64,000 nt of DNA from Chryseobacterium sp. POL2 (GTDB lineage: Bacteria > Bacteroidota > Bacteroidia > Flavobacteriales > Weeksellaceae). The stretch spans positions 1,240,001 through 1,304,000 of the forward strand of contig NZ_CP049298.1 in the NCBI RefSeq assembly GCF_011058315.1, written 5' to 3'. Position numbers and translations under genes: made by a program. Below the pieces are notes generated by a model that did not search any database, was not told the origin of the DNA, and saw only the letters and a list, made by a program, of their open reading frames with translations. The number at the start of each line of letters is the position of its first letter. Positions within the stretch are counted from its first letter, which is position 1. Shown here piece by piece: positions 1 to 64,000 of the stretch.

Positions 1-53
1 GCAAATAACCCAAGAACCGCAACAAGACTAAAAATTTTATAAATTTTTCTCAC
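1..53 (-). CDS. Secreted protein, N-terminal fragment (runs off the window)
   Basis: Only the first 17 codons lie in the window. A GTG at 53-51 opens a frame reading V-R-K-I-Y-K-I-F-S-L-V-A-V-L-G-L-F, a basic start followed by a hydrophobic run, which is what a Sec signal peptide looks like. No ATG lies in frame between this GTG and rluD. It is on the same strand as, and 37 bases downstream of, the rluD stop, so it may be the third gene of the PASTA-rluD operon. The product cannot be identified from this fragment. The call rests on the signal-peptide look only. Confidence 0.45.
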   Translation of the reverse strand, partial: MRKIYKIFSLVAVLGLF

Positions 54-90
54 GAGACAAATATAAAAAATTAAAGTTTCCTTTTTTATT

Positions 91-1164
91 TTAATTGTTT
101 TCCAAATACTTCCGCCATCTATCAACCGCTTCCTGCATATCGCCAGGCATCGGACTTTCAAAATACATTTCTTTTTTTGTAGTCGGATGAACAAAGCCTA
201 AGGTGTGGGCATGTAAAGCATGACGCGGCAATATTTCAAAAATATTTTGGACGAATTGTTTGTATTTTGGGAGATTAACCCCTCTTAATATTTGATGTCC
301 TTCATAGCGTTCATCATTAAATAAAGTGTGCCCGATATGTTTGAAGTGCGCCCGTATCTGATGTGTTCTTCCCGTTTCCAACTTGCATTCTACCCAAGTC
401 ATGTGACGAAAACGCTCCAAAACTTTATAATGTGTCACCGCGTGTTTTCCATGACTGCCATCCTCATAAACTGCCATTTGCATTCTGTTCTTCTGATGGC
501 GCCCGATATGTCCTCGAATAGTGCCTTCGTCTTCTTCTATATTTCCCCAAACAAAAGCCCAATAAAGGCGTTTGGTTTTTCTGTCAAAAAATTGTTTTGC
601 TAGATAGCTCAGCGCATATTCCGTTTTAGCAATGACCAAAAGTCCAGAAGTATCTTTATCAATACGATGCACCAGTCCTACTCGATCCAAATCGGAATTA
701 TAATTGGGATTTTTAGCAAAATGGAAGGCCAAAGCATTTACCAAAGTACCATCCCAGTTGCCGAAACCCGGATGCACCACCATTCCTGCCTCTTTGTCCA
801 CAACCACCAAATCCTCATCTTCATAAACGATATTTATCGGAATATCTTGTGGAATGATAACATTTTCACGTGGTGGATGCGCCAAAAGCACACTAATCTC
901 ATCGCCTGGCTTTACACGATAATTCTGCTTAACCGGATTGCCATTCACCACAACATTTCCTGCGCGACAAGTTTGAGAAATCTTATTGCGCGACGAGTTT
1001 TGTCGATAGATCAATAAAAATTTATCAATTCTTAAAGGCTCTTGTTTTTTATCGACTGTGATATTGAGATGTTCAAAGAGTCCGCTATTTTCGTCGCTAA
1101 GACCAATCTCATCATTGGATTCTAAAGCATCTTCAAAAGCTTCATCAAAATCTTCCTCTTGCAT
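91..1164 (-). CDS. rluD: RluD-family 23S rRNA pseudouridine synthase
   Basis: This cytoplasmic enzyme isomerises uridine to pseudouridine in rRNA. At 357 residues it is slightly longer than E. coli RluD because of an acidic extension of about 40 residues at the N-terminus. An S4 RNA-binding domain follows (about 43-95, with RIDKFL and the VVVNG turn), then the catalytic domain with the family motif HRIDKDTSGLL at 166-176, where Asp169 is the expected catalytic residue. RTHQIRAH further on is the second conserved block. It lies 69 bases downstream of the PASTA protein gene on the same strand and is probably co-transcribed with it. RluD and RluC are hard to separate by eye; the S4 domain and length favour RluD, and the exact target uridines are inferred. 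Confidence 0.93.
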   Translation of the reverse strand: MQEEDFDEAFEDALESNDEIGLSDENSGLFEHLNITVDKKQEPLRIDKFLLIYRQNSSRNKISQTCRAGNVVVNGNPVKQNYRVKPGDEISVLLAHPPRENVIIPQDIPINIVYEDEDLVVVDKEAGMVVHPGFGNWDGTLVNALAFHFAKNPNYNSDLDRVGLVHRIDKDTSGLLVIAKTEYALSYLAKQFFDRKTKRLYWAFVWGNIEEDEGTIRGHIGRHQKNRMQMAVYEDGSHGKHAVTHYKVLERFRHMTWVECKLETGRTHQIRAHFKHIGHTLFNDERYEGHQILRGVNLPKYKQFVQNIFEILPRHALHAHTLGFVHPTTKKEMYFESPMPGDMQEAVDRWRKYLENN

Positions 1165-1233
1165 ATTTTTTTTATCAAAATTGGCTTCAACAACAATGCT
1201 GAAGCCATTATATTAGTAATAGTCTTAAACGGT

Positions 1234-2226
1234 TTATTCTACAATTACCTTTTTCTTCTCTTTCGGTTTTTCTGCTGCTGGCTTATTGGCCGTGTTAGAA
1301 TTATTATTGGTAGTTGTTGTTTTAGGTGTTTCTGGTTTTTTTTCAGGTGCAGGTTTTGGCACTACTGCTGCTGGTTGGTCAACCTCAACTTCTTCGTAAC
1401 GAATTGGAGGCGGTGCCACCGTATCAATTTTTGGACGATACATCAAATCCAATTCTTTGACTTTGTTAAACATTTCGGCAGGCGTTTTGTGGCTTGCCCA
1501 AAGGTCAATCTGCATGCCTTGGTCTCGCAATGCGCCAGCTGGCGGATCTTGATAGTAAATAATAGCAGCATCGTCAGCCGTACCGGATTCGTATTCTACG
1601 ATACCAACTTCAAATAAATTTTGAGCAATTATTTTTTTAGCCTCTTGGACTGTTCTTCCCACCAAATTCGGGATGGTCACATTTCGTAATGGTCCAGAAC
1701 CAATTACCAAATCGACGGTTGAGAATTTAGGAAGAAGTTCACCTGGTTTTATGGGTCGATTTTGGAATAAGATTCTAAGAACAGCATCTCTTTGGATACT
1801 TGGCTCGTAGAGTGTATCACCTACTTTGAGTCCCACCAAATTAAGTTGGTTAAATGCCAAACCTTTGTAACGATCAATAATATCCGGAACGGCAACTTTC
1901 GCCCAAGTTCGTGGATTAACTTTTAGCAAAACTGTTCGCCCTCCTTTAACATGAGATCCTGGCGATGGCGACACCAACAAGACTTGAAAAGGTTTGAATT
2001 TTGGATTGAACTGCGCACTGTCAACTTCATATTCTAAGCCAGAGTCATCTAGGACTTTTATCGCATCGTGCACCGTCATATTCATGACGTTAGGAACAGG
2101 AATTTCTTCACCATGATTGGTATGAAATTCTAACCAACGGAAAGTTAACCATACAAGACCCGCAAATACCGCTAACGCGAGAACGATGTTAACGAGAACT
2201 TTCCAGTGGAAAAAAGATTTGAACAT
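1234..2226 (-). CDS. Membrane-anchored PASTA domain protein
   Basis: The protein has 330 residues, with a short cytoplasmic N-terminus, one transmembrane helix at about 10-29 (VLVNIVLALAVFAGLVWL), and three PASTA domains at about 42-106, 112-178 and 183-250. PASTA boundaries show as IPVPNVMNMTV, VAVPDIIDRYKG and VTIPNLVGRTV. The C-terminal 60 residues are Pro/Lys/Thr/Asn rich and look disordered. PASTA domains bind muropeptides or transpeptidase surfaces in the family's better known Ser/Thr kinases and PBPs; here no kinase or penicillin-binding domain is present, so a structural or sensing role at the cell wall is inferred. It is first in a probable operon with rluD and divergent from ddl, a peptidoglycan gene, over a 283-bp gap. 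Confidence 0.9.
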   Translation of the reverse strand: MFKSFFHWKVLVNIVLALAVFAGLVWLTFRWLEFHTNHGEEIPVPNVMNMTVHDAIKVLDDSGLEYEVDSAQFNPKFKPFQVLLVSPSPGSHVKGGRTVLLKVNPRTWAKVAVPDIIDRYKGLAFNQLNLVGLKVGDTLYEPSIQRDAVLRILFQNRPIKPGELLPKFSTVDLVIGSGPLRNVTIPNLVGRTVQEAKKIIAQNLFEVGIVEYESGTADDAAIIYYQDPPAGALRDQGMQIDLWASHKTPAEMFNKVKELDLMYRPKIDTVAPPPIRYEEVEVDQPAAVVPKPAPEKKPETPKTTTTNNNSNTANKPAAEKPKEKKKVIVE

Positions 2227-2243
2227 AAGCTATTGTTTTGTTA

Positions 2244-2264
2244 CAAAAATATCTAGCAAATATA
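2244..2264 (-). promoter_or_regulatory. Candidate -7 boxes for the PASTA-rluD operon
   Basis: Read on the minus strand, TATATTTG (2264-2257) and TATTTTTG (2251-2244) both match the Bacteroidota -7 consensus TAnnTTTG, 30 and 17 bases before the start codon. A clear -33 TTG was not seen. Confidence 0.4.
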
Positions 2265-2310
2265 GATATATATTTTGTATTTTTTTTCTTCATGCTTCAT
2301 TTTTTGTGCC

Positions 2311-2440
2311 ATTTTGCGATAGGGATAGTAGCGGATATCCTTCTTAAGAAATGGCATATAGCAAAGGCAAGAAGATAGCAGCGGAAAGCCCGACCGCAAC
2401 TTCGGCAAGGAATATATATTGGAAAGTTGCGGAATCGCCC
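2311..2440. repeat. Structured intergenic element with a duplicated GATAGYAGCGGAWA motif
   Basis: The gap between the PASTA gene and ddl holds two copies of GATAGYAGCGGAWA, at 2324-2337 and 2374-2387, 50 bp apart. They are followed by a perfect 9-bp inverted repeat, CCGCAACTT at 2394-2402 and AAGTTGCGG at 2424-2432. This GC-richer block contrasts with the AT-rich intergenic sequence elsewhere. Short open frames cross it on both strands but none looks like a protein. It may be a dispersed repeat or a structured RNA; its function is unknown. Confidence 0.4.
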
Positions 2441-2483
2441 AAAAATAAAAGCAGAACCGCATCTTCCTTGTTGATAAAATTTT

Positions 2484-2491
2484 TACATTTG
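2484..2491 (+). promoter_or_regulatory. Candidate -7 box for ddl-coaD
   Basis: TACATTTG matches TAnnTTTG and ends 18 bases before the ddl start codon. TTG triplets lie only 10-13 bases upstream, closer than the usual spacing, so the -33 part is uncertain. Confidence 0.4.
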
Positions 2492-2509
2492 CGATAATAT
2501 AAATCTGTT

Positions 2510-3502
2510 ATGGAAAAGAAAAATATAGCCGTGGTTATGGGCGGCTATTCTGACGAATATGTCGTGTCACTGAAAAGTGGACAACTAATCTATGACTCGC
2601 TGGAGCGCGAAAAATACAATGTATATAAAGTTGTTATCCTAAAAGATGAATGGTATTTTTTGGATGACAACGAACAAAAACTGGAGATTAATAAAGCGGA
2701 TTTTTCTGTAACATTGGGAGATGGAAGCCAGCTAAAATTCGATGCTTGTTTTAATATTATCCACGGAACACCTGGCGAAAATGGCATTCTACAAGCCTAT
2801 TGGGACGCCGTTGGACAACGCTATACAGGTTGTAACTTCTACCAAAGCGCTTTAACTTTTAATAAAAAAGACACTTTGGCTGTCTTGTCAAAATATAATA
2901 TTCCGTCGGCAAAAAGTATCTATCTGAGAAAAGGTGAAAAGATTGATGCTGAAAATATTGTTGCAGAGCTTGGACTTCCGCTTTTTGTAAAACCTAATCA
3001 GTCGGGAAGTAGCCTTGGGATTTCTAAAGTGAAAGAGATTTCTGAACTGGAAAACGCCATTGCCTTCGCCTATAAAGAAGATGACGAAATCCTTATCGAA
3101 AGCTTTTTGGATGGCACCGAAGTTTCTGTTGGTGTTTTAGACTATCAAGGAAAAACCATCGTTTTGGGCATTACAGAAATTGTTTCGGAGAACGAATTTT
3201 TCGATTATGAAGCTAAATACGAAGGCGCCTCACAAGAGATTACCCCTGCAAGATTGGATGACGAAACCCGCAGAAAAGTGGAAGAAATTGCCATTCGCGC
3301 TTATGATTCTTTAGGAATGAGTGGTTTCTCCAGAAGTGAATATATCATTATGAATGGTGAACCTTATATGTTGGAAATGAATACCAATCCTGGTTTTTCA
3401 CCAGCAAGTATTTTACCACAACAAGCAAAAATATACGGTATTTCCATCCAAGATCTTTGTGGCAACGAAGTGGAAAAAGCCCTTAAAAAGCCTTTACATT
3501 AA
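2510..3502 (+). CDS. ddl: D-alanine--D-alanine ligase
   Basis: This cytoplasmic ATP-grasp enzyme joins two D-alanines for the peptidoglycan pentapeptide. Its 330 residues are normal for the family. The N-terminal substrate domain starts with VVMGGYSDEYVVSLKSG; HGTPGENG at 85-92 is the conserved substrate loop; the ATP-grasp core has LPLFVKPNQSGSSLGISKV; and the C-terminal EMNTNPGF is the Mg-binding block. It begins at the ATG at 2510, with the next gene coaD 15 bases after its stop, so the two are almost certainly one operon. A vancomycin-type D-Ala-D-Lac ligase is unlikely because no vanH or vanX partner is present. Confidence 0.96.
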   Translation: MEKKNIAVVMGGYSDEYVVSLKSGQLIYDSLEREKYNVYKVVILKDEWYFLDDNEQKLEINKADFSVTLGDGSQLKFDACFNIIHGTPGENGILQAYWDAVGQRYTGCNFYQSALTFNKKDTLAVLSKYNIPSAKSIYLRKGEKIDAENIVAELGLPLFVKPNQSGSSLGISKVKEISELENAIAFAYKEDDEILIESFLDGTEVSVGVLDYQGKTIVLGITEIVSENEFFDYEAKYEGASQEITPARLDDETRRKVEEIAIRAYDSLGMSGFSRSEYIIMNGEPYMLEMNTNPGFSPASILPQQAKIYGISIQDLCGNEVEKALKKPLH

Positions 3503-3517
3503 TAAAATAAAAACGAC

Positions 3518-3979
3518 ATGAGAATTGCTGTTTTTCCAGGATCTTTTGATCCCATCACGCTAGGACATTACGATATTGTAGAACGCGCTTCGCCTTTGTT
3601 TGATAAAATTATTATTGCCATTGGTAGAAACTCACAAAAAAAATACATGTTCTCGTTAGAACAGCGTAAAGAGTTTATCCGCAACACCTTCAAAGATTTC
3701 CCCAATGTGGAAGTCGATGATTTTGAAGGCTTAACGGTGGACTATTGCAAAAGCAAAAATGTTAATTTCATATTGCGGGGCCTTAGAAATCCTGCCGATT
3801 TTGAATTCGAAAAAGCAATTGCGCAAACCAATAGAGCTTTGACACGAGAAAGCGTTATCGAAACGATTTTCCTACTCACCTCATCGGGTAAATCATTCAT
3901 CAGCAGTAGTATTGTCCGAGAAATTATTTCCTTCGGTGGCAATTACGAAATTATGGTTCCAGACGCTGTTCGGGTTTAA
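3518..3979 (+). CDS. coaD: Pantetheine-phosphate adenylyltransferase
   Basis: CoaD transfers AMP from ATP to 4'-phosphopantetheine, the penultimate step of coenzyme A synthesis. The 153-residue length is typical. The nucleotidyltransferase signature is clear: FPGSFDPITLGH at 6-17 with the TxGH motif, LRGLR near 86-90 for phosphate binding, and ISSSIVRE at 128-135 corresponding to the family ISSTxVR motif. It follows ddl closely and ends just before a strong hairpin shared with the convergent surface-protein gene. Confidence 0.97.
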   Translation: MRIAVFPGSFDPITLGHYDIVERASPLFDKIIIAIGRNSQKKYMFSLEQRKEFIRNTFKDFPNVEVDDFEGLTVDYCKSKNVNFILRGLRNPADFEFEKAIAQTNRALTRESVIETIFLLTSSGKSFISSSIVREIISFGGNYEIMVPDAVRV

Positions 3980-3991
3980 TATAAATTTTAA

Positions 3992-4036
3992 ACATCAAAC
4001 AAACGGATACAAAAAATGTATCCGTTTGTTTGATGT
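3992..4036. terminator. Bidirectional terminator, 20-bp perfect stem
   Basis: A perfect 20-bp inverted repeat (3992-4011 with 4017-4036) around a 5-base AAAAA loop lies between the convergent coaD and the 1320-residue protein gene. The T-rich tail is better on the minus strand (TTTAAAATTTAT). The stem is unusually long for this window. Confidence 0.85.
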
Positions 4037-4068
4037 GTATTGGGTTGTTTAATTATTAGAAACATTTG

Positions 4069-7000
4069 TTATTTGATAATCTTTTTAAAACGAGTTTCAC
4101 CAAAACGATCTGCTTTAATAATATAAATACCTTTTGTGAATATGGAAGATGTTATGTTTAATTGTTTAAGATTCGTCCACTCTGTCCATATTAATCTGCC
4201 CACGGCATCGTAAACTTCGACTTGTCCCAAGTTTTTATCAGATTTTATTATAAAATCTTCCTCATCTTTATAAACGACGAAATCATTTTTTGTCGGATCT
4301 GTCGCATTAAGCACTAAATCTGATTTATAAATTATTTCGAAACGGCCGAGATTAAACCCTTTTTCTAATGTAAAATTGTAATTGCCATCGTTTAATTTAA
4401 CAATTTTATTCAACAGCTTATCTTTAAGATAGATATCTTGTCCATCAGCGAAAATAGCATCACCTTCTGCAAAAGCTATTTTGTAATTTCCACTTTCATA
4501 AGCTTTTACACCCAATGCTATAACATCATTTCTAATATCAACATCTTGTCGTCCTTGGATGCTCAATGGCTCTGCATCGCTACTGATGCTATAAAATAAA
4601 TCTGAAGCTGATGTATTGGCCAAAGCATCATATTTATCATATATATTGACAGCGCCTTCGTCATAGACAACTGCTGTACTGATGATTAAATTTTTAGGCG
4701 TTATCAATTCCAACCAATAGCGTTTGGGCTTTTCGTTTTTAAAATAAACAGCACTTGAAGTAGCGGTTCTCATCGTATTATCAAAGCTAAGACTTGCTGT
4801 TGTACTCTTAAGTTTTACAATAAAGGCCTGTCCCGACTTGATAATACTAATAGGTTTTTTAGCAGCGACGTCATTATTAAATCTGGGCGCTTGATTACCT
4901 GTTTTACTAGAAAAATTATAGGTTGCATAATTATCTCCAGAGTAATCACTGCCATATTGGTTATAATCTGTATTGCCTGTATTATCCCAGAAATAGGCAT
5001 TGTTATCCTTAGCCACATCCAGCAATGTATTGTTTAAAGTATAGAATAAATCCAAATCAAAATTAGAAGGATATGGGTTGCCTGTAAGATTGTAACCATC
5101 GCCCTGACCGACATTGTTACCTACATCAAAAACAAAAGCGGCATTATTGGGCACACCACTGAAAATTGCTTTTACGGCATTTGAAGCAAGACCTATCGCT
5201 GAATAGCCTTTTGCTTTTGCAGACTTTGTGCCCGCTATTACTGGTTTGAAGGTATCTGTTTTTGTTATATACTCCATCACCTTGCCTGCCATAACAGAAT
5301 TGGGACTACCATATAACGCATATAAATCTTGCTCTACAACGGGTGACGCCCAAAGATTGTATTGATTAGCTGGCACTGTTGCTTTGCGCTCTAGATTGAT
5401 AGCACCTATATTATTAGCGGTAGGGTCTTGCATCAGGATAGCATTATTTTCAAACCTTACAATTCCACCTGTGTTTTGGAGACCTTGTTTGGCTTCAAGA
5501 ACATTAGATGCTAGGTTATCAGCAGTTTCGGAAAGTTTTAATTCCCCTCTTACTACACTTACTAAATTATTAACCTTTGTAATTCCTGTAGCGGTTTTAA
5601 TACCAGAACCTGAAATTTTTAAATGGGCATAATTAGCACCAATGGGCGATGTCGTAACAGGTGCATTGGTGATAATTTGGTTACCGCCCCTAGAATATTC
5701 GATGGTGCTGGCATTGGCAAGACTGATGTTTTCAATAGTATTATGGACAGAAGTATTGGTGCCACCACTGAAGCCGTCTTCATCACCAGTTTTGAAAATA
5801 GCATTGCTTTCCACAATAAGGCTCTGTGTGCCTACTGGACCATCTATAGTCTGTGTATTTGTTGCAAAATCAGCATTGCTTTTCACTGTAAAACTTCCTT
5901 GGTCGCGCAAGCTAATTGTCCCCGAAGTACTCCATACATTAGTCCCTGTAACTTCTATTTTGTTATATAATTTGGGAGCACGCACATTTTGACTGCTTGC
6001 ATTAGCATTGTTAAATTCAACAATACCACCTGTCAAATTATAAGTCCCAGAAAGTCCCGGATTAAAACCTATCTTTTGTAGTCGATACCGGCCGCCACTC
6101 ATTATAAGTCCACCATTCTCGGAAGGCAAATCACCATCGGAGAAAGAACCTGTCCCGTTATCGAGAACAGTCCCTTTTCTAATTTCTAAATAACCATTGC
6201 TATTGATTCTTTTTAATCCATTGGGTTGAAAAGTAAACGCATCTGTAAAAAGTTCTACAATTACCTTTTTGGCAGAAACAGCATTTGGTAAAGCATTACC
6301 GGAAACTTGGTTACTACGTCCTACATAGTGGTAAGTCGCATCACCTGAAAAAACCCTTGTTGTCGCATCACCTCCTATTTGTACATTTCCTGTATAAGTG
6401 CCTCCTGTCATAATCCCTTCTGGTGAAGTGATAATTAATTTCCCGCCAGCCATTAATTCAAAAGACTGAGATGTTTGATTTTCTATTCTTGATATATTAT
6501 TTGCTGTCAAACCATTTAATCCAAAATCTAAGATGCCTGCATTTTCTACAATTAGTTTTGCACTTGTCCCCAGTTGCCAATCTTTGGTTAATTTGACATT
6601 AGCGCTATTTTTAATATAGAAATACAAATACATAAAATCATTGGAAGTCGTATTAGAAGTCGCGGTAATAGTTTGTGTTAAATTGGTTGGATTTCCTACA
6701 AAATTAAAGCTTGTATCAGCACTTCCTATATTAGAATTGACCAGATAGGAATTTACAGCTCCAGTATTAACCTTCTTAAAATTTCCTCCCAAATTAACCT
6801 TAGACGTATTAGGATGCGAATTGTTATTGCTCAAATTAAAAACACCGCCATTAAGAAGAAAATCACCATTTATATTTAGAAAAGCTTTTTTGTTTCCTGC
6901 TTTTGCAAGAAGGATAAAACTTCCAGCATCGTTTTTAATAAAATTCCTTTTTACAGTTAAGGTCTTATCACCATTAGTTGATTGGCCTAAAACTAAACCT

Positions 7001-8031
7001 GCTCCTCCAATGTATAAATCCCTTCCCACCGTTAAATTATCAAAATTGATCGCCATCTCAATACTTGAGGAGGTTGACGTATTTTTTAATTTAAGATCAC
7101 GATGCGTAATTTGATACGTTCCTGAAGGGAATACCTGATTCCAGTGAGAAGAAGTTTCAATATTTAAATTTCCAAACTTTGCAGAAATACCTGCGACCGT
7201 ATAATTAGAAATCATACTAGCCGTGCTAAACAAAGGACCACTACCCCATGCAGTAATATTAACATTGGAATCTTCATGAAAAATCTCAATACCATTCCAG
7301 ATATTGGTATTTTCCTTAGAGATGTTAACTATGCCACCATTTTCAATCTCAAATTGGGAAGTCGGCTGTAGCGCAGTTTGAGCTTCTGAATTATTAAGAT
7401 CTAGCAATCCTGCAGATCTTACAATAAGTTTGCTACTAGCACCCAAAGTTAAATTTCCATTAACAGATAAAGTCCCAGAAATAACTTCCAAACTTTTGCC
7501 ATCAGCAATTCCCAAGCCTGGGTCAGTATCTCCCGAATAAACAAATACATTATTACTAATAAAAATATTCTTATACATCCTACCTCCCGCAACATCTACA
7601 TAACTTCCACTTTCGATGAAAATATTTTCGGGAGTCCAACTTGCCGACTGTGGTGATACAGTAGCCGCTTGCCAGCCTCCAGAGCCATATACTTGCCAGT
7701 TGGACGTAGAAGCAAAATAAATGCTAGCAGTACTACCAGGCTCGGTCCGGAAATCACCATTTTGTGGCGCTGGTAAGATTTTTAACTGACTGCTTTTTAC
7801 CATCGAAGAATTCCCAAAACTCTTCTTTAAGGAAAAATAATCATCAACAATACCTATTTTTTTTGTGAATGTCTGCTGGTTTTGATTTCTAATAATGGAA
7901 GATGTGGATCTATTATCATTTTCAAAACCCAAACGACCTGCTAATGCAGAAATAGTTTTAGCGCTAAAAAGCACCGAGGTTAAAACAAAAAGCACCATGC
8001 ACGCCCTCTGTTTTGAATAAGTAGTTTTCAT
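4069..8031 (-). CDS. Large secreted surface protein with type IX sorting domain
   Basis: The protein has 1320 residues. An N-terminal signal peptide ends near residue 29 (MVLFVLTSVLFSAKTISA). A long Asn/Ser/Thr/Gly-rich region of about 900 residues follows, with recurring patterns such as ..VNGNLTLG., ..LIVENAGILDFG.. and ..LEIRKGTVLDNGTG.., as expected of a parallel beta-helix or other repetitive beta structure. A more compact segment after about 880 contains NLTGNPYPSNFD. The last 75 residues (DEEDFIIKSDKNLGQVEVYDAV... to FKKIIK) form a type A sorting domain, so the product should cross the outer membrane by the type IX system and be attached or released. An adhesin or matrix role is inference. 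It is a single-gene unit, and 249 bp of AT-rich DNA without an obvious -7 box precedes it. Confidence 0.88.
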   Translation of the reverse strand: MKTTYSKQRACMVLFVLTSVLFSAKTISALAGRLGFENDNRSTSSIIRNQNQQTFTKKIGIVDDYFSLKKSFGNSSMVKSSQLKILPAPQNGDFRTEPGSTASIYFASTSNWQVYGSGGWQAATVSPQSASWTPENIFIESGSYVDVAGGRMYKNIFISNNVFVYSGDTDPGLGIADGKSLEVISGTLSVNGNLTLGASSKLIVRSAGLLDLNNSEAQTALQPTSQFEIENGGIVNISKENTNIWNGIEIFHEDSNVNITAWGSGPLFSTASMISNYTVAGISAKFGNLNIETSSHWNQVFPSGTYQITHRDLKLKNTSTSSSIEMAINFDNLTVGRDLYIGGAGLVLGQSTNGDKTLTVKRNFIKNDAGSFILLAKAGNKKAFLNINGDFLLNGGVFNLSNNNSHPNTSKVNLGGNFKKVNTGAVNSYLVNSNIGSADTSFNFVGNPTNLTQTITATSNTTSNDFMYLYFYIKNSANVKLTKDWQLGTSAKLIVENAGILDFGLNGLTANNISRIENQTSQSFELMAGGKLIITSPEGIMTGGTYTGNVQIGGDATTRVFSGDATYHYVGRSNQVSGNALPNAVSAKKVIVELFTDAFTFQPNGLKRINSNGYLEIRKGTVLDNGTGSFSDGDLPSENGGLIMSGGRYRLQKIGFNPGLSGTYNLTGGIVEFNNANASSQNVRAPKLYNKIEVTGTNVWSTSGTISLRDQGSFTVKSNADFATNTQTIDGPVGTQSLIVESNAIFKTGDEDGFSGGTNTSVHNTIENISLANASTIEYSRGGNQIITNAPVTTSPIGANYAHLKISGSGIKTATGITKVNNLVSVVRGELKLSETADNLASNVLEAKQGLQNTGGIVRFENNAILMQDPTANNIGAINLERKATVPANQYNLWASPVVEQDLYALYGSPNSVMAGKVMEYITKTDTFKPVIAGTKSAKAKGYSAIGLASNAVKAIFSGVPNNAAFVFDVGNNVGQGDGYNLTGNPYPSNFDLDLFYTLNNTLLDVAKDNNAYFWDNTGNTDYNQYGSDYSGDNYATYNFSSKTGNQAPRFNNDVAAKKPISIIKSGQAFIVKLKSTTASLSFDNTMRTATSSAVYFKNEKPKRYWLELITPKNLIISTAVVYDEGAVNIYDKYDALANTSASDLFYSISSDAEPLSIQGRQDVDIRNDVIALGVKAYESGNYKIAFAEGDAIFADGQDIYLKDKLLNKIVKLNDGNYNFTLEKGFNLGRFEIIYKSDLVLNATDPTKNDFVVYKDEEDFIIKSDKNLGQVEVYDAVGRLIWTEWTNLKQLNITSSIFTKGIYIIKADRFGETRFKKIIK

Positions 8032-8279
8032 TATTATAGATTGTTATTAGTTTATACATAATAAATAGTATTACGTCAAACTAATTTAAAACCTAAAAAT
8101 CATTTACAAAATACTCGTTTTCCATGATATACATTCTACACAAACTCTATTTAACATAATAATATTCTTAGCCAACAACTAACATAACTAGGGATAAAGT
8201 ATAGATACTGTATGAGCAAAGTATTAGTTTGCTAAAAACCACACCGCCGATTAAAAAAAATCTAAGAATTATTAACAAA

Positions 8280-9056
8280 TTATTTTATCGTCCACATCGC
8301 ACTGGAGAGATTTTCCAAATGTAGAATCTTTTGGAAAGGGCTTTTGACAGCGTTCAGAACTTCGGGCGTTTGGATATAGCTGTAGCGCGACGCCATATTG
8401 TGCATATTGGAAACAATAATGAGCCAGCATTCATCAATTTTGCTTTTATAAAGTGGATATTTCACATTTTTCTTTTCGATGATGTGGAGAATTTTTTCCG
8501 CTTTCAACTCATCAAACAAAGACATGCTATAATCTAAAACCAAAAGAACGCCCTTATGATAAGGCGTTCTTCTAATGGAGGTCACATATTTTGTCGGTTT
8601 CTGATTTTGCATGGCGGTAAGAATATCTTTAATCACTTTTTCATCATCATACTGCCTCATCATCCACAAGCTAACTCCGATATAAAAAATTCCGGAAAAC
8701 AATTTATCTTGTCCGAAACTTTGCTCCACATTTCGGAAAACCTGATTAATCCTCGCCTCGCTTTTCTTTAATTCGAAATGATTAATGACTTCCGAAATTT
8801 CTAGACCAATGCGTTTGGAACCAATTGTCACAATAAAATCCGGACTTTCGCCAATAAGATTTTCAATTTCAATGTCGGGATAATATTGGAGAAGACTGCT
8901 CAACAGCAACACTTCGGTTTTCTTTTGATAAGCTTCCCGCTCAGAAAGCTGCTCCCGGTCAATCTCACGACACCATTCGCTGAGTTTGTTTGCAGAATTT
9001 TTATTCCGCAACATACACAACGCCAAGCTTTTTGAAAGATCCTCCGTGAACACCAT
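8280..9056 (-). CDS. Uncharacterised protein with PD-(D/E)XK-nuclease-like motif
   Basis: A 258-residue soluble protein with no signal peptide or membrane segment that I cannot assign to a named family. The region 48-88 resembles a restriction-endonuclease-like core: Glu48 in a helix, then SPDFIV at 71-76 and RIGLEIS at 82-88, giving the spacing E48-x24-D73-x12-E86-x-S88. The usual Lys of (D/E)XK is Ser88, so it is either a variant or inactive site. The rest has alternating hydrophobic strands (VLLVLDYS, CWLIIVSN) as in an alpha/beta fold. It stands alone, with no methyltransferase or toxin-antitoxin partner beside it, between a surface-protein gene and a broken glucan phosphorylase gene. A defence or DNA-repair role is only a hypothesis. 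Confidence 0.6.
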   Translation of the reverse strand: MVFTEDLSKSLALCMLRNKNSANKLSEWCREIDREQLSEREAYQKKTEVLLLSSLLQYYPDIEIENLIGESPDFIVTIGSKRIGLEISEVINHFELKKSEARINQVFRNVEQSFGQDKLFSGIFYIGVSLWMMRQYDDEKVIKDILTAMQNQKPTKYVTSIRRTPYHKGVLLVLDYSMSLFDELKAEKILHIIEKKNVKYPLYKSKIDECWLIIVSNMHNMASRYSYIQTPEVLNAVKSPFQKILHLENLSSAMWTIK

Positions 9057-9245
9057 AATGCAATGATTTTATTAATCACATTCTAAATATAATCAAATAA
9101 TCCATTGAAAATGAGATATTAATAAAAATTAACGTCAACAGCATCTTATGTATTTAATAATATTTTCCACTAAAGGCCAGTAGCCGCATCCTCTTATTTT
9201 TATTCTAAATGATTAAATTGCCTTCTCAAAACAAATGCCTATTCC

Positions 9246-10904
9246 ATGGATTTTAAAAATTATAAGATGCCATACAGTATCAATCCTCAATATTCGAAAA
9301 AAACAGCTTATTTTTCAATGGAGTTTGCTATTGATCAATCTCTGAAAATATACAGTGGTGGATTAGGCTTTTTGGCGGGATCACACATGCGAAGCGCCTA
9401 TAATTTAAAACAAGATTTGGTAGGTATTGGCATTTTGTGGAAATTCGGGTATTATGACCAAGCTCGCAACCACAACCAAACACTTCATCCTGTTTAGACA
9501 AAAAAAATATACTCTTATTTGGAAGATACTGGCATACTGTTCCAAATCGAAATTCACAATGCCCCTGTTTGGGTAAAAGTCTGGTACCTCAATCCTGAAA
9601 CTTTCAAAACATGCCCTATGTTTTTGCTGAGTACGGACGTGCCAGAAAACGATCATCTTTCCAAAACCATTTGCCATCGCCTATACGACGCGAACGAATC
9701 TACAAAATTGGCGCAATATATTTTACTAGGAAAAGCTGGCGCAAAATTGTTGGACGAAATGAATCTTGAGCGCGAGGTTTACCATCTTAACGAAGCACAT
9801 GGATTGCCCGCAGCTTTTTATTTATTAAGAAAATATGGTGGCGACCTTTCAAAAGTTAAAGAAAAATTAGTTTTCACAACGCACACCCCCGAAGAAGCGG
9901 GCAACGAAAAACACGACCTTGGGCTCTGTTACAACATGTCCTATTTCTGTGGCATGAGCAAGGAAGAAGTCAAACAATTGGAAGGCAGTAGCGATGACCA
10001 ATTCAACCATTCGCTATGCGCGCTGAAGATGGCTCGTGTCGCCAATGCTGTATCTCAATTGCATGGCCTTGTTTCCCGACAGATGTGGAACAAATATCCC
10101 GGCATTTGTGAAATAAAATCAATTACCAACGCTCAGGAATTCAAATATTGGGCGGACAAACCGCTTTATAATGCCAAAGACGAAGGCGACAAAGAAACTT
10201 TTGATTTTAGAAAAAACTATTTGAAAAAAAGAGCTTTCAAAATTGTGGCTGACCAATGTGGGAAACTTTTTGATCCCCATATTTTAACAATTGTCTGGGC
10301 AAGACGTTTTGCGGGTTACAAAAGAGCAGATTTGTTACTAGCAGACAAAGAACGCTTCCGCAGACTTTTGGAAAACAAAGAATATCCTGTACAAATCATT
10401 TGGGCAGGAAAACCTTATCCCATGGACTATTCCGCAATTTCAACTTTTAATAATCTTGTTGAAGAAAATAAAATCTACAACAATATAGCAGTGCTTACAG
10501 GCTACGAATTGTCATTAAGCAAATCCCTGAAACAAGCTTCCGACATCTGGCTAAACAATCCTAGAGTTCCGCGCGAAGCGTCCGGAACTTCTGGTATGAC
10601 GGCAGCAATGAATGCTTCTGTCAACCTATCAACAGACGATGGCTGGATCCCAGAATTTGCCAGACATGGCGAAAACGCCTTTGTCGTTCCGAAAGCGGAT
10701 TACCACAATATGACAACTTTAGAACAAGACACTTACGACCTTAATAAATTGTACGACATTCTCGAAAACGAAATCATCCCAACCTACTACAATAACAAAA
10801 ATAAATGGCGCAAAATTGTAGGCTCCGCTATGGAAGACGTGCGCTTCCAGTTCAATAGCGATCGTATGGCAGACGAATATTATAAGCTGCTGTATAACTT
10901 TTAA
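9246..10904 (+). pseudogene. Alpha-glucan family phosphorylase (GT35-like), interrupted by an in-frame TAG
   Basis: The frame opened by the ATG at 9246 reads MDFKNYKMPYSINPQYSKKTAYF and carries the family start (TAYFSMEFAID, KIYSGGLGFLAGSH). It hits TAG at 9495-9497, then continues in the same frame to 10904 with the rest of the enzyme (YHLNEAHG, FTTHTPEEAGNEKHD, WARRFAGYKRADLL, REASGTSGM). From memory of homologues the stop stands where a Trp is found (...QPxW-TKK...), so one G-to-A change, TGG to TAG, explains it. Everything else is full length: 552 codons including the TAG. A restart at the TTG at 9519 would lack the N-terminal 90 residues. The expected PLP-lysine position (GTSGMK in well-studied members) is Thr here, codon ACG at 10599-10601. 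The enzyme would release glucose-1-phosphate from alpha-glucans. A sequencing error or a suppressed stop cannot be excluded. Confidence 0.85.
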
Positions 10905-10909
10905 AACAG

Positions 10910-10943
10910 AAAAGCCTTTAGTAAATTAAAACTAAAGGCTTTT
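10910..10943. terminator. Bidirectional terminator between the phosphorylase gene and aceA
   Basis: A perfect 12-bp stem (10910-10921 with 10932-10943) has a 10-base AT loop and T/A runs at both ends, so it can serve both convergent genes. Confidence 0.85.
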
Positions 10944-10968
10944 TATAAGATTTTTATTTTAGAAAAAA

Positions 10969-12249
10969 TTAATGAAACTGCGCTGCTTCTGTAGAATCTT
11001 TCATCGCTACCGTTGCAGAAGTGCCATTGGTAACAATACGCTGCACTTCATCAAAATAGCCCGTTCCTACAAAACTTTGATGCTTCACAGCACGAAAACC
11101 TTTCGGTTGCAACGCAAATTCGCGTTCTTGCAACTCCGAATACCCCGCCATGCCGCGCTCTTTATAAGCCAAAGCCAACTCGAACATAGCCGTGTTCAAC
11201 GCATGGAAACCAGCCAATGTGATAAACTGAAATTTGTAACCCATCTTTGCCAATTCTTCTCGAAAATCTTCCATTTCTTCAACACTCAACCGAGCTGCCC
11301 AATTGAAAGAAGGCGAGCAATTGTACGCCAACATTTTTCCAGGAAATTTAGCATGAATAGCTTCCGCAAATTGTCTGGCCTGTTCCAAATCAGGATTTGA
11401 AGTTTCCATCCAGATTAGATCGGCATAAGGCGCATAGGACAAACCTCGATCAATGCCTTGTTCCACGCCATTTTTCACAACATAAAAACCTTCCGAAGTC
11501 CGTTCGCCTGTCACAAATTTTTTATCTCGATCATCAATGTCCGACGTTAAAAGGTCCGCAGCATCGGCATCTGTTCTAGCAATAATCAAACTCGGAACTC
11601 CTAAAACATCAGCTGCCAAGCGCGCCGCAATCAATTTGTTAATCGCTTCTTGTGTCGGTACCAAAACTTTTCCTCCAAGATGGCCACATTTTTTGGCAGA
11701 CGACAATTGATCTTCAAAATGAACGCCTGCGGCACCCGCTTCAATCATCTGTTTCATCAACTCAAAAGCGTTGAGATTACCTCCAAAACCTGCTTCTGCA
11801 TCTGCTACAATAGGTACAAGATATTCTTTGTCGCCACCGCCATTTACCGATTGTATTTGATCTGCACGCAACAAAGCATTATTAATTTTTTTAACAACCG
11901 ACGGCACCGAATTCGCAGGATATAAGGATTGATCGGGATACATTTCGCCCGACAAATTGGCATCTGCTGCCACTTGCCAACCCGACAGATAGATGGCTTC
12001 CAGACCAGCGTCCACTTCCTGCACCGCTTGATTTCCTGTCAAAGCGCCCAAGCCTGCAACATAATCTTGATTATTAAGCTTATCCCAAAGCTTTTCTGAC
12101 ATTTGTTTTGCAATACTGTATTCCAAGGTGTAACGTCCTCTAAGTTTTAAAACATCTTCTGCAGAATACGGTCTTGTAACGTCTTTCCAACGTGGATTGT
12201 TCAGCCAATCTTGCGCCAAAGCTTGGATTTGTTCTTGTTTTGATTTCAT
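10969..12249 (-). CDS. aceA: Isocitrate lyase
   Basis: AceA cleaves isocitrate to glyoxylate and succinate, the first step of the glyoxylate shunt, letting the cell grow on acetate or fatty acids. The 426-residue length fits the bacterial ICL1 type. The active-site signature KKCGHLGGK is at 186-194 with catalytic Cys188. Other conserved blocks are WQVAADAN (91-98), [12 protein letters not shown] (146-157, metal and substrate binding) and YNCSPSFNW. It lies 49 bases downstream of malate synthase on the same strand with no promoter-like box between, so aceB-aceA form one operon. The regulator upstream of aceB is the likely controller. Confidence 0.97.
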
Positions 12250-12298
12250 AATATAGTGTGATTTAGTGTGATTAAAAATGTTTGAATGTATTTAAACT

Positions 12299-13876
12299 TT
12301 AATCCAAATATGGATAAGCTTTTATACTTAAGAACTCGTCAAATTCTTTAGAAAAAATCATGTCATTGAAAAGGCTAATTGCTAAACCGAACTTTCCATT
12401 TTGGAAACGCTGTTCACCAACATAAGTTTTTATATTCTCTACTTCTTCATTTTCGAGTTTCAGAATTAATTCTTTTGTAACAACTTGTCCCCCCTCCAAC
12501 GTCACCGACTGTCTTAGCCATTGCCATATTTGGGAGCGAGAAATTTCTGCAGTAGCTGCATCTTCCATCAAATTATAAATTGCCGCTGCACCTGTGCCCA
12601 TCAACCAGGATTCGATGTAGAGAATGCTAACATTGATGTTTTTGCGAAGCCCTTTTTCTGTAATCGTTCCTGCGGGAACTTCCAAGAGTTGACTTTCCGA
12701 AATTTGATAATTAAATTGTTTATGAATTTGGTTAGGCGTTGGCATATATTGATTAAAAACTCCCATCGCAACAGGTACCAAAGCAGGATGTGCTACCCAA
12801 GTACCGTCATGCCCATTACGAACTTCGCGCTCTTTGTCGGTTCTCACTTTTTCAAAGGCTTCTTCATTAGCATTTGGATTATCTTTTACTGGAATTTGAG
12901 CCGCCATCCCACCAATCGCAGAAACGCGTCTTTTGTGACAAATCTCCACAACTCTTTTGGTATATGCCTCCATAAAAGGCGAAGTCATCGTAACCTTATC
13001 GCGGTCTGGCACCAAAAAATGCGGCAGATTTCTAAACTTTTTGATATAGGAAAAAATATAATCCCAACGACCGCAATTGAGTCCCGCACTATGTTCTTTA
13101 AGCTCAAATAAAATTTCGTCCAATTGAAAAGAAGCGGTAATGGTTTCTATAAGAACTGTTGCTTTTATGCTTCCTGTAAGGATTTTAAGATAATCTTGTG
13201 AAAACAAAAAAACGTCATTCCACCAGCGCGCTTCAAGATAATGTTCTAATTTGGGCAAATAGAAAAATGGACCACTACCTTTCATCAACAGCTTTTTAGC
13301 ATTTCTGAAAAAGTAAATTCCAAAATCCACCAAAGATGCAGACATCATTTCGCCATCAACCAAAATATGTTTTTCATCGAGATGCAAGCCGCGTGGCCTC
13401 ACCAGCAAAACTGCAGTTTTTTCATTAAGCTGATAAGATTTTCCTTCGGGTGACACAAAATCAATTGTTCTGCTAATGGCGTCACTTAGATTAATTTGTC
13501 CTTGCATACAATTTTCCCAAGTCGGCGAATTGCTATCTTCAAAATCCGCCATAAAAATTTTAGCTCCAGAGTTCAGCGCGTTAATAATCATCTTTCGATC
13601 CACGGGGCCTGTAATTTCTACACGGCGATCATGCAAATCGCGAGGCAGCGGCGCACATATCCAATTTGCTGTTCGCACTTCTTTTGTTTCCTCTAAAAAG
13701 CGAGGTAATTTTCCGGCATCAAATTCTTTTTGAATTCTTTTTCTATTTTCGAGAAGTTCTAAACGGCGCTTATTAAAAGTCTGATGCAATGCTAATAAAA
13801 AATCCTTAACGCTTTCCGTAAATACTGACTCATAATCATTTGCACTATTTATTGAGATTTGATTTAAACTTTTCAT
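12299..13876 (-). CDS. aceB: Malate synthase A
   Basis: AceB condenses glyoxylate with acetyl-CoA to malate and completes the glyoxylate shunt begun by aceA. Its 525 residues match the A isoform (about 530) and not the 720-residue G isoform. Recognisable blocks are VEITGPVDRKMIINALNSGAK, FMADFEDSNSPTW (metal-binding acidic residues), LLVRPRGLHL with the active-site Arg, and NGHDGTWVAHPALVP. It is first in the operon and is transcribed away from the XRE-type regulator at 13999. Its candidate -7 box (13910-13903) and the palindrome overlapping its -33 region suggest control by that regulator. Confidence 0.97.
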   Translation of the reverse strand: MKSLNQISINSANDYESVFTESVKDFLLALHQTFNKRRLELLENRKRIQKEFDAGKLPRFLEETKEVRTANWICAPLPRDLHDRRVEITGPVDRKMIINALNSGAKIFMADFEDSNSPTWENCMQGQINLSDAISRTIDFVSPEGKSYQLNEKTAVLLVRPRGLHLDEKHILVDGEMMSASLVDFGIYFFRNAKKLLMKGSGPFFYLPKLEHYLEARWWNDVFLFSQDYLKILTGSIKATVLIETITASFQLDEILFELKEHSAGLNCGRWDYIFSYIKKFRNLPHFLVPDRDKVTMTSPFMEAYTKRVVEICHKRRVSAIGGMAAQIPVKDNPNANEEAFEKVRTDKEREVRNGHDGTWVAHPALVPVAMGVFNQYMPTPNQIHKQFNYQISESQLLEVPAGTITEKGLRKNINVSILYIESWLMGTGAAAIYNLMEDAATAEISRSQIWQWLRQSVTLEGGQVVTKELILKLENEEVENIKTYVGEQRFQNGKFGLAISLFNDMIFSKEFDEFLSIKAYPYLD

Positions 13877-13902
13877 TTTTAATTTAATTGTGATTGGTGT
13901 GA

Positions 13903-13910
13903 CAAATCTA
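13903..13910 (-). promoter_or_regulatory. Candidate -7 box for aceB-aceA
   Basis: TAGATTTG read on the minus strand matches TAnnTTTG and lies 26 bases before the aceB start. The expected -33 position, about 19-23 bases upstream, falls at the edge of the palindrome at 13929-13946, and no TTG is seen there. That fits a promoter that depends on, or is blocked by, a protein bound to the palindrome. Confidence 0.5.
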
Positions 13911-13928
13911 ATAAAAATATTTTCACTA

Positions 13929-13946
13929 TTAGCGAACGTTCGCTAA
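13929..13946. promoter_or_regulatory. Perfect 18-bp palindrome, candidate operator for the glyoxylate regulator
   Basis: TTAGCGAACGTTCGCTAA is a perfect palindrome with a GC-rich core in an AT-rich gap between aceB (minus) and the regulator gene (plus). It lies about 53 bp from both start codons. Its half-site resembles the GC-containing palindromic sites of RamB/PrpR-type regulators in actinobacteria, as recalled. No second copy was noticed in the window. Confidence 0.65.
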
Positions 13947-13986
13947 ATTTTTAAAAAAATTATTATGTAAACAATTGCTTTATTTT

Positions 13987-13994
13987 TATATTTG
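13987..13994 (+). promoter_or_regulatory. -7 box 4 nt before the regulator start codon
   Basis: TATATTTG matches TAnnTTTG, and only four bases separate it from the ATG at 13999. Transcription would begin at or about the start codon, suggesting a leaderless mRNA. Confidence 0.5.
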
Positions 13995-13998
13995 TTTT

Positions 13999-15483
13999 AT
14001 GAATGCTGATAGCGACTATATCCGAGTAATTTTTGGTCTTAAACTAAGACAACAACGCCAGAAAAGAAATTGGTCTTTACAAGATCTTGCTAACCAAACT
14101 GGCTTGTCAAAATCTTATCTTAACGAAATCGAAAATGGTAAAAAATACCCCAAACATGACAAAATCATCCAAGTCGCAGAAACCTTAGGATGCAGTTTTG
14201 ATGATTTGGTATCGACAAAACTCGACAGAAGTCTTGCGCCAATTAATGAAATTTTACAATCAGATGTATTTAAAGAAATCCCGTTGGATCTTTTCGGGAT
14301 CAACCGTAATAATCTGATCGGAATGATAAGCGAAGCGCCAAAAAAAGTTACAGCTTTCATCAATACACTTATTGAAATTTCGCAGAATTATAACCTTGGA
14401 AAAGAACGTTTTTTCTTTGCAGTATTGCGCTCTTTTCAGGAATTATACAACAATCATTTCCCTGAAATCGAGGAAAAAGCTGAGGCTTTTTACCAGCAAT
14501 ACAACCTAAAGCCCCGTGAACTGAAATCCTCGGATTTAGAAAATATTTTAATCGAAGATTTTGGCTACCAAATAAGCTCACGAGATTTTAATGAATTTGG
14601 TACTTTGCAACATTTAAGATCTTTATTTATTCCTGAAAAAAAGAATTTATTACTCAATCAAAGGCTTGATGAAAATCAAAAAACTTTCATTTTAGCCAAA
14701 GAAATTGGATTCCAAGTTTTGGATCTAAAATTGCGCCCCAACACGTATTCTTGGGTTGACATCCATAGTTTTGAAGAAATCCTGAATAATTATTATGCTT
14801 CATATTTCGCTGGCGGATTATTGATTCCTAAAAAAGAACTGGTACAGAAAACGGCTGATTTTTTCGATCATAAAGAATGGAAAGCCTCACATTTCGAAGA
14901 TTTAATTCAGCATTTCACAAATTCTCCAGAAACATTATATTATCGTTTGACTAATATTTTAGCTTCAGAATTTGGGATAAAGGACTTATTTTATTTATGT
15001 TTTGTCAAAAAGAAAAACACACATAAAGTACAGATTTTAAAAGAGTTACACCTCAACCAACAACAAGCGCCACGATCTAATGCCATGAATGAACACTATT
15101 GTCGTCGATGGGTTTCTGTAAGAAATCTGGAACAATTGGAAACTGAAGATACACAAATGACTGATGCCCAAATTTCACATTACAAAGATTTTGGACTTAG
15201 TTATCTTGTGATATCAACCTCCCAAAAAAATCCATTTTCGGACGGAAGCAACAGAAGTTATTGTCTTGGAATTTTGTTGAATAGTAATTCTCTAAAAAAA
15301 ATAAATTTCTCAAAAAGTGACGCTTTGCCCATTGTTGAAGTTGGTGTCACCTGCGAACATTGCAGCATCGGCAATTGCGATGTAAGACAAGCTCCGGCGA
15401 CAAGACTCGATAAAGAACATTTCAATAACGACATGAAAAAGTCCATTGAAAAAATCCGATCTCAATTTTTAAAATCATCTTAA
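13999..15483 (+). CDS. XRE-type regulator of the ScfR/RamB/PrpR family, likely controls the glyoxylate shunt
   Basis: 494 residues from the ATG at 13999; an upstream TTG at 13975 is in frame but overlaps the promoter box. An N-terminal HTH_3 domain covers about 10-65 (LKLRQQRQKRNWSLQDLA, GLSKSYLNEIENGKK). A central region resembles the M78/IrrE fold, but the HExxH zinc motif has degenerated to AKEIGFQ. The C-terminus has the short-chain fatty acyl regulator look, with C-E-H-C-S-I-G-N-C plus one earlier Cys in HYCRRW. M. tuberculosis PrpR, of the same architecture, binds an acyl-CoA and an iron-sulfur cluster. Corynebacterial RamB controls aceA/aceB. From the family and the divergent aceB-aceA neighbours I infer that it senses acetyl- or propionyl-CoA status. 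Whether it activates or represses cannot be told from sequence. Confidence 0.88.
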   Translation: MNADSDYIRVIFGLKLRQQRQKRNWSLQDLANQTGLSKSYLNEIENGKKYPKHDKIIQVAETLGCSFDDLVSTKLDRSLAPINEILQSDVFKEIPLDLFGINRNNLIGMISEAPKKVTAFINTLIEISQNYNLGKERFFFAVLRSFQELYNNHFPEIEEKAEAFYQQYNLKPRELKSSDLENILIEDFGYQISSRDFNEFGTLQHLRSLFIPEKKNLLLNQRLDENQKTFILAKEIGFQVLDLKLRPNTYSWVDIHSFEEILNNYYASYFAGGLLIPKKELVQKTADFFDHKEWKASHFEDLIQHFTNSPETLYYRLTNILASEFGIKDLFYLCFVKKKNTHKVQILKELHLNQQQAPRSNAMNEHYCRRWVSVRNLEQLETEDTQMTDAQISHYKDFGLSYLVISTSQKNPFSDGSNRSYCLGILLNSNSLKKINFSKSDALPIVEVGVTCEHCSIGNCDVRQAPATRLDKEHFNNDMKKSIEKIRSQFLKSS

Positions 15484-15516
15484 AAATTTGATTATCTTCG
15501 ACTTAAACTAAAAGTC

Positions 15517-16164
15517 ATGTTATTGGATTTGATTTTTCCGACGCGTTGTTTGTCTTGTGATACTATCATTCCGTCAAATTCTATATTGTGTGAAAATTGC
15601 GAAGAACAACTCAGTTACACACATTTTAAATTTGATTCTGAAAACATTTTAACACAAAAAGCCAAGCTCCTTTTTCCTGTTGAAAAAGCTTTTGCTTTGT
15701 TTTATTTTAAAGATGAAAATTTAGCTCAAAAACTAATTCACGGTCTGAAATATGGCAATCAGCAATTCATTGGAAAACATCTTGCGCAATGTATTCATGA
15801 TCGAATTAAGCTGAACGAAATTGATGAAATAATCAGCGTTCCGTTGCATGAAAAAAAGCTAAAACAACGCGGTTACAACCAATTGACTTTATTTGGAAAT
15901 ACTTTATCAAAACTATATAATATCCCAGTAAATCATCAATTTTTAAAACGGAATTCCCACGACAAGGCGCAAGCCCAAAAAGACAAAACGCATCGCGAGG
16001 AAACGAAAAGTGTATTCAGTTCACAATCTAGTCAAGATAGCAAACACATTCTTTTAATAGATGATGTTTTCACAACAGGAAATACTTTATCGAGCATCGC
16101 ATGGGAAATTTTAAGCAAAAACCCCAACTATCGCATCAGCATTTTGGTAATTGCAATAGACTAA
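15517..16164 (+). CDS. comF: ComF-family phosphoribosyltransferase-like protein
   Basis: A 215-residue cytoplasmic protein. The N-terminus carries a zinc ribbon, C11-L-S-C14 ... C25-E-N-C28, and the C-terminal part a PRTase-fold with the PRPP loop LLIDDVFTTGNTLSS. The block SVPLHEKKLKQRGYNQ is characteristic of ComF/GntX. In naturally competent bacteria ComF is needed for DNA uptake into the cytoplasm; whether this organism is competent is unknown. It begins 33 bases after the regulator and may be read through from it. It is convergent with upp across 25 bases with no clear terminator. Confidence 0.9.
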   Translation: MLLDLIFPTRCLSCDTIIPSNSILCENCEEQLSYTHFKFDSENILTQKAKLLFPVEKAFALFYFKDENLAQKLIHGLKYGNQQFIGKHLAQCIHDRIKLNEIDEIISVPLHEKKLKQRGYNQLTLFGNTLSKLYNIPVNHQFLKRNSHDKAQAQKDKTHREETKSVFSSQSSQDSKHILLIDDVFTTGNTLSSIAWEILSKNPNYRISILVIAID

Positions 16165-16189
16165 GTATTGGTCATGAATTATTAAAAAA

Positions 16190-16840
16190 TTACCGTTGAA
16201 GCTTTTCTCCGTAAGCCAAATCTCCTGCATCGCCCAAACCTGGCGTGATATAACCTTTTGACGTCAAACCAGAATCGATAACACCCACCCAAATTTTAGC
16301 ATTTGGAAAAGCATCTTGTATAGCTTTCACACCTTGTTGACTGGCAATTGCTGCTACGATATGCATTTCTGTTGGCGTTCCGTTGGTCAGCAAATCTTTT
16401 ATAGCTTCGATAAGGGAAGCTCCCGTTGCCAACATAGGATCTGCAACAATTAGAGGACGTCCGTCTAGATTTGGACACGTCAAATAATCTTGTTTTATAG
16501 AGAAATAATCGTTGACATCATGCTTTCTATAAGCTGCAACAAAACCACAATCGGCTTTATCAAAATAATTAAGAACACCCTGAAACAAAGGAACTCCCGC
16601 TCTAAGAATAGTTGTAATAACAGGCTGAACCGCAATTTCGCGACCTTTCACTTTATCCAAAGGTGTTGTAATCTCCACCTCAACTTGTGCCATACCTTTG
16701 GAAATCTCGAAAGCAGCAATCTCACCGATGCGCTCCAAGTTTCTACGGAACTTCATGCGGTCTTGTTGTACATCAACATTTCTTAAATCATTAATCCATG
16801 AGTTAACTAAAGAAAATTCTTGGGATAATTCTTTTATCAT
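16190..16840 (-). CDS. upp: Uracil phosphoribosyltransferase
   Basis: Upp salvages uracil with PRPP to UMP. The 216-residue length is usual. The PRPP-binding loop is VADPMLATGASL; the C-terminal GDAGDLAYGE binds uracil, and the conserved TTILRAGVPLFQGVL block is present. It is a single gene on the minus strand downstream of der, separated from it by a terminator, with its own AT-rich upstream region (TATATTTA, one base off the -7 consensus). Confidence 0.95.
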   Translation of the reverse strand: MIKELSQEFSLVNSWINDLRNVDVQQDRMKFRRNLERIGEIAAFEISKGMAQVEVEITTPLDKVKGREIAVQPVITTILRAGVPLFQGVLNYFDKADCGFVAAYRKHDVNDYFSIKQDYLTCPNLDGRPLIVADPMLATGASLIEAIKDLLTNGTPTEMHIVAAIASQQGVKAIQDAFPNAKIWVGVIDSGLTSKGYITPGLGDAGDLAYGEKLQR

Positions 16841-16891
16841 AAAAACGGGTTCTTAGTTTAAATATAAAAATGAGCTTTAAAGTTAAGCAAT

Positions 16892-16920
16892 AAAAAGCCT
16901 TCCGAAAAATCCGAAAGGCT
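16892..16920 (-). terminator. Terminator of der
   Basis: AGCCTT (16896-16901) pairs with AAGGCT (16915-16920), and the stem continues imperfectly through CG pairs. On the minus strand the stem is followed by TTTTTA. Confidence 0.7.
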
Positions 16921-16926
16921 GATATT

Positions 16927-18234
16927 TTATTTTTGTCTGAAATAAATCTCGATTGGAACTCCAGTAAAATCAAAGTTCTTACGCAACTGATTCTCTACAA
17001 ATCGTTTGTAAGGTTCTTTCACATATTGCGGAAGATTACAGAAAAACACAAATTGTGGCGATGGCGTTGGCAACTGCACACAATACTTGATTTTCACATA
17101 TTTACCTTTCAAAGCTGGAGGTGGTGTATTTTCCATGATTGGAAGCATCAATTCGTTCAGTTTTGAAGTTTTGATGCGTTGTTTACGATTTTCATAAACT
17201 TGCATTGCTACTTCAACCGCTTTTAGAATACGTTGCTTGGTTAGAGCTGAAACAAACAATACTGGAATATCACTGAACATTCCGATTTTGTCTTTAATTT
17301 TGGCTTCGAAATCGCGCATGGTATTGGTTTCTTTCTCGACCAAGTCCCACTTGTTTACCAAAATGACAACGCCTTTTCTATTTTTTTGAGCCAAACTAAA
17401 GATGTTCATATCTTGCGATTCCCAACCCAAAGTTGCATCAATCATCAAAATCACAACATCCGAATGCTCAATAGAACGGATAGAACGCATTACGGAGTAA
17501 AACTCCAAATCTTCAGAAACTCTTGATTTTCTACGCATTCCCGCCGTATCAACCAATACGAACTCGTGCCCGAATTTGTTATACAAAGTTTCAATACTGT
17601 CACGCGTTGTACCTGCAATGTCGGTTACAATATTTCTTTCGTTATCCAGCAAAGCGTTTGTTAAAGTGGATTTACCAACATTTGGACGTCCAGCAATGGT
17701 AATTTTTGGCAAACCTTCGAAAGGATCTTTATACTCTGTCGTTGGGAAATCCGCGACAACGGCATCCAGCAATTCCCCAGTACCAGAACCTGTTGCAGAA
17801 GAAAGCGTATAATATTTTTCTACTCCTAGCTGATAAAATTCGGTTGCAGGAAGTTCTTCTTTAGCAGAATCTACTTTGTTAACAACCAAATATAAAGGTT
17901 TGTTGGCTTTTCTCAACAATTCAAAAACTTCATAATCTGTATCGGTAAGACCTTCTTCAACATTAACCATAAAAATAATGGAAGTCGCTTCTTCAACAGC
18001 CAATTGTACTTGTTTACGAATTTCTTCTTCAAAAATATCATCCGAACCGATGTCGTAACCTCCAGTATCAATAACTGTAAAATCTACACCATTCCAATCA
18101 GATTTTCCATAGTGACGGTCTCTGGTAACACCAGCTGTAGAATCTACAATAGCTTCTCTTCTTTCTAATAAACGGTTGAATAAAGTGGATTTTCCCACAT
18201 TCGGTCGGCCAACAATAGCAACAATATTGCTCAT
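16927..18234 (-). CDS. der: Ribosome biogenesis GTPase Der (EngA)
   Basis: Der is an essential double GTPase that assists 50S subunit maturation. At 435 residues it has the family's two tandem G domains: P-loops GRPNVGKSTLFNRL near 8-21 and GRPNVGKSTLTNAL near 182-195, with DTGGY / DTAGMRR switch II and NKVD / NKWD specificity motifs. A C-terminal KH-like domain follows (LPTPSPQFVFFCN, PIEIYFRQK). It is a monocistronic unit with a long leader containing a hairpin and an own terminator at 16892-16920. Confidence 0.97.
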   Translation of the reverse strand: MSNIVAIVGRPNVGKSTLFNRLLERREAIVDSTAGVTRDRHYGKSDWNGVDFTVIDTGGYDIGSDDIFEEEIRKQVQLAVEEATSIIFMVNVEEGLTDTDYEVFELLRKANKPLYLVVNKVDSAKEELPATEFYQLGVEKYYTLSSATGSGTGELLDAVVADFPTTEYKDPFEGLPKITIAGRPNVGKSTLTNALLDNERNIVTDIAGTTRDSIETLYNKFGHEFVLVDTAGMRRKSRVSEDLEFYSVMRSIRSIEHSDVVILMIDATLGWESQDMNIFSLAQKNRKGVVILVNKWDLVEKETNTMRDFEAKIKDKIGMFSDIPVLFVSALTKQRILKAVEVAMQVYENRKQRIKTSKLNELMLPIMENTPPPALKGKYVKIKYCVQLPTPSPQFVFFCNLPQYVKEPYKRFVENQLRKNFDFTGVPIEIYFRQK

Positions 18235-18293
18235 AAAAAATGTTTAATAATCCTTAGCATCATAAGAAATTGCTTCAGGATAAGATTATTAAT

Positions 18294-18335
18294 GGGTTTC
18301 TCCGACTCTCGGAGCCCAATTTTTTTGCAAAGATA
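18294..18335 (-). promoter_or_regulatory. Candidate der promoter and leader hairpin
   Basis: On the minus strand TATCTTTG at 18335-18328 matches the -7 box. The inferred leader of about 90 nt begins with a compact hairpin: CTCCGA and TCGGAG around GAG, flanked by GGG and CCC, at 18294-18317. It could stabilise the mRNA or act in autoregulation; nothing more is shown. Confidence 0.45.
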
Positions 18336-18441
18336 GACTTTTTTGAATTAATTATTTTTTTGTTATCAAATTGACTATATTTTTAACAATATTAATATTT
18401 ACTATTGTATACATAGTATTAGTAATTTTAATTTTATTGAC

Positions 18442-18471
18442 TTTATAACAATTCAGCTATATTGTTATAAA
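18442..18471. promoter_or_regulatory. 11-bp inverted repeat upstream of the broken sorting-domain gene
   Basis: TTTATAACAAT (18442-18452) and ATTGTTATAAA (18461-18471) form a perfect inverted repeat with an 8-bp spacer, 12 bp before the ATG at 18484. No TAnnTTTG box is seen in this gap, so the repeat may be the operator or part of an atypical promoter. Confidence 0.4.
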
Positions 18472-18483
18472 ATATTTAAAGTT

Positions 18484-19394
18484 ATGAAGAAAATACTATT
18501 ATTTTGTTTAACCACAAGCTTTATGAGCTGTGCTTTTAGCCAAACCTTATGGGAGGATAATTTTGAATCTTACACTGCGGAAATTTCACAGACCAAGGTG
18601 GCTGGGTAAGAGATGGTGGCGAAGATGATTGGGTAAAAATTACTAAAATAAGTCCTGCTAAAGGGAAAAGCTTACAACTTAATACCAATGAAGAAAACGA
18701 TTCTGGTATTTTTGTAACCCACGAAAACAATTGGGAAAACCGAAATGCTGGCAACAACATTTTTGTGGCTGAATTCGATTATTATACTGGAGACCAACTG
18801 GATAGCCTTGGAATCGTTGTACTTGGCACTTCCGATTTTGATATTATTGCAGAAACTGGATGGGATATAGAAACTGAAATCCTTTATCTTTCTGGTGCAG
18901 AAATGTTTGGAACTTTGTTAGAAAACCCAACGCCAAACACTTGGTATCATATAACAACAACTTTCAACACCAATACTGGCGAAATAAAAGCTCGTGTCAA
19001 CAACGAGCCTATTGTTAGGGGTTTTGCAGATGTAGAATTGCTTCCAGAAATCTTCGATTATTCATCGATTATGGGGTCAACAATTGCTATTGACAACGTC
19101 GTGGTATCTGCCAAATCTACAGATGTGCTAACTACTGGAGAACATTCTGCAACATCAAAATCTACTCGTATTTATCCCAATCCTGTTCGTGATAACATAA
19201 AAATTTCTACTAAAAAGAACATCGCGGAAAGTAGAATTATTGATTTTTCTGGAAAAACACTTCTTAGTTTTGGAAATCAAAAAAGTCTCAATGTACAATC
19301 TCTAACTCCGGGTACATATATTCTCACAATAAAGTATGACGATAATAGCCAAGAAACGCTTAAACTAATCAAAAAACAATCATACCATAATTAA
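18484..19394 (+). pseudogene. Secreted protein with type IX sorting domain, frameshifted
   Basis: An ATG at 18484 opens a signal peptide (MKKILLFCLTTSFMSCAFSQ) and the mature start LWEDNFESYTAE, but this frame stops at TAA (18607-18609). The next frame, from about 18585, carries on without a break: FTDQGGWVRDGGEDDWVKI to the end at 19394. The two parts join perfectly if one A is restored in the AAA run at 18581-18583 (TAENFTDQGGW). The whole would be about 303 residues: a beta-sandwich-like domain (DNFESY... WYHITTTFN...GEIKARVN) and a C-terminal type A sorting domain (IYPNPVRDNIKIS ... GTYILTIKYDDN). This looks like a recent one-base deletion or a homopolymer sequencing error. An intact copy would be exported and displayed by the type IX system. 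Confidence 0.8.
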
Positions 19395-19404
19395 AAAAAT
19401 TTCA

Positions 19405-19443
19405 AAAATAGACAGTGCAAAGTTTGCATTGTCTATTTTATTT
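19405..19443 (+). terminator. Terminator of the frameshifted surface-protein gene
   Basis: A 15-bp stem with one G-T pair (AAAATAGACAGTGCA with TGCATTGTCTATTTT) and a 5-base loop is followed by ATTTT. Confidence 0.8.
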
Positions 19444-19573
19444 TAAGATTAAAAACCTCATCACTTCATCAACAATCAAAATGATTAATAATTGTTTTTA
19501 AATAATAAAAATCTGCAAACCATTAATAAACTATAGAAATTTCTTAAATTCACTTTTTCAAAAAAGGTATAAA

Positions 19574-20038
19574 ATGAAAAAAATAATCACAGTCCTTTTG
19601 GTGGCATTTATAATGATTCAGTTTTTCCCAATTGACAAAACCAATCCTGAAATAAATCCTAAAATGGATTTTGTGAACACCAAACAACCTCCTGTTGCCA
19701 TTGCAAAAATTCTGAAAACCTCTTGCTACGATTGCCATTCTAACGAAACACGTTATCCTTGGTACGCGAGTATTGCGCCCTCTTCATGGTTTTTGAAAAA
19801 ACATATTGACGAGGGTCGAAAAAAACTAAACTTTTCAACTTGGGCAACTTATGAGCCAAAACGCCAACTTCATAAATTAGATGAAAATATCGAAATGCTG
19901 GAAAAAGACGAAATGCCTTTGGAATCTTATATTTTGGGACATCCTGATGCCAAGTTAACGACAGAATCCAAAAAATTATTAATCGAATATTTTCGACAGA
20001 TTCAAAGAGATACAAAAGAGGCAAATCCTATACTGTGA
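19574..20038 (+). CDS. Heme-binding domain (Haem_bd) protein, envelope
   Basis: 154 residues with an N-terminal hydrophobic segment (KKIITVLLVAFIMIQFF), which could be an uncleaved anchor or signal, and one c-type heme motif C51-Y-D-C54-H55 in the family context KTSCYDCHSNETRYPWYA. The short all-helical remainder (STWATYEPKRQLHKL, MPLESYILGHPDAKL) is typical of the Haem_bd family common in Bacteroidota. It should sit in the periplasm with covalent heme. Its stop codon overlaps the start of the DCC-family thiol oxidoreductase gene (TGATG), so translation is coupled. The electron partner is not known. Confidence 0.88.
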   Translation: MKKIITVLLVAFIMIQFFPIDKTNPEINPKMDFVNTKQPPVAIAKILKTSCYDCHSNETRYPWYASIAPSSWFLKKHIDEGRKKLNFSTWATYEPKRQLHKLDENIEMLEKDEMPLESYILGHPDAKLTTESKKLLIEYFRQIQRDTKEANPIL

Positions 20039-20457
20039 TGAAAAACCTCGAATCTATTAGCGAGAAGCACTCCATCGTTTTTTACGATGGCGATTGCGGT
20101 TTTTGTAATTATTGGGTGCAATGGATTTTGAAGTGCGACAAAAAAGATCAGTTTCTTTTTGCTTCGTTACAGTCAGATTTAGGTCAAGATTTTTTAAAAC
20201 AAAGACATCTTAACCTTAAAGATTTTGACACGATTTATCTTTGGAAACCCAAACATTATTATTTAAAAAAATCCGATGCCGCAATACAAATCGCTGCGGA
20301 TCTATCTATTTTTTATGAATTATTAAAACTCGGAAAGATCATACCAAAATTTATACGAGATGGTTTGTATGACATTATTGCTGCACGAAGAAAAAAATTA
20401 ATGAAAGCATTCTGTACACTGCCTTCAGATAAAGACAAAAAGAAATTTTTGAACTAA
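20038..20457 (+). CDS. DCC-family thiol-disulfide oxidoreductase (DUF393)
   Basis: 139 residues from the ATG at 20038, chosen because its A is the last base of the upstream TGA; a GTG three bases earlier is the alternative. The family signature FYDGDCGFCNYW is at 15-26, with the redox pair C20-G-F-C23 in a thioredoxin-like fold, and AAIQIAADLS and RDGLYDIIAARR complete the family pattern. No signal peptide is seen. A role in thiol redox chemistry follows from the family, and its substrate is unknown. Its tight coupling to a c-type heme protein hints at a joint redox function, for example keeping the heme-attachment cysteines reduced, which is inference. Confidence 0.88.
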   Translation: MKNLESISEKHSIVFYDGDCGFCNYWVQWILKCDKKDQFLFASLQSDLGQDFLKQRHLNLKDFDTIYLWKPKHYYLKKSDAAIQIAADLSIFYELLKLGKIIPKFIRDGLYDIIAARRKKLMKAFCTLPSDKDKKKFLN

Positions 20458-20623
20458 ATAACATCATTTAATCTCATATTATGATAGTTTAAACATTCTA
20501 TATTTTTCGGTATTTCTTCAGTCATTTTAAAGTAATTGTCAACAAAAATGTCAGGCTTTTTATTTTTATAAAATTTTTAATTTTTGAAAAACTTCTAAAC
20601 CATAAACAGATTCTATATTTTCA

Positions 20624-20631
20624 TATATTTG
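20624..20631 (+). promoter_or_regulatory. -7 box 4 nt before the DUF4290 gene
   Basis: TATATTTG is followed by CATC and then the ATG at 20636, the same 4-base spacing as at 13987 and 62614. A leaderless or nearly leaderless mRNA is implied. Confidence 0.5.
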
Positions 20632-20635
20632 CATC

Positions 20636-21310
20636 ATGGAATATAACACCCAAAGAACCGCACTTCAAATGCCAGAATATGGCAGAATGATACAAGAAAT
20701 GGTGGAAATCTGCAGAGAACTCCCCACCAAAGAAGCACGTAACGAAGCTGCCGCTACCATCATCGAATTTATGGGACAACGCAATCCACATCTTAATGAT
20801 GAAGAAAACTATAAGCACAAACTTTGGAACCATCTTTTTATTCTAGCAAGCTATGATCTCGATGTAGATTCGCCATATCCAATATTATCGCAAGAAGAAC
20901 TAAGTACAAAACCTAGAAAAATGCCTTATCCTTCTTTCGATAACGATTACAAATTCTATGGAAAAAGTATTTTGCAACTTATCGAACACGCTATCGAACT
21001 AGATGCAGGCGACGAAAAAGATGCGCTAATCCAAGTTATTGCGAATAATATGAAAAAGTCTTACAATGTTTACAATAAAGAACATGTGCAAGATGACGTG
21101 ATTTTCCGCCACCTAAAAGACTTATCCAATAACAGACTGGACCTTACCGGACTAGACAGTCTGGACAAAAGTAAAATCTACTACAATACCAATCGCAAAA
21201 ATAATAACAATAACAGCAACCACAACAAAAACAACAGAAACCAAAACACAAATAATAACGCAAAAAGAAGACATCAAAACAACCAAAACAATCAGAAAAA
21301 CAGAAAATAA
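20636..21310 (+). CDS. DUF4290 family protein
   Basis: A 224-residue cytoplasmic protein of unknown function restricted, as far as I know, to Bacteroidota. The N-terminal 165 residues are helical and well ordered (MPEYGRMIQEMVEICREL, AAATIIEFMGQRNPHL, YKHKLWNHLFILASYDLDV, PYPSFDNDYKFYGKSI). The last 45 residues are an Asn/Lys/Arg-rich low-complexity tail that could bind nucleic acid. Its stop codon touches the murA start with no gap, so the two are one operon; a link to cell-wall synthesis is therefore possible but not shown. Confidence 0.88.
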   Translation: MEYNTQRTALQMPEYGRMIQEMVEICRELPTKEARNEAAATIIEFMGQRNPHLNDEENYKHKLWNHLFILASYDLDVDSPYPILSQEELSTKPRKMPYPSFDNDYKFYGKSILQLIEHAIELDAGDEKDALIQVIANNMKKSYNVYNKEHVQDDVIFRHLKDLSNNRLDLTGLDSLDKSKIYYNTNRKNNNNNSNHNKNNRNQNTNNNAKRRHQNNQNNQKNRK

Positions 21311-22618
21311 ATGAACGGTGCATTTGAGATAAGAGGAGGAAAAACTTTACAAGGCGATATTACACCACAAGGTGCAAAAAATGAAGCGCTTCAGATATTA
21401 TGTGCTGTTTTGTTAACGGATGAAGAAGTCAGAATTAAAAATATTCCCGACATACACGATGTTAATAGGCTAATTGAAATTCTTGGTGACCTTAATGTCA
21501 AAATCATCAAAAACGGACATGGCGACTACACTTTCAAAGCCGATGCTGTTAATTTTAATTATATAAAATCCTCTGAGTTTAAAAAAGATGGCGCCAAATT
21601 GCGTGGATCGGTTATGCTATTAGGCCCGATGTTAGCGCGTTATGGCGAAGCTTATATGCCAACGCCAGGCGGTGACAAAATCGGTAGACGCCGTCTGGAT
21701 ACACATTTCCAAGGTTTTGTAGAATTGGGTGCCGAATTTTCTTATGACGAGGACGAACAATATTATTCTCTAAAAGCTAAAGAACTTCAAGGTAAATTTA
21801 TTTTATTGGAAGAAGCTTCAGTAACAGGGACTGCCAATATCATTATGGCTGCTGTTCTAGCAAAAGGCAAAACCAGAATTTACAACGCTGCATGTGAGCC
21901 CTATCTGCAACAGCTTTGCAAAATGCTAAACAGAATGGGCGCGAATATTTCTGGTATTGGTTCAAATCTTTTAACAATCGAAGGTGTAGACTATCTTGGA
22001 GGAACAGAACACACGATGTTACCCGATATGGTGGAAATTGGCTCTTGGATTGGACTGGCAGCCATGACAAAATCTGAAATTACCATTAAAAATGTCAATT
22101 GGAATCAATTGGGCATCATTCCTGACACTTTTAGAAAATTAGGAATTCAGCTTGAGCGAAGTGGCGAAGACATTTACATTCCTGCTCAGGAAAATTATAC
22201 AATTCAGAAGTTTATCGACGGATCCATATTAACAGTTTCTGATGCGCCTTGGCCAGGATTTACGCCAGATTTATTATCCATCATATTGGTGGTGGCAACA
22301 CAAGCAAAAGGTACTGTTTTGGTTCATCAAAAAATGTTTGAATCCAGATTATTCTTCGTTGATAAATTAATTGACATGGGTGCACAAATTATCCTTTGCG
22401 ATCCACACCGCGCAACAGTTGTCGGCCTAAACCACGAAACACCACTGCGTGGAACAACGATGATTTCGCCAGATATCCGCGCTGGTAACGCATTGTTAAT
22501 CGCGGCACTTTCTGCCGAAGGCAAATCGGTAATCCACAATATTGAACAAATCGACCGTGGTTACGAAAATATCGACGGAAGACTAAAAGCATTAGGCGCT
22601 GATATTACAAGAATATAA
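21311..22618 (+). CDS. murA: UDP-N-acetylglucosamine 1-carboxyvinyltransferase
   Basis: MurA transfers enolpyruvate from PEP to UDP-GlcNAc, the first committed step of peptidoglycan synthesis. Its 435 residues fit the family. The conserved Lys22-Asn23 pair is in GAKNEAL, and RIYNAACEPYLQQLCKML and the RGYENIDGRLKALGA end are typical. The active-site loop reads LARYGEAYMPTPGGDKIGRRR: the residue equivalent to E. coli Cys115, the target of fosfomycin, is Asp122 (codon GAC at 21674-21676). Asp at this position is known to keep activity and give fosfomycin resistance, as in Mycobacterium and Chlamydia. The gene directly follows DUF4290 and ends at a hairpin terminator. Confidence 0.97.
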   Translation: MNGAFEIRGGKTLQGDITPQGAKNEALQILCAVLLTDEEVRIKNIPDIHDVNRLIEILGDLNVKIIKNGHGDYTFKADAVNFNYIKSSEFKKDGAKLRGSVMLLGPMLARYGEAYMPTPGGDKIGRRRLDTHFQGFVELGAEFSYDEDEQYYSLKAKELQGKFILLEEASVTGTANIIMAAVLAKGKTRIYNAACEPYLQQLCKMLNRMGANISGIGSNLLTIEGVDYLGGTEHTMLPDMVEIGSWIGLAAMTKSEITIKNVNWNQLGIIPDTFRKLGIQLERSGEDIYIPAQENYTIQKFIDGSILTVSDAPWPGFTPDLLSIILVVATQAKGTVLVHQKMFESRLFFVDKLIDMGAQIILCDPHRATVVGLNHETPLRGTTMISPDIRAGNALLIAALSAEGKSVIHNIEQIDRGYENIDGRLKALGADITRI

Positions 22619-22620
22619 AT

Positions 22621-22656
22621 TATAAAGACTGGAAAATTTTCCTGTCTTTATTTTTT
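22621..22656 (+). terminator. Terminator of DUF4290-murA
   Basis: A long stem, ATAAAGACTGGAAAA against TTTTCCTGTCTTTAT with one mismatch, is followed by TTTTTT. Confidence 0.8.
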
Positions 22657-22704
22657 AAAAGCATTCATCAAATTTTTCTTAATTTTAAATAATTAAAAAA
22701 TTAA

Positions 22705-23259
22705 ATGATGGACACAAAACACATCGGAATTTTTGTAGGAAGCCTCCGCAAAGAATCCTTTTCCAGAAAAGTAGCTGAAGAAATCATCAGTTTGGAACCG
22801 CCAACTTTTAAATTCAAAATAATATCAATTGGGCAATTGCCGTTGTACAATCAAGATTTTGATGACCATGACCAAGTTCCCGAAAGTTATATTAGTTTCC
22901 GAAAGGAAGTTGACCAGCTCGATGGCGTTATTTTTGTAACGCCCGAATATAATCGTGGTTTGCCTGCTGTACTCAAAAATGCAATTGATGTTGCGTCGCG
23001 ACCTGCTGGCAAAAATGTTTGGACAAAAAAACCAAGTGCTGTCATCAGTAATTCTCCAGGAATGCTAGGCGCTTTTGGAGCCAATCATCAATTGCGACAA
23101 AGCTTAACTTCTGTGAATATATACACCATGCAACAGCCCGAGATTTATTTAAGTCAGATTTCAAAAGCCTTTGATGAGTCTGGCAAAATAGACGATCGCA
23201 CGACCGATTATTTAAAAAAATTCATCAACGCCTATGTGGATTGGTTTAATAAATTTTAA
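22705..23259 (+). CDS. NADPH-dependent FMN reductase family protein
   Basis: A 184-residue flavodoxin-like protein. The N-terminal phosphate loop GSLRKESFSRK binds FMN phosphate, and TPEYNRGLPAVLKNAIDVASR is the conserved flavin-contact block of the YieF/ChrR/azoreductase-like group. GAFGANHQLRQSL fits the same group. It probably reduces quinones, chromate or similar acceptors with NAD(P)H in the cytoplasm; the true substrate is not evident. It has no close operon partner. The adjacent ATGATG leaves the start ambiguous by one codon. Confidence 0.9.
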   Translation: MMDTKHIGIFVGSLRKESFSRKVAEEIISLEPPTFKFKIISIGQLPLYNQDFDDHDQVPESYISFRKEVDQLDGVIFVTPEYNRGLPAVLKNAIDVASRPAGKNVWTKKPSAVISNSPGMLGAFGANHQLRQSLTSVNIYTMQQPEIYLSQISKAFDESGKIDDRTTDYLKKFINAYVDWFNKF

Positions 23260-23313
23260 ATAAAATCTCTATTCAGAAGTTTTAAAAATTTGGTTGGATT
23301 GCGGTAAATAAGT

Positions 23314-25251
23314 TTACCAACCGCCACCGCCACCACCACCGCCGCCGCCGCCAGAGAAGCCGCCACCTCCAGAGCCACTTCCGCCAGAACTGCTGTTGGA
23401 AGGCGCAGTAGAACTGGAACTAATCGATTTTGTCAAACTGGAATTAATAGAACTGCCGAAGTTGCCCATTCCCGAAAAATGGCCAACATACCAAGAACTT
23501 GTGTAGCCAGAAGCCATTGCCAGCAAAGCGATTTCAAACTTTTCTCCCCAAATTTTGTCAACGCCTAAAACCATGGCGTAAGGTAAATATTTTTCAAAAA
23601 TTTCGGGGGTCATTTTGGGTGAATTATGAAATTTTAATTGTTCATTTTCGGCGGCACCCATGTACATTTTGAATCCGTCGATTAAAGATTGCTGCTTCAG
23701 CTTTGCTTCCGAAGGTCGTTTAATATAATATTGAAAAGCTAATATTAGGATAAACGACAAAATAATAAACTGAAAACAGTATTTGATGTTCTTGTCAACA
23801 CCTATGGCGACACCTGCCAAAACTATTGGAATTGTAAAACCTAACGCCCAAAATATTAAAAAAATAGCGGCACAACCTTTAATTTTTATTTTCTTATAAA
23901 ACGAGGTGACAACAAAATAAATGATAAGCAGCGCAACATATACAAAAACGCCTGGAATCATAAAACTCATTTCATCGGCTTTGTAAGAGCTAATTAATAA
24001 GGCTACAAAATATATACATGTAATTAACAATGCTGGAATCCAAAGTATATTTCGGTTGTTCCCTTCTTGGAGAAATTTGTCGTGTTGATAAGACAAACTT
24101 GCTTTGAAACTCTCGACTGTGCTTTCAATTTTGGGATCATAAGACCCTTTAAAATCTACGACATCACGGTTTTTAAATAAATTATCCAAAACCCCAATTT
24201 CTTCTTTTGCTAAAGAATTATCTGCATTTTTCAGTTTTTCAACACGGTAATATTTTCTTTTTCTAAGACCTAAAAAACCTTCACTCTCTTGCTCAAGAAT
24301 TTTTAAAAAGCCTTTAATAGCGAGATTGACGATGCTTGCTGTAAGATATTCATTTTTATAATTTTCAAATTTGATGTAACCCAAACTTGCTGGCGACAAA
24401 TTATCTGGAACATTAAACTGAGGATAAATCGTTGGTTTGGGCGGATCCACACCATATGTTCTCCATTTTTGATAGCAAAATGCCATTAATCCCAACATTG
24501 ACAGAATTAATAAAAGGAGAATGCCATTTTCTTCAAAGAAAGTTGGTGGTGGTGGTGCTTGTATCAAAGCTTTATTAAATCCCACGGCAATGGTTAAATT
24601 TTCGCCACTTCCGAGATGGGAAGCCTTCCATCCGATGGTGTGATTGTCAAGAATTTCTGAACTACAATTGGTCGCGGTACTTCTCGCTTCGCCAGTATAG
24701 CAAGCATTTTGAAGAATCTTAGCACCAAATGGCAAGACGACTTTCGCAGAAATAGAATCTATTGGAAAAGCCCAATCTGTTCCGTTGACATTCCAATACA
24801 GCTCATCATAATTTTGGAAAAAACCAATTTGATTGTCTAATGTATATTTGATTGCATAAGAATATTCGCCTGCTGGCAAGTCAATATCTTTATTACCAAT
24901 GTAGATTTTGTAATAGCCAGAGCTACTTTCGGAGTGATACTCTTCCTTTTTTCCATCACGCGTTACAGAAAGAATATTGTATTTAAGTTTTTGATTTTTC
25001 CCATTAAACTCGCGTGTTGTTAAAAAAGTTCTGAAAATACCGTGGTTAATATCCTTTCCTAAGCTATAAACTTTAATATGTTCCGTAACTTCTATTCCAC
25101 CTTTTTCATTGACCAAAATATCAGCATGATAGTTCAGTATTCGCTCCGATTGATAAGTTGATGCTACCTCGCTAACATTAAGACGATCAGAATTTTGTCC
25201 AAAATTAAATACTGAACAAAAAATGCAAAATATTAAAAGCAGGCGTTTCAT
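23314..25251 (-). CDS. DUF2207 membrane protein with glycine-rich tail
   Basis: 645 residues. A signal peptide (LLLIFCIFCSVFNFGQ) precedes an extracytoplasmic beta-rich domain of about 220 residues (the DUF2207 N-terminal part, with GIFRTFLTT and WNVNGTDWAFPI). A first membrane helix lies at about 245-262, then a cytoplasmic stretch, a cluster of four more helices between about 400 and 515, and a C-terminal tail rich in Ser then Gly ending in a run of glycines and Trp. DUF2207 proteins are often encoded with LemA, as here: the lemA stop is 2 bases upstream of this start, so the pair is one operon. Function is unknown; an envelope-stress or membrane-organising role is often supposed. Confidence 0.9.
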   Translation of the reverse strand: MKRLLLIFCIFCSVFNFGQNSDRLNVSEVASTYQSERILNYHADILVNEKGGIEVTEHIKVYSLGKDINHGIFRTFLTTREFNGKNQKLKYNILSVTRDGKKEEYHSESSSGYYKIYIGNKDIDLPAGEYSYAIKYTLDNQIGFFQNYDELYWNVNGTDWAFPIDSISAKVVLPFGAKILQNACYTGEARSTATNCSSEILDNHTIGWKASHLGSGENLTIAVGFNKALIQAPPPPTFFEENGILLLLILSMLGLMAFCYQKWRTYGVDPPKPTIYPQFNVPDNLSPASLGYIKFENYKNEYLTASIVNLAIKGFLKILEQESEGFLGLRKRKYYRVEKLKNADNSLAKEEIGVLDNLFKNRDVVDFKGSYDPKIESTVESFKASLSYQHDKFLQEGNNRNILWIPALLITCIYFVALLISSYKADEMSFMIPGVFVYVALLIIYFVVTSFYKKIKIKGCAAIFLIFWALGFTIPIVLAGVAIGVDKNIKYCFQFIILSFILILAFQYYIKRPSEAKLKQQSLIDGFKMYMGAAENEQLKFHNSPKMTPEIFEKYLPYAMVLGVDKIWGEKFEIALLAMASGYTSSWYVGHFSGMGNFGSSINSSLTKSISSSSTAPSNSSSGGSGSGGGGFSGGGGGGGGGGGW

Positions 25252-25253
25252 TT

Positions 25254-25808
25254 TTAGAATTTTACGCTTGGTACTTGCCGTTCCGTAGGATTTTCCAATT
25301 CAAAGAATGCAGATTTTTCAAACTTATACATATTCGCAACAATATTGCTTGGGAATGACTCCACAGCAGTATTATTTTCTCTTACGGTACCGTTGTAATA
25401 ACGTCTTGCTTTTTCGATATCACCTTCTACAGAAGACAATTCGGCTTGTAATTGTTGAAAATTGGCATTGGCTTTCAGATCTGGATACTGCTCTGCAACC
25501 GCCATCAAATTCATCATGGCTTGACTAAGATTTTTCTCAGCACTTTCTTTAGCTTCTACCGTATTCGCCTTAAGTGCAGCTGCTCTAGCCTGTACCACGC
25601 TATCGAGTGTGGACCGTTCATGAGTTGCATAGCCTTTTACCGTTTCGACAAGATTTGGGATAAGATCATGACGTTTTTTCAGCATCACATCAATACTACT
25701 CCAACCTTCTTGCACAAGGTTACGCAATCGTACCAATTTGTTATAAATTGATATTATATAAGCAATAATAACAAGTGCTAATCCAATAATAATTAATAAT
25801 GAAAACAT
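25254..25808 (-). CDS. lemA: LemA family protein
   Basis: 184 residues: one N-terminal transmembrane helix (LLIIIGLALVIIAYIISIYN) followed by a long helical bundle with the family block NLVQEGWSSIDVMLKKRHDLIPNLV and RRYYNGTVRENN. LemA topology is outward: a short N-terminus, one helix, then coiled helices. It is the first gene of a two-gene unit with the DUF2207 protein. The function of LemA in general is unresolved. Confidence 0.94.
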   Translation of the reverse strand: MFSLLIIIGLALVIIAYIISIYNKLVRLRNLVQEGWSSIDVMLKKRHDLIPNLVETVKGYATHERSTLDSVVQARAAALKANTVEAKESAEKNLSQAMMNLMAVAEQYPDLKANANFQQLQAELSSVEGDIEKARRYYNGTVRENNTAVESFPSNIVANMYKFEKSAFFELENPTERQVPSVKF

Positions 25809-25880
25809 AATTTTAGTTTTAATTAAAATTAATCATTTTCACTTATATGATTTAGAATTTTTCAATTAATTTTTAATTGT

Positions 25881-25888
25881 TACTTTTG
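25881..25888 (+). promoter_or_regulatory. Candidate -7 box for the DUF4833 gene
   Basis: TACTTTTG matches TAnnTTTG and ends 20 bases before the ATG at 25909. A -33 TTG at normal spacing is not visible. Confidence 0.35.
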
Positions 25889-25908
25889 GTAATAAACTTT
25901 TAATCAAA

Positions 25909-26424
25909 ATGAAATTCTTAGTATTATTCTTCTCACTTACAGGTTTTAATCTGTTGACAGCCCAGGACAATTACCCAACGCCTGAGAAAAAAACCAATCA
26001 ACTGTTCTACATCCAACATAGTGATAATCGCAATACATTTGTGTACGACGCCATCATCATTGGCAAAAATATTTCTGATACCAATCCCATCAACATTTAC
26101 CGAATATTATATGAAGAAAATGCAGAAATAAAACCTTTGACAAGCATACAGAAATCTTTGGCTTATGGTATAAATTTTAAGAAAATGGATGACAATTATT
26201 TTGAATTTTCATTAAAAGGTCAAAAGAATCTGAAACTGTATCTCGCTTTTAATAATCAACAAAAGCCCGCCGTTTTCCTTACAGTAAACGGCAACAAAAT
26301 CTATCTCGAAAAAATGTTTATCCAACTGAAAAACTCTGGGTTAAAGCCTAGCGCAGATTATATCCTAGTAACAGGTAAAGATTTTGAAACTGGCAAAAGT
26401 GTGACAGAAAAACTAAAAATCTAA
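25909..26424 (+). CDS. Secreted DUF4833-like protein
   Basis: 171 residues with a signal peptide ending at about residue 18 (LFFSLTGFNLLTAQ). The mature part (NQLFYIQHSDNRNTFVYDAI, INIYRILYEENAEIKPLTSIQKSLAYGI) is strand-rich and matches, from memory, the DUF4833 family of Bacteroidota envelope proteins, whose function is unknown. It is a single gene, tail-to-tail with the cysteine-hydrolase gene with only three bases between the stops. Confidence 0.7.
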   Translation: MKFLVLFFSLTGFNLLTAQDNYPTPEKKTNQLFYIQHSDNRNTFVYDAIIIGKNISDTNPINIYRILYEENAEIKPLTSIQKSLAYGINFKKMDDNYFEFSLKGQKNLKLYLAFNNQQKPAVFLTVNGNKIYLEKMFIQLKNSGLKPSADYILVTGKDFETGKSVTEKLKI

Positions 26425-26427
26425 AAA

Positions 26428-27060
26428 TTATTCCAAAATTTTTATACGCTCCAATTTCTCGGAAGCTGCCAATCCATTAGGATTACAACCAGGTTGTCCT
26501 TCTGGCACTTCTAAGTTTTTCTTTTGATAAAAGTCTTTCCAAAACGCATTGGTTTCTCCCGTTTTAGGATCAATAAAAGTCATCGGTTCCAGCTTGAAAA
26601 TTTGATATTTTCGAAAAGCACGTTCAATAAAATCTGAGCAATAATAGGTATTTTCATTAAGAATATAATCAAAATTATAATCTTTCCCAACCAAGCTTTT
26701 GGCTTTCTCTATCGCATACGGAATACTATTTTGATACGGATTTTTCAAACGATAAATCACAACACGTTGACCATGATGCTCTTGCTCTCTCAGAAAATCC
26801 GACATTGGCTGTCGTTGCGATCCGCCTCTAGGCGCAGCATGCAGAACAAAATAATCCTTCCCTGATTTTTCTACCAAGCCAATATGATCGAAATTCGACT
26901 GCGCTTCTTTTTGCGTCACATTATTAATCGCCCCAGAAAGTCCTTCTTGCTTCGCGGTTACAAATAGTAAATCTCCATGTTCCACACCATCAAATTTTGA
27001 ATAAGAAGCGCAATGTACGAGTACCAAACACAACAGTAAAACCAAAATATTTTTCCCCAT
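26428..27060 (-). CDS. YiiX-like NlpC/P60-type cysteine hydrolase, lipoprotein
   Basis: 210 residues. The N-terminus is a lipoprotein signal with the lipid-modified Cys at 17 (LVLVHC). The fold belongs to the permuted papain-like YiiX group: the catalytic His is His59 in FDHIGLV and the nucleophile Cys141 in TYYCSDFIERAF, with DLLFV upstream. Related enzymes act on peptidoglycan peptides or amide bonds, so a periplasmic, outer-membrane-tethered amidase or peptidase is expected; the substrate is unknown. Confidence 0.82.
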   Translation of the reverse strand: MGKNILVLLLCLVLVHCASYSKFDGVEHGDLLFVTAKQEGLSGAINNVTQKEAQSNFDHIGLVEKSGKDYFVLHAAPRGGSQRQPMSDFLREQEHHGQRVVIYRLKNPYQNSIPYAIEKAKSLVGKDYNFDYILNENTYYCSDFIERAFRKYQIFKLEPMTFIDPKTGETNAFWKDFYQKKNLEVPEGQPGCNPNGLAASEKLERIKILE

Positions 27061-27083
27061 TACGCAATTTTTTTATTGAAGTG

Positions 27084-27091
27084 CAAATCTA
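27084..27091 (-). promoter_or_regulatory. Candidate -7 box for the YiiX-like gene
   Basis: TAGATTTG on the minus strand lies 23 bases before the start codon at 27060. Confidence 0.4.
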
Positions 27092-27145
27092 CAAAACCTA
27101 TAACAAATACTTTTAGTTTCCAAAATTCTCTTCATTTATTATTGT

Positions 27146-27153
27146 TAAATTTG
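27146..27153 (+). promoter_or_regulatory. Candidate -7 box for the isoaspartyl peptidase gene
   Basis: TAAATTTG matches TAnnTTTG and ends 25 bases before the ATG at 27179. Confidence 0.4.
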
Positions 27154-27178
27154 ACCTTAAATATTATCTTAAATCCTC

Positions 27179-28177
27179 ATGAAAAAAATCTTTCTTCCAT
27201 TTTTACTTTTAGGAACTTTGGCTTTTTGTCAAAAAAAATATGTCATGGTTATTCATGGTGGTGCTGGCACCATTACAAAAGCCAACCTTTCTCCTGAAAA
27301 GGAAAAAGAATACCGGGAAACATTAACCAAAGCTTTACAAAGAGGCTACAACGAAATCAAAAATGGGAAATCCTCATTAGACGCTGTCACTGTAGCCATC
27401 ATCGTTATGGAAGACTCACCGCTATTCAATGCTGGAAAAGGCGCCGTTTTCACCAACGAAGGCAAGAACGAACTGGATGCTTCTATCATGACGGGCAACA
27501 ACAGAAAAGCAGGCGCTGTAGCGGGTGTAACAACAGTTAAAAATCCTATTCTCGCCGCAAAAGCAGTTATGCAACAATCCGAACATGTTATGATGGCGGG
27601 CGCTGGCGCAGAAAAATTTGCAAAAGAAAAAGGTTTGGAAATTGTAGATCCAAAATATTTCTGGACCGAAAGAGCCTGGAATAGCCTTCAAAAAGTTAAA
27701 GCTATGGAAGCTGAAAAGAAAACATCTAAAAACGAGCAAAAACTTCCTGACTATTTTCTAATCGATCAAAAGTTTGGAACTGTTGGCGCTGTAGCTTTAG
27801 ACAAAAACGGAATCATCACGGCGGGCACATCAACGGGTGGCATGACCAACAAAAAATTCAATCGCATTGGCGATTCTCCTATTATCGGAGCAGGTACTTA
27901 TGCTAACGACCAAGTGGGACTTTCAGGAACGGGATGGGGCGAATTTTTCATTCGAACGGTAGCCAGCAAAACCGTTGCAGATCGTATGAAATTTTTGAAA
28001 GAAAATGTAAAAGATGCAGCACAAGCCAGCATTGATGATATAGGACAATTAGGTGGCGACGGTGGCATTATCGCGCTGGATAAAGACGGAAATATAGCAA
28101 TGTCTTTCAATACCGAAGGCATGTATCGTGGCGCTGTCACAGACAAAGGCGAGATAGAAGTTTACATTTATAAATAA
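27179..28177 (+). CDS. Isoaspartyl peptidase / type III L-asparaginase, exported
   Basis: This N-terminal-nucleophile hydrolase cleaves itself before a Thr and then hydrolyses isoaspartyl dipeptides or asparagine. Of 332 residues the first 17 are a signal peptide (FLPFLLLGTLAFC), so the enzyme acts in the periplasm. Conserved blocks are VIHGGAGTI near 24-32, NAGKGAVFTNEGKNELDAS near 84-102, and the cleavage site FG-T201-VGAVALD, followed by GTSTGGMTNK and GAGTYAND. Whether its main job is protein-repair turnover or asparagine use cannot be told. The gene is monocistronic with a strong terminator. Confidence 0.93.
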   Translation: MKKIFLPFLLLGTLAFCQKKYVMVIHGGAGTITKANLSPEKEKEYRETLTKALQRGYNEIKNGKSSLDAVTVAIIVMEDSPLFNAGKGAVFTNEGKNELDASIMTGNNRKAGAVAGVTTVKNPILAAKAVMQQSEHVMMAGAGAEKFAKEKGLEIVDPKYFWTERAWNSLQKVKAMEAEKKTSKNEQKLPDYFLIDQKFGTVGAVALDKNGIITAGTSTGGMTNKKFNRIGDSPIIGAGTYANDQVGLSGTGWGEFFIRTVASKTVADRMKFLKENVKDAAQASIDDIGQLGGDGGIIALDKDGNIAMSFNTEGMYRGAVTDKGEIEVYIYK

Positions 28178-28179
28178 CA

Positions 28180-28206
28180 AAAAACTCAGTCTAGGCTGAG
28201 TTTTTT
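28180..28206. terminator. Bidirectional terminator after the isoaspartyl peptidase gene
   Basis: A perfect 10-bp stem AAAAACTCAG / CTGAGTTTTT around TCTAGG has A and T runs on both sides. The last codon of the convergent DUF1801 gene lies in its T-run. Confidence 0.85.
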
Positions 28207-28663
28207 ATTTTCTTTTGTACAAGGATTCATATTGATTAATCCAATCTTGTGGTGTAACTTTTTGACACAATTCAGCGATTAACGGCAACGGAATATCTTC
28301 CATCTTTTTGAAACGGATACAGGATTTCCCCATATCCAATTTTCGTTTCGAATATTTTGGATATTCTTCTTGAAACCAATGTAGTAAAGATTCGTCTGCA
28401 TAAATGCCCATGTGATAAAGTGCTACAAAATTCTTTTGGGATGCCAAATTAATAAAAGGCAAAGGCGTTCCTGGCGCACAATGATAACCGTCCGGATAAT
28501 CTGACAGTGGAACAGCCCAACCAATCATGCCGTAACTAATCACATTTTCAAAACCTTTTGGCAAATTGTCACTAATAGTTTTTACTAAATTTTTAATAGC
28601 TTCTTGACGATCTTCGGGAACTTTTGCGATATAATCATCAACGCTCGTTGCTTCTATTTGCAT
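28205..28663 (-). CDS. DUF1801 domain protein
   Basis: A 152-residue cytoplasmic protein matching the DUF1801/YdhG fold: VDDYIAKVPEDRQEAIKNLVKTI at the start, SYGMIGW, FVALYHMGIYAD and the end KSCIRFKKMEDIPLPLIAEL. Proteins of this fold resemble small iron-binding or frataxin-like domains, but their function is not established. It is a single gene sharing a terminator with the isoaspartyl peptidase gene. Confidence 0.88.
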   Translation of the reverse strand: MQIEATSVDDYIAKVPEDRQEAIKNLVKTISDNLPKGFENVISYGMIGWAVPLSDYPDGYHCAPGTPLPFINLASQKNFVALYHMGIYADESLLHWFQEEYPKYSKRKLDMGKSCIRFKKMEDIPLPLIAELCQKVTPQDWINQYESLYKRK

Positions 28664-28722
28664 GTTTGGTATTAATTATGGATTTCGTAAAAATTGAAGT
28701 TTAAATTTAAAAAATTAAATCT

Positions 28723-28730
28723 TATTTTTG
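28723..28730 (+). promoter_or_regulatory. Candidate -7 box for the aminotransferase gene
   Basis: TATTTTTG matches TAnnTTTG, 19 bases before the ATG at 28750. Confidence 0.4.
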
Positions 28731-28749
28731 TCATATTAATTTTTGAAAC

Positions 28750-29946
28750 ATGCCAAAAATATCACAACGTGCGCGTCACATGCCGCCATCTCCGGTTAGA
28801 AAACTGGTTCCTTATGCATTACAAGCTAAACAAAAAGGAACAAAAGTCTATCATCTTAATATAGGCCAACCAGATATTGAGACTCCTCAAACGGCTTTGG
28901 ACGCTATTAAAAATATAGATTTAAAAGTTTTAGAATATGCGCTTTCTGAAGGAAATATCGATTACAGAAAAGCCTTAACAACCTATTACCAAACTTTAGG
29001 TTTTGAAGATTTAACACCCGATAACTTCATTGTGACCAATGGTGGATCAGAAGCCTTAAACTTTGCAATTTCTACGCTTTGTGACGATGGTGACGAAGTG
29101 ATAATTCCAGAACCATATTACGCCAACTACAACGGATTTACAAGTACTTTCAATGTAAATGTTGTAGCAATACCATCTAGTATTGACAGCGGTTTTGCAC
29201 TTCCTCCAATGGAAGAATTTGAGAAAAAAATTACAGATAAAACCAAAGCTATCATTATCTGTAACCCAGGAAATCCAACAGGATATCTTTATACTAAAGA
29301 AGAACTGCAACAGCTTTCTGATATCGCGCTGAAACATGACATCGTCGTTATTTCTGACGAAGTTTATAGAGAATATGTGTACGATGGTAAACAACAAGTA
29401 TCGATGTTGACATTTCCAGAATTGGCGGAAAACTGCATCATTATTGACTCGGAGTCGAAGCGTTACTCGATGTGTGGTGTAAGAATTGGCTGTATGATTA
29501 CACGTTCCAAAAAAATTCATGATGCTGCAATGTTGTTTGCACAAGCGAGATTGAGCCCAGTTTTGCTAGGACAGATTGCTGCGGCAGCCGCCCATGTTAA
29601 TGACGAAGCCTATATCCGCAGTGTTCGCGAAGAATATACAAAACGTAGAAACTTACTTGTTGATTTATTAAACGAAATTCCAGGTGTGATCTGTCCAAAA
29701 CCCAAAGGCGCTTTCTATTGCGTTGCAGAGCTTCCTGTAGATGATACAGAAGTCTTTGCACAATGGCTTTTGGAAAGTTATGACAACAATGGAGAAACCA
29801 TTATGGTAGCGCCAGCTGGCGGTTTCTACAGCAATCCCGAACTTGGAAAAAAACAGGTGAGAATCGCTTATGTTTTAAAATCCGACGATCTAAGACGTAG
29901 CGCCGAAATTCTTCGAGATGCTCTTAAAGTCTATAACAACAAATAA
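28750..29946 (+). CDS. Class I/II pyridoxal-phosphate aminotransferase
   Basis: A 398-residue fold-type I aminotransferase of the aspartate aminotransferase family. The PLP lysine is Lys237 in DSESKRYSMCGVRIG; other markers are NIGQPDIETP (substrate loop), CNPGNPTGYLY and ISDEVYREYVYDG. Bacteroidota carry close homologues annotated as aspartate or general aminotransferases. The exact amino acid pair is not evident, and aspartate or aromatic activity is likely. It is a single gene ending at a clear terminator. Confidence 0.93.
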   Translation: MPKISQRARHMPPSPVRKLVPYALQAKQKGTKVYHLNIGQPDIETPQTALDAIKNIDLKVLEYALSEGNIDYRKALTTYYQTLGFEDLTPDNFIVTNGGSEALNFAISTLCDDGDEVIIPEPYYANYNGFTSTFNVNVVAIPSSIDSGFALPPMEEFEKKITDKTKAIIICNPGNPTGYLYTKEELQQLSDIALKHDIVVISDEVYREYVYDGKQQVSMLTFPELAENCIIIDSESKRYSMCGVRIGCMITRSKKIHDAAMLFAQARLSPVLLGQIAAAAAHVNDEAYIRSVREEYTKRRNLLVDLLNEIPGVICPKPKGAFYCVAELPVDDTEVFAQWLLESYDNNGETIMVAPAGGFYSNPELGKKQVRIAYVLKSDDLRRSAEILRDALKVYNNK

Positions 29947-29958
29947 TCTATTTGATAT

Positions 29959-29986
29959 AAAAGCGAGAACTTTCTCGCTTTTTTTA
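29959..29986 (+). terminator. Terminator of the aminotransferase gene
   Basis: A perfect 10-bp stem AAAAGCGAGA / TCTCGCTTTT with an ACTT loop is followed by T residues. Confidence 0.85.
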
Positions 29987-30045
29987 GCTTTAAAAAGTCC
30001 TTCAATACTTTAAAAATTGATAATTTAGCGCTTTAAAATCCCAGC

Positions 30046-31062
30046 ATGATTCAGACGCAAAAATCTTTAAAATCTTACAACACTTTCGGAGTTGAAGCCC
30101 GTGCAAAATATTTTGCAAGCGTACAATCCATTGAGGAACTAAAACAGGTTCTGCAACTTCCCGAACTAGAATCCGAAAAGTTCCTTTTCTTGGGTGGTGG
30201 AAGCAATATTTTATTGACAAAAGATTTTGATGGTTGTGCTATCCAACTGGATTTAAAAGGAATTTCTGAAAAACAAGACGACGATAACCATGTTTTAATT
30301 ACTGCAAATGCAGGCGAAAATTGGCATCAATTTGTTCTTTATTGTTTGGATAAAAATTATGGCGGCTTAGAAAATTTATCTTTAATTCCTGGAAATGTTG
30401 GTACCTCGCCTATGCAAAATATTGGCGCGTACGGCACCGAAATAAAAGATAGTTTCGATTATTGTGAAGTTCTCAATCTTGAAAGCTTAAACATTGAATA
30501 TTTTAATAAAGAAAAATGTCGATTTGGATATCGTGACTCCATTTTCAAGCAAGAAGGAAAAGGCAAATACGTCATTCTTAATGTTACTTTTCGACTCACA
30601 ACACAACAGCATTCTATCAAAACTGAATACGGCGCCATAACAACGGAACTTGAGAAACTGAACATAAAAAATCCGACAATCCAAGAGATTTCCAAAGCTG
30701 TTATTGCCATCCGTGAGAGTAAATTGCCCAATCCAAAAGAGATCGGAAATGCTGGTAGTTTCTTCAAAAACCCGACAATATCTTTGGAGCAATTTGAAGT
30801 TTTAAAAGAAAAATTTCCCAATATCCAAGCTTATCCTAATGGCGAATGGGTAAAAGTGCCCGCAGGCTGGCTCATCGAACAATGTGGTTGGAAAGGGAAA
30901 CAAATAGGAAATGTTGCCACCCATCATCTACAATCTTTGGTGATTATTAATAAAACTGGCAATGCAAATGGTCAAGAAATATATGATTTTTCAACAAACA
31001 TTATTAATTCGGTCAAAGAAAAATTCGGAATCGAATTGGAACGTGAAGTCAATATAATCTGA
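30046..31062 (+). CDS. murB: UDP-N-acetylenolpyruvoylglucosamine reductase
   Basis: MurB reduces the enolpyruvyl product of MurA with NADPH and FAD to give UDP-MurNAc. The 338 residues are the length of the E. coli-type enzyme (type I). FAD contacts appear in FLGGGSNILL, NAGENWHQFV and IPGNVGTSPMQNIGAYG; the catalytic Ser is in NAGSFFKNP and the Arg in GYRDSIFK. It is monocistronic, distant from murA (8 kb upstream, same strand). Confidence 0.96.
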   Translation: MIQTQKSLKSYNTFGVEARAKYFASVQSIEELKQVLQLPELESEKFLFLGGGSNILLTKDFDGCAIQLDLKGISEKQDDDNHVLITANAGENWHQFVLYCLDKNYGGLENLSLIPGNVGTSPMQNIGAYGTEIKDSFDYCEVLNLESLNIEYFNKEKCRFGYRDSIFKQEGKGKYVILNVTFRLTTQQHSIKTEYGAITTELEKLNIKNPTIQEISKAVIAIRESKLPNPKEIGNAGSFFKNPTISLEQFEVLKEKFPNIQAYPNGEWVKVPAGWLIEQCGWKGKQIGNVATHHLQSLVIINKTGNANGQEIYDFSTNIINSVKEKFGIELEREVNII

Positions 31063-31084
31063 TTATCTGCATTTTAAAAATTAA

Positions 31085-31112
31085 AGCATCTCAATATAGA
31101 GGTGTTTTTTTT
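31085..31112 (+). terminator. Terminator of murB
   Basis: An 8-bp stem with two G-T pairs (AGCATCTC / GAGGTGTT) around AATATA runs into eight T residues. Confidence 0.75.
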
Positions 31113-31126
31113 GTGACAATTATCAA

Positions 31127-31182
31127 TTATTTAAATTAATTCTAAATAAACTTTCATATTTTCTAACAACTTCTTACTTTTG
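31127..31182 (+). promoter_or_regulatory. Candidate promoter and inverted repeat before the receptor cassette
   Basis: TACTTTTG at 31175-31182 fits the -7 box. Upstream, TTATTTA (31127-31133) and TAAATAA (31143-31149) form a 7-bp inverted repeat with a 9-bp spacer that could be a metal-regulator site such as Fur. The arms are all A/T, so chance is a real possibility. Confidence 0.35.
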
Positions 31183-31211
31183 TGTTTTATTTATAATCAT
31201 TAAAAATAAGC

Positions 31212-33950
31212 GTGACACGATTTTTAAGTTTCCTATTTTTGGTTGGGCTTTCAGCTTTATCATTAGCTCAAAAAATTGAGTTAAACATTTCTGTACACAA
31301 CGAAAAGAACCAAGCTGTACCCAATGCTAATCTCAAAATAAGTAATCAAAAGCCATTAAAAACCGATGCAAAAGGTGAAGCCAAAATCTTCCTCGAAAAA
31401 AATAAAAACTACAGCATCGTTGTGAGCCATAATGCTTATCAGGATCGTGATTTAAAAATTACACCTACTCAAAATCAACATCTTGTCATCAAACTTCTTA
31501 GCGAAAATACTATTCAGGAAGTGGTTGTAACTGCCAAAGAAGCGAAAGGTCTTACGAGCAAATCTGTGATAACAACCAAAGCGATGGAACATCTACAGCC
31601 ATCGAGTTTTGCTGATATCATGGAGCTTGTACCTGGAGGATTAGCAAAAACGCCAACTTTAACCTCATCCAATCGGGTTTTATTACGAGAAAGCGATTCG
31701 GCACCAAGCAGTTATAACACGAGCGCGTTGGGAACGCAATTTATTATTGATAATAATATTTGGAACTCGAATGCGGATATGCAATTGTCACTTAACGACA
31801 GTCAGTTTCTTAGTGGTCCACAACAAAAAGCCGCTGCAGGAATTGGTGTGGACATGCGGACATTATCCACCAATGATATCGAAAGAGTGGAAATCATCCG
31901 TGGTATTCCGTCAGCATCTTATGGCGATCTGACATCTGGCGTCATAAAAATTGATAGAAAAATAGGGAAAACACCACTGCAAGCGCGTTTTAAAGCGGAT
32001 GGTTTTAGCAAACAATACTATATAAGCAAAGGTTTTGCACTAAAACAAAATTGGCAAATGACATCGAGCTTGGACTTTCTGGATGCCAAAGTTGATCCAA
32101 CCAATCAGTTTGAAAATTACCAACGTGTAACAGCTTCGCTACGTTCTCGCCTGAAAACAAAGCTTTGGAACAAACATCTGGAATGGCGTTCTACACTTGA
32201 CTTCTCCAACAATATTGACAAGGAAAAGAATGATCCTGACACAGGTTATGCACCAATAGATGCTTACAAAAATTCGAATAGCAGACTAAGTTTGACCAAT
32301 AATTTCGTTTATATTTTAGGCAAAGAAAATCTCTTTAACAAGCTAACGCTTAATACATCTATTCGTCAAGGTTTTGATAAAATAGAACAGACAAAATTGG
32401 TTCAACAGTCTGGACCACGTTCGATATCTTTAGCAACCACTCAAGGTGAAAATGTCGGTATTTTTCCACAGATCAAATACATTTCAGAATTTTATACCGA
32501 TGGCAAACCTATGGATGTTTCGACTTTGTTACAACTAAATGGTGTTAAAAAATCGGGGCTTCTACTCCATCAATACGAAGTTGGTGTTGACTGGAGATTT
32601 TCTAAAAACTTTGGAAAAGGACAACAATACGATCTTCTTACGCCGCCTACGGCTACAATGAATGTGCGACCACGCGCCTACGATGACATCCCAGCTTGGC
32701 AAGTTATGGCAGTTTTCATTGGTGACCAAATGTCTTATCAAATCGATGAACACAAGCTTAATCTTTATGCTGGTTTAAGAACATCTAACCTACTTGGTGT
32801 GGACAAAAGTTTTAGTATTAGCAAACAATTCTTTTTTGAACCACGACTTAATTTCCAATATGGACTTCCAAAAATATATATCGGTAATCATGCTTTGCGA
32901 GCGGATTTCACTTTAGGTTACGGGCAATTTTACAAACAGCCAACTTTGTTGATGTTGTACCCGAACACCAAATATATGGACTACACGCAGCTTAATTATT
33001 ATCACAATGATGAGCGTTACCGTTATGTCAACTTTATGACTTATGTACAATCTTTGGAGAACAAAAATTTAACCGCCGCAAAAAATACCAAATACGAAGC
33101 GCGTCTTGATCTTAATTATCGAAATCATGAATTTTTCGTAACCTATTTTCAAGAAGAAATGACCAACGGATTCCGAAGCACTTTGCAAACCGTAGCGCAA
33201 TCTTATAAAAAATACGATCCAGCTTATGTTGATATTAACGACTGGAATAATGGCCCGAACTTAGATAATATTCCGTATCAAATGATGACAGAATTCGGGA
33301 GCTATAGCATCACTGAGAACGGCAGTGCCACGATAAAAAGGGGTATCGAATTCGGTTACACATCGCCAAGATTCGAGGCTATCAATACGAGATTTACTTT
33401 AACAGGCGCCTATTTTAATACGCAATATCGCAATACAATTCCAGTTCACGAAAAACCAAATTCATCTATTGGCGGGTCCAACTTCCCGTATTATGGCATT
33501 TACAAAAATGATGATGGTTATATCAACTCTAACCTCAACTATAATTTTTTTGTTGACACCTATTTACCCAATTTGGATTTAACACTTTCGGCGTCATTTC
33601 AAGGGACGCTATTTGATCATAGAAAACGTGACCATCGTATGGCAGAACCTATTTCGTATTACGGTGTGGACGGCATTATTCACAACTTTACCGATGCTGA
33701 CAGAACGGACATTTACAAACAATGGCTTGTGCGTGATGTTTCTAAAACCGATAATCTCGAAACCCGATATACTTATACTTTGAACGCCAATTTTAAAGTC
33801 ACAAAAAAAATTTACAAAGCTTTAAGAACCTCAATGTTTGTGAATAAACTGTTTGGTTATGCCCATCCTTATTATATGAATGGCATTAAAATCGAACGAA
33901 AAAACCTGTCCACACCTTATTTTGGAATGGAACTTAATTATAATTTCTAA
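31212..33950 (+). CDS. TonB-dependent outer-membrane receptor
   Basis: 912 residues from a GTG start at 31212, chosen because it opens a signal peptide (RFLSFLFLVGLSALSLAQ). A carboxypeptidase-regulatory-like beta domain spans about 27-95, then a plug (IQEVVVTAKEAKGLTSKSVITT, IERVEIIRGIPSASYGDLTSGVIKI), then a 22-strand type barrel ending in aromatic FGMELNYNF. It should import a ligand across the outer membrane using TonB energy. It is the first gene of a tight run with DUF4876, DUF6850 and a diheme peroxidase; this linkage points to a metal, heme or redox-sensitive substrate. No SusD partner is present, which argues against a plain polysaccharide locus. Confidence 0.92.
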   Translation: MTRFLSFLFLVGLSALSLAQKIELNISVHNEKNQAVPNANLKISNQKPLKTDAKGEAKIFLEKNKNYSIVVSHNAYQDRDLKITPTQNQHLVIKLLSENTIQEVVVTAKEAKGLTSKSVITTKAMEHLQPSSFADIMELVPGGLAKTPTLTSSNRVLLRESDSAPSSYNTSALGTQFIIDNNIWNSNADMQLSLNDSQFLSGPQQKAAAGIGVDMRTLSTNDIERVEIIRGIPSASYGDLTSGVIKIDRKIGKTPLQARFKADGFSKQYYISKGFALKQNWQMTSSLDFLDAKVDPTNQFENYQRVTASLRSRLKTKLWNKHLEWRSTLDFSNNIDKEKNDPDTGYAPIDAYKNSNSRLSLTNNFVYILGKENLFNKLTLNTSIRQGFDKIEQTKLVQQSGPRSISLATTQGENVGIFPQIKYISEFYTDGKPMDVSTLLQLNGVKKSGLLLHQYEVGVDWRFSKNFGKGQQYDLLTPPTATMNVRPRAYDDIPAWQVMAVFIGDQMSYQIDEHKLNLYAGLRTSNLLGVDKSFSISKQFFFEPRLNFQYGLPKIYIGNHALRADFTLGYGQFYKQPTLLMLYPNTKYMDYTQLNYYHNDERYRYVNFMTYVQSLENKNLTAAKNTKYEARLDLNYRNHEFFVTYFQEEMTNGFRSTLQTVAQSYKKYDPAYVDINDWNNGPNLDNIPYQMMTEFGSYSITENGSATIKRGIEFGYTSPRFEAINTRFTLTGAYFNTQYRNTIPVHEKPNSSIGGSNFPYYGIYKNDDGYINSNLNYNFFVDTYLPNLDLTLSASFQGTLFDHRKRDHRMAEPISYYGVDGIIHNFTDADRTDIYKQWLVRDVSKTDNLETRYTYTLNANFKVTKKIYKALRTSMFVNKLFGYAHPYYMNGIKIERKNLSTPYFGMELNYNF

Positions 33951-33990
33951 ATAACAATTCTAAATAACAATATCTCTAAAAATTAACGCT

Positions 33991-35223
33991 ATGAAGAAGA
34001 ACTTTTTACTTCTCAGTCTATTAGGACTAACATTAACAACCAGTATTATCTCTTGCTCCAAAGACGATGATTTCGGGTTTGAACAAAGTCAGAAAAGTAA
34101 TGTCAGCATGACTTTTACAGGTGAAAATATCACCAATTACAAAACTTTGGAAATCGAAATTCTTGAAACCAATACAGGAAGTTTTATTAAAAAATCTGTT
34201 GAAAATAACAACAATCTTAGTCTTTCTTTAGCATATGGCTCTTACAAAATAACAGTTAATGGAACTATTATTGCTAACACAGGAGAAACTTTGACCATTG
34301 CTGGTTCTGCAAATTTGGATGTTAACACCTCAAATTCTAACATCAATATCCCATTATTTTTCAAACAATTCAGTCAAGATTTTATCATTGAAGAAGTGTT
34401 CTATACAGGTGTGAAAACGCCAGAAGGAAAAAACTACAACTCCAGTCGTTATTTTAAATTGGTGAATAACACAGACAAAATTTTGTATGCTGACGGATTA
34501 ATTATTGGACAATCCGAATTTCTGACAAGCGTCAACAACAATGTTAGCCCACACAATCCGAACGATTATTTCGCGGTGAAAGGCATGATGCTTCTCCCTG
34601 GTAATGGCACGCAATATCCGGTGGAACCGGGCGATTTTATCGTTGTAGCAGATAATGCGATTAATCACAATGCGCAAACCAGTACCGCTTTCAACCTTGA
34701 AAAAGCAGATTTTGAGTTCCCATCCATCAAAAACACAACATTGGCACAAGTTGATAACCCATCGGTTCCTAACGTAAAAGTAGTTTACACATCAATGGCT
34801 TTTGATGATATGATCTATTTGCACAGCAGTGGCGTGGAAGCTTATGTTATTGCAAGATTCCCTGCTGGAGAAACGGATGCGAGTTTTCTTCAAAATTATA
34901 AATACAGCTACTCTTACACCAATGCTGCGGGAACAACCACCAACAAAAGTGCTTATAAAATTCCAAACACTTGGATTCTAGATGGTTTTAACAACAGTAC
35001 TTCTGACAAGTTTTTACACATCTTAACGTCAACGTCAATCGACTCGGGATGGACAGGCGTTGGCGAATTTTGGAACGATCCCAACCGCTTGGGAAAATCT
35101 GTTCGTCGTAAAACTTTGGGCAAAACCAATACAGGAAAAAACATCTATAAAGACACGAATAACTCAGCAGAAGATTTCATCAGAAATGCTGAACCCAGTT
35201 TGAAAAACGGAATCGTTCATTAA
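33991..35223 (+). CDS. DUF4876 lipoprotein
   Basis: 410 residues. The signal ends with the lipobox SIISC, so Cys22 is lipidated and the protein sits in the outer membrane, outward or inward. The sequence shows an Ig-like first domain (SMTFTGENITNYKTLEIEILET) and a lamin-tail-like domain (IIEEVFYTGVKTPEGKNYNSSRYFKLVNN, VEPGDFIVVADNAINHN), matching DUF4876 from memory. It starts 40 bases after the receptor gene and 15 before the barrel gene. A role as substrate-binding partner of the receptor, analogous to SusD lipoproteins, is an inference from operon structure. Confidence 0.85.
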   Translation: MKKNFLLLSLLGLTLTTSIISCSKDDDFGFEQSQKSNVSMTFTGENITNYKTLEIEILETNTGSFIKKSVENNNNLSLSLAYGSYKITVNGTIIANTGETLTIAGSANLDVNTSNSNINIPLFFKQFSQDFIIEEVFYTGVKTPEGKNYNSSRYFKLVNNTDKILYADGLIIGQSEFLTSVNNNVSPHNPNDYFAVKGMMLLPGNGTQYPVEPGDFIVVADNAINHNAQTSTAFNLEKADFEFPSIKNTTLAQVDNPSVPNVKVVYTSMAFDDMIYLHSSGVEAYVIARFPAGETDASFLQNYKYSYSYTNAAGTTTNKSAYKIPNTWILDGFNNSTSDKFLHILTSTSIDSGWTGVGEFWNDPNRLGKSVRRKTLGKTNTGKNIYKDTNNSAEDFIRNAEPSLKNGIVH

Positions 35224-35238
35224 TATCTTTTTAAAAAA

Positions 35239-36756
35239 ATGAAGTTGCAAAACACCTTATTTAGCTTTTTTATTTTGACTTTCGGATTAACAAATCTGAA
35301 GGCTCAGGACAGCATTCGATTATTTCCAAAAATAGAGCAACAATATAGTGTTGAGCGACAACTTAAAAATAATTTTTACTATAATCCGGCAAGCATGTCG
35401 GGTTATAGTAATTTTTCTTTTACCGATTTCAGCATCGGTTACGAAAACGAAAAACGAAATATCTATCGCCAACAGGAAGGTTCTGGACAAAAAGGCCTTA
35501 GTCTAAAAGTGACTTCTTACAAAAAACAAAATGACCACCGCAGCATTTGGGGAAGTGCGCGCTATCAAAATCTAAATATTTCTTCTGTAAAATGGAACGA
35601 AAATCTAGATTTTGACAGAATTGCCCCTTACAGCATTGCCGACTCTGCATGCGGCGATACCAAGCTGGAACGTTATCAGTTTTCTGGAGGAATTTCACAA
35701 AAAATAAACCGCTGGACTTTCGGACTCGAGGCAAGTTATTTGGCACAACTCGGTTCTCGCAATCGCGATCCTAGACAAAAAAGTACAACCTCTGACCTTA
35801 ATGTTAACCTGGGTGTCAACTACCGATTTTATAACGATTTTGAAATTGGAATTTTTGGAAACCTCAACAAATACACCCAAAATACATCTATCAAATTCGT
35901 AAGCGATCTTGGTCAAGCTTTGATGTATCAAATGACGGGATTTGGATTTTCAAATTATTTCTTTAATGGCGGAAGCCCTGCGGCTATCTATGAAGAATTC
36001 GGTTATAAAGTAGGCGGTCAAATTTTTAAAAATTCAAAAAATCCATTTTACATAACGGGTTACTTGTCGCAATCTAAAAATCAAAAAAGCGTGAATCCAA
36101 CCAACCGCTATTTTGACATTTCAGACTTAGATAACGAGAATTACCAAATAGAGGCGGCAAAGTTTTTCAGTATCCATCAACATCGCGTTGGATTGGTGGC
36201 CAATTATCAAGCTTTTATAAGAACTGGCTCCGAATATGGCTACACCAACAATACCGAAATTATAGAACAGATCTACAAAAGAAAATCTTACAAGAAAGAA
36301 GATTATTTATCCACTATCAAAGTTTTATATCAATATTCTGCTGATAAATTTGTTTTGGGCGCAACACCTAGTTTGCTTTATCGACAGACCACCGAACAAC
36401 GCATGTATCCCTTCAGTGGGCAAAAATTTGAAAGCTATACTTTAGGCATTGATGCGTTTTATATACAAGAAATAGCAGACAATCAGCTTATCAGTCTATC
36501 AGGAAATTTTTCGACAAAAAAAATTATAAAATCCACCAATGCGCTATCAACCGACCTTCGCGAAAGTATCATGGATTGGTTAATGTCGGATTACAATTAT
36601 TTAGCAAGTGATGCGATTAGTTTAGGCGCGAGTTTGCGTTACGATCTTAAGTTCCAAAAACTTCCTGCTTTCTATATCCAAGCCGGTTGGCAACAATTTC
36701 AGCTACAGAAAAAAAATAATAACTTTACACAATTAATTTTAGGAATTACATTTTAA
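35239..36756 (+). CDS. DUF6850 outer-membrane beta-barrel protein
   Basis: 505 residues with a signal peptide (FSFFILTFGLTNLKAQ) and regularly alternating amphipathic strands rich in Tyr, Asn and Lys to the C-terminal aromatic end (FTQLILGITF), as expected for a barrel of about 16-20 strands. It matches DUF6850 by its company and by NNFYYNPASMSGYSNFSFTDF at the N-terminus. Two parallel membrane proteins in one unit suggest either a second pore or a surface assembly. The gene is separated by 15 bases from DUF4876 and by 3 from the peroxidase gene, which means tight co-expression. Confidence 0.82.
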   Translation: MKLQNTLFSFFILTFGLTNLKAQDSIRLFPKIEQQYSVERQLKNNFYYNPASMSGYSNFSFTDFSIGYENEKRNIYRQQEGSGQKGLSLKVTSYKKQNDHRSIWGSARYQNLNISSVKWNENLDFDRIAPYSIADSACGDTKLERYQFSGGISQKINRWTFGLEASYLAQLGSRNRDPRQKSTTSDLNVNLGVNYRFYNDFEIGIFGNLNKYTQNTSIKFVSDLGQALMYQMTGFGFSNYFFNGGSPAAIYEEFGYKVGGQIFKNSKNPFYITGYLSQSKNQKSVNPTNRYFDISDLDNENYQIEAAKFFSIHQHRVGLVANYQAFIRTGSEYGYTNNTEIIEQIYKRKSYKKEDYLSTIKVLYQYSADKFVLGATPSLLYRQTTEQRMYPFSGQKFESYTLGIDAFYIQEIADNQLISLSGNFSTKKIIKSTNALSTDLRESIMDWLMSDYNYLASDAISLGASLRYDLKFQKLPAFYIQAGWQQFQLQKKNNNFTQLILGITF

Positions 36757-36759
36757 ATC

Positions 36760-37908
36760 ATGAAGAAAATAGTTTTATTGGGCGTTGCTGCGGTTATCAT
36801 GTTTTTACTAAGTTTTGCACCAAAAGTTAACCGAGAACTTTTGGACATGCAAGATCCAACATTTCAGGACATCGTCAACAGCTACAAAAAAGCAATTTCG
36901 AAATGGCCAAAACCAAACATTGAAGAAGGCGTCAACTGGAAAGAGTTTTCTTCTATAAAACGAGATTCTAACTATTTTAAAGAACAAGAAAAACCTATGG
37001 TCATATTGGGAAAAATGTTATTCTTTGATCCTAAACTTTCTAGTAGCAACCAAATCTCCTGCAGCACTTGTCACGATCCAGAAATGGGCTGGACAGACCG
37101 CCGTCGCGTGTCTTTGGGTAACGATCATTTGCACGGCACACGTAATACGATTAGCATTCTCAATATCGCACAACGCCAATCTTTCTTTTGGGATGGACGC
37201 TCATTAACATTGGAAGACCAGGCGATTTCTCCAATTGCGGCACATCATGAGATGAATATGGAACCGCCACTTTTAAGTGAAAAACTTGAAAAAATTAAAG
37301 GCTATAAAAAATTGTTCAAAGACGCTTACGGTGATGACAAAATCAATTTTGATCGTATAACAAAAGCTTTAGCAGAATTTCAGAAAACTGTAAAAAGCCA
37401 ACCGAGTCGTTTTGATCAATTTCTTGATGGCAAATACGATGCGTTAACGGATCAAGAAATTTATGGCATGCACATCTTCCGTACCAAAGCGGCTTGTATG
37501 AACTGTCATAATGGACAATATCTTAGCGATGAAAAATTTCATAACATTGGGCTGACATATTACAAAAGACAATACGAGGATCTTGGGCTGTATAACACAA
37601 CCAAAAAGCCAGAAGATGTTGGAAAATTCCGTACGCCGCAACTTCGCGATTTACTATTGACAAGACCTTGGATGCACAATGGTCTTTTTGACGATCTGGA
37701 AGGTGTTGTTAACATGTACAACAGCGGCATGCACATGATAGACCCTTCTGCAGAACAAAAGAAAAATGACCTGATGTATCCTGTTACCGATCCATTATTA
37801 AAAAAATTAGATTTAACAAAAGACGAAACCAAAGCTTTGGTTCTGTTTTTAGAATCGATGTCGGGAACCAAATTTAAAATGAGACGTCCAGATTTCCCAA
37901 CAGAATAA
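36760..37908 (+). CDS. Diheme cytochrome-c peroxidase of the MauG/CCP family
   Basis: 382 residues with a Sec signal or anchor (IVLLGVAAVIMFLLSFA). Two c-type heme motifs are present: C101-S-T-C104-H105 (ISCSTCHDPEMGWTD) and C246-M-N-C249-H250 (AACMNCHNGQ). Family blocks include GKMLFFDPKLSSSNQ, FFWDGRSLTLEDQA and TRPWMHNGLFDDLEGVVNMYNSG. Members either reduce hydrogen peroxide or, like MauG, modify a protein by high-valent heme chemistry. As last gene of the receptor operon it may detoxify peroxide at the site of uptake or oxidise the substrate or a partner protein. It ends three bases from the convergent vanZ-like gene. Confidence 0.93.
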   Translation: MKKIVLLGVAAVIMFLLSFAPKVNRELLDMQDPTFQDIVNSYKKAISKWPKPNIEEGVNWKEFSSIKRDSNYFKEQEKPMVILGKMLFFDPKLSSSNQISCSTCHDPEMGWTDRRRVSLGNDHLHGTRNTISILNIAQRQSFFWDGRSLTLEDQAISPIAAHHEMNMEPPLLSEKLEKIKGYKKLFKDAYGDDKINFDRITKALAEFQKTVKSQPSRFDQFLDGKYDALTDQEIYGMHIFRTKAACMNCHNGQYLSDEKFHNIGLTYYKRQYEDLGLYNTTKKPEDVGKFRTPQLRDLLLTRPWMHNGLFDDLEGVVNMYNSGMHMIDPSAEQKKNDLMYPVTDPLLKKLDLTKDETKALVLFLESMSGTKFKMRRPDFPTE

Positions 37909-37911
37909 TTT

Positions 37912-38358
37912 CTATTTTAAAATCTTATAATTCTTGGTTGTTGAAATGTATTTTTCGACAAACGCCATCAGATAAAAACCTAAACTTAGTCCTATTGAAT
38001 TAAAAATAATATCATCGATATCAAAAACACCAAGTCTTGTGAAATATTGCAAGGCTTCGAGTATTATTAAAACGAAAAGAAAACTTAGTATCAGTTTTTT
38101 AAAATCATAAAATTTAGGAAATATCCATGCTAAAAATCCAAAAGGAATAAACATCACCAAATTTCCTATGATATTGATAAGAATATCCTTTATAAACAAC
38201 GTATTTTTTACAAACTGAATGCTTGATGCTAAAGGTTGTAGTCTTACAATATTAATAGACATCGCCTCCCTGCCAAAGCCAAAAAACATAAAATACAGCA
38301 ATACAATTGCGTACGGAAAAATGCAAATTCGGAATATGAGTTTTAAAATTTTAAGCAT
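37912..38358 (-). CDS. VanZ-family membrane protein
   Basis: 148 residues with four predicted transmembrane helices and the typical VanZ spacing: hydrophobic N-terminus, INIIGNLVMFIPFGFLAWI, LSFLFVLIILEALQYFTRLGVFDIDDIIFNSIGLSLGFY. The FDIDDIIFN block is a hallmark of the family. VanZ proteins affect tolerance to teicoplanin and similar lipoglycopeptides in enterococci, but most members are of unknown role. Its ATG overlaps the stop of the DUF486 gene by one base, so the pair is co-translated. Confidence 0.88.
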   Translation of the reverse strand: MLKILKLIFRICIFPYAIVLLYFMFFGFGREAMSINIVRLQPLASSIQFVKNTLFIKDILINIIGNLVMFIPFGFLAWIFPKFYDFKKLILSFLFVLIILEALQYFTRLGVFDIDDIIFNSIGLSLGFYLMAFVEKYISTTKNYKILK

Positions 38359-38729
38359 TATTTTTTGAAAATAAAGTAAACCGCCAAAATAAGAAATCCA
38401 AACCCAATAAGATGATTGGTTCTTAAAGTTTCATTTTTAAAAACGAATATCGCAAAAACTGTGAAAACACTCAGAGAGATAACCTCCTGAATAACTTTCA
38501 ATTGCCAAAGATTGAAAGGTCCTCCATTTTCTTTGAACCCAAGTCTGTTCGCGGGAACTTGCAAAACATATTCGAAAAAGGCAATGCCCCAACTGATGAG
38601 AATAATGCTGATGAGCCCCAAATTTTGAGACCAATTCATATCTTTGAACTTCAAATGACCATACCATGCTAACGTCATAAAAGTATTGGACAAAACCAAT
38701 AGTACAATCGTAAGAACAACTTTTCCCAT
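38358..38729 (-). CDS. DUF486 (DMT-like) membrane protein
   Basis: 123 residues with four helices (VVLTIVLLVLSNTFMTLAWYGHL, LGLISIILISWGIAFFEYVL, EVISLSVFTVFAIFVF, LIGFGFLILAVYFIF) and the DUF486 block QVPANRLGF and GPFNLWQLKVIQEVI. It is a small, EmrE-sized membrane protein of unknown function and the first gene of a pair with the VanZ-like protein, divergent from lnt. Confidence 0.9.
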   Translation of the reverse strand: MGKVVLTIVLLVLSNTFMTLAWYGHLKFKDMNWSQNLGLISIILISWGIAFFEYVLQVPANRLGFKENGGPFNLWQLKVIQEVISLSVFTVFAIFVFKNETLRTNHLIGFGFLILAVYFIFKK

Positions 38730-38747
38730 AAACGATTAAATATCATG

Positions 38748-38786
38748 CAAAAATAAAGTATAGAAGATTATAATGTCGTATTTTTG
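38748..38786. promoter_or_regulatory. Divergent -7 boxes for DUF486/vanZ-like (-) and lnt (+)
   Basis: TATTTTTG on the minus strand at 38755-38748 and TATTTTTG on the plus strand at 38779-38786 share a gap of 72 bp between the two start codons, giving back-to-back promoters with 23 bp between the boxes. Confidence 0.45.
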
Positions 38787-38801
38787 GTACAAATTTTTGC
38801 A

Positions 38802-40460
38802 ATGAAGTACGTTATTCTAAGTTTAATTTCCGCACTATTATTTTGTGTTTCTTGGCCTACTTACGGCGTTCCGTATTTTATATTTTTTGCTTTTATTCCG
38901 TTACTACTTTTAGAACACGACATTTCAAAGTTTAGTAACATAAAATATAAATCTTGGGCAGTTTTTGGTCTGTCTTATTTAACATTTATTGTTTGGAATA
39001 TTGTTACAACGGGTTGGTTATACAATTCTCAAAATCCCGATGGAAGTCATTCTTTGATGGCGGTTATTTTCCCAGTCATTGTTAATTCGCTTTTGATGTC
39101 ATTGACTTTCCAGTTATACCATTGGTACAAAAAAAGTCAAGGCACTTATTTCGGCTTGGTATTTTTTGTGGCAATTTGGATGTCTTTTGAGAAATTCCAT
39201 TTGAGCTGGGAGCTTACCTGGCCATGGCTTAATCTGGGAAATGTTTTTGCTGACCAACACCAACTTATACAATGGTACGATACCTTGGGCGCAACTGGCG
39301 GTAGCCTTTGGATTTTGCTGGTTAACGTCATTGGATTTTACACACTCAGAATTTGGGAAGCTGGACGTGTGAGAAAATCTTTAGCAATTAATATTTCTTT
39401 GTTCTTGGGTTTAGCAACTATTCCCATGCTTGTTTCATATATCATGTATGTTAACTACGACGAAAAACCTATTGGAAGTGTTAATGTCACCATGCTACAA
39501 CCAGACCTTGACCCATACACCGAAAAATACCAAAAAGACAGTGTTGCCATCGTCACAGAATTGCTCGACATTGCTGATAAACATTCGGTTTTAAACCAAC
39601 GAAATAATCCTGAGAAAATAGATATTTATCTTTCACCAGAAACCTCATTTCCTGGTTACGGAAGTATGAGTGAGAAAGGATTTCATAACAGCTTGTTGAT
39701 TAACGACATCAAAACTTTTCTTGCAAAACATCCCAAAACTTTGTTTATGGGAGGCGCTTCTACCTATTATGTTTATCAAAACGAAGAAGAAAAAAATCAA
39801 AAATCATCTACTGCAGCTTTTATAGAAGGTCCGAACTTTTGGGTGGACGACTACAATTCGGCATTGCAAATTATCCCTAATCAAAATGTAGAAGTTTATC
39901 ATAAAGGCAAACTCGTTCCTGGTGTTGAGATTTTTCCTTATATGGGTGTTTTAAAACCAATTTTGGGCGATGCTATGCTCAATATGGGCGGAACAGTTAG
40001 ATCGCTAGGCATTGACAAAGAACGCAAGGTTTTTAGCAACCCTTTTAACAAAGCCAAATTGGCTCCTATTATATGCTATGAAAGCATCTATGGTGAATTC
40101 ACAAACGGCTATGTAAAAAAAGGTGCCAACCTATTGGCTATTGTAACCAATGACTCTTGGTGGGGATTTTCGCAAGGGCACAAACAATTGTTGGCTTATG
40201 CAAAACTTCGCGCCATTGAGACCAGACGAGAAATCCTAAGAGCTGCCAACAGCGGAACAAGTGCGCACATCAACGCACGTGGCGACATTGTTGATGAGTT
40301 GCCGTATGGTGCACAAGGCGCTTTAACAGCGAAAGCTAATCTTTTGGAAGGGGAAACTTTTTATGTAAGAACTGGCGACCTTTGGTCGAGATTATGTTTT
40401 TTCGTAGTCGGATTTTTAATTTGTTTTATTCCTGGAAGAAAATATCTGAATCGAAAATAA
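38802..40460 (+). CDS. lnt: Apolipoprotein N-acyltransferase
   Basis: Lnt adds the third acyl chain to lipoproteins at the inner membrane. 552 residues from the ATG at 38802; a TTG at 38784 is in frame but falls in the promoter box. Several helices precede the nitrilase domain, which shows the Glu-Lys-Cys triad in YLSPETSFPG, YHKGKLVPGVE and PIICYESIYGE. A last membrane helix (LCFFVVGFLICFIPGRKY) follows. Many lipoproteins in this window, such as gldD and DUF4876, would be substrates. Confidence 0.95.
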   Translation: MKYVILSLISALLFCVSWPTYGVPYFIFFAFIPLLLLEHDISKFSNIKYKSWAVFGLSYLTFIVWNIVTTGWLYNSQNPDGSHSLMAVIFPVIVNSLLMSLTFQLYHWYKKSQGTYFGLVFFVAIWMSFEKFHLSWELTWPWLNLGNVFADQHQLIQWYDTLGATGGSLWILLVNVIGFYTLRIWEAGRVRKSLAINISLFLGLATIPMLVSYIMYVNYDEKPIGSVNVTMLQPDLDPYTEKYQKDSVAIVTELLDIADKHSVLNQRNNPEKIDIYLSPETSFPGYGSMSEKGFHNSLLINDIKTFLAKHPKTLFMGGASTYYVYQNEEEKNQKSSTAAFIEGPNFWVDDYNSALQIIPNQNVEVYHKGKLVPGVEIFPYMGVLKPILGDAMLNMGGTVRSLGIDKERKVFSNPFNKAKLAPIICYESIYGEFTNGYVKKGANLLAIVTNDSWWGFSQGHKQLLAYAKLRAIETRREILRAANSGTSAHINARGDIVDELPYGAQGALTAKANLLEGETFYVRTGDLWSRLCFFVVGFLICFIPGRKYLNRK

Positions 40461-40505
40461 TTGACTTTTCTCATTCAGAATTTTTATTAAACTTAAAGTT
40501 TAGAA

Positions 40506-40886
40506 TTAACTAAAATCTTTCCAACGCGGAATAATCATTAGCAATCCTAAACCTACAAAGAAAAATAAGACGCTAACATCCGAATATAAAAAGGTGGACA
40601 AAAAGTAGCTGTGAATTAAAAAATGGCTAATAATAAAGACTGGAAATGCTATAACGCCCACTTTTTTGAACATTGCAATAAGGCCTAAACTTAGTACAAC
40701 CAAAGCATCTACAGTAAAAACAATGTAAAAATACCAGATGGGAATATTGATGTCTTTGTGTTGGCTAAACTCCGCCAAATCGGTATTTACCGACATATAA
40801 AAATGCAATAGCAAGAAGATTAAAATACCATAAAAATACTTGTTGCCTTTAAAACTTTTATCAGGGATTGTTGTCGTTGCTTTCAT
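40506..40886 (-). CDS. Small multi-pass membrane protein, unknown
   Basis: 126 residues with four hydrophobic segments (YFYGILIFLLLHFYM, IPIWYFYIVFTVDALVVLSLGLI, VGVIAFPVFIISHFLIHSYFL, VSVLFFFVGLGLLMIIPRW). I do not recognise a family. Its start codon is only 11 bases from the terminator hairpin of the lrp-type gene. The sequence TATCTTTA, one base off a -7 box, lies 4 bases before the ATG inside that tail. It is either expressed from an overlapping promoter or by read-through. Confidence 0.7.
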   Translation of the reverse strand: MKATTTIPDKSFKGNKYFYGILIFLLLHFYMSVNTDLAEFSQHKDINIPIWYFYIVFTVDALVVLSLGLIAMFKKVGVIAFPVFIISHFLIHSYFLSTFLYSDVSVLFFFVGLGLLMIIPRWKDFS

Positions 40887-40897
40887 GCTATAAAGAT

Positions 40898-40930
40898 AAA
40901 AAGGGCTTTTGAATAATCAAAGCCCTTTTT
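40898..40930 (-). terminator. Terminator of the Lrp-type regulator gene
   Basis: A perfect 12-bp stem (AAAAAGGGCTTT with AAAGCCCTTTTT) around 9 bases ends in TTTTTATC on the minus strand. Confidence 0.85.
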
Positions 40931-40952
40931 ATTAAGATTTTAATGATAAAAA

Positions 40953-41423
40953 TTATACAGACACAGCGTCGATCAATCTGTTTTTATCACTTAGATATTC
41001 TTCCATAGAAATCATACTTTCAGTTCTCATGACATCTTGGATATCATCAATCTGATAGATGATACGTTTTGCGTCTTCTGTATTTTTTGCTCTTACTTTA
41101 CAAAAGATATTGTATTTTCCAGAGATTACACTAGCTTCTACAACATTCGGGATTGATGACAATTCTTTAAGAACATCTTGTGTTCTGTTAGACTTAGTCA
41201 AAAGGATTCCTATAAAAGCTGTAAAATGGTAATCCAATTTACCGTAATCGATATTAAGAGAAGATCCCAAAATAATCCCTGCATCTTCCATCTTCTTCAC
41301 TCTCACGTGGATTGTACCAGCAGAAACGTCCATTTGTTTAGCAATTTCTGTAAACGGCATTCTTGTGTTTTCTACTAAAAAATCTAATATTTTTTTATCG
41401 ATTTCGTCCAGTTGGTAATTCAT
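40953..41423 (-). CDS. Lrp/AsnC-family transcriptional regulator
   Basis: 156 residues: an N-terminal winged helix (LDEIDKKILDFLVENTRMPFTEIAKQMDVSAGTIHVRVKKMEDAGII) and a C-terminal RAM ligand-binding, oligomerising domain (FTAFIGILLTK, VVEASVISGKYNIFCKVRAK, MRTESMISM). Such proteins sense amino acids and control amino-acid metabolism. Its targets here are unknown, although the aminotransferase gene at 28750 is a candidate by function only. A -7 box TAAATTTG is at 41480-41473, 50 bases before the start. Confidence 0.93.
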   Translation of the reverse strand: MNYQLDEIDKKILDFLVENTRMPFTEIAKQMDVSAGTIHVRVKKMEDAGIILGSSLNIDYGKLDYHFTAFIGILLTKSNRTQDVLKELSSIPNVVEASVISGKYNIFCKVRAKNTEDAKRIIYQIDDIQDVMRTESMISMEEYLSDKNRLIDAVSV

Positions 41424-41472
41424 AACTACGTATATATTATATTGTATTGTTAAAAAAACTAAGTATTTGTTG

Positions 41473-41480
41473 CAAATTTA
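41473..41480 (-). promoter_or_regulatory. Candidate -7 box for the Lrp-type gene
   Basis: TAAATTTG on the minus strand, 49 bases upstream of the start codon at 41423. Confidence 0.4.
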
Positions 41481-41559
41481 TGAAAAATTATCAAAATAAA
41501 AAAATACCAATAAATATTAACAAGATTTAACGTAGTTTCACATATTTTCTGAGAATATC

Positions 41560-44500
41560 CTATTTAATTGAATCATTTTTTAAAGAATCAATTTTAATGA
41601 CTTGATTTTTATCATCTTTTTGAATAGATTTTTTTTCTTTTCTTTCATTCTTGAATAAATATTTAAAAGAATCGAAACTCTTACTATACACAACCCCAAC
41701 ACCATAACTTTGGTTAAGACCTGCCGATGCAATGCCCACACCGATATTGGAAGGTTTAGAATAAGCTCTTAAAAGACGACTTCCGTTATTGGTACGGCTC
41801 CAGTCGTATTCGATAATTCCTTCTCCAGATAAAAAGTTATTAGTCGAAGCATTGTCCGATCTGGCAACTGGAATACCAAGACCTGTTTTTATTTTCACTC
41901 TTGGCGACAATGCAAAACTTACACTTGTATTAACGCGGTCACCTGTATTAGAACCTGCATCGCCTTGGATATATCCTAAATCGATTTGATACACATTACT
42001 GATGGTGTTTAAAACCGAACCCAATTGCTTGAACAACATGTTGTAACCTGCAGTTTCCGCCGTTCTACCGATATTAATATCAAATCCGGCAAGATTGGAA
42101 ACGTTAAAACTATTCATAGCCAAGATAGAGCCGAACTGTACAATACGCTCGCTCTCGTCCGCCATTTTCGCAGATAAAGCTTCTTTAACCTGTGAAGAAA
42201 CATCTGGCGCTGTCACACCAAATTCTACATCTGGCTTGGTTAAAGTTCCGCTGATATCCGCCGTTAATTGTACATTAATTGGTTGAAGACTTAGTCCTAG
42301 ATATTCTCCAGCATTGGTGACCGTTCTCATATAATTGGCATTGATATCCAAATCTGGTGTCATAGGATTACCGTCCCAACGGATTCTGCTACCGCGAGAA
42401 ATCTGGAAGGTTCTACTAAGAATGGCTTTAGAAATAAAGGTTCCGTTATCTACAATATATGTTCCGTTGATACCAACATTGCCGTTACGCTCCATTCGGA
42501 AACGCAGTGGATTAGCATCACCACGCACGCTGATATCACCAACATCATCACCAACTAAGACATTAACAGTTGTCCCTTTATCAACAACAAGATTAAAATC
42601 GATCAACATATTATTACCTTGTTTCTTCTTTTCTTCCGCTATAATAATCCCAGCTTCGTCACGCTTTAAGAAACGCAACATTTTAAACTCTTCTACAGAA
42701 GATGTGGAATTGCTATTAAATGTGAAATTACTCGTATTAAGCGCACGCATTCTCGGCGTCGTAATTTCCAAACCAGAAACAGGTCCTGATACATACAAAT
42801 CCCCTTCTGCATAAACTCTTCCCCAGAACAAGTCATTATCGTCTTGCGTACTGTTAAGAACCAAAAGATTATCCGCCTCCAAAATTAAGTTGAGCGCCAT
42901 AGAAGACAGCGTCTCAAACTGAATCATACCCGAGATCCTACCTTTAGAATTGGCACGACCATCACTCACTTCCACACTATTGATTAAGGCTTGGCCGCGA
43001 GACAAGTTGATAACGGTATCCGCAAATCTATAATCAACTCCCGTAAAAAGTAATTTCAATCCAAAACCTGATAAACTAACATCGCCACTGTAATCCAAAT
43101 CTGCCATGGTTCCGGAAATTTTCATATCTCCAGTCGCTTTTCCTCGGAAATTTCCGAAAATAGATTTCACGAATTGTTGTGCAAAACGAAGATCGAACTC
43201 ACGCATTTCAGCATTAAGATCCAAAGTGGGCGATTTGGTGTTATTATCGATAGTTCCTGTTACATGAAGATTATTACTTCCAAACAATTCGCTAGATTTC
43301 GCCTGAATATCAATATCAAAAACATTGGCACGCGAACTCTTGGTAGCATTAATGGTAAAATTACCCATGTCTTCGCCATTCATTTTGATACCATCTACTT
43401 TAAGATCTATAAGTGGCTCCAGGTTTTTATCATTCATTTTAATTTTGATAGAACCGTTGGCAATACCTTTCAAGTCAAGATTATTATCATCTCCACCCGA
43501 AGAAGTAATGGCTAAAATTTTCCCAATATCAAAACTACTAACGTCTGCATCTGCCTCAAAATCTTTCGCCGATTTGAAAGTTGCATCCTTCACCAATAAT
43601 GAGCTTTCGTCCGAATAAACTCTTAAATTACGAATTTTAAAATCTTTCTCGTTAACGCGATAAGTTATCGAATGGTCTAAGTCTGGACTTGTATCAATAC
43701 GCCAAGCTACATCGTTTAGCTTAACCTCTGTAGGCTCGAACCTGAAAACATAATCACCTTGCGGATTGGTCGTTTGGTTAAGATTAACAGCGTATTCTTT
43801 TAGTTTATCATCAGCTTCTTCATCCACAGTCCCCAACTTGAAATTAGTTGCGATATGAAGTTTTTGATTATTCTCGTTATTAGCTTTTAATTGTAAATCT
43901 TTAATAACATTTTTATTGTACTCTGCTCTTTTTACAGAAGCCAAGACTTGTTGCTGAATATTTGCGGTGTTAATACGAAGTTGAAGACTATCAACCATCG
44001 CGCTATCAATCGTTTTTTTAAGTTCGGGCTTGTAATGTTCGTCGGTTTCTGCCAAGAATTTTTCTGCTTCGGATAACCCTTCTTGCTTGGTCATGATGTA
44101 TTTGATGTAAGGCGCGTCTGCCTCCAATACCAAATCATTGCTGGCACCTTGATAATTTCCTTTAACAGTTGCGCCATTTGGAATTTTAAGATCTGGAACA
44201 AAAAAGGCTAACAAACCTTGTTTAACATCAAAATCGAAATTAAAATATTGTCCGTTATAAGTCTTTCTAGGCGGATTGCCAACCAATATTTTGTTTATAC
44301 TATTTGTAAGCATTTTCCCGATATCTTCGAGATTGAAATGCCCTTGCACTTGTCCACTAACCGCTCCTGGCGCATCGACAGAAACCACTCTATCTCCATT
44401 TTCAAAAAAAGCTTTAAGACTTGAATTTGGTAATTCTAATTTTTGTGTAGAAGAAGCGAGTGTCAAATTCTTAATATTAGCATCGAGGTTAAGGTCATTA

Positions 44501-46227
44501 AGATTCGTCATCGCGATTTTACCATCGATATGCCCACTTAAAGAATTCATGTCCCCAGCAGAAATGCCCCAATGTTTAAGATTAATATATTGTAAATCGC
44601 CAACAATGTCAGCTTTTAGACGTTTTGTGGAAAAGTCAACCAAACCTTTGAGTTGTGCTTTTGCATTTGGATCATTCACATGTACCAAACCATTGTAGGC
44701 TTTACGATCCAGAGTCCCGTCCAACAATATATTGGTGATATTTTTTCCCATCAACTCGATTTTTGCAACCTCCGATCTTGTACGAAGATGCATCGTGTTG
44801 ATATCAAAACTACGCCCATCCACATTGAATTTGCCAGTAACCAAACCAACTTGTTTATTTTTCGTAAAAGCCGTTACATTAAGATCTTTAACCTCAAAAT
44901 ATCCACGATAACGTGGCATCTTCGTCGAATAATCTGTGAGATAAAAATTATTGATTTTTGCTTGTCCTATTCCTGTTATTGCTTCGCCGTTAGCATAGAT
45001 TTCTTCAGGCTTCGCGCTGATGGCACCTTTATATTTGAGCCTTCCGAAATCATCGGCGATATTTCCTAAGCTTGTAGCAATAAAACTTGGTAAAGCCGCT
45101 TTCAAAGCTTTATAAGTAAAGTCGGCATCCAACTGACTGCTTTCGATATAAAATTTTTTGTTGAGGACGTCTGCAATTTTCAAACTTTTGGAATGAAGAT
45201 TAACATCCTGCGAACGAATCTGGAAATTTTCCAAATGCATTTTGTTAAGCGGTCCCGTCATCGTCCCCGACAGATTAATCGGGGTGTAATTGTCCCAATC
45301 CGTCATAAAATAACTGAGATCGTAACCACTAAACTGACTTCCTGGATTGAATTTAAGATCCCAATTAACTTTGTTACTAAAATCACCAAAACCTGTTTTG
45401 GGATCCAAATTGAGCGTCACAGCGCCCATTAATAAAGAATGATCTGTATTAAACACCAAATCATCTAGCTTAAGATGTTTATTAGTGATTTGAAAGTTCG
45501 TAGAAAACTGGTCAACAACATGTTCTTTCCCCCAACGTTTTGTGATAAAAGTAAACTTTCCGATATCCGCAGAAATATCTGGACCATCGATTAAGACTTC
45601 TTTGGAATGCAAATAAATATTGCGTGCATCTAGCCAACGGCCTTCTTCCCCAGGATGGTTTTCGTTAACAATACTTGCTTTTCCGTTGATAATGTCAACA
45701 ACCATCTTCATTTTAAATTTTTTATTCGGGTCAGAAGGTTTATCGCTACTAAAATTATCAATATAACGGATAAAATTACTTATACTGTCGCCTTTATAAG
45801 TGATAACTTTGATGTCTGGTTCGACCAAAGTCGCTTTGTTGAATTTAAGATCATTGGTATTAAAGGCCAATGCAAACCAATCAGAATTTGCTTGAATTTC
45901 TTTCGCTTCTATAAATTGAAAATCGCGATAGTCATTCATTTTAACACCTTTCAGTCGAACATCTCCAAAGAAATTAACCTCCACATCATCGACTGTCAAT
46001 TTCATTTTAAAATCATTATTAAGAAGTCCAATGGCTTCTTTGGCGATATAACGTTTGGTAACAGGAAGATTAATTGCTATGAAAACAAGCAAAATAAGTC
46101 CGAATATCCCAAGAATAAGGTAAAGAGGAATTCTTACCCAAAGGGATGTTTTATGCTTTTTAATGACCGCATCCAATTTTTCAGGATTTGGTTGATTTGT
46201 GTTTTTATTATTTTCTAACTTTGCCAT
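41560..46227 (-). CDS. tamB: TamB-family translocation and assembly module protein
   Basis: 1555 residues, inner-membrane anchored by a helix at about 33-52 (IPLYLILGIFGLILLVFIAINL), followed by a very long repetitive beta region (AsmA/TamB fold, an elongated groove for lipid or barrel passage) and a C-terminal TamB domain (GEYLGLSLQPINVQLTADISGTLTKPDVEFGV, LGSVLNTISNVYQIDLGYI). TamB spans the periplasm and takes part in outer-membrane protein assembly and phospholipid transport. A charged tail (FKNERKEKKSIQKDDKNQ) is present. Its start codon lies 3 bases from that of the divergent tsaD. Confidence 0.93.
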   Translation of the reverse strand: MAKLENNKNTNQPNPEKLDAVIKKHKTSLWVRIPLYLILGIFGLILLVFIAINLPVTKRYIAKEAIGLLNNDFKMKLTVDDVEVNFFGDVRLKGVKMNDYRDFQFIEAKEIQANSDWFALAFNTNDLKFNKATLVEPDIKVITYKGDSISNFIRYIDNFSSDKPSDPNKKFKMKMVVDIINGKASIVNENHPGEEGRWLDARNIYLHSKEVLIDGPDISADIGKFTFITKRWGKEHVVDQFSTNFQITNKHLKLDDLVFNTDHSLLMGAVTLNLDPKTGFGDFSNKVNWDLKFNPGSQFSGYDLSYFMTDWDNYTPINLSGTMTGPLNKMHLENFQIRSQDVNLHSKSLKIADVLNKKFYIESSQLDADFTYKALKAALPSFIATSLGNIADDFGRLKYKGAISAKPEEIYANGEAITGIGQAKINNFYLTDYSTKMPRYRGYFEVKDLNVTAFTKNKQVGLVTGKFNVDGRSFDINTMHLRTRSEVAKIELMGKNITNILLDGTLDRKAYNGLVHVNDPNAKAQLKGLVDFSTKRLKADIVGDLQYINLKHWGISAGDMNSLSGHIDGKIAMTNLNDLNLDANIKNLTLASSTQKLELPNSSLKAFFENGDRVVSVDAPGAVSGQVQGHFNLEDIGKMLTNSINKILVGNPPRKTYNGQYFNFDFDVKQGLLAFFVPDLKIPNGATVKGNYQGASNDLVLEADAPYIKYIMTKQEGLSEAEKFLAETDEHYKPELKKTIDSAMVDSLQLRINTANIQQQVLASVKRAEYNKNVIKDLQLKANNENNQKLHIATNFKLGTVDEEADDKLKEYAVNLNQTTNPQGDYVFRFEPTEVKLNDVAWRIDTSPDLDHSITYRVNEKDFKIRNLRVYSDESSLLVKDATFKSAKDFEADADVSSFDIGKILAITSSGGDDNNLDLKGIANGSIKIKMNDKNLEPLIDLKVDGIKMNGEDMGNFTINATKSSRANVFDIDIQAKSSELFGSNNLHVTGTIDNNTKSPTLDLNAEMREFDLRFAQQFVKSIFGNFRGKATGDMKISGTMADLDYSGDVSLSGFGLKLLFTGVDYRFADTVINLSRGQALINSVEVSDGRANSKGRISGMIQFETLSSMALNLILEADNLLVLNSTQDDNDLFWGRVYAEGDLYVSGPVSGLEITTPRMRALNTSNFTFNSNSTSSVEEFKMLRFLKRDEAGIIIAEEKKKQGNNMLIDFNLVVDKGTTVNVLVGDDVGDISVRGDANPLRFRMERNGNVGINGTYIVDNGTFISKAILSRTFQISRGSRIRWDGNPMTPDLDINANYMRTVTNAGEYLGLSLQPINVQLTADISGTLTKPDVEFGVTAPDVSSQVKEALSAKMADESERIVQFGSILAMNSFNVSNLAGFDINIGRTAETAGYNMLFKQLGSVLNTISNVYQIDLGYIQGDAGSNTGDRVNTSVSFALSPRVKIKTGLGIPVARSDNASTNNFLSGEGIIEYDWSRTNNGSRLLRAYSKPSNIGVGIASAGLNQSYGVGVVYSKSFDSFKYLFKNERKEKKSIQKDDKNQVIKIDSLKNDSIK
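46216..46223 (+). promoter_or_regulatory. -7 box of tsaD inside the tamB 5' end
   Basis: TAACTTTG matches TAnnTTTG on the plus strand and is followed 7 bases later by the tsaD ATG. It lies within codons 2-4 of tamB on the other strand, so the two genes must share regulatory DNA. Confidence 0.5.
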
Positions 46228-46230
46228 TCT

Positions 46231-47247
46231 ATGAGCGAAACAATTATTTTAGGAATTGAGTCATCTTGTGATGACACTTCTGCTGCAATTATCAAAGGAA
46301 ATCAAATTTTATCTAACATTGCTGCCAACCAAAGTATTCATAACGAATATGGCGGCGTTGTGCCAGAGTTAGCTTCCAGAGCGCATCAGCAAAATATAAT
46401 TCCTGTGGTTACAAAGTCTTTTTCTAAAGCAAATATACAACAAAATGATATTTGCGCCATAGGTTTTACACGTGGACCTGGACTTTTGGGTTCTCTTTTG
46501 GTTGGAACTTCGTTTGCAAAATCTCTTGCGATGAGTCTGGATGTTCCGTTAATAGAAGTTAATCATTTGCAAGCGCACATCTTGGCACATTTTATTGAAG
46601 ACGCCAATCCTACTCCACCAGAATTTCCGTTTTTATGTTTAACGGTGAGTGGCGGTCATACGATGATTGTGCTGGTAAAAGATTATTTTGACATGGAGAT
46701 TATCGGCAAAACAATAGATGATGCTGCCGGAGAAGCTTTTGACAAGATCGGAAAAATCTTCGACCTCGATTATCCAGCAGGACCCATTATCGACAAATTA
46801 GCCAAAGAAGGAAATTCTAACGCTTTCAAATTTAACAAACCAAGACTCGACAATTACGATTATTCTTTTAGTGGAATTAAAACTTCCGTGCTTTATTTTA
46901 TCCAGAAAGAAGTCAAAAAAAATCCTGATTTTATTCAAGAACATCTTAATGACCTTTGCGCTTCTATCCAGAAAGCGATTATAGAAATCTTGATGAACAA
47001 ACTCGAAAATGCTGCCAAAGATCTTGGCGTAAAAGAAGTTGCCATTGCTGGAGGCGTATCTGCCAATTCGGCTTTGCGACAAGCTATGCAAGACAATCAA
47101 AAAAAATTGGGTTGGAATATCTACATTCCAAAATTCGAATACACAACGGACAATGCTGCGATGATTGCGATGGTAGCAAAATTAAAATACGAGCGTAGCG
47201 AATTCACAGACCTGAGAACAACCGCAACTTCTAAATACGATTTGTAA
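46231..47247 (+). CDS. tsaD: tRNA threonylcarbamoyladenosine synthase subunit TsaD
   Basis: TsaD transfers threonylcarbamoyl to A37 of ANN-decoding tRNAs, an essential step. The 338-residue length is standard. The ASKHA fold shows as ILGIESSCDDTSAAI at the start, metal-binding His112 and His116 in VNHLQAHILAH, and the GGVSANSALR block. It shares one base (TAATG) with rsmE, so the two genes are translationally coupled. It is divergent from tamB by 3 bases. Confidence 0.97.
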   Translation: MSETIILGIESSCDDTSAAIIKGNQILSNIAANQSIHNEYGGVVPELASRAHQQNIIPVVTKSFSKANIQQNDICAIGFTRGPGLLGSLLVGTSFAKSLAMSLDVPLIEVNHLQAHILAHFIEDANPTPPEFPFLCLTVSGGHTMIVLVKDYFDMEIIGKTIDDAAGEAFDKIGKIFDLDYPAGPIIDKLAKEGNSNAFKFNKPRLDNYDYSFSGIKTSVLYFIQKEVKKNPDFIQEHLNDLCASIQKAIIEILMNKLENAAKDLGVKEVAIAGGVSANSALRQAMQDNQKKLGWNIYIPKFEYTTDNAAMIAMVAKLKYERSEFTDLRTTATSKYDL

Positions 47248-47942
47248 TGAAACTTTTCTACGGCGATATATTTCCAGACATTAAAATACATGATGAAGAG
47301 CAGCAACACATCACAAAGGTTTTGCGCATCAAACAAGGCGAACACATCTACGTTACCGATGGCAAAGGGAATCTTGCCTATGGCACTTTAAAACTGGAAG
47401 GAAAAAAAGCCAGTCTTAATGTGCTTGAAATAAAAGAGCAACAAGCCAACTTTTCACCAAAACTGCATATCGCTATTGCGCCGACAAAAAACATTGACCG
47501 CATCGAATTTTTCATTGAAAAAGCAACAGAAATGGGCATTTCGGAAATCACACTTATCAATACTGAAAAAACTGAACGCAAAAATATCAACATCGACAAA
47601 CTCCGAAAACAAAGTATTGCTGCATCCAAACAGAGTTTAAGATTTCACTTTCCTGTTATAAATGACTTGACAAAATTTTCAGATTTTATGAAAGACCTAA
47701 ATCCTGAAACGACTTTTGTAGCGCATTGTCATGAGAATTTGGAACGCTTGGATTTAAACACAATTCCAACTCAAAACTTACAAGAATTCACTTTTTTGAT
47801 TGGGCCAGAAGGCGATTTTTCGGAAAAAGAAATCCAAATGCTCGCCGAGAAAAACATCAAAGCTGTAAGTCTTGGGCAACAACGTCTAAGAACGGAAACT
47901 GCGGGACTTTTTGTCGCAGCGTGGAATTATTCGTTAATGTAA
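47247..47942 (+). CDS. rsmE: 16S rRNA (uracil1498-N3)-methyltransferase
   Basis: 231 residues, a SPOUT methyltransferase with a PUA-like N-terminal domain (EQQHITKVLRIKQGEHIYVTDGKG) and the knotted C-terminal SAM site (LIGPEGDFSEKE and SLGQQRLRTETAGL). RsmE methylates U1498 of 16S rRNA. It overlaps tsaD by one base and ends one base from the convergent trmH-type gene. Confidence 0.96.
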   Translation: MKLFYGDIFPDIKIHDEEQQHITKVLRIKQGEHIYVTDGKGNLAYGTLKLEGKKASLNVLEIKEQQANFSPKLHIAIAPTKNIDRIEFFIEKATEMGISEITLINTEKTERKNINIDKLRKQSIAASKQSLRFHFPVINDLTKFSDFMKDLNPETTFVAHCHENLERLDLNTIPTQNLQEFTFLIGPEGDFSEKEIQMLAEKNIKAVSLGQQRLRTETAGLFVAAWNYSLM

Positions 47943-47943
47943 T

Positions 47944-48600
47944 TTATTTTACTTTTAAATATTGATTCAAAATCTGTTGTCCACTTTTAATCGAATTAAC
48001 CGCCCATTGGATTTTGGTTTCCAAAAGTTTATCGCGATTTAATTTGTAATCGATATTTGATTTTATAAGTTTTTGTTTGAGATCATACATACAAATTGCC
48101 GCTGCAACCGATACATTAAAACTTTGGGTAAAACCATACATTGGAATCGCTAAAGTCTCGTCAGCAAAATCTAACAGCTCATCTGTCGTACCTTCCCATT
48201 CGGTACCGAAAACCAGCGCCAAAGGTTCATCTGGCTGATAATCTGGAAGCATCGTCGCATTCCGTTCTGGCGAAACTGCTACAATCTTGTAACCTCTATC
48301 GCGAACTTTTTGTAGCGACGAAATTTCGCGTGGCAATTTCTCAACCTGCACCCAAGTGTCTGCGCCTTTGGTTACACGAAGATTGGGGTCAAAAATATTC
48401 TCTTTTTCCAAAGCCACTACCTTGTGAAAGCCACAAACTTCAACCGAGCGCAAAATCGCTGCGGCATTGCGAAACTGATAAACATCTTCCACAACAGGTA
48501 GAATAAAGTCGGAGCTTTCCGCAGAAAAATGGTCGATTTTACAAATACGTTCTTCGGATAAAAACTGTTGCAAGTATTGATAAGTCGCTTCTAAATTCAT
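47944..48600 (-). CDS. trmH: TrmH-family RNA 2'-O-methyltransferase
   Basis: 218 residues, SPOUT fold with the three SpoU motifs: FRNAAAILRSVEVCGF (motif 1), LALVFGTEWEGTTDE (motif 2) and IPMYGFTQSFNVSVAAAICMYDLKQK (motif 3). The length and the C-terminal helix favour tRNA Gm18 methyltransferase TrmH, but an rRNA target is possible. The -7 box TATCTTTG lies only four bases before the ATG. Confidence 0.9.
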   Translation of the reverse strand: MNLEATYQYLQQFLSEERICKIDHFSAESSDFILPVVEDVYQFRNAAAILRSVEVCGFHKVVALEKENIFDPNLRVTKGADTWVQVEKLPREISSLQKVRDRGYKIVAVSPERNATMLPDYQPDEPLALVFGTEWEGTTDELLDFADETLAIPMYGFTQSFNVSVAAAICMYDLKQKLIKSNIDYKLNRDKLLETKIQWAVNSIKSGQQILNQYLKVK

Positions 48601-48604
48601 TTTG

Positions 48605-48612
48605 CAAAGATA
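48605..48612 (-). promoter_or_regulatory. -7 box 4 nt before the trmH start codon
   Basis: TATCTTTG on the minus strand is followed by CAAA and then ATG. The spacing equals that at 13987, 20624 and 62614. Confidence 0.5.
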
Positions 48613-48767
48613 AAATATAGAAACTGTATTAGCACATTTCGTTGAATCGATTTAAAATGATTTTATCCAAAAATTATACGCATATTAATAAGATTTGGTT
48701 AATTTTGTTGGCTCAAAACATTTGTTTTTCAACAATTGTTTACAAATACAAATATGAAACAAAAAAT

Positions 48768-50504
48768 ATGTCTCCATCAAAATTTGATAATTTCAGATTA
48801 AGAAAAACCGTACATTATACTTTAATACTTTGCATACTGTTGATACAGGTTGCTTTGGCTGGTTTTATTTATAACGAATTTAAAAATAGAGAAGATGTCA
48901 GTTTTATCGAAAATCAATTGAAAGAAATTGACTCTTTGGAACTTCTCACCAACAATTCCCGAAAAGAACTTTTTACTGCAAATTCTCATTTTCAAAATTA
49001 CCTGACAACGGATGATGCCAACGACTTGGAACAATATTTTGTATCGATTAATAATCTAAATTTAAGTCTGGACAAAGTCAACAATTTTAAATTCAAGAAT
49101 TCAAATCTCAATTCTGTTTTAAAATTTAAAAAAAGGGATTCCGCAGAAGCTAAAAAATTCAAGATATTGATTGACTCAACATATCAGGTTTCAACAATTT
49201 CGAATTTAATTCCGGCGACGCCACAAAAGGATTTTCTAGAAATCAAAAAATACAAATTCGATTACAGCCCAGAAAATTTTGTTGTCCGCACGCAAACCTT
49301 CTCTGACACCATCCAAAAGAAAGGTCTTTTTGGACGTATCAAAGACGCGATAGTAGGCAATGAAAATGTGCGAAAAGATAGCACTGTTGTAACAATGATG
49401 CAACGACAACGTGAAGCTTTGCAGTTGAAAAACGATATGGACAGCTTGATAAATCAGGCTACGAAACATTATACGACAGAGGTAAAACGCGTTCAGAAAA
49501 ATATAATTAATAATCAAAATAACGCCAAAAACCTCTATCAAAACAATAAGCTTTTCAGCGAGCTTTTGTTGTACAGCAACAATGTGATGAGTCTTTACGA
49601 CTCGTCTATTCAAAATGCAAAGTCGGAGCTCGAGAAAGAAATTGCCAAACAAAATTCGGAAAACAATACGAGAAGAATTTACTTAGCCATCGGTGCAATG
49701 CTGTTGATGTTTATCGCATCCATTTTGTTAATGTATATGACCAAAATGGCTTTTGTGTACGAAAACAAATTAAAAGAAGCAAATCTTCAAATTAAGGAGA
49801 ATCTAAATTTCAAGAACAGAATTCTCGGCATGTTGAGCCACGAACTGCGCTCGCCACTTAAGATTATTGGAATTTTCATCAACCGAATTAATAAAAAAAC
49901 GAATGACGAAAGCATTAAAGATTATTTAAAATCCATAAGCTTCACCAACAATTCTTTGTTAATGCAGGCTAATCAGATTTTGGAATATACCAAAAACCAA
50001 CATGTTGAAAACAAATTAAGTCCAATACCCTTCAATCTTAAAAATGAAATTACAGCGATTGCAAATTCTATGGCAGCTTATATAGAAACGCGCCACAACC
50101 AATTTGTCATCATCGAAAATATCGACCCAAACATTGAAGTTTACTCGGATAATACAAAGATTAACCAACTATTTATGAATATTCTGGGCAACGCTAATAA
50201 GTTTACAGAACATGGTAAAATCTCTTTAATTACAAAAGCAAGCGCCACAGATAATAATCAAATCCTATTAGAAACAGAAGTTAAAGATACAGGTGCGGGA
50301 ATTTCTGCTTCGGATTTAAAAAATATTTTCGAACCATATTATCAAGGTGTTTTATCCAACGAAGTTGAAAATCTTGGCGCAGGATTAGGCCTAAGCCTTT
50401 GCAAAGAATTGGTAGAATTATTTAACGGAGCAATTTCTGTTGACAGCCAACCAAGCAAAGGAACCAGTGTGAAATTTTCTCTTAATCTAAACTTAAAAAA
50501 ATGA
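48768..50504 (+). CDS. Sensor histidine kinase, membrane
   Basis: 578 residues from the ATG at 48768 (MSPSKFDNF); a longer frame from a TTG at 48642 would add an unlikely 42 residues. The layout is helix 1 at about 15-36, a large extracytoplasmic helical region of about 260 residues with no named sensor domain, helix 2 (IYLAIGAMLLMFIASILLMYM), a HisKA dimerisation domain with phospho-accepting His358 in MLSHELRSP, then HATPase_c: N box NQLFMNILGNANKFTEHG, G1 VKDTGAGIS, G2 GAGLGLSLCKELV. The adjacent response regulator overlaps by four bases (ATGA), so this is a cognate pair. The signal is unknown. Confidence 0.93.
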   Translation: MSPSKFDNFRLRKTVHYTLILCILLIQVALAGFIYNEFKNREDVSFIENQLKEIDSLELLTNNSRKELFTANSHFQNYLTTDDANDLEQYFVSINNLNLSLDKVNNFKFKNSNLNSVLKFKKRDSAEAKKFKILIDSTYQVSTISNLIPATPQKDFLEIKKYKFDYSPENFVVRTQTFSDTIQKKGLFGRIKDAIVGNENVRKDSTVVTMMQRQREALQLKNDMDSLINQATKHYTTEVKRVQKNIINNQNNAKNLYQNNKLFSELLLYSNNVMSLYDSSIQNAKSELEKEIAKQNSENNTRRIYLAIGAMLLMFIASILLMYMTKMAFVYENKLKEANLQIKENLNFKNRILGMLSHELRSPLKIIGIFINRINKKTNDESIKDYLKSISFTNNSLLMQANQILEYTKNQHVENKLSPIPFNLKNEITAIANSMAAYIETRHNQFVIIENIDPNIEVYSDNTKINQLFMNILGNANKFTEHGKISLITKASATDNNQILLETEVKDTGAGISASDLKNIFEPYYQGVLSNEVENLGAGLGLSLCKELVELFNGAISVDSQPSKGTSVKFSLNLNLKK

Positions 50505-51130
50505 GTTCTACCAAGTTTTTGCTTGCCGATGACCACAGCTTGATAAGACAAGGCATCGAATTTTTAATCGAAGATTTGGAACTCAATTCGGAAGTTGTCC
50601 ATGCCTCTAATCTCGCACAGATTTTAGAAAAGATAGAAGAGCAGAAAATAGACATTGCCATTATCGACGCCCATTTCCCAGATGGAAACAGCCTGAGTAT
50701 TTTACCGAAAATAAAAGATTTAAAACCTGAAATCAAGATTTTGATTTTCTCGGGAATTGATGAAAAATCGCAAGCCCTGAAATTCATCAACGCTGGCGCC
50801 AACGGTTTTTTGAGCAAACTAAATGATGAAGATGTTATTGCTGACGCTATTTTAAAAATCCATCAAGACGGCGAATATCTTTCGCCCATGACACAGGCAT
50901 TATTACTAGACTCTTTACGAAATCCCAATGCTGCCAATCCTCTGCAGCGCCTTACAGACCGCGAACTAGAAATTGCGAAACTATACGCCAAAGGTCTAGG
51001 AAATCTGGAAATCGCCAACGAATTGAACATTAAACAAAACACGGTTAGCACTATTAAAAAAAGAATTTTTGATAAGCTTAAAATCGACAACCTTGTAGAA
51101 CTTATCGACTTGATTAAGGACAACCAATAA
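50501..51130 (+). CDS. NarL/LuxR-family response regulator
   Basis: 209 residues: receiver domain with phospho-accepting Asp56 in IAIIDAHFPDG, the acidic pair in LLADDHSLIRQG, and the switch Lys in FLSKLND, then a LuxR-type helix-turn-helix (RLTDRELEIAKLYAKGLGNLEIANELNIKQNTVSTIKKRIFDKLKI). Its start overlaps the kinase stop. NarL-type regulators usually pair with HisKA_3 kinases; here the partner is a classic HisKA enzyme, which is less usual. Confidence 0.95.
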   Translation: MSSTKFLLADDHSLIRQGIEFLIEDLELNSEVVHASNLAQILEKIEEQKIDIAIIDAHFPDGNSLSILPKIKDLKPEIKILIFSGIDEKSQALKFINAGANGFLSKLNDEDVIADAILKIHQDGEYLSPMTQALLLDSLRNPNAANPLQRLTDRELEIAKLYAKGLGNLEIANELNIKQNTVSTIKKRIFDKLKIDNLVELIDLIKDNQ

Positions 51131-51143
51131 GCTATTTTTTATC

Positions 51144-51163
51144 TTGTAGATATATATCTACAA
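51144..51163. repeat. Perfect 20-bp palindrome after the response regulator gene
   Basis: TTGTAGATATATATCTACAA is a perfect palindrome 13 bases after the stop codon. It could be an RNA hairpin or an operator. No T-run follows it, so it is not a plain terminator. Confidence 0.5.
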
Positions 51164-51215
51164 AGCTTCGACTTTTATCGACATGTTCCATGCAGCTAAA
51201 GCTCATAAAGCAACC

Positions 51216-51346
51216 TATATTTGTATCAACAAAGAGAAAGATAGATAATACTCTTCTTTGTTCGAAAACACAAATTTCATGGTAACTGGTTTTATTAACA
51301 CAAATGATGGAAACCAAAACCTGCGATAAATTCGCAGGTTTTTTTT
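51216..51346 (+). ncRNA. Candidate small RNA gene between the response regulator gene and yidC
   Basis: A -7 box TATATTTG (51216-51223) is followed 5 bases later by a stem-loop (AACAAAG at 51228-51234 with CTTTGTT at 51256-51262) and, after about 55 bases without a convincing protein frame, by a strong terminator at 51316-51346. The arrangement would give a transcript of about 120 nt. A -33 element was not seen. The terminator may instead simply belong to the response regulator operon. Confidence 0.4.
51316..51346 (+). terminator. Plus-strand terminator before yidC
   Basis: An 11-bp stem AAAACCTGCGA / TCGCAGGTTTT with loop TAAAT is followed by a T-run. Confidence 0.85.
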
Positions 51347-51360
51347 ATTTGAGCTAACAA

Positions 51361-51390
51361 AAAAAGCGAAATCCTAGGATTTCGCTTTTT
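51361..51390. terminator. Terminator of yidC (30-bp perfect palindrome)
   Basis: AAAAAGCGAAATCCT is exactly repeated in reverse complement, giving a 30-bp palindrome with a T-run on each strand. It lies 22 bases after the yidC stop on the minus strand and can work both ways. Confidence 0.85.
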
Positions 51391-51411
51391 TGAGTTTGGA
51401 TAAGTTTAAAA

Positions 51412-53205
51412 CTATTTCTTTTTGCGCATATGCTCTTGTTTCTTTTGTTGCTCCTGAGCTTGCTCCATCATCTCTCTCATTCGTTTTTGGAAACGTCCTT
51501 CAGGTTTTGGTGCCTTTTTCTTATTCTCTTGGATTTGAGCATGAATTTTCTTTTCGTCCAAGATAAAATATTTAATCACCAAAATAATGATAATGTTAAT
51601 CGCATTGGATACAAAATAATACCAAGAAAGACCAGATGCAGACGTATTTAAGAAGAATAAGAATGTAATTGGGAAAATGTACATCAACACCTTCATATTC
51701 GGCATACCTTCTTGTTGTGGTTGTTGTATGTTACCTGCAGTCATCATCGTATAGATCAAAATAACAGCGGTACACGCAATTGCAAAAATACTCAAATGCT
51801 CTCCTAAGAATGGGATATTAAATGGTAATTTAATTAAATCATCATAAGCGGTTAAATCTTCTGCGAACCAGAAACTTTTTCCTCTAAGATCCAACATATT
51901 CGGGAAGAAACGGAATAATGCGTAGAATAACGGAACTTGCACCAAAGCCGGTAAACATCCTGCCAATTGGTTAACGCCTGCTTTTCTATAGACCGCCATG
52001 GTCTCTTGCTGTTTCTTCATCGGGTCAGCATCTTTGAATTTTTTGTTCACCTCATCGATCTCTGGACGAATCACCTTCATCATCGCACTCAACTTATGCT
52101 GTTTGTACATAATCGGCGACAAAATTAATTTTACGATAATCGTCATTAAGAAAATTACCCAACCTGCAGCAATGCCCCAAGAAGAAATTACATCGTACAT
52201 TGGCATGAAAACATGTCTGTTAAGCGATCCTATGAAAGACCAACCTAATGGCAAGATCTCATCAAAATTTTTATTATCAAACGATTTTAACAATTGTAAA
52301 TCCAAAGGCATGAAGTACCAAGAAAAATCCTGATTGAACTCTCCGCCTGTTAAAGCTACTTGTCCATCGTAATTAAACTTCTTAAGATATTCGCCTTCTT
52401 CAACATTATCCTGAAAACCTTTAGATTGCGTAAAACCATGTTGCGCTTCCAAAACTGCAACGAAGAATTGTTGTTTTACCCCAATCCAGTTAAGCGTTTC
52501 TTTGGTTTCGTCCATGTCTGTACGCGCATCATAGTCATAATCTTTATAATTATTAAAAGCGTATACAAACTCGGTATGCGTTTGTTCTTGTGCACGACCT
52601 TTTTCTAACTCACGAACGTTATAATTCCATTTGAAAGTCGCTTTCGTATCTGCTGTAATTGTTGACAATCCTTTGGTTCTTACTTTAAAATCCAAAGTAT
52701 ATTTAGGATTCAAAGTATAGATAAACTGAATAGTTGCCGCGTTAATTTGACTAGTCAATGTCAAGGTATTGCCGTTAACACTTGGTGCAAAAACCAAGTC
52801 TTTGGTGTTAATCAGTTTTCCAGATTTATCTTTAAACTCAAAACCGTAATCGGAGTTTTTGTTATTAAAAAGATAAAGAGGTTTATTTTTGTTTTTACCA
52901 TCAAAGGCGTTGTACTTGTTAAGTTGTACGGTAGAAACTTGTCCGCCAAGACTAGAAAACTCCAAGCTAAGCTCGTCATTTTTAAGATTCACTTTTTGGA
53001 TAGCATTGGCTGCTACATTGTTAACATTGGCTGCGCTAATATTGGCAGTTGCAGATTGCTCTGTCTTTTTGGTTTGTTGCGTAATCTGTGTTTGCTCTTG
53101 GTCAACTTGTCTATTTTGAAAATAGAGCATAAAGCCTAACAAAAGTAAAGACAGCACCCCAAAGCTGATTAACTGATTTTTATCCAGTCCGTTGTTCTGT
53201 TGCAT
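51412..53205 (-). CDS. yidC: Membrane protein insertase YidC
   Basis: YidC inserts proteins into the inner membrane with or without SecYEG. The 597-residue, Gram-negative type shows an N-terminal anchor (LISFGVLSLLLLGFMLYFQ), a large periplasmic beta domain up to about 350, and the C-terminal five-helix core (WGIAAGWVIFLMTIIVKLILSPIMYKQHKLS, with the conserved Arg supplied in the KVIRPE loop, and VQVPLFYALFRFFPN). A basic tail (KKKAPKPEGRFQKRMREMMEQ) can bind ribosomes. A -7 box TATTTTTG lies at 53317-53310, about 100 bases upstream. Confidence 0.97.
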   Translation of the reverse strand: MQQNNGLDKNQLISFGVLSLLLLGFMLYFQNRQVDQEQTQITQQTKKTEQSATANISAANVNNVAANAIQKVNLKNDELSLEFSSLGGQVSTVQLNKYNAFDGKNKNKPLYLFNNKNSDYGFEFKDKSGKLINTKDLVFAPSVNGNTLTLTSQINAATIQFIYTLNPKYTLDFKVRTKGLSTITADTKATFKWNYNVRELEKGRAQEQTHTEFVYAFNNYKDYDYDARTDMDETKETLNWIGVKQQFFVAVLEAQHGFTQSKGFQDNVEEGEYLKKFNYDGQVALTGGEFNQDFSWYFMPLDLQLLKSFDNKNFDEILPLGWSFIGSLNRHVFMPMYDVISSWGIAAGWVIFLMTIIVKLILSPIMYKQHKLSAMMKVIRPEIDEVNKKFKDADPMKKQQETMAVYRKAGVNQLAGCLPALVQVPLFYALFRFFPNMLDLRGKSFWFAEDLTAYDDLIKLPFNIPFLGEHLSIFAIACTAVILIYTMMTAGNIQQPQQEGMPNMKVLMYIFPITFLFFLNTSASGLSWYYFVSNAINIIIILVIKYFILDEKKIHAQIQENKKKAPKPEGRFQKRMREMMEQAQEQQKKQEHMRKKK

Positions 53206-53309
53206 TAAAAAGAATTTTAGAATTTGGTTTTAAAATAATTTTAGTTCTTGATTTTCTGAACTTTAATTAAATCTAAAACGACTATACTATTTCATATTTT
53301 TCGAACGAC

Positions 53310-53317
53310 AAAAATAA
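53310..53317 (-). promoter_or_regulatory. Candidate -7 box for yidC
   Basis: TATTTTTG on the minus strand, implying a leader of roughly 100 nt. Confidence 0.35.
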
Positions 53318-53378
53318 GATTTATTTTTTACAATACTCGGTAATAATCTCTAATCTTTATCATCCTTATAATAAGACG

Positions 53379-53407
53379 AATGACCCAAAGTTTTGCTTCG
53401 GGTCATT
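53379..53407 (-). terminator. Terminator-like hairpin after pyrG
   Basis: An 8-bp stem AATGACCC / GGGTCATT is extended by AAG/CTT after one mismatch, with loop TTTTG. The minus-strand tail is only moderately T-rich. Confidence 0.6.
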
Positions 53408-53431
53408 ACATTATTTATTTATTTCTAAAAA

Positions 53432-55045
53432 TTATTTTTTAGATTTCGTTGCGGCACTTATCAAAGCTTTGAACAATGGATGTGGTGTGGCAACGGTACT
53501 TTTGTATTCTGGATGATATTGTACACCGACATAGAAAGGATGATCTTTTAACTCAATCGTTTCTGCCAGTCCTGTTTCGGGGTTTTGTCCAGAAATCATC
53601 ATATCTTTATCTTCAAATTCTTTTTTGTAATCTGAATTGAATTCATAACGGTGTCTGTGACGCTCCGAAATTGTTTTGGCACCGTATATTTCCGCTAATT
53701 TAGAATTTGGTTTCAAAGCACATTTCCAGGCTCCAAGACGCATAGTTCCTCCTTTGTCAACAATATTTTTCTGTTCTTCCATAATAGAAATAACAGGATC
53801 GGGCGTTGCCGTATCAAACTCGGTACTATTAGCTTTGTTAAGTCCAAGCACATTTCTAGCAAATTCAACAGTCATAATTTGCATACCTAGACAAATCCCC
53901 AAAGTTGGGATTTTGTTAACTCTCGCATATTCTGCAGCCAAAATTTTGCCTTCGATACCGCGATCACCAAAACCTGGAGCGATCAACATACCATCGACAT
54001 CTTTAAAAGTTTCCTGCAAGTTAGCTTCTTCCAAATCGCCACTGTACACCCATTTCACATTAACATCTGTTTCCAGATCTGCGCCTGCGTGAATGAAAGC
54101 TTCTGCAATCGATTTGTAAGAATCTTGCAAAGAGACATATTTTCCAACCAAAGCGATGTTCACTTTGCGTTTTGGATTTTTATATTTTTTAAGGAAGTTT
54201 TTCCAATCTTTAAGATCAGCTTCTTTGTTAATCGGAAGGTTTAATTCTTTTAAAACAACCTCATCGAAATTCTGCTTTTGTAGATCTACAGGCACTTCAT
54301 AGATGGTTTCCATGTCTTTGCATTCGATAACATTTTCTAATGCCACGTTACAAAACTGTGCTAATTTTGCACGTAGATCTTTCGGGATTTTGTGTTCTGT
54401 TCTACAAACCAAAACGTCGGCCTGTATTCCGCTTTCCATCAACTGGCGTACAGAATGTTGAGAAGGTTTGGTCTTTAGCTCGCCACTTGCCGCCAAATAA
54501 GGCAACAATGTCAAATGGATGACCATAGAATTATTTTTACCTAATTCCCACTGCAATTGTCTTACACTTTCGATGTAGGGTAAAGATTCGATATCACCTA
54601 CTGTTCCTCCAATTTCGGTGATAATAATATCGTAATTTTTCTTGGATAGTATTTTTACACGACGTTTTATCTCATTGGTGATGTGTGGAATAACCTGAAC
54701 AGTTTTTCCTAGAAACTCTCCACGGCGTTCTTTTTCGATAACCGTCTGGTAAATTCTACCTGTTGTTACAGAATTGTTTTGACTTGTTTGGCTGTCAAGG
54801 AAACGTTCGTAATGTCCAAGGTCAAGATCTGTTTCTGCACCATCTTCGGTCACATAACATTCGCCATGTTCGTAAGGGTTTAGCGTGCCGGGGTCTATGT
54901 TAATGTAAGGATCTAGTTTTTGGATAGTGACGTTAAAACCGCGAGATTTTAACAGCAGTCCCAGAGAAGCTGAGACGATGCCTTTACCCAGTGAAGAAGT
55001 AACACCACCTGTTACAAAGATGTACTTCGTTTCTTTTTTACTCAT
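53432..55045 (-). CDS. pyrG: CTP synthase
   Basis: PyrG aminates UTP to CTP with glutamine. 537 residues from the ATG at 55045 (MSKKETKY); a TTG six codons upstream overlaps the promoter. The synthetase domain starts with YIFVTGGVTSSLGKGIVSASLG (P-loop), DPYINIDPGTLNPYEHGECYVTEDGAETDLDLGHYERF follows, and the C-terminal glutaminase has the nucleophile in LGICLGMQIM and the His-Glu pair in YHPEYKS. A -7 box TAACTTTG is at 55068-55061. Confidence 0.97.
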   Translation of the reverse strand: MSKKETKYIFVTGGVTSSLGKGIVSASLGLLLKSRGFNVTIQKLDPYINIDPGTLNPYEHGECYVTEDGAETDLDLGHYERFLDSQTSQNNSVTTGRIYQTVIEKERRGEFLGKTVQVIPHITNEIKRRVKILSKKNYDIIITEIGGTVGDIESLPYIESVRQLQWELGKNNSMVIHLTLLPYLAASGELKTKPSQHSVRQLMESGIQADVLVCRTEHKIPKDLRAKLAQFCNVALENVIECKDMETIYEVPVDLQKQNFDEVVLKELNLPINKEADLKDWKNFLKKYKNPKRKVNIALVGKYVSLQDSYKSIAEAFIHAGADLETDVNVKWVYSGDLEEANLQETFKDVDGMLIAPGFGDRGIEGKILAAEYARVNKIPTLGICLGMQIMTVEFARNVLGLNKANSTEFDTATPDPVISIMEEQKNIVDKGGTMRLGAWKCALKPNSKLAEIYGAKTISERHRHRYEFNSDYKKEFEDKDMMISGQNPETGLAETIELKDHPFYVGVQYHPEYKSTVATPHPLFKALISAATKSKK

Positions 55046-55060
55046 TAGATTAGGTTTGTG

Positions 55061-55068
55061 CAAAGTTA
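55061..55068 (-). promoter_or_regulatory. Candidate -7 box for pyrG
   Basis: TAACTTTG on the minus strand, 15 bases before the ATG at 55045. Confidence 0.45.
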
Positions 55069-55156
55069 AAGCATACGGAACAGAAAAGCAATTTTAGGCC
55101 TCTTAAATATTTTATAATTCTTTGTAATCTTTTAATTTAGCAGAAACTTTTTCAAC

Positions 55157-55717
55157 ATGAATTTTGAAATCCAATCGGACAGAACAATTTCTCAAGCTTT
55201 TTTAAATTTAGAAAAAACAAACTTTTGGGAAGCAGCCACTTTTGTTCAAAATTTGGATTACAAAAGAAATTCTGACAAACATAATCCTTTGATTGTTTTG
55301 CAAGAATCTTGTGGAACCTGCAGTTCTAAACACGCTTTACTAAAACGGCTTATCGACGAAAATGAACAATCAAACTTTCAGTTCATGCTCGGTATTTTTC
55401 TTATGAATGGCGATAATGCCCCAAAAATAAAATCGGTTCTGGAACATTATAATTTGGCCGAGATTCCCGAAGCGCACAATTATCTAAAATGGAATCATCA
55501 AATCTTAGACTTTACAAGCCGAACCTGGCGCCGCGAAAATTTCATGCCTTATCTTTTAAAAGAAATTGAAATCCAACCCGAGCAAATCACCGATTTTAAA
55601 ATTAAATACCATCAAAACTTTTTACAAGATTGGCTCAATGAACATTCTGAAATCTCCTATTCTGTAGAGGAAATTTGGAACATTAGAGAAGAATGTATTG
55701 TGGCTTTATCGCAATAA
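55157..55717 (+). CDS. Uncharacterised protein with CGTCSSKH motif
   Basis: 186 residues, no signal peptide or membrane helix. The notable motif is ESCGTCSSKHALLKRLIDEN at 51-70: Cys52, Cys55 and His59 followed by a helix, which resembles the nucleophile segment of transglutaminase-like cysteine peptidases, where GTCSxKA is common. An Asp/Glu and a further His lie downstream (HNYLKWNHQILDF). Activity is not established. It is a single gene between pyrG and lipA, ending at a terminator shared with lipA. Confidence 0.7.
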   Translation: MNFEIQSDRTISQAFLNLEKTNFWEAATFVQNLDYKRNSDKHNPLIVLQESCGTCSSKHALLKRLIDENEQSNFQFMLGIFLMNGDNAPKIKSVLEHYNLAEIPEAHNYLKWNHQILDFTSRTWRRENFMPYLLKEIEIQPEQITDFKIKYHQNFLQDWLNEHSEISYSVEEIWNIREECIVALSQ

Positions 55718-55718
55718 A

Positions 55719-55744
55719 AAAACCTGCCAACTAGCAGGTTTTAT
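55719..55744. terminator. Bidirectional terminator between the CGTC protein gene and lipA
   Basis: A perfect 9-bp stem AAAACCTGC / GCAGGTTTT with a 6-base loop has T-runs on both sides. Confidence 0.85.
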
Positions 55745-55747
55745 ATT

Positions 55748-56602
55748 TTAATGAATATGTTTTTCGGCATGATAAGAACTGCGCACCAAAGGCGAACTTT
55801 CCACATGACGGAATCCTAAATCTCTTGCAAACGCGCCATATTCGTCAAATTCTTCCGGCGTGATAAAACGTTGTACAGGCAAATGTTTTTTGGTGGGTTG
55901 AAGATATTGACCAAGTGTGATAACATCGACATTCGCATTTCTAATATCTTCGATGGTTTGGAAAACCTCCTCTTTTGTTTCGCCCAATCCTAGCATAACG
56001 CCCGTTTTGGTACGATGTTGACCGGCTTCTTTAAGATATCTTAGAACATCCAAACTTCTCTCATATTTCGCCTGGATGCGGACTTCGCGCGTCAGACGTT
56101 TTACCGTTTCCATATTATGAGAAATCACTTCTGGTGCCACTTCTATCAATCTATCGAGGTGTTTTGTAATACCTTGGAAATCGGGGATCAAAGTTTCCAT
56201 CGTGGTTCCTGGAGAAATTCTCCTTACGGCATTCACGGTTTCCGCCCATAAGATAGACCCCATATCTTTAAGATCGTCGCGATCAACAGATGTCAAAACC
56301 GCATGTTTGATTTTCATTAATTTGATAGAACGCGCCACTTTTTCTGGCTCATCCCAGTTAACATCCAATGGCTTGCCTGTTTTAACACCACAAAATCCAC
56401 AAGAACGCGTACAAATATTTCCTAAAATCATAAAAGTTGCGGTACCTTCTCCCCAACATTCGCCCATATTGGGACAACTTCCACTTTGACAAATGGTATT
56501 TAGCTTATACTTATCCACCAAATTTCGCAACTCACGGTAGTTCTTACCTGTTGGTAATTTTACACGAATCCATTTTGGTTTTTGCGTGATTGTATTTTCC
56601 AT
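55748..56602 (-). CDS. lipA: Lipoyl synthase
   Basis: LipA is a radical SAM enzyme that inserts two sulfurs into octanoyl groups. The 284 residues carry the auxiliary cluster Cys38, Cys43 and Cys49 ([13 protein letters not shown]) and the radical SAM triad Cys64-x3-Cys68-x2-Cys71 (ICTRSCGFC), with the C-terminal [13 protein letters not shown] supplying the family's final Ser. It is 25 bases downstream of an ECF sigma factor gene on the same strand, and the two are likely one operon. Confidence 0.97.
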
Positions 56603-56627
56603 TATTTTTAAACTATTACAACTGATT

Positions 56628-57185
56628 TTAAAAATCGGTTCCGTTATCTTTCAACATTTCGGATAAAACTTTTTTGGCGCGCATTATCCTTACTTTGGTA
56701 TTGGCGACAGAAAGTTTCAAGTCCTCTGCAATTTCTTTAATACTTTTTTCTTCAAAAAAGCGAAGTTTTATGATGTCTTGGTATTTCGCATCCATCGTCT
56801 CGATAATCTGAACGATTTTTCTTTGTTCTTCTTCTGAGATTAACAATTCTTCAGGCGATTTTGCAAAATGATTTTTAACTTCGTCTAGCGAGTCGTTGGC
56901 ATCTTCGCTTTCGCGACTTTTTTTCCTCCAAAAATCAATTATTGTATTTTGTGCAATGGTCAAAATCCAGGTTTTAAATTGAAAATTGGGATCATACATA
57001 TCCAACTTTGACAAGACTTTTGAAAAGACATGCACAGTGATTTCGTCGGCATCATTTTCGTCTTTCACTTTTTTCATCACAAATGAGAACACATCAACCC
57101 AAAAGAGATTAATCAGTTGTGTCTGTGCTTTTTGGTCTTTATCCTTAGCATTTTGGACTAATTCTATTAAGGTTTCTTTTTTCAT
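56628..57185 (-). CDS. ECF-type RNA polymerase sigma factor
   Basis: 185 residues from the ATG at 57185 ([10 protein letters not shown]); a longer frame adds 13 residues that overlap the promoter. Region 2 shows [45 protein letters not shown] and region 4 [32 protein letters not shown]. No anti-sigma gene is adjacent; instead the next gene is lipA. A -7 box TATCTTTG lies 10 bases before the start at 57203-57196. Its regulon is unknown. Confidence 0.93.
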
Positions 57186-57195
57186 TTGAGACAAG

Positions 57196-57203
57196 CAAAG
57201 ATA
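57196..57203 (-). promoter_or_regulatory. Candidate -7 box for the sigma factor-lipA operon
   Basis: TATCTTTG on the minus strand, 10 bases before the ATG at 57185, giving a very short leader. Confidence 0.45.
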
Positions 57204-57401
57204 CGAAATATCTTCCGCTGACAAATAGAAGACTCCGATAGATAAAAGTAATTTTCTATTAATTTTTTTAAATATTTTTTATCTATAATATTTAAAAACC
57301 TTTTCGGATTTAAAACCGAGATTATGTTTAAAAATGGACAATCAAACGAATTTCAGCTGAATACAATTTAAAATATATGACAACTTAAATTATAAAAACC
57401 G

Positions 57402-57409
57402 TAATTTTG
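57402..57409 (+). promoter_or_regulatory. Candidate -7 box for dapF-mltG
   Basis: TAATTTTG matches TAnnTTTG, 41 bases before the ATG at 57451. No TTG is seen at -33 spacing. Confidence 0.4.
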
Positions 57410-57450
57410 TAGGCTTTTATTTAACTTAATTAACAATAGAAATCAACACG

Positions 57451-58218
57451 ATGAAATTTTATAAATATCAAGGTACTGGTAACGATTTTGTAATGATCGA
57501 CAATCGTAATACAGACTTCCCAAAAGACAATACAGAACTCATCCAAAAGCTTTGTGACAGGCGTTTTGGTATTGGCGGCGATGGTCTTATTTTATTAGAA
57601 AATGATGCACATTACGATTTCAAAATGTTGTATTATAATGCTGATGGTAACGAGAGCAGCATGTGTGGTAATGGCGGCAGATGCATTGTTGCTTTTGCTC
57701 ATTTTTTGGATATTTTCGAAGATAAAACAAGCTTTACTGCCATTGATGGTCTGCATGAAGCGGAAATAAAAAGTGGCATTGTAAAACTAAAAATGATTGA
57801 TGTAGATTGTTTAAAAATGATTGATAACGATTTTGAACTAAACACAGGTTCTCCGCATTATGTGAAGTATGTTGATGATGTCGAAAACTATGATGTTTAT
57901 CATATTGGTAACAAAATCCGAAATTCAGATACATATAAAGAGAAAGGCATCAATGTTAATTTTGTAACAGAACTCCCTGAGAACAAGCTATTTGTAAGAA
58001 CTTATGAACGCGGTGTTGAAGACGAAACTTTCAGTTGTGGAACGGGTGTTACAGCAGCGGCTTTAACTTTTATGAAAAAGAAACATCTAAGCTCTGTGCC
58101 TGTTAAAGTTTTGGGTGGTCAACTCAAAGTATATGCAGAAGAAACAGAAGGAAAATTTAAAAACATTTGGTTAGAAGGTCCTGCCAAACAAGTATTTATA
58201 GGAAATATAGAAATCTAA
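57451..58218 (+). CDS. dapF: Diaminopimelate epimerase
   Basis: DapF converts LL-DAP to meso-DAP for lysine and peptidoglycan. The 255 residues include the two catalytic cysteines, Cys72 in SSMCGNGGRC and Cys196 in FSCGTGVTA, with the conserved YQGTGNDFVMIDNR start. It is immediately followed by mltG (1 base), so the two are one operon joining precursor supply and glycan processing. Confidence 0.97.
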   Translation: MKFYKYQGTGNDFVMIDNRNTDFPKDNTELIQKLCDRRFGIGGDGLILLENDAHYDFKMLYYNADGNESSMCGNGGRCIVAFAHFLDIFEDKTSFTAIDGLHEAEIKSGIVKLKMIDVDCLKMIDNDFELNTGSPHYVKYVDDVENYDVYHIGNKIRNSDTYKEKGINVNFVTELPENKLFVRTYERGVEDETFSCGTGVTAAALTFMKKKHLSSVPVKVLGGQLKVYAEETEGKFKNIWLEGPAKQVFIGNIEI

Positions 58219-58219
58219 T

Positions 58220-59245
58220 ATGAAAAAACTAATCTCGATTGTCATTATTGCGGTTATTGCCATTGGTGGTTATTTTGGATATCGTTTTTATTCCAAATAC
58301 TATGGAAGCAATGTTAGCAAAGAAGGATTTGTACTCATTCCACAGAATGCTGATTTCAAAAAAGTAATGGACTCTCTTCGACCTTATTTATCAAATGTTG
58401 ATAATTTTGAAAGTGTTGCAAAAGACAAAAATCTTGCAGAAAATATCAAAGCGGGTCGCTACGAAATAAAATCTGGCACCAACAACAGCAATCTTGTTAA
58501 TATGATAAAAGCTGGAAACCAAACGCCAGATAATTTCAGAATTAAAGATTTTGATGATGTTTATCAAATGATAGGACGTGTTACCAGAAAAACAGAACTC
58601 GACTCCGCAAGATTTGTAAAAGATTTTGATGCTATCGCTCAAGAAAAAGCTTATAAAAATGCCGAGGATCTCAAAAAATATTTTTTTAATGACACGTACC
58701 AATTTTTTTGGACCGTAACGCCAAAAGAGTTTTTTGAAAAATTTAATAAAGATTATCAAGAATTTTGGAATAACAATCGTATTGCCAAAGAAAAACAATC
58801 TGGCTTATCAAGAGATCAAATTTACGCTTTAGCCTCTATCGTTTACAAAGAATCTGGCGGTAAAAAAGACGAACAAAAAACCATTGCTGGGCTTTATCTT
58901 AACCGTTACAAAAAAGGCATGAAACTGCAAAGCGACCCAACAGTAATCTATGCTATCAACAAAACAAGTAATTTCACAAAGCAAATAAAACGCGTCTATT
59001 ACAAAGACCTAAAAACGCCATCGCCATATAACACCTATGCCAACGCAGGCATTCCACCAGGACCTATCTGCGTTGTTGATAAAAACTCCATCGACGCGGT
59101 GCTAGACGCTGACCATAATAACTACATCTATATGTGTGCTGATCCAGCAAGATTGGGTTATCATAAATTCACTGATAATGATGTGGAACATGCCAAAAAT
59201 GCCAAAGCTTATCAAGATTGGCTTAATGCAAAACAGATAAAATAA
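58220..59245 (+). CDS. mltG: Endolytic transglycosylase MltG
   Basis: MltG cleaves nascent glycan strands at the inner membrane and sets their length. 341 residues with an N-terminal anchor (LISIVIIAVIAIGGYFGYRFY), a LysM-like subdomain and a YceG catalytic domain: LASIVYKESGGKKDEQ, where Glu211 aligns with the catalytic Glu of E. coli MltG, then RYKKGMKLQSDPTVIYA and SPYNTYANAGIPPGPI. The gene lies in an operon with dapF. Confidence 0.95.
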   Translation: MKKLISIVIIAVIAIGGYFGYRFYSKYYGSNVSKEGFVLIPQNADFKKVMDSLRPYLSNVDNFESVAKDKNLAENIKAGRYEIKSGTNNSNLVNMIKAGNQTPDNFRIKDFDDVYQMIGRVTRKTELDSARFVKDFDAIAQEKAYKNAEDLKKYFFNDTYQFFWTVTPKEFFEKFNKDYQEFWNNNRIAKEKQSGLSRDQIYALASIVYKESGGKKDEQKTIAGLYLNRYKKGMKLQSDPTVIYAINKTSNFTKQIKRVYYKDLKTPSPYNTYANAGIPPGPICVVDKNSIDAVLDADHNNYIYMCADPARLGYHKFTDNDVEHAKNAKAYQDWLNAKQIK

Positions 59246-59287
59246 TACTTTTCGAACCTTGATAAAAGCTTCGGTAAACAAAAAATT

Positions 59288-61831
59288 ATGATAAAAACAG
59301 AAATCAGAAACATTATTCAGAGAAGGACATTCGGACTTGTATTTGTACTGGGAGCAGCCTCTATGGCTTTTGCGCAAGAGCGACCAGCTGCGACACAACA
59401 AAAAATGGCCGTAACAGGTCGTGTACAAGACGGTGCCAACAACGGCATTGGTTACGCGTCGATTACTTTTAAAAATAAAAACAATCCGCAGCTTAGTGAT
59501 GCTGTTTTGGCAAATGTAGACGGTAATTTCAAAATCGAATTGGCAGCAGGCAATTACGATGTGACAATAGAAGCTATCGATTTTAAACCAAAAACGCAAA
59601 CGATTCAAGTTACAAAACCAGGGACAATTCCTGCATTTGTTATTCAAGGTAATGAAGTTGCCAATCTGGATAAAACAACCCAAATCCAAGGTGTTGTAAT
59701 TACTGCTGCTGCTGCAAAACCTTATCGTGTAGAATTGGACAAAAAAACCTATGACCCTTCGCAAGATATCGTGAGTAAGGGTGGAAACTTGCAGGATGTG
59801 TTATCCAATGTGCCTTCGGTTTCTGTGGATACAGACGGTACGGTTTCTATGCGAGGAAGTTCTAATGTTAAGTTTTTGATTAATGGAAAACCTTCATCAC
59901 TTTTAGGAATTGATGACGGTGCCAATGCGCTGCAATCTATCCCAGCAGACCAAATTGAAAAAATCGAAGTTATTACCAATCCGTCTTCAAAATTTGAAGC
60001 TTCCGGAACATCGGGTATTCTTAATATTATTTTAAAGAAAACTAAAAAAGTAGGTTTCAATGGTTCTGTCACAGGTAGTTTAGGATATTACCCAAGAACC
60101 AATCTTAACACCAACCTAAGCTGGAGAAAAGACAAATTAACCTTCTTCATCAATGGTGGCGGTGGTTACATGGAAAACAAAAATACCAACGAGAACGACA
60201 CCTATTATAATAATGTAGCAACCATAGGCGATCCAACAGCTATTATCCAAAGAACAAAAAATAACAGCAAAGGGCAAAACTATAATGCGACAACAGGTCT
60301 AGTGTATGACATTAGCGACAAAACATCTTTTAACATTTCTGGAACTGTAAGAAGTTTTGAAAATGACAGCAATGGTCGTTTGACTTATGATTATCAGAAT
60401 TTCCAAGCTATCAATAATTTCAGAAATCGTGACCAAATTGGACGCATGGTGAATTTAGCTTTCCAAGGAGATGTTGGTGTGGATCATAAATTTGATGACA
60501 AAGGACAAAACATTTCCTTATCATTCAGCGCACAACGCAATCGTTCTGTCAACAAAAATGATATTACAGAGTTTAATAATAATGCTTTTGTACTAGAAGA
60601 TAACACCTGGAGAAGAAGTGTTAATAAAACGATTATCGCAAAAGCAGATTACGAACTTCCTATTGGAGAATATTCCAAAATCGAAGCCGGATATCGTCTA
60701 GATGCCAACAACAATGACTACCAAAATATCGTAAACAGTACATCTAACAATCCCGCGATTGCGAATTACAACAACGTTACGAGTTATAAAGAAACCTTCA
60801 ACGCGATATATGCGCAATTCAAAAGTAAAATTGGTGAAAAATTCGCTTATCAATTAGGTTTAAGAAACGAACATTCAAAAATTGATATCGACTATAGAAA
60901 TCTGAATCAAAGCCTTCCACATAATTCCAAAAGCTATAACAATATTTTCCCAAGTGTTTTCTTAAGTTATGATTTAGCAAAAGGAAGTCAGTTTTTAGTT
61001 AACTACTCAAAAAGAATTGACAGACCAAGATCATTCTTCATGGTTCCTTATCCTAATTATTCTGACAACCAAAACATCTTCGAAGGTAATATTGATCTTA
61101 ACCCATCTTATGTTAACTCTTTCGAATTTGGATATAGTTTGCAAAAAGGAAAAATAACCATCAACCCTACATTGTACTACCGTCATGCGACAGATGATAC
61201 AAAAATGTTGGTTTATAGAAATGATGAAACATCGAATGTTTTCTACACAAAACCAATTAACTTAGGTGATGATGATAGATATGGTTTGGATCTTAACTTC
61301 ACTTACGACCCTTTCAGTTGGTTAAAATTGATGGGTAGCTTAGACTTATTTGGTTACAAAACTACTGGTATTGCGAGCTACGTAGCAAAAGACATCAATG
61401 GTAACGACGTAACGAGAACTATGGACTTCACAGGTGACGGGTTCTCAACAAGAGCTAGATTAAATTCTACCTTTAAATTAGACAAAACCTTTAGCATACA
61501 ACTTCAAGGTTTCTTCCGAGGTGGACAAAAATCTGCCAACCAAAAAACTGCAGACATGTACGCGCTTAACCTAGGTGCTTCAAAAACAATCTGGAAAGGA
61601 AACGGAACCATTACCTTCAACATCCAGGATATCTTCAATACAAGAGGTCGAGAAGTATTTAGCTACAATTCGGACTACACGCGTCGATCTTTCATGCAAT
61701 TTCAACCAAGACAATTTAGCGTATCGTTAAGTTACCGCTTCCGTCAAGGTGAAAAAGTAGAACAGCCTAAACGAAAAAAAGACATCAATGCCAATGCTAC
61801 TGGTGGCGACGATCAACAAGGACCAATGTAA
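59288..61831 (+). CDS. Outer-membrane beta-barrel receptor (TonB-receptor-like, OMP_b-brl_3 type)
   Basis: 847 residues with a signal peptide ending at about 31 (GLVFVLGAASMAFAQ), a carboxypeptidase-regulatory-like domain (VTGRVQDGANNGIGYASITFK), a plug (DVLSNVPSVSVDTDGTVSMRGSSNVKFLINGKPSSL, IEKIEVITNPSSKFEASGTSGILNIIL) and a barrel ending in QFSVSLSYRFRQGEK. The plug wording is that of the outer-membrane-protein-family group near TonB receptors. The ligand is unknown. The last 25 residues (KRKKDINANATGGDDQQGPM) are a polar extension after the barrel. Confidence 0.9.
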   Translation: MIKTEIRNIIQRRTFGLVFVLGAASMAFAQERPAATQQKMAVTGRVQDGANNGIGYASITFKNKNNPQLSDAVLANVDGNFKIELAAGNYDVTIEAIDFKPKTQTIQVTKPGTIPAFVIQGNEVANLDKTTQIQGVVITAAAAKPYRVELDKKTYDPSQDIVSKGGNLQDVLSNVPSVSVDTDGTVSMRGSSNVKFLINGKPSSLLGIDDGANALQSIPADQIEKIEVITNPSSKFEASGTSGILNIILKKTKKVGFNGSVTGSLGYYPRTNLNTNLSWRKDKLTFFINGGGGYMENKNTNENDTYYNNVATIGDPTAIIQRTKNNSKGQNYNATTGLVYDISDKTSFNISGTVRSFENDSNGRLTYDYQNFQAINNFRNRDQIGRMVNLAFQGDVGVDHKFDDKGQNISLSFSAQRNRSVNKNDITEFNNNAFVLEDNTWRRSVNKTIIAKADYELPIGEYSKIEAGYRLDANNNDYQNIVNSTSNNPAIANYNNVTSYKETFNAIYAQFKSKIGEKFAYQLGLRNEHSKIDIDYRNLNQSLPHNSKSYNNIFPSVFLSYDLAKGSQFLVNYSKRIDRPRSFFMVPYPNYSDNQNIFEGNIDLNPSYVNSFEFGYSLQKGKITINPTLYYRHATDDTKMLVYRNDETSNVFYTKPINLGDDDRYGLDLNFTYDPFSWLKLMGSLDLFGYKTTGIASYVAKDINGNDVTRTMDFTGDGFSTRARLNSTFKLDKTFSIQLQGFFRGGQKSANQKTADMYALNLGASKTIWKGNGTITFNIQDIFNTRGREVFSYNSDYTRRSFMQFQPRQFSVSLSYRFRQGEKVEQPKRKKDINANATGGDDQQGPM

Positions 61832-61853
61832 ATATTGGAAATGATATAAAACT

Positions 61854-61880
61854 AAAAACTGCTTTCGGGCAGTTTTTTTT
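61854..61880 (+). terminator. Terminator of the outer-membrane receptor gene
   Basis: A 9-bp stem AAAAACTGC / GCAGTTTTT with loop TTTCGG is followed by a T-run. Confidence 0.85.
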
Positions 61881-61942
61881 ATTTTTAAATATTCTTGAAC
61901 TGCATTAAAATTAAATTGTCTCACAGAAAACGATAAGACAAC

Positions 61943-61972
61943 AAAAAAGCCACATCTTGCGATATAGCTTTT
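61943..61972 (-). terminator. Terminator of rplS
   Basis: On the minus strand a 12-bp stem with two G-T pairs closes a GCAA tetraloop (GNRA type) and runs into six T residues. Confidence 0.8.
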
Positions 61973-61994
61973 ATTGTTAGATAAATATCTTGGA

Positions 61995-62351
61995 TTATTT
62001 TCCTCCGAAAGACTTATCTTTAATTCTTGCTTTCTTACCTCTAAGATTACGGAAGTAATAGATTCTAGCTCTTTTAACTTTACCTTCTCTGTTAACTTCA
62101 ATTTTTTGAAGTGCAGGCATGTTGATAGGGAAAACTCTTTCCACACCAACATCTCCACTCATTTTTCTGATGGTAAATGTCTTAGTAGCACCAGTTCCTC
62201 TTAGCTGGATCACCACACCTTTAAAGAACTGAGTTCTTGTTTTTTGACCTTCCTTAATTTCGTAATAAACAGTAATTGTATCACCTGCTTTGAAACTTGG
62301 GAACTCTTTTTTGTCAATGTACTTGTCTTGTACGTACTTAATTAAATCCAT
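61995..62351 (-). CDS. rplS: 50S ribosomal protein L19
   Basis: 118 residues with the family pattern FKAGDTITVYYEIKEGQKTRTQFFKGVVIQLRG, TFTIRKMSGDVGVERVFPINMPALQKIEV and VKRARIYYFRNLRGKKARIK. It is a single gene here, not in the trmD-rimM operon found in many bacteria. A -7 box TAATTTTG lies at 62430-62423, leaving a leader of about 65 nt. Confidence 0.97.
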   Translation of the reverse strand: MDLIKYVQDKYIDKKEFPSFKAGDTITVYYEIKEGQKTRTQFFKGVVIQLRGTGATKTFTIRKMSGDVGVERVFPINMPALQKIEVNREGKVKRARIYYFRNLRGKKARIKDKSFGGK

Positions 62352-62422
62352 TATTTAAATAAAAAAATAATTCAAAGTCAAACAACTTTCACGCCTTTCG
62401 TCAGAGGTTGATTAACAGATTG

Positions 62423-62430
62423 CAAAATTA
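62423..62430 (-). promoter_or_regulatory. Candidate -7 box for rplS
   Basis: TAATTTTG on the minus strand, 71 bases before the ATG at 62351. Confidence 0.4.
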
Positions 62431-62613
62431 ATCATTTTTATGAATTCTACAATACAAATTATATTTTTTTATTGCTTTTAATACTCGAATTATCAAAGAC
62501 TTAGTTTCAAAAGTATTTTAATACGATCTCAAAAACGAAGAATATCCGCTTAAAAGACTAAGAATTAAGATTTTTTTATATTTTATAATGTTCAGTATCT
62601 AAAATCTTATCAC

Positions 62614-62621
62614 TATTTTTG
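62614..62621 (+). promoter_or_regulatory. -7 box 4 nt before the gldD start codon
   Basis: TATTTTTG is followed by CCAG and then ATG at 62626, the same 4-base spacing as at 13987, 20624 and 48612. Confidence 0.5.
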
Positions 62622-62625
62622 CCAG

Positions 62626-63183
62626 ATGTTAAAAAAGCTATTAGGACTTTCTGTTTTGGCACTTTTGTTTTCTTGCAAGAAAGATTATGTGCCCAAGCCT
62701 AGCGGGGATTTGCGATTAGAATATCCAAAACCACGTTATCAGACTTTTAGTACAGATTGTCCTTTTCAGTTTGACTATTCAGACTTTGCGGTGATACAAA
62801 ATGCAAAAGAATCGTGTTGGTATAATATCAATTACAAAAATATGAAAGCCAAAGTCTTCATCACCTATCTTCCCATAACGGGCGATTTCCAAAGCCATCT
62901 GAAAGAGGCAGAAAGAATGGTGTATGAGCATACGATAAAAGCCACTTCTATCGACACGAAAAGCTTTTCTTATCCAGAGAAAAAAGTTTATGGTAATTTT
63001 TACGAATTGCAAGGCCAGTCGGCATCCAACATTCAGTTTTATGTGACGGATAGCACCAGACATTTTTTAACTGGAAATTTATATTTTAACACCCGTCCAA
63101 AACCCGATTCTTTAGCACCGGCGGTGGACTACATAAAAAAAGACATTCTCCACTTGATAGATACTTTTCAGTGGAAAAAATAA
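62626..63183 (+). CDS. gldD: Gliding motility lipoprotein GldD
   Basis: 185 residues with lipidated Cys17 (LALLFSC), and the GldD pattern YVPKPSGDLRLEYPKPRYQTF, CPFQFDYSDFAVI and LTGNLYFNTRPKPDSLAPAVDYIKKD. GldD is required for gliding and type IX-dependent functions in Flavobacterium johnsoniae. Related genes gldE/ssb, which often precede gldD, are not upstream here; rplS is divergent instead. A PfkB-type kinase follows 28 bases later, so they may be co-transcribed. Confidence 0.95.
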   Translation: MLKKLLGLSVLALLFSCKKDYVPKPSGDLRLEYPKPRYQTFSTDCPFQFDYSDFAVIQNAKESCWYNINYKNMKAKVFITYLPITGDFQSHLKEAERMVYEHTIKATSIDTKSFSYPEKKVYGNFYELQGQSASNIQFYVTDSTRHFLTGNLYFNTRPKPDSLAPAVDYIKKDILHLIDTFQWKK

Positions 63184-63211
63184 TATTAAATTTAAATAAA
63201 GACTTATAGAT

Positions 63212-64000
63212 ATGAAATTACTAGCAGTAGGAACTGTAGCATTTGACGCTATCGAAACCCCATTCGGAAAAACTGACAAAATCTTAGGCGGTGCAGCAAC
63301 TTATATCGGACTTGCAGCGTCGGCTTTGGAGGCAGAAGTTGGTTTAGTTTCGGTTATCGGAGGAGACTTTCCACAAGGATATTTGGATATGCTAACTTCA
63401 AAAAACATCAACATCGATGGTGTAGAAGTTATCCAAGATGGGAAAACTTTCTTTTGGAGTGGAAAATACCACAACGATCTTAATTCGCGTGACACGCTGG
63501 TAACAGAACTTAATGTATTAGAAAATTTTGACCCAAAAATCCCTGCAAGCTTCGCAGATGCTGATGTTTTGATGTTAGGAAACCTTCACCCTGCAGTACA
63601 GTTAGCCGTTTTGGAAAGAATGAGCCAAAGACCAAAAATGGTCATTCTTGACACCATGAATTTCTGGATGGATCTTACTTGGGATTTGTTAATGGAAGTA
63701 ATTGCAAAAACTGACGTTATTACGATAAATGATGAAGAGGCAAGACAATTGTCCGGAGAATATTCTTTAGTAAAAGCCGCTCAAAAAATCCATGCTTTAG
63801 GGCCAAAATTCGTGATTATCAAAAAAGGGGAACATGGTGCATTATTATTCCATGACGGGAAAATATTTGCAATTCCTGCGTTACCATTAGAAGAAGTTTT
63901 TGATCCAACAGGCGCTGGTGACACCTTTGCTGGAGGACTTGCAGCTTACATCACCAAAACTGGAGATTTCAGTTTCGAGAATCTTAAAAACGCCCTTATC
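63212..64000 (+). CDS. PfkB-family sugar/nucleoside kinase (partial, runs off the window)
   Basis: 263 codons of an open frame from ATG at 63212, with no stop before the window ends. The start MKLLAVGTVAFDAIETP, the GGAATYIGLAASALEAEVGLVSVIGGDF block and the DPTGAGDTFAGG signature near 231-242 define the PfkB (ribokinase) fold, with the anion hole and catalytic Asp in the last motif. Related members phosphorylate sugars or nucleosides; the substrate is not evident. It follows gldD closely, so the two may share a transcript. Confidence 0.92.
   Translation, partial: MKLLAVGTVAFDAIETPFGKTDKILGGAATYIGLAASALEAEVGLVSVIGGDFPQGYLDMLTSKNINIDGVEVIQDGKTFFWSGKYHNDLNSRDTLVTELNVLENFDPKIPASFADADVLMLGNLHPAVQLAVLERMSQRPKMVILDTMNFWMDLTWDLLMEVIAKTDVITINDEEARQLSGEYSLVKAAQKIHALGPKFVIIKKGEHGALLFHDGKIFAIPALPLEEVFDPTGAGDTFAGGLAAYITKTGDFSFENLKNALI

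Follow-up and report, generated by a model that had tools for sequence, protein, structure and literature searches.

A conserved and probably iron-controlled outer-membrane cassette of Bacteroidota with an accessory MauG-type diheme enzyme

In the genome of Chryseobacterium sp. POL2, a stretch of 64,000 nucleotides, here called the window, contains genes for a TonB-dependent receptor, a DUF4876 lipoprotein, a DUF6850 protein, and a diheme enzyme in immediate succession (Table 1). Do these genes constitute one system, and if so, what would an oxidative heme enzyme contribute to it? An earlier note, made from the sequence, had suggested a dedicated uptake or surface-processing system in which the enzyme acts on the imported ligand or on a partner, an interpretation that, as a whole, is partly supported by the present analysis. 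The ORF list confirms the described layout of four same-strand genes separated by gaps of 40, 15, and 3 bases, with a convergent gene 3 bases past the stop of the enzyme gene. A terminator-like hairpin is present upstream; the 4 such sites in the region (mean in shuffled sequence, 5.8) are by themselves not above chance. It is by conservation that the cassette is more than a chance arrangement. Among the Pfam models, the receptor matched Plug (E = 8.6e-8) and CarboxypepD_reg-like domains, and the barrel model PF00593 did not appear at E ≤ 1; the second and third gene products matched DUF4876 (E = 9e-48) and DUF6850 (E = 1.6e-79), respectively. Secretion signals, previously assigned to all four proteins, were recognized by eye in three, namely, signal peptides on the products of genes 1 and 3 and a lipobox (SIISC-SKDDD) in that of gene 2, whereas the hydrophobic N terminus of the fourth protein has neither a lipobox nor a clear cleavage site.

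Table 1. Features of the cassette and its surroundings (positions in the window)
Feature	Position	Strand	Remarks
Terminator-like hairpin	31083-31108	+	Between upstream gene and cassette; pattern scan
Fur-box-like palindrome TTATTTAAATTAATTCTAAATAA	31127-31149		17/18 half-site positions; resembles published Riemerella Fur box
TAnnTTTG element	31175-31182	+	48 nt past palindrome start
Second, weaker palindrome of like type	31187-31209		15/18; just before start codon
TonB-dependent receptor	31212-33950	+	912 aa; GTG start; carboxypeptidase-regulatory-like domain and plug
DUF4876 lipoprotein	33991-35223	+	410 aa
DUF6850 outer-membrane beta-barrel (predicted)	35239-36756	+	505 aa
MauG-type diheme enzyme	36760-37908	+	382 aa
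Small membrane protein	37912-38358	-	Convergent, bounds the unit; ORF list

Conservation was assessed in a phylum sample of 36 DUF4876 loci from 28 other Bacteroidota genomes. At all 36 loci, DUF4876 is accompanied by a DUF6850 barrel and by a related receptor of the TonB type, and the three genes are directly adjacent in 34. DUF4876 and DUF6850 each occur in 29 of 296 genomes, with 27 genomes common to both (hypergeometric P = 1e-33). Receptor, DUF4876, and DUF6850 are thus one module. The enzyme is optional, being found at 6 of the 36 loci (30 are without it) and in 7 of 29 genomes, and therefore the core works without the enzyme. For 74 of the 79 nearest relatives of the enzyme, a DUF4876 gene is found no more than 5 kb away, with divergent orientation in 3 cases. 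A DUF6850 profile match was obtained at 72 of these 79 loci; two others (L140 and L143) carry, in the DUF6850 slot, an ORF of 517 or 508 aa with no profile match and were scored as misses. Several cases count against strict linkage: the complete cassette is absent beside four of the 79 enzymes (L103, L113, L119, and L123), one more is located at the end of a contig, and four further enzymes of the clade in the phylum sample have no cassette adjacent. The enzyme is an add-on to the core, yet specific to DUF4876 cassettes. The co-occurrence count that the earlier note had called for accordingly favors linkage, although what had been taken for a four-gene system consists of a constant three-gene core and an optional fourth member.

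The DUF6850 protein was modeled with a pLDDT of 91.6 from 32 sequences (28.7 without an alignment) and is predicted to form about 18 long strands preceded by N-terminal helices. Foldseek retrieved siderophore receptors and other barrels (TM score to the model of at most 0.43 among the best 50 rows), and VIA-align retrieved general barrels (for example, CymA, Z 18.2, rmsd 5.4); because the matches are of this general kind, the fold is uninformative on function.

Upstream of the receptor gene lies a palindrome that the earlier note had not described. In Riemerella, binding of Fur to the similar box ATTTAGAATTATTCTAAAT is reported from gel shifts in passages of a published study (PMC5609570). A box of this kind precedes the receptor gene in 70 of 78 enzyme-bearing cassettes, compared with 2 of 78 shuffled sequences and 11 of 695 other nearby genes. 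The eight enzyme-bearing cassettes without a box (four from Chitinophaga, one from Niabella, and L046, L051, and L120, the last with a split receptor frame) count against the proposed iron control. Downstream of the box, 56 of the 70 boxed cassettes have, at a distance of 20 to 80 nt, an element of the TAnnTTTG type, the Bacteroidota promoter consensus; the distance is 48 to 49 nt in 39 of the 56. A second site scoring at least 13 is present in 30 of the 70, at variable spacing. Elsewhere in the genome, an exact palindrome site is located 31 bp before feoA-feoB. Counting against the assignment, this is the only one of the other exact sites in the genome that precedes an obvious iron gene, and matches with two mismatches are hardly more numerous for the palindrome pattern (66) than for its reversed control (61). 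At the sequence level, the locus has what is expected of a Fur regulon member, a Fur-type box near a promoter-like element, and the palindrome is probably a Fur-type operator. Among 29 enzyme-free cassettes, just one carries the box, so that this claim is limited to the enzyme-bearing group.

Published work on related loci also points to iron. In the passages of the report concerned (PMC10434189), PG1019-22 of Porphyromonas gingivalis are upregulated 20.8- to 214.5-fold, and BT_3631-33 of Bacteroides thetaiotaomicron 112- to 128-fold, under iron depletion. Published passages describe DUF4876/TonB loci as regulated by hemin as well, and PG1019 heads a published table of genes changed in periodontitis; counting against the proposal, PG1019 and PG1020 also respond in comparisons involving polyphosphate and in others involving oxidative stress and a mutant. 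The iron-starvation loci PG1019-PG1022, BT_3625-BT_3633, and BT_1938-39 resemble the window cassette in that one or more DUF4876 genes adjoin a TonB receptor. They differ in that the published passages list no diheme enzyme at the Porphyromonas and Bacteroides loci, and BT_3625-33, labeled by its authors a putative fimbrillin locus, additionally includes ABC and PepSY genes. The passages on iron regulation give no function for the DUF4876 genes. A literature search, with most subscription journals outside its range, returned three papers that mention DUF4876 but none that mentions DUF6850, no paper on such a diheme enzyme in a Fur-controlled TonB-dependent lipoprotein operon of Flavobacterium, and, which counts against the proposal, no iron-response data for any enzyme-bearing species. 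The cassette is probably a conserved, iron-controlled outer-membrane uptake unit of Bacteroidota. By analogy with the Porphyromonas and Bacteroides loci and with Fur-box binding in Riemerella, iron-loaded Fur would repress it from the palindrome; under iron shortage, the receptor would be produced together with the DUF4876 lipoprotein, which may help to capture the ligand, presumably an iron compound, at the surface, and with DUF6850 as a second barrel that may work with both. In the published passages on Porphyromonas and Bacteroides, DUF4876 genes count among those with strong iron regulation. Their link to a barrel partner that is always present, to a putative operator of the Fur type, and, in some of the phylum, to an enzyme of the MauG type makes the system testable.

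The peroxidase label of the last gene product has to be corrected. Two CxxCH motifs are present as described (residues 101-105 and 246-250), but the axial Met position is occupied by Tyr320, which aligns with the Met of 3hq9 and 4aal and is conserved in 84 of 84 cassette enzymes; because Tyr replaces the axial Met, the protein is no strict cytochrome c peroxidase. Seven relatives in the phylum have Met at this position, and the Met enzymes form a separate group in the tree, whereas the clade of the window enzyme is marked by Y320 and the family-specific W111. W144 is the likely inter-heme Trp; W111 was considered for this role and dropped, since W144 is the residue favored by its 10-residue distance from the distal Gln and by the FWDGR motif in the aligned peroxidases. 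The distal pair is kept almost without exception (Q154 in 83 and E164 in 84 of the 84). Position 121, by alignment the distal His ligand site of canonical bacterial cytochrome c peroxidase, is N in the window enzyme and H in 25 of the 84, so that a distal His is not a feature of this protein. The CCP_MauG profile (PF03150) was matched with 180.6 bits (Pfam cut-off, 25.6; E = 3.6e-53), whereas scores for the MauG equivalog TIGR03791 (224.5 bits; cut-off, 443.85) and for MbnH TIGR04039 (205.5 bits; cut-off, 362.85) fell short, and PHROGs returned no match. Judged by its residues, the enzyme is MauG-like, a type noted for exceptionally strong oxidations, and not a classical peroxidase. With MauG it shares the PF03150 fold, the axial Tyr at the second heme, the inter-heme Trp, and the distal Gln/Glu 10 residues apart; it differs in that no mau genes surround it and that W111 is specific to its family. 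BthA of Burkholderia, according to passages of its description (PMC6405878), is likewise a Tyr-His-ligated diheme protein encoded outside a mau operon, with a function that is not known, but has Ser where the inter-heme Trp would stand, and its peroxide turnover is independent of the Tyr.

Such an enzyme might simply scavenge peroxide in the periplasm, being induced together with iron uptake so that Fenton chemistry is kept in check, and have no specific partner. The preserved Gln/Glu pair and the Tyr-independent turnover of BthA are compatible with this role, as are the Porphyromonas and Bacteroides loci, listed without a diheme enzyme. Enzyme-bearing organisms with names are mostly aerobes, which also fits. 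We nevertheless consider scavenging rather improbable: the classical axial Met is Tyr throughout, the Met enzymes of the phylum stand apart, and a general role needs no nearness to one receptor type, yet the association with DUF4876 cassettes persists even after inversion. In our judgment, there is a somewhat better than even chance that the cassette is an iron-starvation uptake unit whose accessory MauG-type oxidase acts on the ligand or its iron. Some lineages, mostly aerobes among the named ones, would have added the periplasmic enzyme to the uptake unit; it may use peroxide to attain a high-valent state of its two hemes and, going by its enzyme class, could then oxidize the imported iron ligand, or the iron itself, after import.

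The cassette might instead be a version of the methanobactin-type MbnT/MbnP/MbnH system, which includes a TonB receptor, and be devoted to copper or some other metal. The combination of a receptor, a lipoprotein, and a Tyr-type diheme enzyme is indeed similar. However, the lipoprotein family is different: the window DUF4876 protein had no match to MbnP (PF20243) at E ≤ 1 in Pfam, and MbnP does not figure in a list of 25 families for 15 DUF4876 members. The enzyme falls well below the MbnH cut-off and outside the tree group holding the genome's own MbnH-like protein, the genome has two separate MbnP/MbnH modules, and the palindrome and published regulation indicate iron-type rather than copper-type control. 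A role of this kind is thus very improbable.

In another alternative, the enzyme would act on a protein partner: while DUF4876, the barrel, or the receptor is being exported, one of its Trp or Tyr residues would be oxidized to generate a metal site or crosslink, much as preMADH is modified by MauG. MbnH modifies MbnP in a like manner, and the MbnP/MbnH modules of the same genome also pair a lipoprotein with a diheme enzyme; the Tyr ligand and inter-heme Trp would suit such chemistry. The MbnP-like Trp of DUF4876 was the candidate target. It is present in 6 of 7 enzyme-bearing and 3 of 8 enzyme-free sequences in a 15-row alignment, and, as W328, in 71 of 80 enzyme-bearing proteins compared with 3 of 30 enzyme-free ones. 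The candidate was dropped: the remaining 9 of the 80 have Y, V, E, Q, or A instead of W328, the residue tracks the clade in the tree, and three enzyme-free relatives inside the clade retain it; four independent pairs on starred branches gave a sign test P of 0.5 to 1. Among the partner positions, 16 are conserved in 95% or more of the enzyme-bearing cassettes but in less than 60% of the remainder; all five nested cassettes without the enzyme keep 12 of these 16 unchanged, and the other 4 differ in one of the five. No residue in the DUF4876, barrel, or receptor alignments tracks enzyme presence, and the partner-directed action entertained in the earlier note is therefore without support; as most loci of the phylum sample also lack the enzyme, we regard it as unlikely.

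For DUF4876 itself, a role as a putative surface binder fits the sequence features. The protein is related to PDB 4q1z, and its relatives contain Ig-like and lamin-tail-like domains. The export signal of Bacteroidota lipoproteins is a lipobox Cys followed by acidic residues, in its strict form K(D/E)2, and the window protein has such residues after the Cys (C-SKDDD). At least two of them follow the Cys in 56 of 80 enzyme-bearing versus 4 of 30 enzyme-free DUF4876 proteins, and the strict form occurs in 7 of 80 versus 2 of 30.

If the ligand is the substrate of the enzyme, MauG-type chemistry would extend from the making of protein cofactors to iron acquisition. Tentatively, and with appreciable doubt, the cassette could then represent a previously undescribed class of oxidative import linked to TonB, in which a Fur-controlled receptor, lipoprotein, and barrel deliver an iron ligand to a dedicated MauG-type enzyme, and high-valent oxidation of this ligand in the periplasm sets the iron free, with the same enzyme clade attached to a second type of receptor: two sister enzymes (L206 and L207) follow a FecR/SusC/SusD-type locus.

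All four reading frames of the cassette are present in the window with the coordinates and spacings that the earlier note had assigned to them, and Pfam identified a plug domain, DUF4876, DUF6850 and CCP_MauG (PF03150) in their products. The boundaries that had been described, a terminator upstream and a convergent gene downstream, were also recovered, the former as a terminator-like hairpin.

Features of the cassette and exact palindrome sites in the genome of Chryseobacterium sp. POL2 (numerical positions count within the window)
Feature	Position	Remark
TonB receptor gene	31212-33950	+ strand
DUF4876 lipoprotein gene	33991-35223	+ strand
DUF6850 barrel gene	35239-36756	+ strand
Diheme enzyme gene	36760-37908	+ strand
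Terminator-like hairpin	end 103 bases ahead of start codon	pattern scan
9-5-9 palindrome	31127-31149
Convergent gene	its end 3 bases past last cassette stop
Exact palindrome site 1	the cassette
Exact palindrome site 2	31 bp ahead of feoA-feoB pair	genes named by eye
Exact palindrome sites 3 and 4	60 bp apart, preceding gene of unknown function	by eye
Exact palindrome site 5	preceding aldehyde-dehydrogenase-like gene	by eye

DUF4876 and DUF6850 were each detected in 29 of the 296 sampled Bacteroidota genomes (DUF6850 over its cut-off; 37 at E ≤ 0.001), and 27 genomes are common to both lists (hypergeometric 1e-33). In the 36 stretches fetched around DUF4876 matches (28 genomes, the window's genome left out), locus profiles seeded with the window proteins and extended on the ORFs of these same stretches found the receptor, DUF4876 and DUF6850 together in every case. 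The two DUF genes adjoin in 34 of these loci and are separated by ∼2.9 kb in L053 and L059; in L041, the contig end falls within DUF6850. The two genomes with DUF4876 and no Pfam match to DUF6850 (G009 and G035) also have the latter according to the profile, with scores of 32 and 44 bits (loci L057 and L063). In G076 and G193, DUF6850 exceeds its cut-off without DUF4876; both matches are partial, score 31 and 29 bits, and lie within longer frames. Among 15 DUF4876 members compared at E ≤ 0.5, Ig-like models are matched (CarboxypepD_reg by nine members), as is the lamin tail domain (by six, with a best E of 4.5e-6), and the window protein matches PDB entry 4q1z (E, 1.9e-23). The predicted DUF6850 structure (pLDDT, 91.6) is a barrel with some 18 long strands and has helices at the N terminus.

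When 14 or more of the 18 positions had to match, the palindrome was found in 70 of 78 receptor upstream regions of enzyme-bearing cassettes, a count inflated by near relatives. The corresponding figures were 2 of 78 for shuffled regions, 7 of 258 for later genes of the cassettes, 11 of 695 for other genes, and 1 of 29 for enzyme-free cassettes. Cassettes of Flavobacterium, Myroides, Sphingobacterium and Pedobacter also carry it, and a TAnnTTTG element lies downstream in 56 of the 70, with a spacing of 48 to 49 nt in 39. The matching published site is the Riemerella Fur box, ATTTAGAATTATTCTAAAT, for which excerpts of the reports describe gel shifts (PMC5609570, PMC10986502). The window's genome contains five exact copies of the pattern. 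With up to two mismatches, there are 66 matches versus 61 for the reversed control, and therefore only strong or conserved sites count. Among the data excerpted from PMC10434189, iron depletion raised PG1019-22 20.8- to 214.5-fold, BT_3631-33 112- to 128-fold, and BT1933-39, which includes a DUF4876 gene, 3.5- to 7.4-fold; an excerpt of PMC10470040 reports a hemin-responsive DUF4876 gene. Other published excerpts list PG1019 first in a periodontitis table and show it moving together with HmuY in a proteome comparison and changing with polyphosphate; another, on oxidative stress and a mutant, shows it changing along with PG1020.

The cassette had been proposed to be a four-gene system. The trio of receptor, DUF4876 and DUF6850 bears this out, but the diheme enzyme follows DUF6850 in only 6 of the 36 loci (with one intervening ORF in L046). 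Alternative occupants of the fourth slot include PSII_BNR propellers with a T9SS tail (Por_Secre_tail; Pfam-tested for L052 and L060), a HEAT-repeat protein (L036), and unrelated genes; ABC and PepSY-like genes, named by eye, recur close to cassettes. The propeller family is present in 14 enzyme-free loci (most of L052 to L066), many times directly 3′ of DUF6850, and M16-like peptidase genes, again by eye, in 10. One nameless family lies near the cassette in eight enzyme-free loci (L037 to L040, L042, L043, L045, and L050); the single small neighbor piece tested, from L037, had no Pfam match.

Viewed from the enzyme side, the link to the DUF4876 cassette is tight among the nearest relatives: of the best 79 loci among 532 relatives from a scan of named genomes with the seven cassette enzymes as queries, DUF4876 lies within 5 kb of the enzyme in 74 (71 in the same direction, 3 with a divergent enzyme, namely, L121, L130, and L140), DUF6850 is present in 72, and a receptor match in 75. 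Among the five loci lacking DUF4876, L102 lies at the end of a contig; in L103 (Epilithonimonas hungarica), the receptor and enzyme frames are short, and neither DUF4876 nor DUF6850 was found; and in L113, L119, and L123, receptor, DUF4876 and DUF6850 are all absent beside the enzyme. L103 appears to be a cassette remnant. Three Myroides loci (L092, L094, and L101) hold a tandem cassette pair with a diheme enzyme in each, the first copy being cut by the locus end. In a second sample, 43 of 90 genomes had a PF03150 match, and best-match loci were taken from 30, one being the window's own; 4 of the 29 others (L181, L183, L185, and L191) belong to the cassette clade with no cassette in the surrounding 16 kb. 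The genome of L185 has a DUF4876 cassette elsewhere (L044). The L181 and L183 enzymes sit after a sigma factor/FecR/SusC/SusD/lipoprotein locus (assigned by Pfam on the L206 copy only). In L206 and L207, from two genomes of the same taxonomic order as the window, sister diheme enzymes follow FecR, a SusC-type receptor, SusD and an unassigned lipoprotein.

Tyr320 occupies the axial-Met position of peroxidases in all 84 cassette enzymes (81 loci); in the profile alignment, it falls on a Met both in 3hq9 (chain position 297) and in 4aal (292). W144 and E164 are likewise invariant, and W111, Q154 and P158 are each present in 83 of 84. A quick tree of 62 proteins resolved three groups: Met320 with G111 (7 rows); Tyr320 with F111 (19 rows), including the MbnH-like protein of the window's genome; and Tyr320 with W111 (36 rows; SH-aLRT, 99), which is the cassette clade. 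The sequence predicts MauG-type chemistry because the Tyr-His ligand is tied to the bis-Fe(IV) state in BthA and MauG (PMC6405878, in part). Membership in the MauG or MbnH family is not predicted, however, since the cassette enzyme scores far under both cut-offs.

These results support a view of the cassette as a module for uptake under iron starvation, in which the oxidase is optional. Action of the enzyme on a partner protein, one of two options in the earlier note, found no support: W328 of DUF4876, considered as a partner mark, tracks the clade. Sixteen positions in the partner proteins typify enzyme-bearing cassettes; in five nested cassettes that lack the enzyme, 12 of these positions are unchanged, and the remaining 4 each differ in one of the five. 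Two roles are then left: the enzyme may oxidize the ligand or the ligand's iron, or it may remove peroxide. We prefer the former, in which the enzyme would act on ligand or iron, in view of its Tyr ligand and its association with receptors of two types. Peroxide removal is retained as the alternative; in BthA, peroxide turnover is independent of the Tyr-His ligand (PMC6405878, same excerpt). Judging from the organisms named, the putative oxidase may be a trait of oxygen-using lineages.

Elsewhere in the window's genome, a segment of 13.7 kb or more, the second copy of which extends to the end of the fetched sequence, is present twice with 99.9% identity (contig C1, 433936-447644 and 521291-535000; L175 and L176). 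It holds an MbnP gene and an MbnH-like diheme gene, together with a CBASS cGAMP synthase and a gene that by eye is integrase-like.
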